50,112 nucleotides of DNA from a bacterium (lineage in GTDB: Bacteria > Cyanobacteriota > Vampirovibrionia > Gastranaerophilales > Gastranaerophilaceae). Under the pieces are notes generated by a model, which had not been told where the DNA came from, ran no database searches, and saw nothing but the letters and a program-made list of their open reading frames with translations. Made by a program: the position numbers and the translations under genes. Below, one piece after another: positions 1 to 50,112 of this stretch. Location: NCBI GenBank assembly GCA_017541465.1, contig JAFXYZ010000037.1, positions 1-50,112 of the forward strand, in the 5' to 3' direction. Every line of letters begins with the position of its first letter. Within the stretch, counting starts at the first letter, position 1.

Positions 1-11
1 ATAACATTTTT

Positions 12-107
12 TGTTGGGCAAGAATGCCCAACTTACATTTTCTTTTTTTTGGTAGACTAAAGTCTACCCTACACACTTACATTTTGTCAGGCGGTGCCTG
101 ACCTACA
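12..107. repeat. Cluster of three REP-like palindromes
   Basis: Three short hairpins follow one another, each ending in an (A)C(C/T)TACA tail. They are GTTGGGCA/TGCCCAAC at 13-32, GGTAGACT/AGTCTACC at 51-68 and GTCAGGC/GCCTGAC at 86-102. Read on the minus strand, each begins with GTAG or GTAA followed by the palindrome. That is the layout of REP elements mobilised by RAYT (TnpA_REP) transposases. The middle copy is identical over 22 bp to copies near 10291 and 27393. No transposase gene is present in the window. Confidence 0.75.
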
Positions 108-128
108 CACTTTTCCCTTGCGGGCAAA

Positions 129-161
129 CCCTCATCCCAACCCTCTCCCAAAAGAGAGGGA
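129..161. repeat. CCCTCA...CTCTCC...GAGAGGG repeat fused to the ogt 3' end
   Basis: A CCCTCATCCCAACC head is followed by a CTCTC-ccaaaa-GAGAG hairpin. Related copies lie at 40015-40045 and 46230-46265. Here the repeat supplies the last nine codons and the stop codon of ogt on the minus strand, so it has become coding sequence. Confidence 0.7.
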
Positions 162-611
162 GTATCCTTTTTCCAATTTCAGCAGTTTTTCTTTAATATC
201 CACCCCGCACGCAAAACCCGTCAGAGTGCCGTTTTTTCCTATTACTCTGTGGCAGGGAATAAGAATAATAATCGGGTTTTTATTATTTGCCCCGCCGACC
301 GCTCTCGTGAGGTTTTTATTCCCTAAACGAAGCGCAATATCCTGATATGATACGGTTTTACCGTAAGGAATTTTCCTTAACTCCTCCCAAACCCTTTTCT
401 GAAAGGGTGTTCCCTTCGGGTTAAGAGGAAGAGAAAATGTCTTTCTTTTTCCTTTAAAATATTCGTCAAGTTCTTTTATTGCGCTTTGGACTAATTTTTC
501 ACTGCTTTTAAAATCTGAAATTTTTTCACTAACAAGCGAAAGCGAAACTATTTCCCCTTCCTCAGTTTTTATTTTTAAATTCCCTATTTGCGTCGAAAAA
601 ACATATTCCAT
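132..611 (-). CDS. ogt: Methylated-DNA--protein-cysteine methyltransferase
   Basis: This is a suicide DNA-repair protein that removes alkyl groups from O6-alkylguanine (and O4-alkylthymine) onto its own cysteine. The 159-residue protein has the family core: GTPFQKRVWEEL-type helix near 67-78, the PYGKTVSY stretch near 82-89, and the active site PCHRV with Cys120, followed by G-x-L-T-GF. Length fits the Ogt/MGMT class without an Ada domain. The natural fold ends near KLEKG (residue 149). The last residues, SLSFGRGLG, are encoded by the repeat at 129-161, which also supplies the stop. No clear ribosome-binding site is visible before the ATG. It is divergent from the response regulator at 710. 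Confidence 0.95.
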   Translation of the reverse strand: MEYVFSTQIGNLKIKTEEGEIVSLSLVSEKISDFKSSEKLVQSAIKELDEYFKGKRKTFSLPLNPKGTPFQKRVWEELRKIPYGKTVSYQDIALRLGNKNLTRAVGGANNKNPIIILIPCHRVIGKNGTLTGFACGVDIKEKLLKLEKGYSLSFGRGLG

Positions 612-709
612 AATATTTTCATACCAAATATTTCGTTTAAGGTCAAATTAAAAAAAAATTATACCAAAACGCAAATATAAACCGAAAAAATTTCAGAAAA
701 AGGAAGATA

Positions 710-1414
710 ATGGTAACATCAAAAAAAGTAAAATCATCTTGGGAGAATAGTATGATGAAAAAGTCAATCACTGTATATCTGATTGAGGATTACAAGCCTG
801 CAAAAACAGAATTCAGGGAAGTTTTAAACGGGCTCAAAGATATTTGCTGCATCGGAAATTCAGATAAAGTTAAGGAGGGTTTAAAGGCAATAATCAAACA
901 AACCCCCGATATTTTGTTAATTGATATAAATTTAAAGGATATGAACACACTTTATGCCATAAGAAGAATTAAAGACCTCATGCCAGAGCTCAAAATTATT
1001 GTTCTGACTTCAGAAAATAAAAGTCTTGAAGCCGTTATGTCGCTGAGCGCAGGCGCTTTAGGGTATTGTATGAAGGAGAGGGATGTTCTCGAAAAAGCCA
1101 TAAGAACAGTATATTCGGGCGCTTGTTTTCTTGACGGCTCAATTTTAGGTTATGTTTTAAAATACCTTCCGCCCGTTGACGAATCGATGAGCCCTGACAA
1201 ACCAAACACTGCGGACAACAAATATATGCTCTCAAAACGAGAGCTTGAGGTTTTGAAATATCTCGTAAACGGCAAGAATAACCTCGAAATTTCGGAAGAA
1301 ATGTTTATCTCTGTTTATACAACAAAAGCATATATCGGAAATATTCTCAAAAAACTCTCGGTCAGCGACAGGTTAAAAGCGGTCGTCAAAGCAATAAGAG
1401 AACAACTTGTGTAG
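710..1414 (+). CDS. NarL/FixJ-family response regulator
   Basis: This is a two-component response regulator that binds DNA when phosphorylated; its target is unknown. The receiver domain occupies about residues 18-137, with acidic pair E26/D27, phosphoacceptor D72 in LLIDIN, a conserved Thr in VLTSE and a Lys in CMKE. A LuxR/GerE helix-turn-helix follows (about 172-232: LSKRELEVLKYLVNGKNN...). Two starts compete in the same frame: ATG 710, with AGGAAG three bases upstream, and ATG 752, with GGGAG six bases upstream. The second gives a protein starting MMKKSITVYLIEDY and may be the true start. No histidine kinase adjoins it. It converges on the sigma-factor gene with a 6-bp gap. Confidence 0.9.
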   Translation: MVTSKKVKSSWENSMMKKSITVYLIEDYKPAKTEFREVLNGLKDICCIGNSDKVKEGLKAIIKQTPDILLIDINLKDMNTLYAIRRIKDLMPELKIIVLTSENKSLEAVMSLSAGALGYCMKERDVLEKAIRTVYSGACFLDGSILGYVLKYLPPVDESMSPDKPNTADNKYMLSKRELEVLKYLVNGKNNLEISEEMFISVYTTKAYIGNILKKLSVSDRLKAVVKAIREQLV

Positions 1415-1420
1415 TTCTTT

Positions 1421-2332
1421 TTAAAGATAGTCCTTGAGATATTTGACCTTATTTGAGGCTCTTAGTTTTTTAATTGCGCAGCCTTCTATCTGCCTTATCC
1501 TCTCTTTTGAAAACCCCATCTCTCTTCCAAGTTCTTCAAGTGTCTTTGGCTCACTACCGTCGAGCCCGAAGCGGTTTATTAAGACTGTTTTTTCTTTTTC
1601 GTCCAAAAGTCTCATAATTCTCTGAAGGTCTTTATATAAAAAATCATTATTAACCTTCTTTTCAGGTGTTTTAGAGGTGGCATCAAAAATAAAATCCCCG
1701 AGCACGAGCGAGTCATTGACCTGAGAGTCAATACTAATAGGCTCATGCTCAAGGGTTGCGAAAATCAGAGAAAGCGTCTTTTTTGAATACCCCAGCTTTT
1801 CTTCCAATTCCTCAACAGTCGGCTCATACCCGTTCTTATAGGAAAGTTCATAAATCGCTCTTTTTACGTTTCTGATTTTATCCGCCATGTGAACAGGCAC
1901 TCTGATAAGCCTTGCGTGGTTTGCGATTGCCCTTATAATTGACTGTCTTATCCACCAGGTGGCATAAGTTGAAAACCTGAACCCTTTTGAATAGTCATAT
2001 CTGTTTGCAGCTTTAATCAGCCCCAAAGAGCCCTCCTGTATTAAATCCATATACAAAACACCCTGTCCCGTATATTTTCTTGCTATGCTCACAACAAGCC
2101 TGAGGTTGGACTGAATAAGTTTTTTCCTCGCAATAAAACTCTTCCGCTTGTCCTCCTCCTCTTTTATCGCCCTCCCGAGTTCCTTTTCCTCCTCGAGCTT
2201 CAGAAGTTTTATCTTGCCTATGTCTTTTAAATACATCTGAAGAATATCGTCTTTTTCAATGATGATATTAAAAGACTCTGCCTCTTCACTCTCTTCCTGA
2301 AAATCGCTTTGTTTTAAACTAAAATTACTCAT
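1421..2332 (-). CDS. RNA polymerase sigma factor, RpoD/SigA family without region 1.1
   Basis: A sigma-70 family factor that directs RNA polymerase to -10/-35 promoters. The 303 residues carry region 1.2 ([17 protein letters not shown], about 28-44), region 2 with the [17 protein letters not shown] and [14 protein letters not shown] stretches, region 3 ([12 protein letters not shown]) and region 4 with the KERIRQIE helix near the C-terminus. It lacks the long acidic region 1.1, so it may be a group 2 (alternative primary-like) factor as in cyanobacteria rather than the housekeeping one; sequence alone does not settle this. The start is supported by GAGGT eight bases upstream. It lies 73 bp downstream of pdp on the same strand and could be co-transcribed. 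Confidence 0.93.
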
Positions 2333-2405
2333 AATTGATTACCTCAACTGTTCGTTTAACACTTGTTCTACAAATCTTTGACGAAAGAGAGGGAGTAAGG
2401 TTTCA

Positions 2406-3710
2406 TTAATTTATAATTTTGTAAATAAGAGTTTTCTTTTCAACGGGCTTCGCATCAAACTGAAACGCTTCGGAGACAATAGCTTTAGCCTCTTCGATAA
2501 CATTCTCTTTATTTGTTAAAATTGTTGCAATAACCTCTTCTTTATTTACAAAATCGGTCGATTTTTTGTTGAGGTAAATTCCTGCGCTGTGGTCAATATC
2601 GTCTGATTTTTTATCTCTGCCTGCGCCCAGGAGTTTGCAGGCTTTTGCGATTTTCAGCGCGTCTATTGATTTTATATACCCTGTTGTATGAGATTTGACT
2701 TCATATTTATATTTTGCGCTCCCGAGTTTTAAATAATCATCTATAACACTGTCGTCACCGCCCTGTGCTTTGATTATTTCCCTGAATTTTTCGAGCGCCC
2801 TGCCTGACATTACCAAATCTTCCAGATATTTTCTGCATTCCTCCTGTGAAGAGAAATTATGAGTGTATTTAAGTATTTTTTCTGCAAGAGTGAAGGTGAT
2901 TTCTTTTAAGTCCTCGCACATATTTCCTTTTAAAAATTCAATAACCTCCTGAACTTCAACCGCGTTTCCTACGGCATGCCCTAAGGGTTCATCCATTGAG
3001 CTTATGACTGCTGAGATATTTCTGTTCAGTCTTTTTCCGACCTCAACCATAATGTTTGAGAGCTTTTCAGCATCCTCAGGAGTTTTTATAAAGGCACCTT
3101 TGCCGCATTTAACATCGAGCACGATATGGTTTGCGCCCGAGGCTATTTTCTTTGAAACAACCGAAGAGGCGATAAGAGGTATTATATCAACAGTAGAAGT
3201 AACATCGCGAAGTGCATATAGTTTTCCGTCCGCAGGGCAGAGAGAAAGTGTCTGAGCCGCTATTGCGGTATGGAGTTTTTTAATCTGAGCTTTAAACTCG
3301 GGGATAGGAAGAGCCGTATTAAAACCCGGAATGGATTCTAACTTATCGATAGTTCCCCCGGTATGCCCGAGCCCTCTTCCCGAGAGCTTTGCAAGATACA
3401 CCCCTGCCGCCGCCATAATCGGCATAAACATAAGGGTTATTTTATCCCCGACACCACCCGTTGAGTGTTTATCCGCGACATTATCAGAAATATCCGACAA
3501 ATCGAGAATTTCCCCCGACTGCACCATATATTTTGTTAAGTAAGTCGTTTCATCAAGAGTCATGCCACGAAAATAAATCGCCATAAGAAGTGCGCTGGTC
3601 TGGTAGTCCTCAATAGCGCCCGAGGTAACACCTTCCACGAAAAACTTTATTTCCTCTTCGCTCAGCTCATGACCTGTTTTCTTTTTTTCGATTAAATCAA
3701 TAATTCGCAT
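2406..3710 (-). CDS. pdp: Pyrimidine-nucleoside (thymidine) phosphorylase
   Basis: Catalyses phosphorolysis of thymidine, deoxyuridine or uridine to free base and (deoxy)ribose-1-phosphate in nucleoside salvage. The 434-residue protein has the family signature near 115-130 (SGRGLGHTGGTIDKLESI) and the phosphate-binding KHSTGGVGDK stretch near 81-90. Length matches DeoA/Pdp, and the C-terminal alpha/beta domain is present. ATG has GAGGG seven bases upstream. Separating Pdp from DeoA by substrate range is not possible from sequence alone. It follows the ompH/skp gene on the same strand, but a terminator-like hairpin lies between them. Confidence 0.93.
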   Translation of the reverse strand: MRIIDLIEKKKTGHELSEEEIKFFVEGVTSGAIEDYQTSALLMAIYFRGMTLDETTYLTKYMVQSGEILDLSDISDNVADKHSTGGVGDKITLMFMPIMAAAGVYLAKLSGRGLGHTGGTIDKLESIPGFNTALPIPEFKAQIKKLHTAIAAQTLSLCPADGKLYALRDVTSTVDIIPLIASSVVSKKIASGANHIVLDVKCGKGAFIKTPEDAEKLSNIMVEVGKRLNRNISAVISSMDEPLGHAVGNAVEVQEVIEFLKGNMCEDLKEITFTLAEKILKYTHNFSSQEECRKYLEDLVMSGRALEKFREIIKAQGGDDSVIDDYLKLGSAKYKYEVKSHTTGYIKSIDALKIAKACKLLGAGRDKKSDDIDHSAGIYLNKKSTDFVNKEEVIATILTNKENVIEEAKAIVSEAFQFDAKPVEKKTLIYKIIN

Positions 3711-3740
3711 AAATAAACCCTCTTAAACCATTAGAATTTA

Positions 3741-3771
3741 AAAGAGAAGCCTTTTTAAAGGGCTTCTCTTT
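3741..3771 (-). terminator. Terminator after the OmpH/Skp gene
   Basis: AAGAGAAGCC pairs with GGCTTCTCTT around an 8-9 base loop. On the minus strand it is followed by a short T-rich run. It lies between the ompH stop and the pdp start. Confidence 0.55.
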
Positions 3772-3792
3772 CATTGAAACCTCATAACCGGA

Positions 3793-4245
3793 CTATTTTT
3801 GCTGGTTATTCAGATACTGAATGATGTCTTTTGTAATATCAACACCGCCTGTGAATACAACTCTGTAGTCAAGAACGATGTCAATTTTCTTGTTTGAAGC
3901 AACTACTTTGGAAGCGTTCATAATATTGTTATAGATTTCATCTTCCTTCTGCATCTTTAACTTATAGAGTGATTCTTCTTTGAGTTTAAACTCAGCCTGA
4001 GTTTTTTCTTCAAAATTCTTCTTCTGAACGGGTGATTCTATTGCTTTAAACTGTTTATCCTTGTCAATGATATACTGCTGAAGTTCAAGAGCCTTGTTGT
4101 CTAATTCTTTATATGCTCTCTTTGCATAGTTATATTCGGATTCAACCTTTTGAAAATCCAAATAGCCGATAGTCTGAGCATCAGCCATCAGATTAACTCC
4201 GAAGAATGCTACCAACAAAGATAAAAATATTGCTGCTTTTTTCAT
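3793..4245 (-). CDS. OmpH/Skp-family periplasmic chaperone
   Basis: Likely a periplasmic chaperone that holds outer-membrane proteins during transit. The chosen start (MKKAAIFLSLLVAFFG...) gives a cleavable signal peptide ending around MADAQ and about 150 residues in total. The mature part is mostly charged helix (about 35-125), as expected for Skp tentacles, and opens with the family-typical IGYLDFQKVESEY. A longer reading from 4281 is possible, but GGAGGA lies five bases before the ATG at 4245 and the signal peptide begins there. No bamA is adjacent. Its presence argues for a diderm envelope. Confidence 0.88.
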   Translation of the reverse strand: MKKAAIFLSLLVAFFGVNLMADAQTIGYLDFQKVESEYNYAKRAYKELDNKALELQQYIIDKDKQFKAIESPVQKKNFEEKTQAEFKLKEESLYKLKMQKEDEIYNNIMNASKVVASNKKIDIVLDYRVVFTGGVDITKDIIQYLNNQQK

Positions 4246-4397
4246 TATATTCCTCCAATTTCTGTAATTCGATTTTAGCATAAAACATTTCAGAAAAAAA
4301 GAGTTATCCTGAAATTTATATTATATAACTGAAAATAATGAAATTTGGTTCAAAATATTACCGCCATGTTGTATAATAAGGAAAAGAGAGAGATAAC

Positions 4398-5069
4398 GTG
4401 GGCAATTTCGGTTTTTTAAAGAAAATAGACTCTGATTTATACAAAATCGCGGACGAAGCAGAAAAGCTATACCGCGATGAATATTTTGACCAGTGTATTA
4501 CCCAGACAAGAAAATTCGGGGAAAACGTCTGCCGAAATATGCTCGAGGACGATTGTTCGTCTGACGACACCTTCGATAACCTCATCACCAAATTAAAGGA
4601 CATGTCAACGGGAAGCGACATGGAAAAAGAGTTTATTGAAGATTTATACTTCATTAAAAAAGAGGGAAACAAATCTGCCCACGGCAAAAACTCAAAAAAC
4701 AGCGGTATGACGGCGCTTGAGTGTTTAAAAAGAGTCTTTGAGCTCTCAATTTCCTATTCCGTTCAGAAAAAAGGAGCATCAAAAAACCTTTTAAGAAAAG
4801 ATTATGATATTAATTTATTGATATTGGATAAAAAAATGCCTAAAAAAAGACTTGTTGATGAATATTTAGAGCGCTCGGACTATGGGAAAAAGCCCGAAAA
4901 ACCTCAGAAAAAGAACCAACACACAAAAACCAAACCCCGAAAAGATGATTATGAAGAGCAACCTTCAAAAACCTTTAAAAAAGGGTTATCGTTTAAATAC
5001 AAGTTCGTAATCTTCTCGTTTTTGTTCTTATGCCTGCTTATTATTTTCTTTTTTATAATCAGTCTCTAA
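4398..5069 (+). CDS. DUF4145-like protein with a C-terminal membrane anchor
   Basis: Function unknown. Residues 10-125 are helical and resemble DUF4145-type domains (paired helices, and an xGNKSAHG motif with His95, as found at the N-terminus of some HsdR proteins). This is followed by a Lys/Pro-rich linker (160-200) and one strongly hydrophobic segment at 203-223 that ends the protein, so it is probably tail-anchored with the domain in the cytoplasm. The start is GTG at 4398, preceded by a GAGAGAG purine tract and a TATAAT box about 25 bases further up. Its 3' end overlaps the convergent esterase gene by 4 bp. Confidence 0.75.
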   Translation: MGNFGFLKKIDSDLYKIADEAEKLYRDEYFDQCITQTRKFGENVCRNMLEDDCSSDDTFDNLITKLKDMSTGSDMEKEFIEDLYFIKKEGNKSAHGKNSKNSGMTALECLKRVFELSISYSVQKKGASKNLLRKDYDINLLILDKKMPKKRLVDEYLERSDYGKKPEKPQKKNQHTKTKPRKDDYEEQPSKTFKKGLSFKYKFVIFSFLFLCLLIIFFFIISL

Positions 5070-7135
5070 CCGAAATAATCAGGGAAAAGAAGTTTAAACA
5101 CTTTCGGAACACCGTCAGAGTCTTTTAAATCTCTGAAGGCGCATCTCGGAACACCCGCGTGTCCTGTGTTTACGTGGAAATATTGTCCGTCCTGCCCGCG
5201 CTTTTTGATGGAACCGATTACATTCTTTGTATTCTTGTCCATATCACCGTTTCCACCGACACCATAGACGGGAATATTGATTTTATCCATAATACTGCCG
5301 TTGACAAAACTTGCAGAACAGGTCAGCGCTCTTGAGAAGAAATGGTCATCGTTATCACCGGCGCAGGCAAGAACTCCGAGAGAGCCCTCCGAATGCCCCG
5401 CTACAACGATATTGTCTTTATCAATGTTATATGTCTTTCCGACTTCTCTTACTACGTTTTTAATGTCGTTGACCTCTGCCTTCCATTTACTGTCGGGTGA
5501 AAGAGGCATAACGATTATGCCGTTGAACGTTCCGCCCATTTCTTCAGGGTGGTTTTTCAAAAGGTCATACATGCTTGTATTCTTAATTCTGTCAAAATTG
5601 CCGTCCTGCCAGCCGTGAAGCCAGGTTATTACAGGCACCTCCTGAGTTTCATCAAGATCCTTCGGCTTAATTAACACGTAATCAAACCCGTTCGGGTTAT
5701 GCACCTCTTCAAATTCATAGTCGGAATCAGAGTAAAATTCGCCCGTATTAACACTGTATTCTTTGCTCTTTTCTTTTGCCTGTTTTTCGTTTAAAACTTC
5801 GTTTACCTTCTTGGCTTCAACCTTTGAGCTCTCATAATCTGTCTGAGCCTGAGTAATCGCCTCTGTTTTAGTCTTATCAAGCTCTGTTTTTGAAGAATTG
5901 AAGTCCCTCAGTGCCGTTTTGGTATCTTCACTGACATTTTTATTACTTAAAATAGCATTGTCTATATCCTTTTTTGCGCTCTGAAGCTCGGACAATTCAC
6001 CTTCCTTTGAGGTTAGATCTTGCTCTAATTGGGTTTTCGTATCGTTAAGAGTTTTGAGTTCAGCTTCCGCATGTGTTTTGAGCTCTGTAATTCTCTTAAT
6101 TTCCGCCTCAACCTTTGCAAGCTTATCCGATATTTCCTTCTGTTTTTCGGGATCATCTGATTTTTTGGAGGAAAGAGCCGATTTTGAGGAATTTAATTCA
6201 CTCAAATCAGCATCGTAACCGCTGATTTCATTTTCTTTACCGCTTATCGCAGAATCGTTTTCGCTCTGCTGAAGCTGAAGAGCGCTCATTTCACCCTCAA
6301 CGGCTTCAATGGAATTTGTATTCTGGATACTTTTATCCTTCAGCTCTGCAAGTGATTCATCACCGTTCAGCGCCTCTAAATAAGTTGATTTTGCACTGTC
6401 ATAATTGGTTTTGGCGGTTTTTATTTTGTCGGTATTGCCTGAAATTGCGTTTTTGAGAGCCTCAGATTTCGCTGATAAATCGCTGTTATTTTGCTCGCTC
6501 AGTTTTTGAAGTTCTTCTGTGCTCTTTGTTGAATAATCGCCCGGATTTTCCTGTCCGCTATCATTTCCGCTGTCCGAATTATTATTAACATTGTTGTTAT
6601 TATTATATGAGCCCGAATTATTTGAAACATTATTTTGTTCGGTTGGTTGCGTTTCCTCCGGTTTTTCTTCTTTCACCGCGCCTGAGAAAGTTAAAAACAA
6701 ATCTTTAAACGAAATATCATCGTCATTCCCGTCTGCGCCTTTTATTTGCTCAAAGAAGTTCATCACTTCTTGTTTTGATAAATCTTTATCGCCGTCAGAG
6801 TCTATCATCGTTTTGATTTCATCATTACTGATAAATTCATTCAGACACCCCTGCAAAAATTCATATTTATCAAAAGTTTCGTTCTCTAAATCTGCAGTTT
6901 GATCACCAAAATCAAATTCACCGCCCGAAAAATCAGCAGAGAGCAACTCATCAAAGGTCAGGTTCATCTCTGATAAGTTGAGGTTATATTCGCTTTTAAG
7001 AAAGTCTTTTAATTCACTGCTAAAGAGAAACAAACTGTCCTCAAGCGGGTTGAGAGTGTTTGATTCCCCCTGCTTCAGCAGGAATTTAGCGAAATTTGCT
7101 TTAAGACCGGAAAAACTTAACTTCATTGCTCTCAT
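5066..7135 (-). CDS. EF-hand / coiled-coil / alpha-beta hydrolase fusion protein
   Basis: A 689-residue multidomain protein. Residues 1-100 are unrecognised. A textbook EF-hand loop sits at 112-123 (DSDGDKDLSKQE), with a second, weaker D/N-rich loop near 134-145. An Asn-rich linker follows (168-200), then a long heptad-type coiled coil (about 205-450). The C-terminal 230 residues are an esterase-type alpha/beta hydrolase (PHB-depolymerase/esterase D-like) with WLHGW, nucleophile Ser582 in GHSEG, a candidate acid D631 or D633 and His659 in NTGHAG. No signal peptide is obvious, but the domain mix suggests a surface or secreted protein. The alternative start is M4 (7126). A TATAAT box at 7149-7154 leaves only a very short leader. 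Confidence 0.8.
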   Translation of the reverse strand: MRAMKLSFSGLKANFAKFLLKQGESNTLNPLEDSLFLFSSELKDFLKSEYNLNLSEMNLTFDELLSADFSGGEFDFGDQTADLENETFDKYEFLQGCLNEFISNDEIKTMIDSDGDKDLSKQEVMNFFEQIKGADGNDDDISFKDLFLTFSGAVKEEKPEETQPTEQNNVSNNSGSYNNNNNVNNNSDSGNDSGQENPGDYSTKSTEELQKLSEQNNSDLSAKSEALKNAISGNTDKIKTAKTNYDSAKSTYLEALNGDESLAELKDKSIQNTNSIEAVEGEMSALQLQQSENDSAISGKENEISGYDADLSELNSSKSALSSKKSDDPEKQKEISDKLAKVEAEIKRITELKTHAEAELKTLNDTKTQLEQDLTSKEGELSELQSAKKDIDNAILSNKNVSEDTKTALRDFNSSKTELDKTKTEAITQAQTDYESSKVEAKKVNEVLNEKQAKEKSKEYSVNTGEFYSDSDYEFEEVHNPNGFDYVLIKPKDLDETQEVPVITWLHGWQDGNFDRIKNTSMYDLLKNHPEEMGGTFNGIIVMPLSPDSKWKAEVNDIKNVVREVGKTYNIDKDNIVVAGHSEGSLGVLACAGDNDDHFFSRALTCSASFVNGSIMDKINIPVYGVGGNGDMDKNTKNVIGSIKKRGQDGQYFHVNTGHAGVPRCAFRDLKDSDGVPKVFKLLFPDYFG

Positions 7136-7262
7136 CTTAATTGTGTCTATTATATATAAACCGTTTTTCAGAGCGAAATTGACATGTAAGAAAAGGAAAA
7201 GAGAAAATTTTTACATTACATAAAATAATCTCTTTTGACTTGCAGAGGCGATTTTTAGAGAG

Positions 7263-7268
7263 TATGAT
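7263..7268 (+). promoter_or_regulatory. -10 box six bases before the AsmA-like start (leaderless candidate)
   Basis: TATGAT ends six bases before ATG 7275, so transcription would begin at or next to the A of the start codon. No ribosome-binding site is visible. No well-spaced -35 box is evident. Confidence 0.45.
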
Positions 7269-7274
7269 TATTTT

Positions 7275-9938
7275 ATGAGGTTCATAAAGAAAATACTTCT
7301 GTTTTTATTTTTGTTTCTCGCGGTTTTATACCTCGGGTTCGTTTTTCTTTTGCCTCACTACCTCAACTCACCAAAGTTTTCTGAGGATATAAACCATTTT
7401 CTCTATAAACATTTTAAACTTCACTATGATGCAGAAGGGTTCAGTTTTAAAACGAAATACAACCTCAGAGTTTCGCTTGACGCAGACAAAATTTCTCTTT
7501 TTAAAGACTTTGACTCGGATGGTGAAATCAAAAACGAGGAAAAACTTTTTTATACCGAAAATTTCCATATTTCAACAGGAACTTTTAAACAAAAAACAGT
7601 TAATTTTACGGCAAATTATCTTATCTTTAACTCTGAATACTTAAAAGAAATTCTGCCGATGAAAAAACACCACTCTAAAAAAGCCCGAAAAACAAGCGGA
7701 TACAGGTTTTTCAATAAAATCGACATTAAGCACGCAGTTTTGATTTTCTCAAACGATAAAGGGGACAAGTTCAGATTTGATATTTCAAATCTTCTTCTGA
7801 AAAAAGAAAAAGAGCGCTCAAAAATAACCTTTTTATCGGAAGTTTCCTCTGAACTATTAAAAAACAATGTCAAAATCGGGGAAGAGGGTGAACTTGAGAT
7901 AAAAAACCGCTCGCTCTTGGCTAACAACCTCTCTCTTCGTTTCGGAGACGCAAATGTTTCCATTAACGGACTTATTCAGGACAGCGATAAAAACATTAAT
8001 TTTAAAGTCTTCGGACAAAATATCCCCGTTGATGACCTTGAAGCCTCGCTTCTATATTTCCAGAAGCTCAGAAAGAAGGACAAAGTCTTTATAGAAAACT
8101 TCTACGACTGGGGCGGAGTTATCAATGTTGATTTAGAGTTCAATAATGCAGGTGTTTTCGGAAGGTGCAAAGCAGTTGATTTATTCGCAAAATCAAGACT
8201 TTTCGATGTTCCGATTTTGTTTAAAGAAGGTGAATTTGTCTTCCACGACCGTGAGGTTACCTCGTTTGCAACCGGAACTCTCGGGTTTGACAAAGTCATT
8301 TCAATTTTCAAATTAACAAATATGGCAACAAAAAACCAGACGGTTGAAGGTATAATCCAGTCTGATTTAAGAAACCAAACCGTTTCAACCTATGTCCCTC
8401 ACACAAGGGTAAAGGAATTTGCCTCGGCAGAAGTTAAATATCACGTACAAAATCATATAATTGATGTTGATTATTCGCTGAATATTAAGCAGGGTGCTAA
8501 TTTATACTTTAAAGACGCAAACCTCGGACTTGAGAACAAAAACAGAAAACTGTTTGTCCACACAAAAAAACACGATGACGTCATTGAACTCACTTCCTAT
8601 AAATACTCAATGGAAGATGAAAACGGCTACGATTTAATTCTTGAGGGCAGGGGACTGTTTAAGAAAATCAACAAAAAGTTCAGACTTCAGTATATAACCG
8701 CAAAAACAGACGGTTTTGCTCCTGTTTCCGTTACGGGTTCTTTTTCCGATTACCTGGATGGCGGTGAGTTTGAAGGTGATTTGACTTACGACAATAACGC
8801 AGAGCAAATAACGGGAAAATTCAGCGTTGTGGATACAAGATACCAAAAATTCCACGTTGAAAAGGCTGATTTTACCGCAGATAAGAAAAATATGAAAATT
8901 ACCGCCGAAGGCACTTTTCATAAGGAAAAATTTAATTGTAATCTCGAAGCCGAAAATAATTTCCGCCACAATAAAATCCATATTTATAATATGAACCTGT
9001 TTCTTGATAAATACTATATTAAGGGAAAACCGAACAGCAAGAGAAAACCGACGATTAAACCCTCCGACATTCAAAGGAAGATGAAAAATACCGATATAAC
9101 TATCGACAGCTGGAATATTGAACTTAACAAGGTTATAAGAGGAAGAATTGAGTTTGAAAATATCCGCCTCAACGGGTTTGTCAAAAACCACATCTTTACC
9201 CTCGAAAACTCTAAAATGAACTTTGCTAAAGGAACAATGGCGGCAAACGGAATTTTTGATTTAAGAAAAAGGTCGGCTGAACTTGATTTTAACGCTAAAA
9301 ATATCGACTCTGCAATTATTTCCGATGTAGTTCTTGAAATACCAAATCAGGTCGAAGGAACGGCAAGCGCAGATATTCACGTTAAGACCTTCCATAACCT
9401 CGATAAAATCCTCGCCCACATTGACTTTAAAATAGAAAACGGTTCGCTGCCGCAGCTCGGAGACAGAGAATTTTACTTCAGAAAATCAACCTCAAAAGAG
9501 CCCTGGAAAGTATCTTTGCAGAAAATCGTCAATGTCGATGTCACGAAAGAGGTCTTTACATCTGATATTGAGGGTTGTTTTGATTTGGATAACTATGATT
9601 TGAAGAATATTATACTGACTTCAAAACAAAAATATCTTGCTTTTATAATCAGAGGAAATTACGGAATTGAAACAAAACAAATAGATTTAAAACTTTTCGG
9701 GAAATTTAACAAGGCAAAAGAAAAGGGAATAAGGATTTTCCATATTCCGATGTCCTGGCTCGTCAGAATAGTGCTCCGCCCCGATAAAACGAATAAATCG
9801 TATGATACAGAACTAAGGGAAGTTCCTCAGATTCAGGCAGCGCCCGATGAAACCGAAAACTTCAGAGTAAAAGTTCAGGGTAATCTTTCAAACACAGACG
9901 ACCTCAATGTTGAATTGAAGAGGATTGTGAAAGAGTAG
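7275..9938 (+). CDS. AsmA-like envelope protein
   Basis: An 887-residue protein with one N-terminal membrane segment (about 5-28), followed by a long beta-rich periplasmic region. Domain order and the C-terminal repeating pattern (mFAKGTMAANGIFDLRKRSAELDF..., then amphipathic strands) match the AsmA/YhdP/TamB-type bridge proteins. In other diderms these are implicated in phospholipid movement to the outer membrane; this role is inferred from family resemblance. The C-terminus carries a short charged tail. No ribosome-binding site precedes the ATG and the -10 box is six bases away, suggesting a leaderless message. It is divergent from the esterase gene and ends 12 bp from the convergent XRE gene. 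Confidence 0.75.
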   Translation: MRFIKKILLFLFLFLAVLYLGFVFLLPHYLNSPKFSEDINHFLYKHFKLHYDAEGFSFKTKYNLRVSLDADKISLFKDFDSDGEIKNEEKLFYTENFHISTGTFKQKTVNFTANYLIFNSEYLKEILPMKKHHSKKARKTSGYRFFNKIDIKHAVLIFSNDKGDKFRFDISNLLLKKEKERSKITFLSEVSSELLKNNVKIGEEGELEIKNRSLLANNLSLRFGDANVSINGLIQDSDKNINFKVFGQNIPVDDLEASLLYFQKLRKKDKVFIENFYDWGGVINVDLEFNNAGVFGRCKAVDLFAKSRLFDVPILFKEGEFVFHDREVTSFATGTLGFDKVISIFKLTNMATKNQTVEGIIQSDLRNQTVSTYVPHTRVKEFASAEVKYHVQNHIIDVDYSLNIKQGANLYFKDANLGLENKNRKLFVHTKKHDDVIELTSYKYSMEDENGYDLILEGRGLFKKINKKFRLQYITAKTDGFAPVSVTGSFSDYLDGGEFEGDLTYDNNAEQITGKFSVVDTRYQKFHVEKADFTADKKNMKITAEGTFHKEKFNCNLEAENNFRHNKIHIYNMNLFLDKYYIKGKPNSKRKPTIKPSDIQRKMKNTDITIDSWNIELNKVIRGRIEFENIRLNGFVKNHIFTLENSKMNFAKGTMAANGIFDLRKRSAELDFNAKNIDSAIISDVVLEIPNQVEGTASADIHVKTFHNLDKILAHIDFKIENGSLPQLGDREFYFRKSTSKEPWKVSLQKIVNVDVTKEVFTSDIEGCFDLDNYDLKNIILTSKQKYLAFIIRGNYGIETKQIDLKLFGKFNKAKEKGIRIFHIPMSWLVRIVLRPDKTNKSYDTELREVPQIQAAPDETENFRVKVQGNLSNTDDLNVELKRIVKE

Positions 9939-9950
9939 AAATTCTACGGA

Positions 9951-10172
9951 CTAATTATTTTGTTTTTCAAATTCTGTTATAAATTCACCGAGAGTTTGTT
10001 TAAAACCAGAGGCAATTTTAACCGCAACATCAACTTTTATCCCCTGCTTTAAATTTTCAATTCTTGATAAAATCGCAGGTTCAATATTGTTATCAAAAGC
10101 AAACTTATTCAGAGAAACCCCGAGTTTCTTCCGTTTTTCCTTTATATATAATCCTAAATTATCGTATTGCAT
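9951..10172 (-). CDS. Small XRE-family HTH regulator
   Basis: A 73-residue protein that is almost entirely a Cro/C1-type helix-turn-helix (about 6-65: LGLYIKEKRKKLGVSLNKFA...ILSRIENLKQG). Such single-domain proteins usually act as autoregulators or antitoxins. No toxin partner lies beside it. A perfect TCATTGA/TCAATGA palindrome 33-52 bases upstream (10205-10224) is a plausible operator. The start has GAGAAA directly upstream. Confidence 0.8.
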   Translation of the reverse strand: MQYDNLGLYIKEKRKKLGVSLNKFAFDNNIEPAILSRIENLKQGIKVDVAVKIASGFKQTLGEFITEFEKQNN

Positions 10173-10204
10173 TTTCTCAATTATGATGTTGTTCTATAAA
10201 TAAA

Positions 10205-10224
10205 TCATTGAGCTTTATCAATGA
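10205..10224. promoter_or_regulatory. Palindrome upstream of the XRE gene (operator candidate)
   Basis: TCATTGA-gcttta-TCAATGA, a perfect 7+7 inverted repeat. It sits in the upstream region of the HTH gene at 9951-10172, where an autoregulatory site would be expected. Confidence 0.45.
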
Positions 10225-10256
10225 ATATAGAGATGATTAATATATAACAAAATAAA

Positions 10257-10288
10257 AAACTGCATAACCGTTTATGATTACGCAGTTT
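10257..10288 (-). terminator. hppA terminator
   Basis: On the minus strand AAACTGCGTAA pairs with TTATGCAGTTT (one G-T wobble), followed by a T-rich run. Its stem closely resembles that of the terminator at 27326-27359. A REP-like element lies between it and the hppA stop. Confidence 0.75.
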
Positions 10289-10290
10289 CT

Positions 10291-10312
10291 GTAGGGTAGA
10301 CTTTAGTCTACC
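10291..10312 (+). repeat. REP-like palindrome, GTAG head
   Basis: GTAG followed by GGTAGACT-tt-AGTCTACC. It is identical over all 22 bases to the copy at 27393-27414 and to the reverse complement of the copy at 51-72. It lies just downstream of the hppA stop codon. Confidence 0.8.
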
Positions 10313-10331
10313 AAATTAAAATTCAACAATC

Positions 10332-12731
10332 TTAATTCTTTTCAGAAGGTATTCTCATTGCATAGAAGGAACGATATACAAAGACAACGGCAACAATTAA
10401 AAGTACTACTCCCGCAATCCATGCAACGTTTCTGAAGGCTTCCGAAATCGCAATTTCCATAGCAAGCAGACCGAACAAAGTCGTGAACTTAATAATCGGG
10501 TTCATTGCAACTGAAGAAGTATCTTTAAACGGATCGCCGACAGTATCGCCGATAACGGTTGCCTCGTGAAGAGGTGTTCCTTTTTCATCCAAATCAACCT
10601 CAACGATTTTCTTTGCGTTATCCCAGCAGCCGCCTGCATTTGCCATAAATACCGCCTGGAAAAGTCCAAATATAGCAATTGCTATCAGGTAGCTGACAAA
10701 GAACGAAATCGGCTCTGCCTTACCCATTAAAGGTGCTGACAGGCATGCAAAGGCAAGCGCAAACGAGAACAGTGCGATAAAGATATTCCACATACCCCTT
10801 TGGGCATACTGTGTGCAAATCTTAACAACCTCTTTTGAATTGCCGATATTTGCTTTCTTATCGTTTTCGTCACCGAGTTTGATGTTCGCTTTAATGTATT
10901 CAACGGCTCTGTAGGCACCTGTTGTAACTGCCTGCATAGATGCGCCCGAGAACCAGTAAATAACCGCACCGCCTGCGAGTAAGCCCAGCAGAGTAAACGG
11001 ATTTAAGAGGTTCAAAATAGCTTCAGGCTGAATACCCAGAACATCTCTGATAACCAAAATCAGAGAGAATATCATCGTTGTAGCACCGACAACCGCCGTA
11101 CCGATTAAAACAGGCTTTGAAGTTGCTTTAAAGGTGTTTCCTGCGCCGTCATTCTGCTCAAGATATTTTTTAGCGGTATCAAAATTGGGTTCAAACCCAA
11201 ATTCATTTTTGATTTCTTCCTTAATATTCGGTATTTCCTCAATAAGAGAGAGTTCATAAACCGACTGAGCATTGTCAGTAACAGGTCCGTAGCTGTCAAC
11301 GGCTATTGTGACAGGTCCCATACCCAGGAAACCAAAGGCAACCAAACCAAACGCAAATACCGAAGAATAGCCCATTATTGATTCGTGGATATGAAGGCTG
11401 GCAAAATAAGCTATCGCCATTAAAAATACGATAACAGAGCCTATCCAGAAGCCCGAGAAATTACCCGAAACAAGACCTGAGAGAATAGTTAACGAAGCAC
11501 CGCCTTCTCTTGAAGCCGTAACGACTTCTGCGGTGTGTTTTGCCTTCGGGCTTGTAAATACTTTTGTAAACTCGGGAATAAGTGCAGCGCCTATTGTTCC
11601 GCAGCTGATAATCGTTGCAAGAACGCACCACAAATGACCGCCGAGGTCCTGAAGAGTATAGTAGCTGACGCAATAGGTCATAATAATTGAAAGAATTGAG
11701 GTTATCCAAACGAGGTTTGTCAGGGGCTGTTCAAAATCGAAGTCCGTCTTATCGCCGTAAAGAGCTTTGCTCACAATGTTATTAACCCCGTAAGCAATCA
11801 GAGAGGTAATAATCATCATAAATCTCATTACAAAAATCCAGGCTAAGAGTTTAACCTGATGTTCGGGGAAAACACTCAGCAAAATAAAGCTGACGAGCGC
11901 AACACCCGTTACACCATAGGTTTCAAACCCGTCTGCCGTAGGCCCGATTGAGTCGCCAGCATTATCACCCGTACAGTCAGCTATAACACCGGGGTTTCTC
12001 GGATCGTCTTCTTTAATTCCGAACTGAATTTTCATTAAGTCTGAACCGATGTCGGCGATTTTTGTAAAGATACCGCCTGCAACACGAAGCGCCGATGCAC
12101 CAAGTGATTCACCGATTGCAAACCCGATAAAGCACGCACCTGCAAGGTGTCCCGGGATAAACAGAAGAATTGAGAGCATAACGATAAGTTCAACACTGAC
12201 AAGCAGAACACCAATACTCATGCCTGCCTTCAGCGGAATATTTAAAATATTGAGCGGTTTTGATTTTAATGATTCAAACGAAGTTCTTGCATTTGCGAGA
12301 GTGTTCATTCTGATACCGAACCACGCAACCCCGTAAGAGCCTGCAATACCGACAACGGAGGACGCAAGAATAATCAAAACATTCTTCATTGTCATGTGTT
12401 CTAAGAATCCAAAGTAAAACGCAATACAAAGCCCAATGAGGACTTCAAGCACAATTAAAAATTTACCCTGCTGAACAAGATAGGTTTTGCAGGTTTCAAA
12501 AATAGTGTTTCCGATGTCCGTCATTGCCTTGTGGGCTTTTATTCCTTTAATGTTAAAGTAGGCAATGAGTCCCCAAATCAAACCGAGAACGGAAACAATA
12601 ATGCCTATAATCAGCATATTGAACTCAGTTCCCCCGATTTTGGGAACGACCAAATCAGCTTCGCCTGCAAAAGCGGGAGCCGACAATAACATCAGAGTGA
12701 ATAATGCCGCAATTTTTTTAAAATTAAACAT
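10332..12731 (-). CDS. hppA: Membrane-bound ion-translocating pyrophosphatase
   Basis: Couples pyrophosphate hydrolysis to ion pumping across the membrane. The 799 residues contain about 15-16 hydrophobic segments and the catalytic motifs: DIGSDLMK then EDDPRNPGVIADCTGDNAGD (about 230-260), and GGCWDNAKK with VIGDTVGDPFKDTS in the C-terminal third. The NTFKATSK stretch has Lys where K+-dependent enzymes have Ala, pointing to the K+-independent, proton-pumping subfamily. The SVAMNPIIKFTTLFGLLA ending resembles Bacteroidetes-type sequences. ATG has GAGGAG five bases upstream and a TATAAT-type box further up. It is divergent from the GT39-type gene and has its own terminator at 10257-10288. Confidence 0.95.
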   Translation of the reverse strand: MFNFKKIAALFTLMLLSAPAFAGEADLVVPKIGGTEFNMLIIGIIVSVLGLIWGLIAYFNIKGIKAHKAMTDIGNTIFETCKTYLVQQGKFLIVLEVLIGLCIAFYFGFLEHMTMKNVLIILASSVVGIAGSYGVAWFGIRMNTLANARTSFESLKSKPLNILNIPLKAGMSIGVLLVSVELIVMLSILLFIPGHLAGACFIGFAIGESLGASALRVAGGIFTKIADIGSDLMKIQFGIKEDDPRNPGVIADCTGDNAGDSIGPTADGFETYGVTGVALVSFILLSVFPEHQVKLLAWIFVMRFMMIITSLIAYGVNNIVSKALYGDKTDFDFEQPLTNLVWITSILSIIMTYCVSYYTLQDLGGHLWCVLATIISCGTIGAALIPEFTKVFTSPKAKHTAEVVTASREGGASLTILSGLVSGNFSGFWIGSVIVFLMAIAYFASLHIHESIMGYSSVFAFGLVAFGFLGMGPVTIAVDSYGPVTDNAQSVYELSLIEEIPNIKEEIKNEFGFEPNFDTAKKYLEQNDGAGNTFKATSKPVLIGTAVVGATTMIFSLILVIRDVLGIQPEAILNLLNPFTLLGLLAGGAVIYWFSGASMQAVTTGAYRAVEYIKANIKLGDENDKKANIGNSKEVVKICTQYAQRGMWNIFIALFSFALAFACLSAPLMGKAEPISFFVSYLIAIAIFGLFQAVFMANAGGCWDNAKKIVEVDLDEKGTPLHEATVIGDTVGDPFKDTSSVAMNPIIKFTTLFGLLAMEIAISEAFRNVAWIAGVVLLIVAVVFVYRSFYAMRIPSEKN

Positions 12732-12820
12732 ATAATCTCCTCTTTAAAAATACATTTTGTAAAATTATTATACTATAAATCTCATTTTGTGTATCATTGT
12801 AATAAGAAAAGGGATTAAAT

Positions 12821-13723
12821 ATGATTAAGGATAAATTTGTTGATTTGGTTAAAGCCAAAGGGTTTTGGATAATATTTTCGCTTGTTCTTGTTGTCGGTCT
12901 TGCTTTAAGACTTCTTTTAATAAATACACCGCTTTGGTACGATGAGGCCTGTTCGTGGCTCGCTGCGTCAAAGTCTTTTCCCTCAGGGATAAACGACTTT
13001 TTATTAAACCATGATTTTCAGCACACCCCCCTGTATTTCTACTATCTTCACTTCTGGATGAAGTTTTTCGGAAACTCCGATATTTCACTCAGGCTCTCAT
13101 CTCTTTTGCCCTCTCTCTTTATTCTTCCGCTTGTCTATCTGACGGCAAGACAGATTACGTCAAAATTTGCGTCATTAATTGTGATGTTTTTGGTGAGTGT
13201 AAACGTTTTTCAGATTTGCTATGCCTCAGAAGTCAGAATGTATAATCTTGTTATCCTTTTTGCGCTTCTTTCCGTTTTTGCAATGTTAAGATATATAAAG
13301 GATTTTAAAACCTCTCAGCTCGCTGAAATGGTTTTATACAACGTGATTTTATCGTATCTGATGATAGGTTCGCCTGTATTTATAATTGCGCAGATAATTT
13401 GCTTATGCTCATATCTCAGTCAGGCAGGGAATAAAGAACAACTCAGAAAGGTGCTTATCTCAAACGGCATATTTTTCATTTTGTTAATTCCGTATTTTCT
13501 AATTCTCGAGCACTATTTTCTTATCAGACAGGACTTTCTTATGGTGCACAGCGCAGAACTGAGTTTTCTCAGCATAATCGGTATTTTACAGAAATTTCTC
13601 TCTCAGAGCCTTGAAAACGGAATGTACTGGGTTACGATAAATCCTTACATCATCGGAACAAAAGAGTTTTTCATATTTTTAATTCCCTGTTTGTTATGTT
13701 GTGCGCAATTTATAAAGCGATAA
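12821..13723 (+). CDS. GT39-type membrane glycosyltransferase, N-terminal part (frameshifted)
   Basis: This is the N-terminal half of an ArnT/PMT-like GT-C glycosyltransferase, which would transfer sugars from a polyprenyl-phosphate donor on the outer face of the membrane. The catalytic-loop motif LWYDEA (about residues 38-43) and several hydrophobic segments are clear. The reading frame closes at 13723, while a homologous continuation opens at 13696 in another frame. Removing two bases from GCGC at 13703-13706 would join them into about 566 residues, a normal family length. ATG has AAGGGA six bases upstream. This is probably one gene, interrupted by a real or assembly frameshift. Confidence 0.8.
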   Translation: MIKDKFVDLVKAKGFWIIFSLVLVVGLALRLLLINTPLWYDEACSWLAASKSFPSGINDFLLNHDFQHTPLYFYYLHFWMKFFGNSDISLRLSSLLPSLFILPLVYLTARQITSKFASLIVMFLVSVNVFQICYASEVRMYNLVILFALLSVFAMLRYIKDFKTSQLAEMVLYNVILSYLMIGSPVFIIAQIICLCSYLSQAGNKEQLRKVLISNGIFFILLIPYFLILEHYFLIRQDFLMVHSAELSFLSIIGILQKFLSQSLENGMYWVTINPYIIGTKEFFIFLIPCLLCCAQFIKR

Positions 13724-14523
13724 CAAAGAAGGATGAGAAAATAAGACTGTTAGCATCTGTAACAATTATCACACTTCTTATATTTATTCTCTTAGCGCAG
13801 TTTAAGGTTATGGTTTTATCCCCGAGATACCTGATTTACCTCTCTCCGATTTTATTAATACTTGCAGGTGTCGGTATTTCAGAGTTTTCTAAAAAAGGAG
13901 CGGCGCTGTTTTTGGCTTTTTATCTTTTTGCAGGGGTGTTTTATTTATCAAAAGATAACGAAATAACAAGCTACAAAAGAAATTCTCTGTTCACACCGGC
14001 TCAGATGATAAAATCAATAAATATGAGCCCTGAGGACCTTGTTATTATGCCGTTTGGCTCTTCCGTTCTGAGCCTCTACACAGGCAAAAATTCACCCAAA
14101 ATACTTAATTTTGAAGCAATACAGGAGTTCAGACAAACCGAAAACAACAATATTTATTCGACAGACCAGCAGCAGCTCTTTAAAATGCTCAATAAAACAA
14201 GGATTTTTAAGGATATTATTATCCCTGATACAAATATATCAAAGAATTTTGAAAATTATATCAATTCTTATATTGACAAAGTGCCTTTAAACCACTCCGT
14301 TTTGCTTATTGCAACGGGTACGGACAGAAATACTCTTATGGAAAATGACAGATATCAGAATTATTTTAGAACTGTTCAGCACCCCGAAGATGACCTGATG
14401 TTTGCGTTTATGACGGAATTTTTCAGAACGGTCAATAAACTTCTGGCTGAAAAATGTGAACTCATAGGAACTCAGACAGACGAACTCCACACCTACGTTT
14501 TGTATAAGAAGGTGAAAAACTAA
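13696..14523 (+). CDS. GT39-type glycosyltransferase, C-terminal part (frameshifted)
   Basis: This is the continuation of the gene at 12821. It has three to four more hydrophobic segments (about 20-100), then a soluble C-terminal domain of about 170 residues, as in family members. It overlaps the first frame by 28 bp. Its first ATG has no ribosome-binding site (TTCCCTGTTTGTT upstream), so independent translation is unlikely. Either the gene is inactive, ribosomes shift at GCGC, or the sequence carries a two-base error. It ends in a 4-bp overlap with the convergent unknown gene. Confidence 0.7.
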   Translation: MLCAIYKAITKKDEKIRLLASVTIITLLIFILLAQFKVMVLSPRYLIYLSPILLILAGVGISEFSKKGAALFLAFYLFAGVFYLSKDNEITSYKRNSLFTPAQMIKSINMSPEDLVIMPFGSSVLSLYTGKNSPKILNFEAIQEFRQTENNNIYSTDQQQLFKMLNKTRIFKDIIIPDTNISKNFENYINSYIDKVPLNHSVLLIATGTDRNTLMENDRYQNYFRTVQHPEDDLMFAFMTEFFRTVNKLLAEKCELIGTQTDELHTYVLYKKVKN

Positions 14524-15251
14524 ATGCTCGTTCCGTCATTTTTCATATTATCAAAGGCTTTTTTGGAGGTCTTAAACTCTTTTGTAAACTCCGCAGCAAA
14601 GGTTACGGCTTCAATATTTCTTGCAACCGCTTCTTTTAAAGCCAAAAGGTCGTTTAAGGGCATCTTTTCATAAACACTTGTTGAATCCGGGGCATATTTA
14701 TTTATTCTGCTGCATTTCTTCTGAGAGCGGAAATCAAGCCCCGAAAGTTTATGCTTATAAGCCAGAAACTTATAAAAATGCTCCGCAAAAAGAAAAATAT
14801 CAAACTTTTCATCACTCAAAATGAACATAGGCTTTGTTTTAAAAGAAAACGAAAACGGCTGAAGCGCAAAGGAAGCAAGAAGCATATTCAGTTTAAAGGC
14901 ATAAAAACCCTCCTGACCTACGATAAAGCCTTCCTCTTCATCAATATTTGACAAAATAACCTTTGAATACTTAGTCTGATGTATAGTTACACCACCCTGT
15001 CTGAGGTCCTTCAGCAACTCTTCAGGGTTTTGAAGGTATTTTACCAGCTCTTTTTTTGCGCTGTCCTTAATGAGCTGCTTCAAATTTTCAGTCTTTGAAT
15101 CAAGTCTCATTGTTGCGCCGTCTGAAACTATGGCCTTTGAACTGCTTCCGACATAACTTCCGCCTGCAAGCCCCTGCTTCTTTGCATTTTTAACATATTG
15201 CTTCATCAAAAAATCGCGGTATTTTTCTTTTAATTTATCTAAAAAACTCAT
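14520..15251 (-). CDS. Conserved-looking protein of unknown function
   Basis: Not recognised. About 243 residues, soluble, no signal peptide. The N-terminus is basic and helical (MSFLDKLKEKYRDFLMKQYVKNAKKQ), followed by a Gly/Ser stretch. The middle has a mixed alpha/beta character, and the C-terminus is helical (LLALKEAVARNIEAVTFAAEF). The frame extends upstream to 15305, but a TATAAT box lies inside that extension (15274-15279 on the minus strand), so ATG 15251 is the likely start. Confidence 0.65.
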   Translation of the reverse strand: MSFLDKLKEKYRDFLMKQYVKNAKKQGLAGGSYVGSSSKAIVSDGATMRLDSKTENLKQLIKDSAKKELVKYLQNPEELLKDLRQGGVTIHQTKYSKVILSNIDEEEGFIVGQEGFYAFKLNMLLASFALQPFSFSFKTKPMFILSDEKFDIFLFAEHFYKFLAYKHKLSGLDFRSQKKCSRINKYAPDSTSVYEKMPLNDLLALKEAVARNIEAVTFAAEFTKEFKTSKKAFDNMKNDGTSI

Positions 15252-15321
15252 ATTTTTTCTTTCCCAAAAATTATTATACACTATTAAACGCAAAAAATGT
15301 GCCAAGATTTACAAAAAAAAG

Positions 15322-15327
15322 TATAAT
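15322..15327 (+). promoter_or_regulatory. -10 box for the ABC permease pair
   Basis: GTATAAT places the transcript start near 15334. That argues for TTG 15348 (AAAGG seven bases upstream) over the TTG at 15333 as the translation start of the first permease. Confidence 0.5.
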
Positions 15328-15347
15328 AAAATTTGAAAGGCAGAAAA

Positions 15348-16220
15348 TTGAACAAATATTATAAAGCATATCTCCCGTATTTATTTATGCTTCCTGCGCT
15401 TATCCTGCTAGGGGTATTCTTTTTCCTGCCGTTTTTTGACACTCTTCTGCTCAGTTTTAAAGACTTTTCAACTGACATCTATAACCCCTCCTGGGTTGGG
15501 TTTGACAACTATTTAAAAATCCTCTCTTCCCCTGAGTTTTATGAAGTCATTAAAAACACTTTTGTGTTTCTCTTTGCGGTTGTTCCGATTTTGGTTATTC
15601 TTCCACTCATTGTCGCGGTCTTTATAAACCAAAAGATTAGAGGAATAACGCTTTACAAGGTTTTAATCTACCTTCCTGTCGTTGTATCTATTGTCGTTGT
15701 TGCGATTGCGTTTAAGTGGCTTTATGCCTGGCAGGGAATTTTGAACTATTTTCTTGAACTCCTTCACCTCTCACCCCTTGGATGGCTGACGGACACTAAT
15801 CTTGCGATATTTTCGGTCGCTATTGTCACGATATATAAGGGCATAGGCTACTATATGATGATTTATCTCGCCGCTCTTATGGGTGTTCCAAAGGAGCTCT
15901 ATGAGGCCTGCGAAATAGACGGGGCAGGCATTCTCAAAAAACATCTGACCGTCACAGTTCCCCACCTTATGCCCACAATTGCACTAGTTGCAACGATTTC
16001 CTCTATCTCTGCGCTCAAGGTTTTTGTTGAAATTTACGTTATGACAAAGGGCGGGCCGCTTAACTCCACAAAAACGATAGTTTATTATATTTATGAACGC
16101 GCTTTTGAAAACCTCGATTTATCAATGGCGGCGGCAGCATCTGTCGTGCTTTTGATTATCGTTATGGGCTTCTCGGTCATAAACCTTTTATTCTTTGAAG
16201 GAAAGAGGTATCGGGTATGA
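15348..16220 (+). CDS. Sugar ABC transporter permease, MalF/UgpA type
   Basis: One of two inner-membrane channel subunits of a carbohydrate-uptake (CUT1) transporter. Six hydrophobic segments are visible, as well as the EAA loop (EACEIDGAGILKKHLTVTVPHLMPT) that docks the ATPase. Start choice: TTG 15348 (MNKYYKAYLPYLF) has AAAGG at proper spacing. TTG 15333 lies at the expected transcription start and is disfavoured. The next gene starts within the stop codon (ATGA overlap). No substrate-binding protein or ATPase gene is nearby, so the rest of the transporter must be elsewhere and the substrate cannot be named. Confidence 0.88.
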   Translation: MNKYYKAYLPYLFMLPALILLGVFFFLPFFDTLLLSFKDFSTDIYNPSWVGFDNYLKILSSPEFYEVIKNTFVFLFAVVPILVILPLIVAVFINQKIRGITLYKVLIYLPVVVSIVVVAIAFKWLYAWQGILNYFLELLHLSPLGWLTDTNLAIFSVAIVTIYKGIGYYMMIYLAALMGVPKELYEACEIDGAGILKKHLTVTVPHLMPTIALVATISSISALKVFVEIYVMTKGGPLNSTKTIVYYIYERAFENLDLSMAAAASVVLLIIVMGFSVINLLFFEGKRYRV

Positions 16221-17062
16221 TGAGAAGGTTTTTTAAAGGGCTGAGTATCCACTCCGTACTGATTTTCATTTGTATTTTGTCAATTTTTCCGTTCCTCTGG
16301 CTGATTTCAACCGCACTCAAAGGGGTTAACGAAAATATTTTCCAGTATCCCCCGCAGTTTATTCCCTCTCACATCACTTTTGAAAACTTTTCGGGAGTAT
16401 GGAAGCAGATACCTTTTCTTCTGTACTTCTTCAACAGTTTTGTTGTTGCGTTTTTTACGGTCGTCTTAAACCTGATTTTTTCCTCTCTGGCAGCATACCC
16501 CTTAGCAAGAATGGAGTTTAAGGGCAAAAATTTCGTGTTTTATCTCGTTCTCTCAACAATTATGGTGCCCTTCCAGGCTATTATGCTCCCCGTTTATCTG
16601 ATTATTTTAAAATTAAATCTTGTCGATACTGCAGGGTTTATTCCCGGGTATCTCGGGTTAATTCTGCCGTTTGCCGTTAATGCTTTCGGTATTTTCCTTA
16701 TGCGCCAGGCATTTTTGGGAATACCCAAAGAGCTTGAGGAGGCAGCCTTTGTTGACGGCTGTTCTGTCTTTAAAATATGGCTTAAAATACTTCTTCCCAT
16801 GGTAACACCAACTTTGGCGGTGCTTGCTATCTTCACCTTTATCGGCTCTTGGGGTGAATTTTTATGGCCGAGCATCGTCTTAACCCAAAAATCACTCTAC
16901 ACCCTCCCTGTCGGAGTAAACGACCTGCAGGGAATGTTCAGCGCAAACTGGCGCTACATTGCGGCAGGCTCAATAATTTCCATTATCCCTATCGTTATCT
17001 TCTTTGTTTCAATGCAAAAATACTTTGTTTCGGGGCAAAACGAAGGTGCGGTTAAGGGATAG
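16217..17062 (+). CDS. Sugar ABC transporter permease, MalG/UgpE type
   Basis: Partner permease of the preceding gene, translationally coupled through a 4-bp ATGA overlap. The 281 residues have six hydrophobic segments and an EAA loop (EEAAFVDGCSVFKIWLKILLPMVTP). The C-terminus ends with the family-typical QKYFVSGQNEGAVKG. It ends 11 bp inside the convergent histidine kinase gene. Confidence 0.92.
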   Translation: MMRRFFKGLSIHSVLIFICILSIFPFLWLISTALKGVNENIFQYPPQFIPSHITFENFSGVWKQIPFLLYFFNSFVVAFFTVVLNLIFSSLAAYPLARMEFKGKNFVFYLVLSTIMVPFQAIMLPVYLIILKLNLVDTAGFIPGYLGLILPFAVNAFGIFLMRQAFLGIPKELEEAAFVDGCSVFKIWLKILLPMVTPTLAVLAIFTFIGSWGEFLWPSIVLTQKSLYTLPVGVNDLQGMFSANWRYIAAGSIISIIPIVIFFVSMQKYFVSGQNEGAVKG

Positions 17063-17795
17063 GAAGTATAAAACCTAAAGAGCAGGAATTATTTTTGTTC
17101 TTTTTGGCAAAAACCGTTCCTCTGTGCGCGGATATAATCTGCTTTACGATATAAAGCCCGAGCCCCGAACCGAAACAGGATTTGAATTTTTTAAAACATC
17201 TCTCTAAATCTTCGGGCAGAAGGTAAGAAGCCTTATTTGTCGTGCTGAAGATGAGTTCATTTTGTGTTTTATCGAATTTTATTATTATCTCGCTGTTTTC
17301 GGGCGCATAAGCTATTGCGTTTGAGATAAGATTAACCACGCATCGCCTGATTTGGTGCTTATCCCCCGTAAAATAAGAGTTTTGCGTTTCCGTAATTAAG
17401 GATAAAATCTGTTCTTTTTCTCTTCCCAAAACAGAAAGTTCCGTCATAATATCATTTATAAGCTCTCTAAAGTCAAAAACCTCCTTTTTTAAAGCAATCT
17501 GGCGATTTTCAAACGAATAGAGAAAAAGAATATCCTGAACGAGGTTTTTCATATACCCGCACGAATTTCTGAGTTCCGCCAGTACCTCTCTCTGTGCCGT
17601 TGTTATTGTTCCAAAACTGCCCGAGAGGAATAAGTCGATTATTCTTGCCTGAGCAGACACGGGTGTTTTTAAATCGTGCACAAGACAGGCAAAATCAGAG
17701 TTTTTATCCTCTTCTCCCCTTTTAATTATTTGCTTAGTAATCATTTCCCAATTAATATTTCGTACTGTTTCAAAATTTAAAATAATTATATTCAC
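17052..17795 (-). CDS. Soluble sensor histidine kinase
   Basis: A 247-residue kinase consisting of only the HisKA dimerisation domain (phosphorylated His in LVHDLKTPVSA, about residue 40) and the HATPase_c domain (N box NLISNAIAYAPE, G2 box GSGLGLYIVKQI). There is no membrane segment and no PAS or GAF sensor, so its input must come from a partner protein. No response regulator is adjacent. The ATG at 17795 lacks a ribosome-binding site; an in-frame ATG at 17747 (MITKQIIKRGEED) is a possible alternative. Confidence 0.85.
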   Translation of the reverse strand: MNIIILNFETVRNINWEMITKQIIKRGEEDKNSDFACLVHDLKTPVSAQARIIDLFLSGSFGTITTAQREVLAELRNSCGYMKNLVQDILFLYSFENRQIALKKEVFDFRELINDIMTELSVLGREKEQILSLITETQNSYFTGDKHQIRRCVVNLISNAIAYAPENSEIIIKFDKTQNELIFSTTNKASYLLPEDLERCFKKFKSCFGSGLGLYIVKQIISAHRGTVFAKKNKNNSCSLGFILPIP

Positions 17796-17880
17796 AAAAA
17801 ATCAGAGAAAAAATTACCTTAGTGGGTTATTTTTTCTGAAATGTAGTATAATTATTCTGTAGTTTATAAGGCATTTTAAG

Positions 17881-18963
17881 ATGAAAAAAAGATTATTTTT
17901 TGTTATTTTCACACTGGTTTTATTCGCGCTCAACACATCTTCTTCTCAGGCAGGAACTGAAAAACAGGAGGGCATTAAGGTTTCAAACCCTATGTTTTCG
18001 CTGACTTTACCAAAAGAAATGAAGGGAAAATTTGTTGCTGAAAAGGGAAAGGATAATATACGGATTTTTGATAAAACCTCAAAAGAAGAGGGTTTTGGCG
18101 GTTATGCCTTTGGCGTTATAGCGTTTAAAGAGCCAAAAGACCACGCAATGATGCCGGGGGGAAAGAAAATCGGCGAGCTGACCGACAAAAAAGGTATTCT
18201 CTATGACATCGTGCTTGATTATCCGACAGATGTTCAGTATGACTATACCTCGGATAAACACGAAACCTATGATGTTCTGTATGATTACGGCGATTTTGCA
18301 GGTGAAAACCTCAAAGGAATAAAAGGTTCAACCTACTTTGATGCACAGGGAACAAGAGGGGAAGATTTATATAAAGATGTTCTCACGAAGCATTTAAAAG
18401 CCTTAGAGGAAAAATGGGATTCCTCTAAACTCGAGGAAGAGAATATGAGCTATATGTATAACGTTCTCTCTCAGCCAGCGAAAAAATCAAAGAAAAAAAC
18501 AGATGTTTTGGAAAAAGCCGGATATACTTATTACGACACAAACGGTGACGGGATAGACGAACTTTTGATAGGCGAAATTGCGCAGGGCAACTGGAAGGGA
18601 ATTATCTATGATATATACACGATGGTTGACCGCAGACCTGCCCACGTAGTGAGCGGTGGAACACGGGACAGATATTTTATTTGCGATGATGTTTTTATCT
18701 GCAACGAGTATTCCTCGGGCGCACTCGAGAGCGGTTGGCACGTTTTTACGCTTGTTGAGAACTCAACGGAACTTTTCCCTCAGGTCGGATTCAAATATGA
18801 CGGCTATACAAACAGAAAAAATCCGTGGTTTATTTCCTATAACTTCCAGGAAAATCAGTGGGATAACGTCTCTCAGGCAACATTTAAAGAGAGAAAAAAG
18901 GTTTTTGACAAGTATGAACGGTTCGATTTTGTGCCGTTTAAAACACTAAAAAACGCAAAATAG
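17881..18963 (+). CDS. Exported protein with a DxNxDG calcium-binding-type loop
   Basis: Function unknown. The N-terminus is a signal peptide (MKKRLFFVIFTLVLFALNTSSSQA, cleavage about residue 24). Residues 35-180 form a beta-rich domain. Residues 219-231 (DTNGDGIDELLIG) match the loop found in FG-GAP/VCBS-like and related exported proteins of gut bacteria, where it binds Ca2+. The C-terminal third is Tyr/Trp-rich. A TATAAT box lies about 35 bases upstream of the ATG. It converges with the nucleosidase gene, with no gap. Confidence 0.72.
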   Translation: MKKRLFFVIFTLVLFALNTSSSQAGTEKQEGIKVSNPMFSLTLPKEMKGKFVAEKGKDNIRIFDKTSKEEGFGGYAFGVIAFKEPKDHAMMPGGKKIGELTDKKGILYDIVLDYPTDVQYDYTSDKHETYDVLYDYGDFAGENLKGIKGSTYFDAQGTRGEDLYKDVLTKHLKALEEKWDSSKLEEENMSYMYNVLSQPAKKSKKKTDVLEKAGYTYYDTNGDGIDELLIGEIAQGNWKGIIYDIYTMVDRRPAHVVSGGTRDRYFICDDVFICNEYSSGALESGWHVFTLVENSTELFPQVGFKYDGYTNRKNPWFISYNFQENQWDNVSQATFKERKKVFDKYERFDFVPFKTLKNAK

Positions 18964-19734
18964 TTATTCGTTTTCTATAACAGAAATCAGCGAAGAAGCG
19001 GATTTTTTGGCAAACTCCTCTTCTTTTCCGCTGTATTCCTCTTCTGTTTCCGTAAGAGAATCGCAAATGGTTCTTATAACAAGAACAGGGGTAGAGTTTC
19101 TGTCCCCGACCTGCATAATAGCGCCGCTTTCCATATCCACCGCAGCAGCGCCAAAGTTTTGATTTAATTCGTCTTTTTTGGCTCTGTCCTCAACGAAAAT
19201 ATCACCTGTCGCGATTGTTCCCAAATGAACCCTGTTGCCGTTTTCGGTTAATTTATTTTTGTAAAATTCCGCTAAATTTCGGTCGGAAGAATAAGGATAA
19301 GGCTTTTCGCGGTCAAACTCCTGCGAAGTTTTCCATTTTGAATACTGCAAAAGCGCATCTTTTGTGTCGTGCTGGATAACATTTTCAGCAATTATTATGT
19401 CACCCGAATGAAGATTATCGGCTAAAGCGCCCGCAAGCCCCGTATTTATAATATATTTAGGGTTATATTTGTCGATTATAAACTGGGTGGTCATGGCCGC
19501 ATTAACTTTCCCTATCCCGCTTTTTGAAAGGATAACATTGTATTTTCCCAGTTTTCCTTTGGTAACATTTATTTGATTTTTGTTTAGAGAAGCAGGGTTT
19601 TTGAGGTGAGAGGCAATTTCAGAAACTTCACAGTCCATAGCACCGATTATAGCGATATTTTCCTCTTTAACCGACAATAAACAAACGGAAATAACCACCA
19701 GAATAAATATTAAAAATATAAAAAACTTTTTCAT
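18964..19734 (-). CDS. mtnN: Membrane-anchored MTA/SAH nucleosidase-like protein
   Basis: Predicted to split 5'-methylthioadenosine or S-adenosylhomocysteine into adenine and a thio-sugar. After an N-terminal hydrophobic segment (MKKFFIFLIFILVVISVCLLS) comes a full nucleosidase domain with IGAMDCEV (catalytic-site Glu equivalent to E. coli Glu12), NTGLAGAL, VDMESGA (substrate Glu) and RTICDS (catalytic Asp). The domain is complete, but bacterial Pfs/MtnN is normally cytosolic without an anchor. ISVC is a poor lipobox (Val at -1). The ORF can be extended to a GTG at 19749; ATG 19734 is preferred because the anchor starts there. Confidence 0.85.
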   Translation of the reverse strand: MKKFFIFLIFILVVISVCLLSVKEENIAIIGAMDCEVSEIASHLKNPASLNKNQINVTKGKLGKYNVILSKSGIGKVNAAMTTQFIIDKYNPKYIINTGLAGALADNLHSGDIIIAENVIQHDTKDALLQYSKWKTSQEFDREKPYPYSSDRNLAEFYKNKLTENGNRVHLGTIATGDIFVEDRAKKDELNQNFGAAAVDMESGAIMQVGDRNSTPVLVIRTICDSLTETEEEYSGKEEEFAKKSASSLISVIENE

Positions 19735-19866
19735 AACCGCAAAGTGCACCTAGGCATTTTTCGAATTTTCACATTCTTCATCTTTGTCAGCATCTTCTGT
19801 GTTTTCGTCCTCTATTCGATAGGGAACCTTCTACTTAAATTCTATTGAAAAACAACTGACAAGTCA

Positions 19867-19872
19867 ATTATA
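19867..19872 (-). promoter_or_regulatory. -10 box for the nucleosidase gene
   Basis: TAGTATAAT on the minus strand. It implies a leader of roughly 120 bases before the nucleosidase start. A non-initiating acidic reading frame remnant (19753-19830) lies in that leader. Confidence 0.4.
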
Positions 19873-19902
19873 CTATGATGTTCGGTTTACAAAAAAGAGG
19901 AT

Positions 19903-20139
19903 TTATTCGTAGTCAAAAAGTTGTGAAAGGGTAATATTTAGTCCTTTTGCAATTTTCACCAAATGTTTTTCAATTTGTACTCCGTATGCATTTCCCTGTT
20001 CTATTTTGAGTAAATATTCTTTCCTTATACACGTTTTTTTAGATAACTCTGATATGGTAACTTTTTTGCTTTCTCTTATTTCCTTAATATGAATACCAAG
20101 TTTTTTAAACTGCAATTTTATTTCTTCATTAATTCTCAT
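19903..20139 (-). CDS. XRE-family HTH regulator
   Basis: A 78-residue Cro/C1-type DNA-binding protein (HTH about 13-72: LGIHIKEIRESKKVTISELSKKT...EYLLKIEQGNA). It has an AGGAAAAG ribosome-binding site. It is divergent from the small AbrB-like gene. A perfect 18-bp palindrome plus a half-site lie in the shared 110-bp upstream region, the likely autoregulatory operator. It is the second such small XRE gene in the window (compare 9951-10172), and their sequences differ clearly. Confidence 0.85.
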   Translation of the reverse strand: MRINEEIKLQFKKLGIHIKEIRESKKVTISELSKKTCIRKEYLLKIEQGNAYGVQIEKHLVKIAKGLNITLSQLFDYE

Positions 20140-20184
20140 ATTCTTTTCCTATCCATAAACCGATTTTATTTAAATTATGTTTAA

Positions 20185-20219
20185 ACATTGTTTAATATAC
20201 AACATTGTTTAAACAATGT
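20185..20219. promoter_or_regulatory. Divergent operator with 18-bp palindrome and half-site
   Basis: ACATTGTTTAAACAATGT at 20202-20219 is a perfect palindrome. Its left half plus two bases (ACATTGTTTAA) is repeated at 20185-20195, giving a direct repeat with a 17-bp period. It lies between the XRE gene and the AbrB-like gene. Confidence 0.65.
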
Positions 20220-20249
20220 AAAGTATTTGTAAAAACAAAAAGAGGGGTT

Positions 20250-20408
20250 ATGAAGAAAAAATTTACTAAAATAGGGAATAGTTGGGCAATGTTATTCACA
20301 AAAACAATGCTTGAAATGTTAGATGTTAATCCTGAAAACGAACAAGTCGAAATTGAATTTGAGAAAAAAGTTCTTAAAATGGAAAAGAGTAAAAAAGATT
20401 TGTCATAA
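20250..20408 (+). CDS. Small AbrB/MazE-type DNA-binding protein
   Basis: A 52-residue protein with the swapped-hairpin AbrB/MazE signature FTKIGNSWAMLFTKTMLEMLDV (about 5-26), followed by a short acidic-basic tail. Such proteins are antitoxins or transition regulators. No toxin frame follows before the tRNA, so it is an orphan. The chosen ATG has GAGGGG a few bases upstream. The frame extends to 20205, but that region is operator DNA. Confidence 0.7.
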   Translation: MKKKFTKIGNSWAMLFTKTMLEMLDVNPENEQVEIEFEKKVLKMEKSKKDLS

Positions 20409-20443
20409 ACTCCGCTTTGCATAATTTTTAGACAATAAAAAAA

Positions 20444-20532
20444 CGGAGAAACAGGGATTCGAACCCTGGATGCAGATTACTCCACATAACACCTTAGCAG
20501 GGTGCCGCCTTCAGCCACTCGGCCATTTCTCC
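20444..20532 (-). tRNA. tRNA-Ser (anticodon GCT)
   Basis: An 89-base class II tRNA on the minus strand. The acceptor stem GGAGAAA pairs with TTTCTCC with discriminator G. The D-arm (GGCCGAGTGGCTGAAGGC), anticodon loop CTGCTAA (anticodon GCT, reading AGC/AGT), a long variable arm and T-loop GGTTCGAATCC are all present. CCA is not encoded. It lies between the ftsX gene and the AbrB-like gene. Confidence 0.97.
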
Positions 20533-20611
20533 ATTTTTTATTAAATTTTCATTTATTTGACACTCGCGTGTCTGTTTCGATTATAACCAAAACACTTTTT
20601 TTGGTCAATAA

Positions 20612-21517
20612 TTACACCTGCAAATGTTTTTTGATAGACATCAAACTTCCGCCAGCGCTGAAAAATACGGCTATCACAAACATCGAAAGCACAACAAGGT
20701 TCAGCGCAAACTCAGGCGGCGGCACCATAAAGAAATCGTGCATCTTCTGCAACGCCCCCTGAAGTGTATTCAACGGCAAAAGTGACAAAAGCGCCCCTAC
20801 AAACCCATAAGTCGCACCCTGCAAAATTAGGGGAATCTTGATATACCAGTTACTTACCCCCATCAGTCGCATAATCTCGATTTCGTCTTTTCTCGCCTGG
20901 ATAACGAGCTGAATAGTACTGTTAATAATAACTATTGTTAAAATCGCAACAATAAACACGACCAAAACAGTTACCGTATTAAACACGTGGGTAAACGTTT
21001 GTATTTTATCCGCAATATCCGAGGCATAATTCAAATCCTGAACCCCCGGAATTTTTTTAATCTCATCACAAACGGCAGGGATATTGCTCGTCGTATCAAC
21101 CTTAACGTGCAAAGTATCGGGCAGAGGATTCTTCATATCCGCCAAATCAATGTCCTTCTTCATATCCTGCCATGCCTGCTCCTTCGGAATGAGGGTTATA
21201 TCCTCAACCGACTCGAGCTTGCTTATCCTCTTTGAAATCAGGTCAGTATCGCCATTTTGGGCAACATAAACCGAAATTTCGAGAGAATCGCCCATCTTAT
21301 CAACAAGCGAATTAAGGGTAAAAGTCGTTCTGAAGAGAGCTCCGAAAATCGTCAGAATAGCAGCCATCGCGGCAATAATAGCAATATTCATAATCCCCGT
21401 TCGTCTTATCCCGCTCACTGTCTCCATCAACAGACGATACAAAATTCTGACCTCGGTCATATACTTTTGAGGGATATGCTTTTTGACGGTATTTTTAATC
21501 ATTGTTCTTTTACGCAT
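20612..21517 (-). CDS. ftsX: Cell-division ABC permease FtsX
   Basis: Membrane partner of FtsE in the divisome complex that activates septal peptidoglycan hydrolases. The 301 residues show the first hydrophobic segment at about 42-64, an extracytoplasmic loop of about 110 residues (SLEISVYVAQNGDTD...), and three C-terminal membrane segments, the family topology. It overlaps ftsE by 8 bp. M6 is a possible alternative start. It is the last gene of the minus-strand cluster. Confidence 0.94.
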   Translation of the reverse strand: MRKRTMIKNTVKKHIPQKYMTEVRILYRLLMETVSGIRRTGIMNIAIIAAMAAILTIFGALFRTTFTLNSLVDKMGDSLEISVYVAQNGDTDLISKRISKLESVEDITLIPKEQAWQDMKKDIDLADMKNPLPDTLHVKVDTTSNIPAVCDEIKKIPGVQDLNYASDIADKIQTFTHVFNTVTVLVVFIVAILTIVIINSTIQLVIQARKDEIEIMRLMGVSNWYIKIPLILQGATYGFVGALLSLLPLNTLQGALQKMHDFFMVPPPEFALNLVVLSMFVIAVFFSAGGSLMSIKKHLQV

Positions 21518-22184
21518 AAGTACCTGCCTGCATATCTCTTATGATATGTCCCTTATCGAGCGTAATAACACGTTTTCTGAAGTGGTCAACTATCGCTCTG
21601 TCGTGCGTGGAAACGATTACGGTAATTCCCTTTGAGTTAATCTGCTCGAGAATCTGCATAATTTCCATTGAGTTATTCGGGTCAAGATTACCCGTAGGCT
21701 CATCCGCAATCAGCAACGGAGGTCCGTTAACAATAGCCCTTGCAATACTAACTCTCTGTTGCTCTCCACCCGAAAGCTCGGAGGGTTTTGCCTTCATCTT
21801 GGAGGAAAGCCCGACTATTTTCAGCGCGCCCATAACTCTTTCTTCAATTTCCTTTGAGCGCATCCCTAAAGTTCTTATAACATAAGCGATATTGTCATAA
21901 ACACTGATGTTATTCAAAAGTTTATAGTCCTGAAAGACAATACCCATACATCTTCTGATGTTCGGCACTTTGTCATTCGGCAGTTTTGCAACGTTGACAT
22001 TACCTATCATAACAGTACCGACAGTCGGAACTTCCTCTCTGTAAAGAAGTTTCAGAAGTGTCGATTTTCCTGCACCGCTCGAGCCCGTCAAAAAGACAAA
22101 CTCGCTTGCCATAATGTCAAGGTCAATGTCCTTCAGCGCATATGCTGATTTATATTTTTTTGATACGTTTCTCAGTTGAATCAT
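21510..22184 (-). CDS. ftsE: Cell-division ATPase FtsE
   Basis: ATP-binding subunit of FtsEX. The 224 residues have Walker A GSSGAGKSTLL (about 34-44), the Q-loop IVFQDYKLL, signature LSGGEQQRVSIARA, Walker B LLIADEPTGNLDP and the switch His in VSTHD. The start overlaps the preceding transketolase stop by 4 bp (ATGA) and its own end overlaps ftsX, so cell-division and carbon-metabolism genes are translationally linked here. Confidence 0.95.
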   Translation of the reverse strand: MIQLRNVSKKYKSAYALKDIDLDIMASEFVFLTGSSGAGKSTLLKLLYREEVPTVGTVMIGNVNVAKLPNDKVPNIRRCMGIVFQDYKLLNNISVYDNIAYVIRTLGMRSKEIEERVMGALKIVGLSSKMKAKPSELSGGEQQRVSIARAIVNGPPLLIADEPTGNLDPNNSMEIMQILEQINSKGITVIVSTHDRAIVDHFRKRVITLDKGHIIRDMQAGTYA

Positions 22185-23116
22185 TTTATAAATTCCGTTA
22201 TTGTTTCTGATAATTTTCCTGCGGTCAGTCCGTAGAACTCAAGCAGTTCTTTGGCTTTACCGCTTTGCCCGAACTCATCATTTATCCCTATCCGCTTTAA
22301 CAGTGTCGGCTGATTTTCGCTCAGAACCTCGCTGACCGCAGAGCCCAAGCCCCCGATAACAGAGTGGTTTTCAACAGTTACTACTCTCTTTGTCTTTTTC
22401 GCTGACTCAAGAACAGTCTCTTTATCAATCGGCTTGACGACGGGAAGGTGAATGACTTCGGCATTAATTCCCTTATCACTTAATATCTTAGCACAATCCA
22501 AAACTTCAACCAAGGTGTCTCCGTTGGAAATAATCGTGACATCCTTGCCCTCTTTGAGTTTGACGGCTTTTTTAATGTTAAATTTATATGAAGTGTCGAA
22601 AATATCCGCCAGTTCTGTTCTGGCAATTCTGATATATACAGGTCCGTCATATTCAGCCGCAAATTCTATTGCCTGTTTTGTTTCCTCGCTGTCAGCAGGA
22701 ATAATTACAGTCATATTCGGTATTGAGCGCATTAAGGAAATATCCTCGAGCGCCTGGTGGCTTGCGCCGTCTTCCCCGACCGTTATTCCGCCATGGGTAG
22801 CGCAGATTTTAACATTGAGTTTTGAATAGCAGATACTGTTTCTGATTTGCTCCCATGCCCGCCCCGAAGCAAACATTGCGAAGGTCGAAACAAAGGGAAT
22901 TTTGCCGACAGTTGAAAGCCCTGCCGCCGTTGTCATCAGGTCCTGTTCGGCTATTCCGACATTGAAAAACCTGTCGGGAAACTCTTTTGCAAACATTTTT
23001 GTCTGGGTGGAGCAGGATAAATCAGCATCCATAACAACGATATTTTTGTTCTTTTGCCCCAGCGCAACAAGAGTTTTTCCGTATTCTGCCCTTGGAGATT
23101 TAAAAGTTCTTTCCAT
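22181..23116 (-). CDS. Transketolase, C-terminal subunit
   Basis: Pyrimidine-binding and C-terminal domains of a split transketolase (311 residues). The RFFNVGIAEQDLM motif carries the catalytic Glu that activates thiamine diphosphate. THGGITVGEDGASHQALEDIS is the substrate-site stretch. With the N-terminal subunit upstream it forms the two-carbon transferase of the non-oxidative pentose-phosphate pathway. It starts within the stop of the N-terminal gene (TAATG). Confidence 0.93.
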   Translation of the reverse strand: MERTFKSPRAEYGKTLVALGQKNKNIVVMDADLSCSTQTKMFAKEFPDRFFNVGIAEQDLMTTAAGLSTVGKIPFVSTFAMFASGRAWEQIRNSICYSKLNVKICATHGGITVGEDGASHQALEDISLMRSIPNMTVIIPADSEETKQAIEFAAEYDGPVYIRIARTELADIFDTSYKFNIKKAVKLKEGKDVTIISNGDTLVEVLDCAKILSDKGINAEVIHLPVVKPIDKETVLESAKKTKRVVTVENHSVIGGLGSAVSEVLSENQPTLLKRIGINDEFGQSGKAKELLEFYGLTAGKLSETITEFIK

Positions 23117-23961
23117 TAGTTTTGCCCTCCAAGTTCTGTTAGTGCCTGTGCAAGCTGTTCGTCATTAGGTGCTTTTCCGTGCCATCCTGCCTGATTTTCC
23201 ATAAAGGATACCCCTTTTCCCTTGATTGTGTTGGCAATAATGACTGTCGGCTTATGATTTTTTAACTGTTTTGCAATTTCTGTTGTCAGATAGATTTCGT
23301 TAAAGTCGTGTCCGTTAATTTCAAAGGCATTCCAGCCAAACGCCCTGAATTTTTCGGCAGCGCTTCCGATTTCTTTAATATCCTCGGTGGAACCGTCTAT
23401 CTGGAGTTTATTTCTGTCCACGAAGGCTATTAAGTTATCAAGTTTCTTTGCGTTTGCGTTCATAACAGCTTCCCAGACACTGCCTTCTTCGATTTCACCA
23501 TCGCCCATAAGCACAAAAACTTTGGCATCGTTGTTATCCAGCCTGAGCCCTAGCGCCATACCGACACCCATTGAGAGCCCCTGACCGAGTGAGCCTGTTG
23601 AAACCTCAACCCCATCGAGTTTATGAGCGCAGGGGTGTCCCTGAAGTCTTGAGCCCAGTTGTCTGAAAGTCATTAATTCCTTTTCGTCAAAAAATCCTGC
23701 CTGCGCCATAACGGAATAGAGCGCAGCGGAGGCGTGTCCTTTTGAGAGGATAAATCGGTCTCTTTTATCGTAGTTTTTGTCGGTTTTATCAACGACAACC
23801 CTCATACATTTTGAATAGAGAACATTTAAAATATCAATACACGACAAACTCCCACCGGGATGTCCCGATTTTGCGGAGTGTATCATCGTCAGAATTTCCC
23901 GTCTGAGTTTTTTTGACGACTGAGTTAAAGAATTAATTTCGCTTTCGCTTAACCCTTGCAT
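23116..23961 (-). CDS. Transketolase, N-terminal subunit
   Basis: Thiamine-diphosphate-binding half of the split transketolase (281 residues). HSAKSGHPGGSLSCIDIL lies near the N-terminus, and the cofactor/Mg2+ motif is GDGEIEEGSVWEA followed by N (about 154-172). ATG has AGGGA five bases upstream. Split transketolases are common in anaerobes and archaea. It lies 13 bp downstream of the glycosyltransferase gene. Confidence 0.94.
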   Translation of the reverse strand: MQGLSESEINSLTQSSKKLRREILTMIHSAKSGHPGGSLSCIDILNVLYSKCMRVVVDKTDKNYDKRDRFILSKGHASAALYSVMAQAGFFDEKELMTFRQLGSRLQGHPCAHKLDGVEVSTGSLGQGLSMGVGMALGLRLDNNDAKVFVLMGDGEIEEGSVWEAVMNANAKKLDNLIAFVDRNKLQIDGSTEDIKEIGSAAEKFRAFGWNAFEINGHDFNEIYLTTEIAKQLKNHKPTVIIANTIKGKGVSFMENQAGWHGKAPNDEQLAQALTELGGQN

Positions 23962-23974
23962 AACAATCCCTTTT

Positions 23975-24718
23975 TTATCTTTTGTTCATATCCATTATAA
24001 CTTTAAACAGGAATAAAGGCAAAGTGGGAAATATCCGCTTAAACCTTTTTGGCTCTTTTATTGTCCGGTATAACCATTCGAGCCAGAGTTTTCTGAAAAT
24101 CAACGGTGCACGCTCAATCCGTCCTGCCCATACGTCAAAACTTCCGCCGACACCAATGAAAATACTTTCCTTTAAAACTTCTCTTGCGCGCTTTATGAAA
24201 AATTCCTGCTTGGGTGACCCCAAAGCAACCAGTACAAGAGAAGGCTCTGAGGATGCAAGTGCGCCAATTATTTCCCCTTCTTCTTCAGAGGTAAAAAATC
24301 CGTTTCTTGAATAGGAAATTTTCAGATTTTCATATTTTTTTGTTAAATTTGAAACCGCATCCTCTAAAATATCCTGTTTAGTTCCTATCAGGGCGACATT
24401 TAAACCGTTTTTGGCGCAATATTCAATTAAAGCGGAAGAAAGCTCAACCCCGGGAATTGTCGGCTGGTTAATCCCCTTCAGTTTTAAAGCTAATTTAACC
24501 CCGACACCATCAGGAACAACAAATTCCGCGTCAAAAATAATTTCTTTAAAATCACTGTTTTTCTGGGCGGTTTCAAACATCTCAGGGTTAATGGTTACCA
24601 CCTGAGCGCCTTTTTTCGATTCTATATAACCGATAATAGCTTCAACACAAGAGCTGAAGTCAAAAAGATTGACATCAATCCCAAGCACTTTAGCGGTTTT
24701 GAAGTTTTTATCTACCAT
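23975..24718 (-). CDS. WecG/TagA/CpsF-family glycosyltransferase (GT26)
   Basis: Likely transfers an N-acetylhexosamine-type sugar (ManNAc/ManNAcA in characterised members) onto a lipid-linked GlcNAc during surface glycan assembly at the inner membrane. The 247 residues carry the family hallmarks TINPEMFETAQKN, VVPDGVGVKLALKL (catalytic Asp), PGVELS and LVALGSPKQEFFI. The exact sugar cannot be read from sequence. It overlaps the LOG gene by 7 bp. Confidence 0.88.
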   Translation of the reverse strand: MVDKNFKTAKVLGIDVNLFDFSSCVEAIIGYIESKKGAQVVTINPEMFETAQKNSDFKEIIFDAEFVVPDGVGVKLALKLKGINQPTIPGVELSSALIEYCAKNGLNVALIGTKQDILEDAVSNLTKKYENLKISYSRNGFFTSEEEGEIIGALASSEPSLVLVALGSPKQEFFIKRAREVLKESIFIGVGGSFDVWAGRIERAPLIFRKLWLEWLYRTIKEPKRFKRIFPTLPLFLFKVIMDMNKR

Positions 24719-25281
24719 TTATACACGTATTCCCTGACTTTGTATGATTTTAAATAGTCAAAAATATCATCTATGGTATCTGCCATATAATAAACATCTC
24801 TGAAGGTGTCTTTGGCAAAGCCTTCCGAATAATATTTTTCAAAAACCAAGTTAAGCTCATTATAAAACCCGTCAAAGTTAGCGAAAATAATGGGTTTTGT
24901 ATGAGAAGAGAGTTGTTTTGCAACGATTATTTCAGAAACCTCTTCGAGTGTTCCGAAGCCACCGGGGAGTGCTAAGAAAATATCAGAAAGTTCTTCCATC
25001 TTTGCTTTTCGCTCTCTCATATCCTTTGTAACGATGACGTTAGCAAGTTTCGGGTGTCCGATATTTTCTTTTTCTATGCGCTCAGGAATAACTCCGATAA
25101 CTTCACCGCCGTTTTTTAAGACGTTATCGGCAACAACGCCCATCATACCGCAGATTGTTCCGCCATAGACCATATCATAACCGTTTTTTGAAATTGCCTG
25201 ACCGATTTTTTCCGCAAAATTATAGTATTTTTGCTCCAGAGAACTGCTTGCGCTGCAATAAACACATATCCTTTTCTTCAT
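24712..25281 (-). CDS. LOG-family nucleotide phosphoribohydrolase
   Basis: Cytosolic Rossmann-fold protein of the TIGR00730 (LOG/YvdD) family, which hydrolyses nucleoside 5'-monophosphates to base and ribose 5-phosphate. The 189 residues contain YGGTICGMMG (about 39-48), the MRERKAKM helix (88-95) and the diagnostic PGGFGTLEE at 106-114. It heads the minus-strand cluster that continues through the glycosyltransferase, transketolase and ftsEX. Confidence 0.92.
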   Translation of the reverse strand: MKKRICVYCSASSSLEQKYYNFAEKIGQAISKNGYDMVYGGTICGMMGVVADNVLKNGGEVIGVIPERIEKENIGHPKLANVIVTKDMRERKAKMEELSDIFLALPGGFGTLEEVSEIIVAKQLSSHTKPIIFANFDGFYNELNLVFEKYYSEGFAKDTFRDVYYMADTIDDIFDYLKSYKVREYVYKW

Positions 25282-25379
25282 TCCCGTTTCCCCTTATTTA
25301 TTAATTATCATAGCATAAAGATAACAAATTTATTTATTTGGGGTTTTAAATAAACAGAAATTTAACAAATGAGAAATAT

Positions 25380-26348
25380 ATGAACATAAATCTGCCCAGT
25401 TTTAAAGGCTACGATGCCGTTCCACTAAAAAGTCTTTATATAGAAGCGAACAATAGCGGACCTATCGAAAAGGAAATGGAAGCTATCGGGAAAAAGGAAA
25501 ATATAGAGATAAGATACTACCCGAGCCCTAATATGTGGGCGCAGGACGATAAGACAATTATTGAAAAGAACGGCAAACCCTTTATCGTTGCAGGCGAAGA
25601 TATTGAACCCACCGTACTGAAGTCATTAAAACAAATTTACGGAATAGAAGGAGACTGGAATTACGGCTTTTTAACGGGCGGAAATACTTTTATAGGCAAA
25701 TACCCGAACGGTGAGAAATGGCTTATTACAGGCGAAGAGCCTGACGATAATTTTAAAAATTATATTTCGGAATGCTACCAAATCAAGAAAGAAAATATTC
25801 ACGCAATTCCAAAGCCCGATTTCCATATTGATATGGGGATAAGACCGATAAGCTATCCCGATGTTCTGGTTAATGATCCGAAAATTGCCGAAGAAAACCT
25901 CAAAAAACTCGATGACGGCTCAAGAGGGTACAGGGAATTTAAGAAAGCCTTCGACAGAATAAGACATTTTTACGAAACAAATTATGCTTCCGCGGATAAA
26001 ATCTGCGATGAACTGAAAAAACTCGGGTTTAACCCTATTCGTATCGGCGGGGTTTATTACAGCGGAATAAACTTTATGAATTCAATAGTTAATAAGCACG
26101 ATGACGGCACAATGTCTTATATCACAAATGCTTCGGCATGCAGAACAAAGATTTATACCGAACTTCAGAAGATTTTTGAGGAGGAGCTGAAGGAAAAAGC
26201 TCCAAATATAAAGACAACTCATTTTGTTAAAGGTTCATATACCGTTTTGCCTCATACAAAGAGCTATATGACGGATGCTATTGAGAATAAAAGCGGAGGC
26301 ATCCATTGTATGACAATGGAAGAGCCCGATTTTGAAAGGTGGGCATAA
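25380..26348 (+). CDS. Pentein-fold deiminase-like protein, paralogue A
   Basis: A 322-residue protein whose motif order matches guanidino-group-modifying penteins (agmatine deiminase, bacterial peptidylarginine deiminase). W53-A-Q-D-D holds an Asp in the substrate-Asp position, TGGN is at 99-102, the HxD pair is His149/Asp151 in FHIDMG, and the nucleophile candidate is Cys310 in GGIHCMT near the C-terminus. No signal peptide; it opens with FKGYDAVPLK, an N-terminal motif I recall from many proteins of this lineage. The substrate is unknown. Overall sequence is far from AguA, so family membership is inference. It lies 3 bp upstream of its paralogue, and they share a terminator. Confidence 0.72.
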   Translation: MNINLPSFKGYDAVPLKSLYIEANNSGPIEKEMEAIGKKENIEIRYYPSPNMWAQDDKTIIEKNGKPFIVAGEDIEPTVLKSLKQIYGIEGDWNYGFLTGGNTFIGKYPNGEKWLITGEEPDDNFKNYISECYQIKKENIHAIPKPDFHIDMGIRPISYPDVLVNDPKIAEENLKKLDDGSRGYREFKKAFDRIRHFYETNYASADKICDELKKLGFNPIRIGGVYYSGINFMNSIVNKHDDGTMSYITNASACRTKIYTELQKIFEEELKEKAPNIKTTHFVKGSYTVLPHTKSYMTDAIENKSGGIHCMTMEEPDFERWA

Positions 26349-26351
26349 GTT

Positions 26352-27323
26352 ATGACGATTAATAATATAAGTTTTAAAGGCTATGATGCAGTACCGTTAA
26401 AGAGTATTTACATTGACTATGCACACGCACTTCCGATTCAGAATGAACTTCGCAGGATTTGCAAAAAAGAGGGGATAAATTTAAGAAAAGTCTATGACGG
26501 AGACAAATGGGCTCAGGATAACAAAGCAATAGTAGAAAAGAACGGAAAACCTTTTCTTGTAGGAGGTAATCTTCCTGAGGACAGTCTTTCAATTATGGAG
26601 GGAAGATATGATATTAAAGGACAGTGGGATTATTCCTTTTTAACGGGAGGAAACACCTTTATCGGCAAATATCCGAACGGTGAAAAATGGCTTATTTCGG
26701 GCGAAAAAATAAGAGATGAAAGAAGAGCGGATTTATCAAAATGTTACGGGATAAAACCTGAGAATATGTTTCAGATACCAAAACCCGATTTTCATATTGA
26801 TTTAGGGATAAGACCGATAGGTTACCCCGATATTCTGGTTAATGATTATAATATTGCCGAGAAAAATCTTGAAAAGCTAAATGACGGCTCAAAAGAGTTT
26901 GAAGATTTAATGAGTTCGTTTAAGGCATATAAAGAAGGGGCTGAGAGAACTTACGCATCGCCCGGTGAAATCTGCGATGAACTGAAAAAACTCGGGTTTA
27001 ACCCTATCAGAATCGGGGGTGTTTATTATGACGGAATAAACTTTATGAACGCAATAGTTAATAAACACCAAGATGGTACAATGACTTATATTTCAAATTC
27101 CTCAGAGTGCAAAAATCATATTTATACAAAACTGCAAAAGGTTTTTGAAAAGGAACTAAAAGAAAAAGCACCGATGATAACGAATTGTTGTTTTGTCAAA
27201 GGTGAAGTGCCCCGCCATGCCCGATTTGTAGAAAAAAGTTATATGCTTGACTCTCTCAAACACTACCACGGCGGAATACACTGTATGACACTCGAAGAAC
27301 CTGATTTTGAAAAGTGGGGATAA
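26352..27323 (+). CDS. Pentein-fold deiminase-like protein, paralogue B
   Basis: Tandem paralogue of the preceding gene (323 residues), with the same framework: FKGYDAVPLKS at 9-19, WAQDN at 53-57, TGGN 98-101, His148/Asp150 in FHIDLG, and Cys311 in GGIHCMT. Long stretches around the active site (FLTGGNTFIGKYPNGEKWL, KKLGFNPIRIGGVYY) are identical. The N-terminal 90 residues and the 180-205 and 275-300 segments have diverged, which suggests a shared reaction on different substrates. No own promoter is apparent, so it is probably co-transcribed. Confidence 0.72.
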   Translation: MTINNISFKGYDAVPLKSIYIDYAHALPIQNELRRICKKEGINLRKVYDGDKWAQDNKAIVEKNGKPFLVGGNLPEDSLSIMEGRYDIKGQWDYSFLTGGNTFIGKYPNGEKWLISGEKIRDERRADLSKCYGIKPENMFQIPKPDFHIDLGIRPIGYPDILVNDYNIAEKNLEKLNDGSKEFEDLMSSFKAYKEGAERTYASPGEICDELKKLGFNPIRIGGVYYDGINFMNAIVNKHQDGTMTYISNSSECKNHIYTKLQKVFEKELKEKAPMITNCCFVKGEVPRHARFVEKSYMLDSLKHYHGGIHCMTLEEPDFEKWG

Positions 27324-27325
27324 CA

Positions 27326-27359
27326 AAAAACTGCGTGAGGAAAATCTCACGCAGTTTTT
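27326..27359 (+). terminator. Strong terminator after the pentein pair
   Basis: AAAAACTGCGTGAG pairs perfectly with CTCACGCAGTTTTT around a 6-base loop and runs into a T-rich tract. It starts two bases after the stop codon. The core AACTGCGT/ACGCAGTT also occurs in the hppA terminator. Confidence 0.92.
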
Positions 27360-27367
27360 GTTATTTT

Positions 27368-27414
27368 GTCGGGCTGAAAGCCCAATTTTTATGTAGGGTA
27401 GACTTTAGTCTACC
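27368..27414 (+). repeat. Degenerate and intact REP-like palindromes
   Basis: GTCGGGCT-gaa-AGCCCAA at 27368-27385 is a worn copy. GTAG plus GGTAGACT-tt-AGTCTACC at 27393-27414 is identical to the copies at 10291 and (inverted) 51. It lies between the pentein terminator and the pckA stop. Confidence 0.75.
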
Positions 27415-27420
27415 GATAAA

Positions 27421-29019
27421 TTATGACATAGCAACCGCTTTAGGTCCTGCATTGACAATTTCCTGAGGCATATTAGGATATTTAGCCTTAAAGTTGTCAG
27501 CGAACATCTGAGCAAGTTTATTAGCCTGCTGGTCATAAGCGCTCTTATCAGCCCACATTCCTCTTGCATCAAGAAATTCAGCGGGAACATCAGGGCATGA
27601 TGTCGGATAATCAACATTAAATACATCGTGATGTTTAAATTCGATGCTGTCAAATGAGCCGTTGAGTGCTGCCGTTACCATAGCTCTTGTGTAAGAGAGT
27701 TTCATTCTCTTTGCGCCCATTGCTGCACTGCCGCCTGCCCAGCCTGTGTTGACCAAGTAAACCTTAGTTCCGTACTGGTCAAGTTTTTCACCGAGCATTT
27801 TTGCATAGATGCTTGCATCCATAGGCATAAAGGGTTCGCCGAAGAGAGTTGAGAAGGTCGGCTGAGGTTCCGTTACTCCTCTTTCGGTTCCTGCAAGTTT
27901 AGAAGTGAAGCCTGTTACGAAGTGGTACATTGCTGCGTTCTTGTCAAGTCTTGAAATCGGAGGAAGAACACCGAACGCATCAGCGGTTAAGAAGATAACG
28001 ACCTTCGGAATACCTCCCATTGAAGGAATCTGAGCATTATCGATGTAGTCAATCGGGTATCCTACACGTGTGTTTTCGGTTAAAGAGCCGTCATTAAAAT
28101 CAAATTCTCTTGTTTCGTCGTTCATAATAACGTTTTCAACAAGTGAACCGAATTTGATAGCGTTATAAATTTCGGGCTCATGTTCTTTTGAAAGGTTGAT
28201 ACATTTTGCATAGCAGCCGCCTTCAAAGTTGAAAACACCGTCAGGTGACCAGCCGTGCTCGTCATCACCGATTAATTTTCTGTTAGGATCAGCGGAAAGA
28301 GTGGTTTTACCTGTTCCCGAAAGTCCGAAGAATACGGCTGTTTCGTGTGTCTGAGGATCCATATTAGCGCTGCAGTGCATAGGAAGTACATTTTTCTTTG
28401 TCATTATGTAGTTCATTGTAGCGAAAACTGATTTTTTGATTTCGCCCGAATACTGCGAACCTGCAATGATAATCATGTGCGCTTCATAGTCGATAGCGAT
28501 ACAAGCTTCAGAGTTTACACCGTCAACCTCGGGATCACATTTGAACCCGGGAGCACAAAGAATTGTATAATCAGCTTCGCCGTAGGAAGCAAGTTCTTCA
28601 GCCGTAGGTCTGATTAAGAGCTGATGAATGAACATGTTTTGTGAAGCGAGTTCATTTATAACTCTGAATTTTTGGGTATATTTTTTATCCGCACCCGCAA
28701 AACCGTCGAAGATGAAAACTTCTTTGTTCTGGAGATATGCAGCAATTTTGCCTTTTATTGAGTTGAAGGCTTCTCTTGAAATAGGTCTGTTTACTTTTCC
28801 CCATGCAATTTCATCGTGAACTGAAGGAGTATCAACGATAAATTTATCCTTGGGTGAACGACCTGTATATTTGCCTGTAGTAACAACAAGAGCGCCCGTT
28901 AATGATAATTTACCTTCTCCTCTTCTGAGTGCCGCTTCAGTCAACTGAGCAGGCGTAAGGTTACGGTAAACTGCTTTTGGCCCGATTATTCCGAGCTTTT
29001 CGATTCCGTATGTTTCCAT
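27421..29019 (-). CDS. pckA: ATP-dependent phosphoenolpyruvate carboxykinase
   Basis: Interconverts oxaloacetate and PEP with ATP/ADP and Mn2+/Mg2+. In gut anaerobes it often runs towards oxaloacetate to make ATP. The 532-residue protein has the phosphate-binding GLSGTGKTTLSADPNR, IGDDEHGW, the metal/substrate residues around MHCSAN and the RGV-containing adenine-binding region. Start ATG 29019 is fixed by AAGGAGA five bases upstream; a reading from 29046 would ignore it. The leader is about 140 bases long, with hairpins and two GCAAATTTGC palindromes around the -10 box. Confidence 0.97.
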   Translation of the reverse strand: METYGIEKLGIIGPKAVYRNLTPAQLTEAALRRGEGKLSLTGALVVTTGKYTGRSPKDKFIVDTPSVHDEIAWGKVNRPISREAFNSIKGKIAAYLQNKEVFIFDGFAGADKKYTQKFRVINELASQNMFIHQLLIRPTAEELASYGEADYTILCAPGFKCDPEVDGVNSEACIAIDYEAHMIIIAGSQYSGEIKKSVFATMNYIMTKKNVLPMHCSANMDPQTHETAVFFGLSGTGKTTLSADPNRKLIGDDEHGWSPDGVFNFEGGCYAKCINLSKEHEPEIYNAIKFGSLVENVIMNDETREFDFNDGSLTENTRVGYPIDYIDNAQIPSMGGIPKVVIFLTADAFGVLPPISRLDKNAAMYHFVTGFTSKLAGTERGVTEPQPTFSTLFGEPFMPMDASIYAKMLGEKLDQYGTKVYLVNTGWAGGSAAMGAKRMKLSYTRAMVTAALNGSFDSIEFKHHDVFNVDYPTSCPDVPAEFLDARGMWADKSAYDQQANKLAQMFADNFKAKYPNMPQEIVNAGPKAVAMS

Positions 29020-29149
29020 GTTTTTCTCCTTATAAAATTTGAACAAATTTAGCCAGTGTTTAATTATTTATCTATCTAATCTAGTGTCGCCTTATGCCGC
29101 CTCGTCATCCGAGCCGTCATAAAGGCTCACCTTTTCTCACGCGCCACTC
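29020..29149 (-). other. pckA 5' leader, possibly structured
   Basis: If the TATAAT at 29166-29171 is used, the pckA transcript carries about 140 untranslated bases. A GAGCC/GGCTC hairpin lies at 29111-29128, flanked by GC-rich, partly repeating segments (GGATGACGAGGCGGCATAAGGCGAC on the RNA strand, given here only as a pattern of GAC/GGC-rich blocks). It does not match any riboswitch consensus I know. It could be a regulatory leader or a small inserted repeat. Confidence 0.35.
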
Positions 29150-29181
29150 GCAAATTTGCTGAATAATTATAGCAAATTTGC
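29150..29181. promoter_or_regulatory. Paired GCAAATTTGC palindromes around the pckA -10 box
   Basis: Two identical 10-bp palindromes, GCAAATTTGC at 29150-29159 and 29172-29181, are 22 bp apart centre to centre. They flank the TATAAT at 29166-29171 (minus strand). This phasing of about two helical turns fits cooperative binding of a dimeric regulator. The regulator is unknown. The rest of the pckA/29347 intergenic region (29182-29346) is AT-rich, with nothing else recognisable except a GGGGAGA ribosome-binding site before 29347. Confidence 0.55.
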
Positions 29182-29346
29182 TCGGACTATTTTATTATCT
29201 CAGAAAAATAACAGTTGTAAATACACTTATTATAATATTTTTCACAAAAATTTTAATATTCCTTAACAAGATTAAAAAAAACATGTAAATATCTGAGCGA
29301 AAAAATTTTTTATATATTTAAGAAGAGGATTAATTAGGGGAGAATT

Positions 29347-30636
29347 ATGGCAAATTCTGTATCAGGAAGTTATAATGCAGCGGCAGCTGAAGAAGCCCGC
29401 AGACGTGCGGAGGAAGAAGCCCGCAGACGAGAAGAAGAACGTAAAAGAGCTGAAGAAGAAGCCCGTAAGAAAGCCGAACAGGAAGAACAGGCAAGAGCTC
29501 AAAGAGAAGAAGACAAAAAAGCAGAAGAAAAAAGAACCGAAGAAACCAGAAGAGAAGAAGCTACGGCGGCAGCCGAAGAAGTTCTCGGAACAACCGCAAG
29601 TGCAACAACGGTTGAAAGTATCTTTGGTGATGATTTTTATAAAGATGATACAAACATCAGCGCAAAACAGGCTATCACAAATATGAAAAACAGCAGTCTT
29701 TATGACGACACTGTTGCCTGCTACTTTGACAGAATGGCAAATGCCGCTGAAGGCTTAAAGAGTAACGAAAGCTGGAGAATAAGCATGGACCAGGATGGTG
29801 ACGGACAAACAGAATCCGTAGCCTTGGCAGATGCTATCGCCTCCTCCTTCGACAGCGAACTTGATTTATTCATTGAAGAAAAAGTTGAAGAAGTTGTTAA
29901 AAAATATGGCGCCTGTTCAAAACAATATTTATCGGAAGCAGCTCTCAGAGAACTCGCATCTTACGGTATCAGAGTTGATGCGGTCGGTGACGATGAAAAG
30001 ACTACAAACAGAGCCTACGCTTTTTCACTCGTTGAAATTCCCGAAGAACACAAGGGTGATGCTTACGAATGGTTATATAACACGGAAGAAGGAAAAAATG
30101 CAAAAGTTCTTGAAGATGCAAACGGCAAAAAAGGAAGTTACATCTTCGCGGACTGCTTAATTCCCGATGGCTACGCGCAGGGTGCAGAGCTTAATCTTTC
30201 AAGTATTCTTGACCAAATGGGCTATGACTGTGTATCAAAAGCTGACTTCATCGGCAAAGAAAGCGAATATAACAAATTACTTTCGGAAGTTGAAACAAGA
30301 CTTCAGAACGGCGAATATAAGGGCGGTCAGTCAATGAACGACCTCTACGGCAACAGAAAAGACATTCTGACGGCGGTTAAGAACCTCTGGGGCGGCAGCG
30401 GAAGTGCTCCGGGTGTCGGAAACTACGGTGGTTCATCATCACCCGAAGATGCTCTGAAGGCAAAATCGGAAGAACTCAGGAAAAAGGCATCTCAGTCACA
30501 CGACGCATACTTATACAGAATGATGCTTATTAACGAATACAGAGCAGAACACGGCACTATGCCAACGGGTTCAGAATTAATCAAAATCGAGGAAAAAGCA
30601 AAACAAATGGCTGAAGGAAGTTTAGTGACAGTTTAA
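29347..30636 (+). CDS. Charged-helix protein of unknown function
   Basis: Not recognised. After ten residues comes a long uninterrupted Glu/Arg/Lys/Ala helix (about 12-80, built on EEARR/EEARK units), probably a single alpha-helix or coiled coil. A globular region follows with a degenerate Ca2+-type loop DQDGDGQTESVA (148-159). The 340-370 segment is Gly/Ser-rich, and the end is helical. No signal peptide and no membrane segment. ATG has GGGGAGA five bases upstream. The gene lies between pckA (divergent) and the radical SAM gene. Confidence 0.75.
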   Translation: MANSVSGSYNAAAAEEARRRAEEEARRREEERKRAEEEARKKAEQEEQARAQREEDKKAEEKRTEETRREEATAAAEEVLGTTASATTVESIFGDDFYKDDTNISAKQAITNMKNSSLYDDTVACYFDRMANAAEGLKSNESWRISMDQDGDGQTESVALADAIASSFDSELDLFIEEKVEEVVKKYGACSKQYLSEAALRELASYGIRVDAVGDDEKTTNRAYAFSLVEIPEEHKGDAYEWLYNTEEGKNAKVLEDANGKKGSYIFADCLIPDGYAQGAELNLSSILDQMGYDCVSKADFIGKESEYNKLLSEVETRLQNGEYKGGQSMNDLYGNRKDILTAVKNLWGGSGSAPGVGNYGGSSSPEDALKAKSEELRKKASQSHDAYLYRMMLINEYRAEHGTMPTGSELIKIEEKAKQMAEGSLVTV

Positions 30637-30659
30637 GTCAATTATGATAAAATCATAAT

Positions 30660-32450
30660 ATGAAAACACTGTTAATATTTCCTCCCCAGTGGATGCCGGT
30701 CAGTCCTTACTTTGCTCTGCCGACGCTACTTGGACAGTTTACGGGTACTGAGCTTGAAGCCTGTGCTTTAGACTTAAATGTTGATTTTTATAATAAGATT
30801 TTGACATCGGATTATATCAAAACCTCTGTTGAGCTGGCAAAAAAACTCCTGCCCCTGCTCAAAAACAGTATCAGAACTTATTATAACAAGGAAAATGACT
30901 ACACCTTCGAGCAGAAAATCGAGATAGCAAAAGCTTCGATTATAAACACGACTCTGAAAAAGTATGAGGAAGAAATCCCGAAGATTGAGCTGTTTATCGA
31001 GCAGTCGGTTGAAATAATGAAGAATAAAAGGCATTATTACAACCCGAAATTGTTTTTGTCCGCAACAAATACAATTAAAAAAGCCCTTGAAATATGCTCT
31101 ATGCCCTTTGCTCCGACAAGAATTGATTTTATCTCTTATTCAAACCCGTTTTTAAACCTTGATTATGAAACCATAAAATATTTTGTTTTCGATAAATCGA
31201 CCAATATTTTCAGGGAATATTTAAGGTCGAAAATTGAAGAAATCAAGTCCTACGGCGCAGAATACATAGGAATTTCCGTTAATTCCTCAAGCCAGATAGT
31301 TGCAGGTCTGACCTTATCAAATATGCTTATGAAGGAAACAAATGCCCATATCTGTATCGGGGGCAACCATTTCGGACGTGTCAAAGATGCGCTCTTCAAC
31401 CACCCCGAGTTTTTTGAACTCTTCTGCCATTCCCTTCTCGTTGAAGAAGGCGAAGTTCCCGTTGTTGAACTGGCTGAGTACGTCAACGGAAAAAGAAAAA
31501 TTGAAGAGGTTTCAAACCTCATTTATTTAAAAGACGGAAAAGTTACCGAAAATCCCGTTATGGAGCCAAAACGGTTAAACGAACTCAAACCTCCAACTTT
31601 AGATGGACTAAATTTAAAACAGTATTTTACCCCTGAAATTGTTATGCCTTTCACCACCTCAAGAGGGTGCTACTGGCGAAAATGCAGCTTCTGTGACCAT
31701 GATTTCGGTATGTGCTATAACATCAAAACCCTTGATAAACTTGTCCGGGAAATAAAACTCTTTAAGAAAAAGTATAACATCACTAAGTTTGAGTTCATCG
31801 ATGAAGCAATAAGCCCTAATTATATGAAGCAAATGGCGGAGAGGTTTATAGAGGAAGATTTGAATATTGAATTTTTCTGCGATGCAAGGCTTGAAAATGA
31901 GTTTTCAAAAGAAATACTTGAGCTTGCGCATAAGGCAGGGCTGAAGATGATGCTCTGGGGCTATGAATCTGGCTCTGAGAAGATTATGAAACTTATCAAC
32001 AAAGGTATAGACATCAATAAAAGATTAGAAATCATGCGCAGAGCAAATGACGCGGGAATATACAATTTTGCGTTCATTTTCTTCGGCTTCCCCGCAGAAA
32101 CGCAGGAGGACGCGATAAAAACAATCGATGTCATCTGCAATAATACCGATATTATTCATTCTTACGGCAAAAGTGTTTTCACAATGGGTAAACATACAAA
32201 ACTGAGAGAAGCCCCCGAAAAGTACGGTGTCATCGGCGAAACGAAACAAGTTGCAGAGTTTTCTCCGACTTTTGAATATAATGCGATAGGAATGACTAAA
32301 GAAGAATTAAATTATGTCGTTAACTTATGTACAAAACGGGCAAATGAAGCCTGGGGAAATTCACTTTCCTTTCATCTTATGAGCAGAGAAATTTTGTTCC
32401 TGTATCTTTGTAAATACGGACTAAAGGACCTGCTCAGTTATCAGGTATAA
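30660..32450 (+). CDS. B12-binding-type radical SAM protein
   Basis: A 596-residue enzyme with a cobalamin-binding-like Rossmann domain (about 190-300: YIGISVNSSSQIVAGLTLSNML..., ICIGGNHFG) followed by a radical SAM domain. The cluster motif RGCYWRKCSFCDH has CX4CX2C spacing, one residue longer than the standard CX3CX2C, as in a subset of B12-type members. Downstream WGYESGSEKIMKLINKG is the usual SAM-site stretch. Typical reactions are methylations of unactivated carbons or ring rearrangements; the substrate is unknown. No ribosome-binding site is visible; a TATGAT box ends 11 bases before the ATG. Confidence 0.85.
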   Translation: MKTLLIFPPQWMPVSPYFALPTLLGQFTGTELEACALDLNVDFYNKILTSDYIKTSVELAKKLLPLLKNSIRTYYNKENDYTFEQKIEIAKASIINTTLKKYEEEIPKIELFIEQSVEIMKNKRHYYNPKLFLSATNTIKKALEICSMPFAPTRIDFISYSNPFLNLDYETIKYFVFDKSTNIFREYLRSKIEEIKSYGAEYIGISVNSSSQIVAGLTLSNMLMKETNAHICIGGNHFGRVKDALFNHPEFFELFCHSLLVEEGEVPVVELAEYVNGKRKIEEVSNLIYLKDGKVTENPVMEPKRLNELKPPTLDGLNLKQYFTPEIVMPFTTSRGCYWRKCSFCDHDFGMCYNIKTLDKLVREIKLFKKKYNITKFEFIDEAISPNYMKQMAERFIEEDLNIEFFCDARLENEFSKEILELAHKAGLKMMLWGYESGSEKIMKLINKGIDINKRLEIMRRANDAGIYNFAFIFFGFPAETQEDAIKTIDVICNNTDIIHSYGKSVFTMGKHTKLREAPEKYGVIGETKQVAEFSPTFEYNAIGMTKEELNYVVNLCTKRANEAWGNSLSFHLMSREILFLYLCKYGLKDLLSYQV

Positions 32451-32459
32451 GGCACAGGT

Positions 32460-33128
32460 ATGGAATACAAAGGTTTTGATAATAACGAAGATGATATGTT
32501 CTCCTCTGAATACGGATATATTTTCGATGAGGAGAAAATTCTCGAGGAAATTGAAAACGGCGAAATAGAAGAAGAACCCAAAGATGAACAGCTAAAAAGA
32601 CGGGAGCGTCTTGAAGAGCTGAAAACCAAACTCAAAGCACACTTTGAAAATGACGAAACAAGGCTCAACAAAATATACGACCTCATTAACTTCACCGAAA
32701 AATCAACGGAGCTCGTCAGAAATCACTATAAGGAATTATCCATGGAATATAACAAATTTATCGACAAATACTTTGATCCCAACAATAAAATGGGGTTCAA
32801 TGAGGTGCTGTTTGCAAGACAGGAAAAGATTAATGCCCTGAGAGAAAGATTAAAACAATATTACCTGACCGATGAAGAGCTCGACCATCTGTTCAAAATC
32901 ATTGAACAGGCTGAAATGGATATGGAAAAGGTTAAGAGAAGATTTAACGGCAAAAACTACGACCATGCCGATATGATGAAGCTTCAGAAAGATTTGGTGT
33001 TAATTCAGAAGAAGATGAAGGACGATTTTGAGAAAAAACTATCCGATACAATAAAAGCAAAATATGAAAAAGCCAAAAAAATAAAAGAAGAAATGGATAA
33101 ACACAAACAACAACACCAGGAGGGATGA
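32460..33128 (+). CDS. Coiled-coil protein of unknown function
   Basis: Not recognised. 222 residues, very rich in Glu/Lys, mostly helical, with likely coiled coils at about 22-60, 110-150 and 175-220. The first 20 residues are acidic and aromatic. No signal peptide or membrane segment. It starts nine bases after the radical SAM stop, with AAGG seven bases before the ATG, so the two are probably co-transcribed. Confidence 0.75.
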   Translation: MEYKGFDNNEDDMFSSEYGYIFDEEKILEEIENGEIEEEPKDEQLKRRERLEELKTKLKAHFENDETRLNKIYDLINFTEKSTELVRNHYKELSMEYNKFIDKYFDPNNKMGFNEVLFARQEKINALRERLKQYYLTDEELDHLFKIIEQAEMDMEKVKRRFNGKNYDHADMMKLQKDLVLIQKKMKDDFEKKLSDTIKAKYEKAKKIKEEMDKHKQQHQEG

Positions 33129-33185
33129 TGTTGTGTTAACGCATATATGGTGCAAACACAATTTTTTGCTCAAAATATAAAAAGA

Positions 33186-33207
33186 CTTCCGACTGTTACA
33201 TCGGAAG
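33186..33207 (-). terminator. trpB terminator
   Basis: CTTCCGA/TCGGAAG hairpin. On the minus strand it is followed by TCTTTTTA. It lies 47 bp beyond the trpB stop. Confidence 0.75.
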
Positions 33208-33253
33208 CAATTAAGTTGAAAGAAATTTATGTGTGTTGTTTCTGCTAATATAA

Positions 33254-34453
33254 TTATTTGGTCATCGTATTTTTGTATTTCATAACAAATTCTATATCCT
33301 TATCCCCTCTGCCAGAGAGGTTTACAAGGATTTTTTTGTTCGGTTCTCTTTTGGCGAGTTTTAAGGCATAAGCGACCGCGTGAGAGCTTTCGAGCGCAGG
33401 AATAATTCCCTCTTCTCTTGAAAGTTCATAGAAAGCATTGATAGCCTCATCATCGGTGATTACGTCATATTTAACTCTGCCGATTTCGTGAAGGTAGCAG
33501 TGTTTCGGGCCTACGGCAGGATAATCAAGTCCGCTTGCAACAGAGTAAGCATTTTGAATATTTCCTTCCTCATCCTGCAAAACAAGTGATTTAAAGCCGT
33601 GGATAATACCTTCTTTTCCGTAAGTAATACTTGCAGCGTTATCTCCGACTTTTTCGCCCTTGCCTAACGGCTCAACACCGAAGAGTCTGACACTCTCATC
33701 TTCGAGAAATCCCGAGAACATACCGATAGCATTAGAGCCGCCGCCCACACAAGCAACAACGCAGTCAGGTAGTGTTTCGGCTTGTTCTAAAAACTGCGCT
33801 CTTGCTTCTGTGCCTATGACAGACTGAAAATGCTCTATGATTGTAGGGAAGGGGTGCGGGCCTACGGCAGAACCGATGGCATACATTGCGGTTTCATATT
33901 CTTTTGAATACGCAATAAATGCCTCATCAACCGCTTCTTTCAGCGTTTTTGTTCCGCTTTCGACCGATACGATATTGGCTCCGAGAATTTTCATTCTGTC
34001 AACATTCGGTTTTTCTTTGATAATATCAACTGCGCCCATATAAATATCACATTCAAGCCCCATAATAGCGGCTGCGGTAGCGGTTGCAACACCGTGCTGA
34101 CCTGCGCCTGTTTCGGCTATGAGCTTTTTCTTGCCCATCCTCTTCGCTAAAAGCGCTTCACCTAAAGAATGGTTGATTTTATGTGCGCCTGTATGATTTA
34201 AATCTTCACGCTTAAAATAAATATCAGCGCCGTATTTTTTGGATAAATTTTTTGCATAATATACAGGGCTCGGACGGCCTGCATAGTATTTTAAAAGATA
34301 ATTCAACTCCTGCTGAAAACTTACATCATTTATAGCTTCCTGAAAAGCCTTATAAATTCTGTCAAATTCCATTTTAAGATCATCGGGAAGGTAGTTGCCC
34401 CCGAATTTTCCGAAGTATCCCTGTTTGTCCGCAGTAAGTTTTTCCATAAGCAT
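33254..34453 (-). CDS. trpB: Tryptophan synthase beta chain
   Basis: PLP enzyme that condenses indole with serine to make tryptophan. The 399-residue TrpB1-type sequence has the PLP lysine K92 in [21 protein letters not shown], the phosphate-binding [12 protein letters not shown], and a C-terminal SGRGDKD. Start ATG 34453 is fixed by GGAGAG six bases upstream and overlaps the trpR stop by one base (TAATG). A longer frame to 34606 runs through trpR and is not real. No trpA or other trp genes are present here, so it may salvage free indole. Confidence 0.96.
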
Positions 34454-34746
34454 TATTTTCTCTCCTTTATCAAAATCTTGTTTGTAATAGCGTTTTTGTT
34501 TCTGAGAATTGCTGCGCCCCTTGTAATCTTGCAAAGACTGACGTGAAGCTCCTTCGCAATTTCTCTTTGTGTTACTCCGTTGTGGAGCAGGTTCAAAATA
34601 CGCCATCGTTTTGATAAAGCGTCTATTTCTGCATCAGTCAGCACTTCAAAGAGGAAGTTATAAACCTCTTCAGATGTTTTCATCTCACTTATTGCCTGAC
34701 ATATCTGCATAATATTATTATCTGTTTCTCTAATGTTACTATTCAT
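34453..34746 (-). CDS. trpR: TrpR-family tryptophan repressor
   Basis: A 97-residue helical repressor of the TrpR superfamily. [19 protein letters not shown] forms the helical core, and [23 protein letters not shown] the helix-turn-helix. KITRGA closely resembles the TITRGS of E. coli TrpR. It presumably binds DNA with tryptophan and represses its own operon with trpB. ATG 34746 lies six bases after a TATAGT box, so the message should be leaderless. The TTG at 34764 lies inside the promoter and is rejected. Confidence 0.85.
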
Positions 34747-34788
34747 AGAAACACTATAAAACAATAGAATGTTTCTGTCAATAGTAAC
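34735..34788. promoter_or_regulatory. trpRB promoter inside a 54-bp interrupted palindrome
   Basis: On the minus strand the promoter is TTGACA (34776-34781), a 17-bp spacer, then TATAGT (34753-34758), then six bases to ATG 34746. It is enclosed by nested inverted repeats: GTTACTATT/AATAGTAAC (34735-34743 with 34780-34788), AGAAACA/TGTTTCT (34747-34753 with 34770-34776) and CTAT/ATAG (34754-34757 with 34764-34767). The outer arm extends into the trpR coding sequence. This is a strong candidate TrpR operator. Confidence 0.8.
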
Positions 34789-34811
34789 GCAGATAAAAAC
34801 TTAATAAAAGT

Positions 34812-35147
34812 TTAAATAAGGCCTTTTTGCTTTGCGATGAAGGAGGCTTCCGTTCTGTCGTTCGCCCCTAATTTATTGATTATGCTCGAAACATGCGCTT
34901 TTGCGGTCGAAAGAGATACGAAAAGCCTGTCTGAAATTTCCGCGTTATTTTTACCCTCCGCAAGAAACCTCAAAACCTCGAGTTCTCTTTTAGTGAGTGA
35001 AACTTTGTCCTCAGAGGTTTTGGTAATATATTTTGGCTCTGCGCGTTTAATTTTCTCTTCAAACTGTCTTGTAACCTTAGTCAGAGACTTGTTTATCTCG
35101 TCAAAATCTTCACAGTTTACCTTTTCAACACTGAAATTTATGCTCAT
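34812..35147 (-). CDS. LuxR/GerE-type HTH protein without a receiver domain
   Basis: A 111-residue protein. The first 45 residues are helical and unrecognised. Residues about 48-111 are a LuxR-type HTH (LTKRELEVLRFLAEGKNNAEISDRLFVSLSTAKAHVSSIINKLGANDR). The missing receiver means it is not directly controlled by a kinase; the N-terminal helices may mediate dimerisation. The HTH is related to that of the response regulator at 710 (shared RELEVL, GKNN-EIS). ATG has GGGAG a few bases upstream. It ends about 24 bp before the trpRB promoter region. Confidence 0.85.
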   Translation of the reverse strand: MSINFSVEKVNCEDFDEINKSLTKVTRQFEEKIKRAEPKYITKTSEDKVSLTKRELEVLRFLAEGKNNAEISDRLFVSLSTAKAHVSSIINKLGANDRTEASFIAKQKGLI

Positions 35148-35225
35148 ACTTTCTCCCGGTCTGAGAACATTATCTCATAAAATTGATTAAATTTCAGGGA
35201 ATATTTGCGCTTTGGTATAATTTTT

Positions 35226-38042
35226 TTACGATAAGTTTAAAGCCTTTAAGGTATTTGCGCTTCCGACTATCGAAGTTACCGGGGCAGAAGAAAAGACATA
35301 GTTTGCGCATGACTTCAAATCTTCGGCACTTACTTTATCAATAGCGTCAAGCATTAATTTTAACCGTTCTCTGCCGTAAAAATCGTTCTTTGATTCTGAT
35401 AAAAGCACTGTTTTATCCACTCTTGTCTCAATTCCTTCAAGAATTGCGTTTTTGAGGACAACCTTCGCCTGTTTGAGCTCATCCTCACTGACAGCCGTAG
35501 TTTTGAGCGCATTAACATGTTTATTAAAGCCTTCTAAAGATTTTGTGACATTTTCGTGTGAACTCTTGTCGTCATTTACGTTATCGGTTGTAGTTTTGAT
35601 ATATAAGTTTATAAATCCCGTATTCCCGACTTTTTCATATTGTGAACCTACGGCATAAGCGAGTTTTTGCTTTTCTCTTAAATCTTCAAACAGTCTTGAG
35701 GACATGCCGCCGCCCAAAAGAGTGTTCAAAAGCTGAATTTTCGCGTCATCTTCAATGTTTCCGCTTGTCTTAAACTTGTATCCCTGAGCAATACTCGTCT
35801 GGGCATTGTCCTCTTCAAAAACTACCGTCCTGGCTTCCCCTGAAGGGGTAAAAGTGTCGTCAAGAGTAATGTTAAACGGCTTAGAAGGGGAAATTGTATT
35901 CATCAGATTATAGGCAAAAATATTCTCGATTAACGGATTTTTGTCAGTCGGCGCACTCAGAGTTGAAGTAGCACAAGTGTTTTGAAACATTCTTGAATAT
36001 AATTCCTTTATGCGGTCAAGCGAAAGGTTATCTAGCTCAGAGATTACCTCCCGGTTTGTCTGTCCTATATTTAACCCCGGGAAAAGCTCCTTCATAAGTT
36101 TTGCATCGGGGCTCTGGTGTTCGGTCGAAAGAATATTTTTCGCTCTTGTTATTGATTTCTTCAGATCCTCCTGAGTAAACCTCGGATAGCGCATTATTTC
36201 GTTTATTGCGTTAAACGAATTTTGCATCTGGTTTTCGGGACATCTTGAAAAATAAGTCAGAGAGGAGGGTGTGAGGTTAAACTTCAGCTCGACATCGGCT
36301 TTTTCAAGCTGTGCGCTCATCGTTTGCTCATCTCTGTATAAAGAACCCGAATTGAGCAGGTCGTTTAAGACCAAAAGCTCGGCAGAGGACATATCCTTCA
36401 TCATCGGGAAGGTGTATTTTGTTGTGAATATTGCTTTATCGGTATTTACGGAGGGATTTACCGCTACCTGAATATTGTTTGGAAGGGTATATTCCCTTAC
36501 CTTTTCAAACATCGTTTTATTTTGGGCGGGTATTCCTTTAAAAGAAATTATATTCTTATTATAGTTATTTTTAATTGTCTCTTCGCTTGCACCTTTCGGA
36601 TGAACCAGGCAAAGAGAGGCTTTATTGAGGTCAAAGTATTTTGAATAGGCAGACATTAAATCATTAAACGAAATTGAATTGATTAATGCCTTATAATCCT
36701 GAGAGAGTGCCTTATTATTATACCTCAAACCCTCAAGAATAAAACCTGACAAGCCTGAAACCATTTCATTAGAGTCCTGAAGCCCGTTAAACACTTTTCT
36801 CTTCGCAATTTCAATTTCTTCGGTTGAAGGCGGATTATAAGCAAAATTTGAGATTTCCCTGTAGATTTCAGAGAGAATTTCCTCTGATTTTTCCTCGGGA
36901 GTGTTGAGGTTGAAAGAAAGGCACATTCTGTCATCATCAAGGTTTCCGACCTCTTCAAACTCAAAATTACCGCTGACGTGGTGTTTATCGAGCGCTTTTG
37001 TCAGACGTGCATTTTTAGAACCTTCAAACATGCTGACAAGAAGGGTAACAGCGAGCCTGTCTTTTAAATTTGCGTTCTCAGGTCCTGCAAACCCCAGAGA
37101 AATTGAAGTTCCTATGGCTTTATCTCTTAGAATATCCGTTCTTTTTGCGGAATCAAGCGGTTTTAATATTTCATGATTTTTCTCTGAGGGTTTTTGAGGG
37201 TTTTGTTTTGTATAGTATTTTGAAACAAGAGAAAGAGTTTTGTCCCTGTCTATGTCGCCGATAATTACCGTTGTTGCGTTATTGGGGGTGTAGTATGTGT
37301 TATAATAATTGATTAAATCATCTCTCGTAAGCGATTTTATGTTATCAATTCTGCCTGCAACCAAATCAGTTGAGGTTGAATTAATCTGAAATAAGTCCTT
37401 TATCATCTGACAATGGGCATAATTTGAGGCATCATCATCGTACATGTTTATCTCTGAACAGACAATTTCCTTCTCTTTTTCCATCTGCTCTTCAGGAAAA
37501 GTGGGGAATTGCACCTGCTCTGAGTTCAGTTTGATCAGCTCTTCAAGATTTTCCACTCCTAAAGCACTCTGAGCGTAATATGAAGTAACGTTATTTGCGG
37601 TATATGCGTTTGTGTAAGCGCCGATTTTGGCAAGTCGTTGGTTGTATTCCCTCGGTTTTAGACGCTCTGAGCCGTTAAAGAGGTTGTGCTCTATAAAATG
37701 GCTTATCCCTCTTTGGTTATCGGGTTCGTTGAAGCCCCCTGTTTTAAACAAGGTCTGCACCATCAAAGGTCCTTCTTTTTTGACAAGGACTACCTTTTGA
37801 CCGTTTGAGAGCTTAAATACCTCGGCTTTGTTTTCAACCCCGGGTATGGAAAATTCCGAAATTTTCGTATAAGCAACAGGGGTTCTTGCGTTTATCTGGC
37901 TGAAAGCGGAGTGAGTAGAAGGAAGAGAGTCCTTTTGGGCATAAGGAGGAAATGGCGAAACAGTATTTTGCACCTGTGTTTCAGGCTCAACATTACTGCC
38001 AAAATTGACATTATACAACTTTACAGGACTTACATTACTCAT
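35226..38042 (-). CDS. M16-family zinc metallopeptidase, two-domain form
   Basis: A 938-residue peptidase with both halves of the M16 clam-shell in one chain. The active half has the inverted zinc motif HFIEH (His115, Glu118, His119) and the distal ligand Glu197 in EIVCSEINM. The C-terminal half has the GGGMSSRLFEDLREKQKLAYAVGS stretch with the conserved Arg/Tyr. No signal peptide; the N-terminus contains NVNFGS, another lineage-type opening. Members degrade peptides or process precursors; its substrate is unknown. A TATAGT box ends 12 bases before the ATG and no ribosome-binding site is visible. Confidence 0.9.
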   Translation of the reverse strand: MSNVSPVKLYNVNFGSNVEPETQVQNTVSPFPPYAQKDSLPSTHSAFSQINARTPVAYTKISEFSIPGVENKAEVFKLSNGQKVVLVKKEGPLMVQTLFKTGGFNEPDNQRGISHFIEHNLFNGSERLKPREYNQRLAKIGAYTNAYTANNVTSYYAQSALGVENLEELIKLNSEQVQFPTFPEEQMEKEKEIVCSEINMYDDDASNYAHCQMIKDLFQINSTSTDLVAGRIDNIKSLTRDDLINYYNTYYTPNNATTVIIGDIDRDKTLSLVSKYYTKQNPQKPSEKNHEILKPLDSAKRTDILRDKAIGTSISLGFAGPENANLKDRLAVTLLVSMFEGSKNARLTKALDKHHVSGNFEFEEVGNLDDDRMCLSFNLNTPEEKSEEILSEIYREISNFAYNPPSTEEIEIAKRKVFNGLQDSNEMVSGLSGFILEGLRYNNKALSQDYKALINSISFNDLMSAYSKYFDLNKASLCLVHPKGASEETIKNNYNKNIISFKGIPAQNKTMFEKVREYTLPNNIQVAVNPSVNTDKAIFTTKYTFPMMKDMSSAELLVLNDLLNSGSLYRDEQTMSAQLEKADVELKFNLTPSSLTYFSRCPENQMQNSFNAINEIMRYPRFTQEDLKKSITRAKNILSTEHQSPDAKLMKELFPGLNIGQTNREVISELDNLSLDRIKELYSRMFQNTCATSTLSAPTDKNPLIENIFAYNLMNTISPSKPFNITLDDTFTPSGEARTVVFEEDNAQTSIAQGYKFKTSGNIEDDAKIQLLNTLLGGGMSSRLFEDLREKQKLAYAVGSQYEKVGNTGFINLYIKTTTDNVNDDKSSHENVTKSLEGFNKHVNALKTTAVSEDELKQAKVVLKNAILEGIETRVDKTVLLSESKNDFYGRERLKLMLDAIDKVSAEDLKSCANYVFSSAPVTSIVGSANTLKALNLS

Positions 38043-38314
38043 ATTAACCGCTTTACTATATATCTATAAACTGATTTCACCTTCAAAAAATAACAGTAAA
38101 TCAGGGCTTTTTTACAAAGATTAACATGAAAAAATACAATAATGTTAATTTATATTACAAAAATAGAACAAAAGTGTTAGAAGACAAAAACAGAGTGGCA
38201 ATACATGAGTGAAAGGAGAATTAAAACTCTGAAATTGAATTTAGACCTTTGAAAAAAGGATTAAATAAGTGTTTTCTCTCTCTCTTATTCCTCTCTCTAA
38301 TTTGTGGTAGACTT

Positions 38315-38340
38315 AACCGGCTTGCGTCGGTTTTTTTTTG
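38315..38340 (+). terminator. Solitary plus-strand terminator
   Basis: AACCGGC-ttgc-GTCGGTT hairpin followed by nine T residues. No protein gene lies upstream on this strand within the region, so it may end a small RNA beginning in 38150-38250. Confidence 0.65.
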
Positions 38341-38428
38341 CGGATTTTGGCTAGTGCGCCGTGTGAAACTGAACGAAGTTCAGTTGAACCCAGCACGACC
38401 ATGTGAAAAACTCGCTGAAGTGAAACAA

Positions 38429-38674
38429 TTTGCGAATAGCAAATTGAGAAACGGAATGCAAGAGTTTTGAACAGCCAAAATCCAAGACAGCGAAATTGCG
38501 GACGGACGGAGTGCGGAAGCGGGTGCGTTGGTGAAGCCAAAAGCAAGCGAACGGCTTGAAGGCGTGAAGCAATAATTCATATTTTGTTTTTTGCGAATAG
38601 CAAATTGAGAAACGGAATGCAAGAGTTTTGAACAGCCAAAATCCAAGACAGCGAAATTGCGGACGGACGGAGTG
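38429..38674. repeat. 85-bp exact direct repeat
   Basis: Bases 38429-38513 and 38590-38674 are identical (period 161 bp), starting TTTGCGAATAGC and ending GGACGGACGGAGTG. The intervening 76 bp contain similar GAAGC/AGCGAA blocks. Two copies only, with no array character. Confidence 0.85.
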
Positions 38675-38849
38675 AAACGAGTCCGGGGAGCGAGTGCGTA
38701 GTTGACGGCAACGAAGTGAAGTTCGTTCTGTTGACATTTTAATAATTAGTCCTGTTTTCTTTGTCATAGTCGACTCCTTTCTTATTAAAATACACAAAAA
38801 TACGCATAAACACGACTTTTATGCTATAATCAACTAAAAGGAAATAGGC

Positions 38850-39704
38850 ATGAAAAAAGAATTAATTATTAAATTAAGAAAAACTTTTGAAGAGGCTGCA
38901 TTTGATTATCAAGGGGTGGAATGTTGGTCAGCAAGAGAATTGCAGGTTTTATTAAACTATACTGAATGGCGTAATTTTGAAAATGTAATCAATAAGGCAA
39001 AAGATTCTTGTAAAACTGCTAAACAAGAAATATGTAATCATTTTGTTGACGTCAACAAAACGATAAAAATGCCTAAAAATGCAGAAAAAGAAATATCAGA
39101 TATTTTACTTACTAGGTATGCTTGTTATCTAATTGCTCAAAATGGTGACCCAAGAAAAGAAGAAATTGCATTTGCACAAAGTTATTTTGCAATTCAAACA
39201 AGGAAACAGGAAATCCTTGAAGAACGTATTTTATTAGCCGAAAGATTAGAAGCAAGAGAAAAACTTACTGCAACAGAGACAGAATTATCCGAATTAATAT
39301 ATGAAAAAGGTGTTGATAATAGTGGTTTTGCAAGAATCAGAAGCAAAGGCGATTGTGCTTTATTTGGCGGGAATAACACTTCAGAAATGAAAAGAAAATT
39401 AGGCATACCTGATAATAGACCATTAGCAGATTTTTTACCCACAATTACAATTAAAGCAAAGGATTTGGCTACTGAAATAACCAATTTTAATGTAAAGAAA
39501 AATGATTTATATGGTGAAAATTCTATTACAAATGAACATATTAAAAATAATAAAGAAGTAAGAGATTTATTAGGCAAGAGCGGAATAAAGCCTGAAGAAT
39601 TACCTCCAGAGGAAGATATTAAAAAACTCGCAAGAAAAGTTAAGGCAAATGAAAAAGAAATCGCTAAAACAAATTCATTCAACAAAACTCCTAAAAAGAA
39701 GTAA
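38850..39704 (+). CDS. dinD: DinD-family DNA-damage-inducible protein
   Basis: A 284-residue protein of the DinD family (Bro-N-related N-terminal domain). Hallmarks are GVECWSARELQVLLNYTEWRNFENVI near residues 22-47, KAKDSC, then LTRYACYLIAQNGDPRKEEIAFAQSYFA. In E. coli DinD inhibits RecA-mediated strand exchange; the role here is inferred. The gene is more AT-rich than its neighbours, sits in an accessory patch beside repeats, and is likely a late arrival. AAAGG/AGGAAATAGG precedes the ATG, with TATAAT further up. No LexA-type box was recognised. Confidence 0.88.
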   Translation: MKKELIIKLRKTFEEAAFDYQGVECWSARELQVLLNYTEWRNFENVINKAKDSCKTAKQEICNHFVDVNKTIKMPKNAEKEISDILLTRYACYLIAQNGDPRKEEIAFAQSYFAIQTRKQEILEERILLAERLEAREKLTATETELSELIYEKGVDNSGFARIRSKGDCALFGGNNTSEMKRKLGIPDNRPLADFLPTITIKAKDLATEITNFNVKKNDLYGENSITNEHIKNNKEVRDLLGKSGIKPEELPPEEDIKKLARKVKANEKEIAKTNSFNKTPKKK

Positions 39705-39890
39705 TTTATGCACATTTTCTATATTAGAAAATGCTTAAAATATAATCAAAATTGTTGAAGTAAAAATTCGAGTGTAGCAACATTATCTCCATTTTTTTAA
39801 TTTAAACAGACTAATTTTTTCATTTCATTGTTATTTTTTCAAAAAATATGGTAATATAATAAAGTATTTAGTTTATTGAGAGGTGTTGTT

Positions 39891-40756
39891 ATGTTTAATA
39901 TAAATAAAGACTTAATTTCTACCCCCCCTACTGCGATAATGGTTTAGAGGCTTGTAAATGTCATTCTGAACTTGTTTCAGAATCTCAAAATTTAAGAAAC
40001 ACTAAAGGAAACAACCCTCACCCTAACCCTCTCCCTCGGAGAGGGAATAAAGTTGGTTTTACGCTCGCAGAAACACTTATCACTCTTGTTATTGTCGGTG
40101 TTATTGCTGCGATAACTGTTCCAACACTAATTGTTAAATATCAGAAAGAACAAACAGTTACGAGGTTAAAGAAAGCTTATTCCTCTCTTGCGCAAATTAC
40201 TGCAAGAGCAATAGCCGATAACGGACCTATTACATCTTGGAAGGTTGAGAAAAACAAAACAAAAGAATTTGTAGATCAATATATGGCTCCATATTTGTCT
40301 GTCATGAAAAATTGCGGATATGAAACAACAGGAGCGTGTCGTTTTGAAGTTGGTTACTTAAAGGACAAAAAAAATAATACTAGAACTCTCATGGGTACAA
40401 ATTATTATAAATTAATTCTTCAAGATGGTACTGTTTTTATACTTAATACCAGTGCAAATACTGTAACAAAAAACAATATAACAATTCCAAGAAGTTGGAC
40501 ATCGATATTTATTGATATAAATGGACAAAAAGGTCCTAATGTTTTCGGGAAAGATTTATTTTATTATATATATAGAATACAAGAAGATAGGACTCCTATA
40601 GGTGGTGAAAATAATTCAGGTAAAATGATACCCTCTGGAGCTAATATGTCAAGAGAAGAAATGTTATCTGATTGTGCTAACAATGGTTCTGGCTGTGATT
40701 GTACTGCATTAATTATGAATGACGGTTGGCAAATCAAAGACGACTATCCGTGGTAA
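39891..40756 (+). CDS. Type IV prepilin-like protein, frame broken at a C7 tract
   Basis: The ATG at 39891 has GAGAGGTG five bases upstream and TATAAT at 39855-39860. It reads MFNINKDLISTPP and then meets seven C residues (39922-39928), after which that frame stops at 39945-39947. The pilin frame is open from 39908 and contains no ATG, GTG or TTG until 40283. It encodes a prepilin-peptidase site GFTLAE at 40055, a hydrophobic helix, and a tail ending NDGWQIKDDYPW. Eight Cs would give one 288-residue prepilin with a 56-residue leader, part of it coded by two palindromic repeats. Phase variation, decay or a base-calling error are all possible. Confidence 0.75.
39961..39986. repeat. Small palindrome in the prepilin leader (CHSELVSESQ-coding)
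   Basis: ATTCTGAA (39963-39970) and TTCAGAAT (39976-39983) form a hairpin. This TCATTCTGAACTTGTTTCAG-type element is widespread in bacterial genomes from recall. Here it is read in the prepilin frame. Confidence 0.55.
40015..40045. repeat. CCCTCA...CTCTCC...GAGAGGG repeat in the prepilin leader
   Basis: Same family as 129-161 and 46230-46265. It codes for NPHPNPLPRG in the prepilin frame, just before the peptidase site. Confidence 0.7.
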
Positions 40757-40780
40757 TAAAAAATCTCTCTTTCAACAAAC

Positions 40781-40811
40781 AAAGAGTGTCGGAAACACCG
40801 ACACTCTTTTT
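40781..40811 (+). terminator. Prepilin terminator
   Basis: AAAGAGTGTCGG pairs with CCGACACTCTTT around AAACA, followed by TTTTTG. It lies 24 bp after the prepilin stop. The remaining bases to 40972 show no gene. Confidence 0.92.
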
Positions 40812-40972
40812 GTTTATATTGAAAAAATAGCATTAACAAACCTTTCCACAATAAAAAGCAAAGAAACTCATGCTGCTGACAAGATGCAAGAGTTCTATAT
40901 TTCTTTTTCTCTATTGAAAAATAACACAAAGTCAATTACTATTTAATCTATTTTTTATTATATATAATGATT

Positions 40973-41587
40973 TTAATCTACTCTTAATAATTTCAAATAA
41001 TTTCTTAACTCTTTTATTAAAATATCTTGTTTATCCATAATTTTTTGCGTGCGTTCGTAACATTCAGTTTCTATTTTTACAGACTTAGGTATATCATTTC
41101 TTAGTCTATAATCAGGAAACAGATTAACATTTTTTTGTATATGCAATCTTATATCATCAAATTGCTTATACAAAGATTCTTCTATAAATGGAGCATATTT
41201 ATACAGTAAATTTTGAAAAGTGTATAACTTTTCTGCTGCTTCATTTCCTTTTTTTTGGTATACCTCTAATTGGGCTTCTTCATCAATAGGAATATTTTCA
41301 AATCCAATAGGAAATAATGCCGAACATTTTAATACTGCTTCAAAACTCTTTTCTGATAGTTCCTGATACATATTAAATTCTGCTTCAAATTGTGCTTTCG
41401 ATATATAATTCAATTTATCTTGTTTTGATTTAAGTTCTTCAATTTGTTTTTGAAATTCTGTTTTTTGTTTTTCTTTTATCCAATTAAAATAAATCGACCA
41501 AAGTACGCAAATACACAATGAAATTAAAATAGCAAAAGAGTCTGATATTCGAAATATCTGACCAATTGATAAAAATAATTCTTTCAT
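40973..41587 (-). CDS. Membrane-anchored coiled-coil protein of unknown function
   Basis: 204 residues with one membrane segment near the N-terminus (about 17-37: FAILISLCICVLWSIYF), then a coiled coil (about 38-60, KEKQKTEFQKQIEELKSKQDKL), then a helical domain (SKAQFEAEFNMYQELSEKSFEAV...). I recall similar sporadically distributed proteins of unknown role, but no named family. ATG has GAGGGG five bases upstream. AT-rich, and part of the same accessory patch as dinD. Confidence 0.75.
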   Translation of the reverse strand: MKELFLSIGQIFRISDSFAILISLCICVLWSIYFNWIKEKQKTEFQKQIEELKSKQDKLNYISKAQFEAEFNMYQELSEKSFEAVLKCSALFPIGFENIPIDEEAQLEVYQKKGNEAAEKLYTFQNLLYKYAPFIEESLYKQFDDIRLHIQKNVNLFPDYRLRNDIPKSVKIETECYERTQKIMDKQDILIKELRNYLKLLRVD

Positions 41588-41684
41588 TTATACCCCTCAT
41601 TATTGTTATAATTAAATAATATGATATGTCTTTATATACTACTTGAAAATTAAGAAATTCTTAATTTTTTATAACAACTAACCC

Positions 41685-42452
41685 CTACACCTTATTATTG
41701 ACCCCATATCCGAAGAGGGCAAAGTCATATTTGACAGGATCGTTTGAATCAAAGGTTTTTAATGTTTGTGTCAGCTCTTCAACTGTTTTAAAATCATTAT
41801 TTGCTCTTGAAATAAGCCCTAATTTTCTTGATATTTTGCTCACGTGGACATCTAAAGGAATTAAAAGCTCCGATTTATCAATAAATTTCCAGATGCCTCT
41901 ATCCACTGCGCCGTCTCTGACAAACCACCTAAGCATCATATTCATTCTTTTTAAGGCGCTGTTTTTATCGGGGTTCGGAAGAAGATGATAAAACCCCTGT
42001 GTCGCCTCCTTTGAAACCCTCGAATAAAAATAATCGGTCGAAATTTTGAGCATGCCCTTAATCGTTCCCGACTGCTCATAGCCGTACTTAAAAAGGCTCT
42101 CTAAGGTTTCATTTTCACTGTATAAAATATTGAGTATCCTCAAAATCTCAGTTAAATCAACTGTTTTAGAAAACCTGTAGTCGCAATCCGTTATCAGCCC
42201 TCTTTTTTCATTAAAATGTTTTACAAAATCAAGCGGTTTATTTTCCATCAAAGAAAAAATTCTGTTTAATTTTTCAATAAATGCTTCTCTTTTCCCGTAG
42301 GCAAACATAGAAGCTATGAAGCCCGCAAGTTCAATATCCCGTTTATCTTCAAACCTGTGGACAAACTGAACAGGATCTGAGGGAATAAAATCAGGGGTTT
42401 CATACTCCTTTGCGTATTTATCAAGAAGGGTTTTCAGTTTTAAATCAGCCAT
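41685..42452 (-). CDS. TIGR02757-family (DUF2400) protein
   Basis: 255 residues with the family landmarks FIPSDPVQFVHRF, AGFIASMFAYGKREAF, RMNMMLRWFVRDGAVDRGIW, IPLDVHVSKISRKLGL and the C-terminal DPVKYDFALFGYG. Biochemical function is not established. It overlaps tadA by 8 bp at the end of the response regulator-kinase-tadA chain. Confidence 0.93.
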   Translation of the reverse strand: MADLKLKTLLDKYAKEYETPDFIPSDPVQFVHRFEDKRDIELAGFIASMFAYGKREAFIEKLNRIFSLMENKPLDFVKHFNEKRGLITDCDYRFSKTVDLTEILRILNILYSENETLESLFKYGYEQSGTIKGMLKISTDYFYSRVSKEATQGFYHLLPNPDKNSALKRMNMMLRWFVRDGAVDRGIWKFIDKSELLIPLDVHVSKISRKLGLISRANNDFKTVEELTQTLKTFDSNDPVKYDFALFGYGVNNKV

Positions 42453-42888
42453 TTTTTCTCATTTCTTCAAAAAATTTAGTAATTACTTCTTTGCATTTTT
42501 CTTCCTCTATCCCTCCAAAAACCTTTAAAGTTTTAGAGTTCATAAGGGTTCTCATATCCGTTTTTGAGCCAAACGCACCGTAGACAGTGTCATAAGCGCC
42601 AAAATAAACCGTTTTTATACCCGACTGCACTATTGCGCCAGCGCACATCGGACAGGGTTCTAGTGTAACATACATTTCGCACCCGTCAAGTTTCCATGAG
42701 CCCAAAATCTGCTCGGCTTTTTCTATCGCAAGTATTTCCGCATGCGCCGAGATTTTTTTGTTTTTTTCTCTCTCATTATGGGCAAAAGCGATGATTTCAT
42801 TATCCTTAACGATAACGCAGCCAACCGGAACGTCCTCCCCCGACTCTTTTGCGGTTTCAAGCGCCTTCAGCATAAACTTTTTATCCAT
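42445..42888 (-). CDS. tadA: tRNA-specific adenosine deaminase
   Basis: Converts the wobble adenosine of tRNA-Arg(ACG) to inosine. The 147-residue cytidine-deaminase-fold protein has the zinc/catalytic set His49-Ala-Glu51 and PCPMC (Cys79, Cys82), plus YGAFGSKTDM. It overlaps both neighbours (8 bp each), so it is co-translated with the sensor kinase and TIGR02757 gene. Confidence 0.95.
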   Translation of the reverse strand: MDKKFMLKALETAKESGEDVPVGCVIVKDNEIIAFAHNEREKNKKISAHAEILAIEKAEQILGSWKLDGCEMYVTLEPCPMCAGAIVQSGIKTVYFGAYDTVYGAFGSKTDMRTLMNSKTLKVFGGIEEEKCKEVITKFFEEMRKNG

Positions 42889-44572
42889 CTATCCGCTCCG
42901 AAAGGGGGAAAATAAGATAGACGGTGAAATTCTCATCTTCGGTTGACTGAAGGTAAATAGAGCCGTTCATTGCATTAACGAGCCCTTTTACAATATAGAG
43001 CCCGAGCCCGGTTCCCCTGGTTGAGCGGGTGGTATCAAGCTCCATACGGATAAATTTGTCAAAAAGTTTATTGAGTTTATCTTTGTCAATGTATTCGCTC
43101 TTATTCGTTATTTTTATTATCGCTTTATGGTTTTCAACCTCTGAAGATACAGTAATGGGGGTATTTTCAAAGCCATACTTATTAGCATTATCAATGAGGT
43201 TAATCAAAACCTGCTCAAGTCTGTCTTTATCGGCATAAAGCGCAGGGAAATCAGACGGGATATTGTTTATAACCTCTCTTTTTTCAATGTTTTTAACCGA
43301 ATATATTGCCGATTCCATAAGCAGAGGAAGAGAAACGGAGGACATCTCAATATTAAGTCTCGCGCCTTCAATATCGGGAATAACGAGCAAATCCTCGACC
43401 ATACGGCTCAGACGCTCTGCCTGTTGCTTGATAATTCTCAGAGATTTGTTTTTCGTTTCCTCATCTATCTCAATATCTTTTCTCAAAAGCCTTGACGTGT
43501 AACCTTTTATGCTCGTCAGCGGTGTTCTGAACTCGTGGCTGACCGTGTCTATCAAATCAGAGCGGAACTCGTTGAGCTGTTTGAGTTCTTTATTCTTGTT
43601 TTTGAGCTGTTTATAAGAATTATTTATCTCATTGACCATCTTATTGAACTCAAACGCAAGGAAAATAATCTCATAGGGAGTAAAGACATTGGTTAAAAGT
43701 TTGACCTGCCTTTTATAGTTACCCTTTGACAGTGCTATTATACCTTTAAACAGCTGTTTTATGTTGATGTAAAGGTAGTAACAGTAAAGCCCCGTAAGGA
43801 TAATCGTCACAATAGCGGAAATAAGAAAGGCGAGAATAATCTTAAATCTTGCAGTATAAATAGTGCTTTCGGTCATTTCCTTCGGGGTATTTACAATAAT
43901 GGTAAGGTTTAATTTATCCAAAGTCAGATAAATTCTCGGCTGGTTCTTTGAAATGCCGAAGAACATAGGTTTACCCTTCTTTATATCCTTCGGAAGAAGT
44001 TTCATGGTTTCCTCAAAATCCGCTTCATTAAAGTTATGAGAGAAAAGCAGCCTGTTGTCTTTATTAATAATATAAATTTCTCTTGAATCGTCTTTTACAA
44101 AGTTTAAGACCTTATCCTTGAAAAATTCAACGTTTACAATGATTTTGAGGTATTTATTATCGTTTATTTTCTCTAAAATATAGAGGGTTGAGTCATCTGG
44201 GTTATAATTAATTCTCTTTAGCTCCTGCCCCTGCTGACCTATATCACTCGGGCGGACAATGTCAAAATCTTTGAACATCTCGGAGTTTACGGCAATATCC
44301 TTGAGGAAAATTATCTGGTCCTCTTCTTTAGGGATATATTTAAGGGCTACAATAATGTTTGTATAGCGGTTTTTATCACCCTCCATCATCGAAACAATGT
44401 TATCCTGAATGGTCTGGGCTATCATCTGAACGGAATAACTGAGCTCGGCACGGATTGCGTGCTGGTTAATGTTGTTAACAATAAACCCCGCAATAATCAT
44501 CGGGATAAAAACCGACAAAAGAACTATTATCGAAATCTGTTCGATGATTTTAAGCCGTTTAATCTGTCTCAT
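42881..44572 (-). CDS. Membrane sensor histidine kinase
   Basis: 563 residues. Transmembrane segment 1 (about 10-31), an extracytoplasmic sensor domain (about 32-237, Cache-like), transmembrane segment 2 (about 238-262), a HAMP-like linker and coiled coil, then HisKA with VSHEFRTPLTSIKGY (phospho-His) and HATPase with NLIDNANKYGFE and GTGLGLYIVKGL. It partners the response regulator directly upstream (4-bp overlap). The signal is unknown; the layout resembles VicK/PhoR-type kinases. Confidence 0.93.
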   Translation of the reverse strand: MRQIKRLKIIEQISIIVLLSVFIPMIIAGFIVNNINQHAIRAELSYSVQMIAQTIQDNIVSMMEGDKNRYTNIIVALKYIPKEEDQIIFLKDIAVNSEMFKDFDIVRPSDIGQQGQELKRINYNPDDSTLYILEKINDNKYLKIIVNVEFFKDKVLNFVKDDSREIYIINKDNRLLFSHNFNEADFEETMKLLPKDIKKGKPMFFGISKNQPRIYLTLDKLNLTIIVNTPKEMTESTIYTARFKIILAFLISAIVTIILTGLYCYYLYINIKQLFKGIIALSKGNYKRQVKLLTNVFTPYEIIFLAFEFNKMVNEINNSYKQLKNKNKELKQLNEFRSDLIDTVSHEFRTPLTSIKGYTSRLLRKDIEIDEETKNKSLRIIKQQAERLSRMVEDLLVIPDIEGARLNIEMSSVSLPLLMESAIYSVKNIEKREVINNIPSDFPALYADKDRLEQVLINLIDNANKYGFENTPITVSSEVENHKAIIKITNKSEYIDKDKLNKLFDKFIRMELDTTRSTRGTGLGLYIVKGLVNAMNGSIYLQSTEDENFTVYLIFPLSERIDG

Positions 44573-45285
44573 TCTTCCTCACTGCGAAACGGAGTAAGTT
44601 TGTAGCCGACATTTGTGACGGTGTGAAGATAGACGGGGTTTTTCGGGTTTTCCTCTATTTTCTGCCTCAAACCTCCGACGTGAACCCTCAGCATTCTGAC
44701 ATCTTCATCACTGTTATAGCCCCAGACTTCGTTTAAAAGTGTTGCCAGAGAAACCGCGTTGTCAAAGTGCTGAAGGAGGCAATAAAGCACCTCAAACTCT
44801 GTCGGGGTAAGTTTTATTCGCTTTTCCTGTATCCCTGTTTCGAGAGATTCGGGGAAAAGCTCGATGTCACCGACTTTTAAAACCTCTTTGCTTAAATCCT
44901 GCGCCTGGGGATTATTGTTCGGGTTGCGTCTTAACAAGGCTCGAACCCTCAAAACCACCTCCTGAACGTCAAAGGGTTTAACAATATAGTCATCAACACC
45001 TGAATTAAAGCCCGTTGTCTTATCCTGTATAGTTCCTTTTGCCGTCAGCATAAGGATAGGAAGGTTTGGTTTTACGGCTCTTAACCGTTTGCAGACTTCG
45101 TAGCCGTTCATCTTCGGCATCATAACATCAAGAAGAACAATATCATAACTGTTATTCAGCGCTTTTTCAAGTGCCTCCTGCCCGTCTCTTGCACTGTCCA
45201 CGATGTAACCGCTGTGCGAAAGGTCGAACTCCAAAAGCTCTCTGATGTCATCATCATCATCAACGACTAACAAATAATTCTGCAT
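44569..45285 (-). CDS. OmpR/PhoB-family response regulator
   Basis: 238 residues. The receiver has the acidic cluster VVDDDDD near 7-13, phosphoacceptor Asp in IVLLDVMMPKMNG (about residue 54), Thr in MLTAKG and Lys in IVKPFD. The winged-helix DNA-binding domain is at about 135-232 (LTPTEFEVLYCLLQH...VHVGGLRQKIE). ATG has AAGGGAAG upstream. It is the first gene of a four-gene overlapping chain. Confidence 0.95.
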   Translation of the reverse strand: MQNYLLVVDDDDDIRELLEFDLSHSGYIVDSARDGQEALEKALNNSYDIVLLDVMMPKMNGYEVCKRLRAVKPNLPILMLTAKGTIQDKTTGFNSGVDDYIVKPFDVQEVVLRVRALLRRNPNNNPQAQDLSKEVLKVGDIELFPESLETGIQEKRIKLTPTEFEVLYCLLQHFDNAVSLATLLNEVWGYNSDEDVRMLRVHVGGLRQKIEENPKNPVYLHTVTNVGYKLTPFRSEEE

Positions 45286-45300
45286 TATCTTCCCTTTATT

Positions 45301-45326
45301 TGTCGGGTTAGTAAACCCGACCTACA
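45301..45326. repeat. REP-like palindrome with CTACA tail
   Basis: GTCGGGTT-agta-AACCCGAC-CTACA. It has the same architecture as the elements at 12-107, and lies just upstream of the response regulator start. Confidence 0.75.
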
Positions 45327-45369
45327 TTTCATTATTCGAGCAATTTAATTATCTCATAACTGAACAACT

Positions 45370-46200
45370 TTAACAATGATTAGTTAAATTTGTTAAAGGA
45401 AGAGGAAGGAGGTATTTGTAAAACTCATACTCGGGGAATGTTTCGGGCAGATTTGTCCAGTACCTCAAAATTAAGTCGTTATTTTTCGTGAGTTCTTTTT
45501 GAAGGTTTTCATCTCTGGTTAAAAGCGGGTAAACAAACGGCACTTCACTATCCGAAAGTTCAAAATGAAGCTCGTTTATTTCTTTATATTTTTTATCCAG
45601 CTCCAAAAATCTTTGCCTTCTTTCATTTTTCTCTTTTTCAAAATCAATTTTCGATAAAATTTTTCGGGAACACTCTGAAATTGTCATAATATCAAATTCA
45701 TCCACCCTTTTTTCATTTTTTAAAAGAGAAGTATAGGAAAAATCGTTTATAATTTGGGGATATTCCTCTTTATCCTTTGGAAAACTTAAAGAAATCGGCG
45801 CTTTTACCCTCAATACAGCTCCATCCTTAACCCCGAAAGAATGAAAAAAGAACTTACGGCAGGAATTAACCGAAGCAAAACCAAAGAAGGGGGAATAAAA
45901 AGCATGGGCATTATCGACAATCAGTTTCGGATATTTTTCCGCCAGTATTTTCACATTGTTTTCGCAAATTCCAAAATAATTCGAATAGAGAACAAAATCA
46001 TCGGCATTAAAATCTTTCAGAGGGTAAAAGTTTTTATCAATATGATAAAATTCGGTTTCGCAACCTTCAAGTCTGAGGGCATTTTTTACGGCAGGGCAAA
46101 GATAGAAGGGAAGGTGAATTTTTTTAATTTTAAAATCCCTCACCAAAACCCTCAGAGCATTTCTTGCACTGTTAAATTCATATTTGAAAAAAGTGTTCAT
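45370..46200 (-). CDS. Divergent DegT/DnrJ-like PLP-aminotransferase homologue
   Basis: 276 residues from ATG 46200. The order of motifs matches fold-type I sugar aminotransferase relatives found in glycan clusters: HLPFYLCPAV near 27-36, PLKDF...VLYSNYFG, KLIVDNAHAFYSP (Asp that would contact the PLP ring) and SCRKFFFHSFGVKDGAVLRV (Lys as candidate PLP lysine). It is shorter and more divergent than true DegT enzymes, so catalysis is uncertain. The frame extends to 46299, but only through a repeat; TATAAT (46208-46213) lies seven bases before ATG 46200. Confidence 0.62.
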   Translation of the reverse strand: MNTFFKYEFNSARNALRVLVRDFKIKKIHLPFYLCPAVKNALRLEGCETEFYHIDKNFYPLKDFNADDFVLYSNYFGICENNVKILAEKYPKLIVDNAHAFYSPFFGFASVNSCRKFFFHSFGVKDGAVLRVKAPISLSFPKDKEEYPQIINDFSYTSLLKNEKRVDEFDIMTISECSRKILSKIDFEKEKNERRQRFLELDKKYKEINELHFELSDSEVPFVYPLLTRDENLQKELTKNNDLILRYWTNLPETFPEYEFYKYLLPLPLTNLTNHC

Positions 46201-46229
46201 ATTAATTATTATAAAACAAACAAATAGCC

Positions 46230-46265
46230 CCCTCACCCCTGCCCTCTCCCTCAAGGGGAGAGGGA
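46230..46265. repeat. CCCTCA...CTCTCC...GGAGAGGG repeat
   Basis: Third copy of the family at 129-161 and 40015-40045, with hairpin CTCTCCCT-caagg-GGAGAGGGAG. A partial copy (GCGGGAGAGGGG) follows near 46304. It lies between the DegT-like gene and fabF. Confidence 0.7.
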
Positions 46266-46341
46266 GTCTTCTGTTAGTGAGCATTTGCAAGTTATACAAC
46301 AGCGGGAGAGGGGTAGAACCTTTGATAAAATATTACGCAAT

Positions 46342-46370
46342 TTGACACCAAAGTTATTTCAAGCTAATCT
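46342..46370 (+). promoter_or_regulatory. fabF promoter
   Basis: TTGACA (46342-46347), a 17-bp spacer, TAATCT (46365-46370), about 34 bases before the fabF start. Confidence 0.55.
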
Positions 46371-46403
46371 TAATATTATTTTGTTTTTGAAAAAGGGAGC
46401 GTT

Positions 46404-47660
46404 ATGGTAAATAGTAAGCGCAGAGTTGTAATAACAGGTGTGGGCTGTGTTTCGCCTTATGGTATCGGCACGGACATTGTTTGGGATGCCGTTGTGAACG
46501 GAAAAAGCTGTATTAAAAAACTTGAAAACCTCAGCGAAGACCAACAGGTCAGAATAGGCGGTGCGGTTCCGGAGTTTGAAATTCCCGACTATATCAACCC
46601 TAAAGATGCAAGAAGATTTGATAAATATATTCTCTATGCTTATGTTGCCGCAAAAGAAGCTCAGATAAGCGCAAATTACGATATTGAAAAAGAAAACCCT
46701 TATACAACAGGTGTTTTAATCGGAACAGGTCAGGGCGGTATGGAAACTATCCTCAATAGCGCCTTAACTATGGCAAGAAGAGGGGTTACAAAATGCTCTC
46801 CCTTCACTGTTCCCATGATGATAGCAAACATGGCGGCAGGTGTTGTATCAATGATGCTCAACGCAAAAGCCTTCAACAAAGCAGTTGTTTCGGCCTGTGC
46901 TACGGGCGCACACGCAATCGGCGACAGTTACCGCTCCATTCAGTGCGGTGACGCAGATGTTGTCTTTGCAGGAGGAAGCGAAAGAGCCATTGTAGATTTT
47001 GTTATAGGCGCATTCACAAGTGCAAAAACACTTTCAAACAGTAACGACTTCCCCGAAAAAGCTTCAAGACCTTATGACAAAGACAGAAACGGCTTCATTA
47101 TGTCAGAAGGCGCAACAATTCTTGTTCTTGAAGAACTCGAACACGCCAAAAAGCGTGGCGCAAAGATTTTAGGTGAAATCGTAGGCTATGGTCAGAGCGG
47201 TGATGCTTATGACATAGTTGCTCCCGATCCCTCTGGTGACGGCGCTCAGAGTGCACTCGAAAAAGCCCTCAAAGATGCAGGCATTGAACCAAAAGACGTT
47301 GATTACATCAACATGCACGGCACAAGCACACATGTCGGCGATATTGCAGAATCCAAGATGATAGAAAGAGTTTTTGGTGATAAAAACACAAATAAAAACC
47401 TTCTCGTAAGCTCGACAAAATCAATGACGGGACACTTGCTCGGCGCGGCAGGGGCTATTGAGGCCTTCATAACAATGAAAGCTATTGAAAATAATATTGT
47501 TCCGCCCACAATAAACCTTGATAACCAGGATGAAGAAGTCGGAAACCTCGATTATGTACCTCATAAAGCAAGAGCTCACAAAATCAATTATGCGGTTTCA
47601 AACTCCTTTGGGTTCGGCGGAACAAACGCAGTATTAGTATTTAAAAAATTTGAAGAATAG
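46404..47660 (+). CDS. fabF: Beta-ketoacyl-ACP synthase II
   Basis: Elongating condensing enzyme of type II fatty-acid synthesis. The 418-residue protein has the Cys-His-His triad: VSACATGAHAIG (nucleophile Cys), NMHGTSTHVGD and STKSMTGHLLGAAG. NSFGFGGTNA is at the C-terminus. ATG has GGGAG four bases upstream. It probably forms a unit with the acyl-activating enzyme that begins 6 bp after its stop. No acpP or other fab gene is adjacent. Confidence 0.96.
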   Translation: MVNSKRRVVITGVGCVSPYGIGTDIVWDAVVNGKSCIKKLENLSEDQQVRIGGAVPEFEIPDYINPKDARRFDKYILYAYVAAKEAQISANYDIEKENPYTTGVLIGTGQGGMETILNSALTMARRGVTKCSPFTVPMMIANMAAGVVSMMLNAKAFNKAVVSACATGAHAIGDSYRSIQCGDADVVFAGGSERAIVDFVIGAFTSAKTLSNSNDFPEKASRPYDKDRNGFIMSEGATILVLEELEHAKKRGAKILGEIVGYGQSGDAYDIVAPDPSGDGAQSALEKALKDAGIEPKDVDYINMHGTSTHVGDIAESKMIERVFGDKNTNKNLLVSSTKSMTGHLLGAAGAIEAFITMKAIENNIVPPTINLDNQDEEVGNLDYVPHKARAHKINYAVSNSFGFGGTNAVLVFKKFEE

Positions 47661-47666
47661 GAATAT

Positions 47667-49328
47667 ATGAACGACAAAAACTATCCGAATTTATTATGTT
47701 TTCTCGAGGACAAAACCCAGTCCATGGGAAACAGTATTGCACTAGGCTTAAACACAAAAGTAGGCTGGAGAGAGCTGACCTATAAAGGAATCAGCATACT
47801 TTCAAAAAATATAGCGGGATATTTAATTGAACTCGGGCTCAAAAAGGGTGACAGGGTTTCGATTATCTCGGAAAGCTGTGTAGAATGGGCACCCGTACTG
47901 TTTGGCTCTGTCCTAGCAGGCACTACTCTTGTTCCTATCGATATTAAACTCACAATTTATGAGATGAAATCAATACTTTCAAACTGTGAACCTAAGGTGC
48001 TTCTGGTTTCAAACAAATTTATCGAATATGCAATAAAGCTGAAGGAAGAGATAAAATCAATAGAAGAGATTATCGTCATCAATGAAACTTCAGCCCACAA
48101 AGAATTTAAGACAATTTATGAACTCGAAAGCTCATCAAGAGCAATCTGGAGACACAGAGGACTGAACAAAACAGGTTTAATCATCTACACTTCAGGCACA
48201 ACGGGTAACCCTAAGGGTGTTGAAATAACCTATAAAAACATGCTCTCTCAGGTTTCGGGAATAAGCAAATGTTTTCCTATGGAAAGAGATGAAAAGCTGC
48301 TCTCTATCCTTCCGATGAACCACCTCTTTGAGCTTTCGGTCGGATTTTTGACCTTTTTAAACCTCGGGGTTACGATTTATTACCCTCAAAACCTCAAGCC
48401 CGAGCATATTTTCTACATTTTGCAGGAAAAGCAAATCTCGTTTATGGTTGTCGTACCTTCATTTCTGAAACTCATCAAGACGGAAATCGAATCAGACCTC
48501 AACAAACGTTCTGAATTATACAAATTATTCTTCAAAATGAAATACACTTTGGCGAAATATATTCCAAGCTACCACCTGAGAAGGCTTTTATTCCGCAACA
48601 TAACAAAAAAACTCGGGGGCAAATTTAAAGGCTGTATCTCAGGCGGTGCACCTCTCGATTTAAAAGTCGGGGAATTTATCTCGAGAATTGGTATCCACGT
48701 ATATCAGGGCTACGGCTTATCCGAGGCCTCGCCGGTCGTTTCTATGAGCACGAAAAAACATAACAAAAAAGGTTATGTCGGAAGAGCAATAGACGGCGTT
48801 AAAATCAGAATTGACAAGGAAACGGGCGAACTGATGGTCCAGGGCGACAACGTTATGAAGGGCTACTATAACCAGCCCGAATTATCCGCGGAAGTTGTCG
48901 AAAACGGCTGGCTTCATACGGGCGATATTGCGGAAATTGACTCTGAGGGCTTCCTCAAAATTACGGGAAGAATTAAAAATATGATAGTTCTCTCGGGCGG
49001 AAAGAAGGTATTTCCTGAAGAAGTCGAGTCCGTACTCGAAAAAAGCCCCATGCTTCAGGAGGTTTGCGTAGTCGGAGGTATTAAAAAAGGCGGACAGAAA
49101 GACGGAACCGAATATGTTGTTGCCGTAGTCGTACCGAAACAAGAAGTCAGAGAACAAAACGGCGAAAATACCGAAAAAGTCGTTCAGGCAGAGGTTATGA
49201 AGCTCTCACAACAGCTTGCGACTTATAAACGTCCTTCAAAAATTGTTGTTGCAAAAAATCCCCTTCCGAGAACCGCGACAAGCAAAATCAAGAGAAAAGA
49301 AGTTAAAGCATATATCGAAAAGATGTAG
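47667..49328 (+). CDS. AMP-forming acyl-CoA/acyl-ACP synthetase
   Basis: ANL-superfamily enzyme that activates a fatty acid with ATP. The 553 residues have the P-loop [20 protein letters not shown] (about 170-189), the aromatic motif [30 protein letters not shown] and the catalytic Lys near the end in [10 protein letters not shown]. Length and the short insert before YQGYGL resemble bacterial long-chain and acyl-ACP synthetases. Position after fabF favours recycling of fatty acids into the ACP pool, but CoA versus ACP cannot be decided from sequence. Confidence 0.9.
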
Positions 49329-49330
49329 AG

Positions 49331-50112
49331 ATGGTATTTCACACTGAAGCAGACACTATAAGCGCAATAGCAACACCTTTTGGTGCGGCGGGAGTTGGTG
49401 TCGTCAGGCTTTCGGGCGATAAAGCCTTTGAAATTACGGGCAAAATCTTTTCAAATAAGAGCCTTGAGCCGAACAAAATCTCTCACGGCTGGATAAAAGA
49501 CGGAGAAACTCTTATTGACGAGGTTATTGTCCTTCCGTTTAAAGCGCCGAGAAGTTATACCGGAGAGGATGTCGTTGAAATCCAGTGCCATGGCGGAATA
49601 CAGATTGTAAGGCAGATTTTAAACCTCACGATTAAAAACGGAGCAAGGTTAGCTGAGAGAGGGGAATACACCAAAAGAGCATTTTTAAACGGCAAAATGG
49701 ACTTATCCCAGGCTGAAGCGGTGCTTGATTTAATCCACGCAAAAACGGAAAAATTTGCGGTTAAGAGTGCAAATAATTTGTCGGGGAAACTAAGCATAGA
49801 AATTGAGAAAATAAGAAAAAATATTTTCGATTTATTATCAAAAATCGTTGCCGCTATTGATTTCCCCGAGGACGTAAAAGAGCCCGAATACTCAGATATT
49901 GAAGAAGAAATAAAAAATATTATCTCTCAGATTGATTCAATTTTATCCGTTTCAAAAAGTTCAAATATTCTGAGACAGGGAATAAGACTCGTTATAGCGG
50001 GAAAACCGAATGTAGGAAAATCTTCTCTGTTTAACAGGCTTTTAAATCTAGACAGAGCAATAGTTACCGATATTGCAGGTACGACAAGAGATGTACTCGA
50101 GGAAACCCTGAA
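49331..50112 (+). CDS. mnmE: tRNA modification GTPase MnmE, 5' part
   Basis: First 260 codons, running off the window end. MnmE with MnmG installs the (carboxymethyl)aminomethyl group at wobble U34. Visible are the N-terminal folate-binding domain ([58 protein letters not shown]), the helical domain, and the start of the GTPase domain with P-loop [12 protein letters not shown] and switch [12 protein letters not shown] 49331 lies two bases after the synthetase stop. Confidence 0.96.

What the first reader, a model, noticed from the sequence alone, without database searches (positions are those of the whole stretch)
25380..27323. Tandem pentein-fold deiminase-like paralogues with a lineage-specific N-terminus
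Both proteins keep an Asp after WAQ, TGGN, an HxD pair and a C-terminal GGIHC cysteine, the active-site order of agmatine/peptidylarginine deiminases, yet are otherwise unlike named members. They share a FKGYDAVPLK head and one terminator, with strong identity near the active site and divergence in peripheral loops. This suggests a duplicated enzyme acting on two guanidino substrates or protein targets in gut bacteria, possibly a new deiminase group.
Basis: partly seen in the sequence, partly recalled or inferred. Interest (0 to 1): 0.72.

Follow-up and report, generated by a model that had tools for sequence, protein, structure and literature searches.

The report
Unnamed gut-bacterial arginine-deiminase-like enzyme pair
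Two neighbouring genes in a gut relative of cyanobacteria encode a previously unnamed family of enzymes that has the shape and complete active site of the arginine-modifying deiminases but fits none of the known sequence families, so their substrate, possibly arginine in proteins, is an open and testable question.

Summary
ORFs 25380-26348 and 26352-27323 (+) are 60% identical tandem paralogues, 3 bp apart, before one strong terminator, in a Gastranaerophilales genome with no other copy. A family alignment gave a confident AlphaFold2 model (pLDDT 90) that is a pentein propeller; best solved matches are the catalytic domain of human PAD4 (Z 23, 281 residues), then PPAD and agmatine deiminases (Z 20-21). 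All mechanistic residues of PAD4/PPAD/AguA have counterparts (W53, D56, H149, D151, N231, C310), nearly all conserved in 43 members. Yet no Pfam or NCBIfam model reaches its cut-off. The peptide-binding Arg pair, the agmatine-binding Asp and the calcium ligands of PADs are not conserved; the genome lacks AguA, ADI and PAD, and shows no AguB or carbamate kinase. So: a separate, fast-evolving, accessory pentein family, most likely Cys-type guanidine deiminases with an unknown, probably non-catabolic substrate. The 'lineage-specific head' is two things: F-x-G-Y is invariant here, but the (I/V)-(S/N)-F-(K/T/G)-(G/S) part recurs at N-termini of unrelated Gastranaerophilales proteins, suggesting a shared leader. 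New variant of a known kind; moderate interest.

The parts
25380..26348 (+). W1: pentein-fold guanidine-modifying enzyme, 322 aa, all catalytic residues present (W53, D56, H149, D151, N231, C310)
26352..27323 (+). W2: tandem paralogue, 323 aa, 60% identical, all catalytic motifs present
25380..25415 (+). N-terminal head of W1, MNINLPSFKGYD; FxGY invariant in the family, FKG part shared with N-termini of unrelated proteins
26352..26387 (+). N-terminal head of W2, MTINNISFKGYD
27326..27359 (+). intrinsic-terminator-like hairpin (15 pairs) shared by both genes
24712..25281 (-). divergent neighbour, LOG-type (lysine decarboxylase-like) protein by reading of the sequence; no sign that it belongs to the system
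   Evidence: named by reading, not searched
27421..29022 (-). convergent neighbour, ATP-type phosphoenolpyruvate carboxykinase by reading of the sequence; no sign that it belongs to the system (start taken at the Met of METYG)
   Evidence: named by reading, not searched

Best explanation
W1 and W2 belong to a separate, so far unnamed pentein family of Gastranaerophilales and are most likely cysteine-dependent guanidine hydrolases (deiminases). By analogy with PAD4, PPAD and AguA: D56 and D151 clamp a guanidinium group, C310 attacks its central carbon with help from N231, H149 protonates the leaving ammonia, and water then hydrolyses the thiouronium intermediate to the ureido (citrulline-type) product. 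Shown: genes, duplication, family, predicted fold, residue equivalence, conservation. Inferred: that the enzyme is active, that it is a hydrolase rather than a transferase, and that the substrate is not a catabolic one (arginine or agmatine for energy) but some other guanidino compound, possibly an arginine side chain in a protein or peptide. W1 and W2 are probably both active, having kept every catalytic residue. The N-terminal FKG stretch is inferred to be a lineage-wide leader shared with unrelated proteins, the following Y-D-A-x-P-L-K leading into the first strand of the enzyme itself.
For: AlphaFold2 pLDDT 89.9, pTM 0.90. Foldseek top hits are all penteins, E down to 4e-10; VIA Z 23.0 to PAD4 3b1t over 281 residues, 20.9 to PPAD, 20.8 to C. 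jejuni AguA. In one search model residue 319 pairs with AguA residue 324, which would put C310 on the known nucleophile C315 (6b2w) if ungapped. Profile-profile alignments set W53/D56 on W-x-R-D and H149/D151 on HID of AguA-type proteins, and HxD, N231-x-x-N234 and GGIHC on the PAD equivalents; equivalences among PAD4, PPAD and AgDI including Asn588/297/306 are from PMC4487231, chemistry from PMC3525017. D56, D151, N231 and GGN 43/43, C310 42/43, H149 40/43. No ArcC in 60 genomes of the order; no AguB at E 1e-30 in the own genome; no PF04371, PF03068, PF02274 in the own genome. No conserved operon, and the gene evolves faster than syntenic neighbours, e.g. 37.5% against 59-66% identity, as expected of an accessory factor rather than core catabolism.
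Against: No activity evidence at all; deiminase rather than amidinotransferase rests on resemblance. Three members have H149 replaced by Asp and one of these also lost the Cys, so some members are probably inactive. Profile similarity to PAD and AguA is weak (hhalign probability 44% and 88%). Model coordinates could not be inspected, so spatial clustering of the residues was not measured directly. No signal peptide was seen by eye, so access to host proteins is unproven.
Confidence: 0.6

Rival explanations
1. Agmatine deiminase (AguA) or arginine deiminase feeding polyamine synthesis or ATP formation.
For: C-terminal HCxxxExP resembles HCxTxQxP of AguA, HxDxxxR is shared with AguA-type proteins, and the best weak pentein signal in Pfam is PF04371 in 5 of 31 members, E 0.014.
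Against: The Asp four residues before the catalytic His, which holds the agmatine amine in plant AIH (Asp220/His224, PMC6447857), is Gln in 37 and Lys in 4 of 43 here. No AguB at E 1e-30 and no carbamate kinase in the own genome. PF04371 cut-off not reached.
Confidence: 0.12
2. Protein arginine deiminase that citrullinates host or bacterial proteins: a PAD-like enzyme without the N-terminal domains.
For: Closest solved folds are PAD catalytic domains; W-x-Q-D rather than the W-x-R-D of AguA-type proteins; accessory, duplicated and fast-evolving in gut bacteria.
Against: The Arg pair that binds the peptide backbone (PAD4 R372/R374, PPAD R152/R154) has no conserved counterpart: 9 of 43 members, W1 included, have no Arg at all between D56 and GGN. 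PAD calcium ligands next to the motif (Glu351, Glu353) are not kept (positions 57 and 59). No secretion signal recognised. PF03068 not reached.
Confidence: 0.25
3. Amidinotransferase that moves the amidino group to an amine rather than to water.
For: The top PDB hit of the family profile is the amidinotransferase SxtG, though only at E 0.2; a cyanobacterial SxtG-like protein was picked up at E 5.5e-5.
Against: Structure matches rank deiminases first, and W-x-x-D plus HCxxxExP follow the deiminase pattern.
Confidence: 0.1
4. Catalytically dead pentein used for binding a guanidino ligand or a partner.
For: One tandem partner elsewhere (L075:5669-6991) has lost Cys and His, two other members have His to Asp.
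Against: W1 and W2 keep every catalytic residue, as do 40 of 43 members, with purifying selection.
Confidence: 0.07

Closest known systems
Vertebrate/cyanobacterial peptidylarginine deiminases, catalytic domain PF03068 (human PAD4)
   Same: Fold (Z 23 over 281 residues); Cys/His/Asn/Asp/Asp set; N-x-x-N motif; W-x-Q-D (PAD4 part from own knowledge; W347 and D350, residue 349)
   Different: No PAD_N or PAD_M domains, calcium ligands and peptide-binding Arg pair not conserved, no Pfam match, about 14% identity
Agmatine deiminase / Porphyromonas-type PAD family PF04371 (AguA, PPAD)
   Same: Fold (Z 20-21), catalytic residues, HxDxxxR, HCxxx(E/Q)xP ending, similar single-domain length
   Different: W-x-Q-D in place of W-x-R-D, agmatine-binding Asp absent, PPAD Arg152/Arg154 not conserved, Pfam cut-off not reached by any of 31 members
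Amidinotransferases of the pentein superfamily (SxtG, AGAT)
   Same: HxD-x4-P-L-x5-L-V-N stretch aligns with SxtG
   Different: Similarity below significance (E 0.2), different N-terminal motifs
Long unnamed relatives in the phylum: 550-597 aa forms with an EF-hand-like N-terminal part in Gastranaerophilales (L074, L076) and 453-1076 aa forms elsewhere (L068-L070)
   Same: Same sequence family by profile (probability 97-99.8%)
   Different: No FxGYDA head, His before the catalytic Cys replaced by Asp or Gly, other N-terminal modules

Membership tests
Pentein superfamily (guanidine-modifying enzymes) | five-bladed pentein propeller | tested here: met
   model pLDDT 89.9; top solved matches all penteins, VIA Z up to 23
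Pentein superfamily (guanidine-modifying enzymes) | Cys and His plus two acidic guanidine-binding residues | tested here: met
   C310, H149, D56, D151 aligned by profiles to PAD and AguA, conserved in 40-43 of 43
PF04371 agmatine deiminase / PPAD | Pfam match above gathering score | tested here: not met
   no match for W1, only CagA_N noise for W2; best of 31 members E 0.014; none in own genome
Agmatine deiminase (activity) | Asp four residues before catalytic His, binding the agmatine amine | tested here: not met
   position 145 is Q 37, K 4, E 1, Y 1 of 43; role from PMC6447857
PPAD | Arg152/Arg154 pair binding the peptide C-terminus | tested here: not met
   no conserved Arg between D56 and GGN, none at all in W1; the exact structural equivalents were not superposed
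PF03068 PAD | Pfam match above gathering score | tested here: not met
   W1 and W2 give no PAD match; not among the 25 families shown for the 31 members; no match in own genome
PF03068 PAD | calcium ligands next to the W-x-Q-D motif (Glu351, Glu353 of PAD4) | tested here: not met
   position 57 acidic in 5 of 43, position 59 acidic in none
Arginine deiminase / amidinotransferase PF02274 | Pfam match above gathering score | tested here: not met
Deiminase (any) | release of ammonia and a ureido product from a guanidino substrate | not testable with these tools
   needs an enzyme assay

The most novel reading that the evidence does not exclude
A new, calcium-independent class of protein or peptide arginine deiminases made by gut Gastranaerophilales, carrying a previously undescribed N-terminal (I/V)-(S/N)-F-(K/T/G)-(G/S) leader that also marks unrelated proteins (an M16 peptidase, a phosphoesterase, very large proteins) for a common destination.
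Probability: 0.15. Interest if true: 0.75.

Novelty: new variant of a known kind. Interest (0 to 1): 0.47.

Why it matters
Citrullination by microbes is discussed as a trigger of autoimmunity, yet known bacterial protein deiminases are few. Here is a whole pentein family, present in about 30% of the sampled genomes of a common gut order, with full catalytic residues and substrate-side residues unlike PAD, PPAD or AguA. Its substrate is directly testable. The recurring FKG leader would point to an unknown sorting or processing route in this little-cultured lineage.

Tried and rejected
Phage and plasmid collections gave no match, so a phage or plasmid origin was set aside. PADLOC and PHROGs gave nothing convincing, so a known defence system was set aside. 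A search for conserved neighbours gave only synteny among close relatives, no functional partner. A second copy of the head elsewhere in the own genome was not found with the exact DNA pattern or a 22-aa query; only the looser five-residue pattern showed the wider leader. CagA_N, CoA_CoA_reduc and the pre-mRNA-splicing-protein hits in the PDB are chance-level. Amidinotransferase structures are not in the rows shown, which excludes nothing.

Full report
Observation. The two ORFs lie where stated, 322 and 323 codons, on the + strand. They are 60% identical over their whole length, E 6e-140, and the second ATG starts 3 bp after the first stop, so they are probably co-transcribed. One 15-pair hairpin with a T-rich tail follows the second gene at 27326-27359. 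The own genome (2.12 Mb, 74 contigs, 99.7% complete) holds these two copies and no other. The nearest named records are Candidatus Gastranaerophilales genomes, and the family is found in 81 of 272 genomes of the order at E 1e-5. Beyond the order only a few long relatives in the same phylum were found. Phages and plasmids gave no match.

Fold. Thirty-one members were aligned; 22 columns are invariant although mean column identity is 27%. The AlphaFold2 model of W1 from this alignment has mean pLDDT 89.9 and pTM 0.90, with only residues 1-7 below 50. Foldseek against the PDB returns penteins at the top, E down to 4e-10. VIA-align 2 gives Z 23.0 (3.1 A, 281 residues, 14% identity) to human PAD4, 20.9 to PPAD and 20.8 to C. 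jejuni agmatine deiminase. The first part of the finding's own refutation test (a fold that is not a pentein) was therefore run, and it did not refute the finding.

Active site. Equivalent positions in PAD4/PPAD/AgDI are given in PMC4487231: C645/C351/C357, H471/H236/H218, N588/N297/N306, D473/D238/D220, D350/D130/D96. Profile alignment of this family with AguA-type proteins of the phylum pairs W53-x-x-D56 with W-x-R-D, GGN with GGS, and H149-x-D151 with HID; alignment with cyanobacterial PADs pairs H149-x-D151 with HID, N231-x-x-N234 with N-x-x-N, and GGIHC with GxIHC. Plant AIH also has a Trp three residues before its guanidine-binding residue (Trp91, residue 94) and a His-x-Asp/Cys triad. 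Over 43 members D56, Q55, GGN, D151, R155, N231 and N234 are invariant, C310 is 42/43, H149 40/43, W53 40/43. Chemistry by analogy: Cys attack, His proton transfer, thiouronium intermediate, hydrolysis (PMC3525017). The 3D clustering itself could not be measured because model coordinates are not exposed; it is inferred from fold plus alignment.

Family membership. No Pfam or NCBIfam model reaches its cut-off for W1 or W2, and none of the pentein models does for the other members. hhalign against alignments built here gives probability 88% to AguA-type and 44% to PAD-type proteins, but 97-99.8% to the long relatives L068, L070 and L074/L076. The group is therefore its own branch. It mixes features: W-x-Q-D and overall fold extent as in PAD, HxDxxxR and HCxxxExP as in AguA. 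Substrate-side features of both known classes are missing: no conserved Arg pair before GGN (no Arg at all there in W1), Q or K in place of the agmatine-binding Asp, no calcium ligands next to the motif.

Pathway evidence. The own genome has no PF04371, PF03068 or PF02274 protein, no AguB at E 1e-30 (none of 117 genomes of the order passes the curated cut-off) and no carbamate kinase, which is also absent from all 60 sampled genomes of the order. So the standard downstream steps for agmatine or arginine catabolism appear to be missing. No conserved partner gene is seen around the 28 family genes examined. In syntenic comparisons the family gene changes faster than the genes adjacent on its conserved side: 37.5% against 59-66%, 61% against 77-85%, 89% against 92-98% (in the last comparison more distant genes on the other side are less alike than the family gene). 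These traits fit an accessory function better than central metabolism. That is inference.

Duplication. A tree of 47 sequences puts W2 with L032 from another species (96/76) and W1 outside, so the duplication probably predates that split; support is moderate. A tandem pair arose independently elsewhere (L075), and there one copy has lost both Cys and His. In the window both copies keep all catalytic residues, and dN 0.31 against dS 1.8 shows constraint. Whether they differ in substrate cannot be told.

The head. F8, G10 and Y11 are invariant in 43 of 43. But in about 0.8 Mb of the own genome the pattern [ILVA][NSTPAQH]F[KRTGSQ][GSA] is 3 times more frequent at N-terminal positions 3-25 than beyond residue 60 (P 0.0015; the pattern was shaped on this set, and the family is counted; without it 2.8 times, P 0.004). 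In independent stretches of other Gastranaerophilales genomes, with family members removed, it is 5 times more frequent (8 of 7360 positions against 17 of 78409; P 0.0008). Proteins with it start more often with M(x)(I/V)-polar (7/11 and 6/8 against about 15%), the reversed motif shows no comparable excess, and control loci from cyanobacteria show none (that control is small). Carriers are unrelated: an M16 peptidase at 35226-38042 of the window, a calcineurin-like phosphoesterase (L085), proteins of 1382 and 1916 aa without Pfam domains. A shared leader is the simplest reading; its role is unknown. Long relatives have other N-terminal modules in place of the head.

Literature. Cyanobacterial PADs and their transfer to animals are described in PMC8826395; that text does not mention Melainabacteria or Gastranaerophilales. 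A survey of microbiota PAD homologues does not either (PMC11121387). The only paper in the library that holds both Melainabacteria and citrullination is unrelated. The library is open-access only.

Verdict. Observation confirmed. New variant of a known kind, interest 0.47.

Noticed in passing
window 35226-38042 (-); L085:15557-17239; L093:1664-7573; L097:9605-13756; L094:12276-12710; L116:14193-14942; L172:3941-5380; L174:4012-5076: Unrelated Gastranaerophilales proteins (M16 peptidase, phosphoesterase, very large proteins of unknown function) share an N-terminal M-x-(I/V)...(I/V/L)-(S/N)-F-(K/T/G)-(G/S/A) stretch, enriched 3 to 5 times at N-termini.
   Followed up: partly
L075:5669-6991 (-) beside L075:4356-5732 (-): Independent tandem pair in another species in which one copy has Ser at the catalytic Cys and Asp at the catalytic His, a probable dead copy beside an intact one.
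   Followed up: partly
L074:5295-6947 (-), L076:4192-5985 (+): Longer members (550-597 aa) carry an EF-hand-like N-terminal part (DNGDG...) and IDC in place of IHC at the C-terminus; no Pfam match above cut-off.
   Followed up: partly
L145-L148: PF03068 PAD-type proteins, mostly of one cyanobacterial family and with an N-terminal hydrophobic stretch, end in SATN where other PADs have HCGTN or HCATN, so the catalytic Cys seems to be replaced by Ser.
   Followed up: no
L016:1465-1950 (+): Family member with an internal deletion that joins the QPDF before HxD to the PDF near the C-terminus, apparently between two short repeats.
   Followed up: no
L155-L157: AguA-type (PF04371) proteins in a large-genome family of the phylum begin with a lipoprotein-like signal (L-x-A-C-Q-T), suggesting surface-anchored deiminases.
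   Followed up: no
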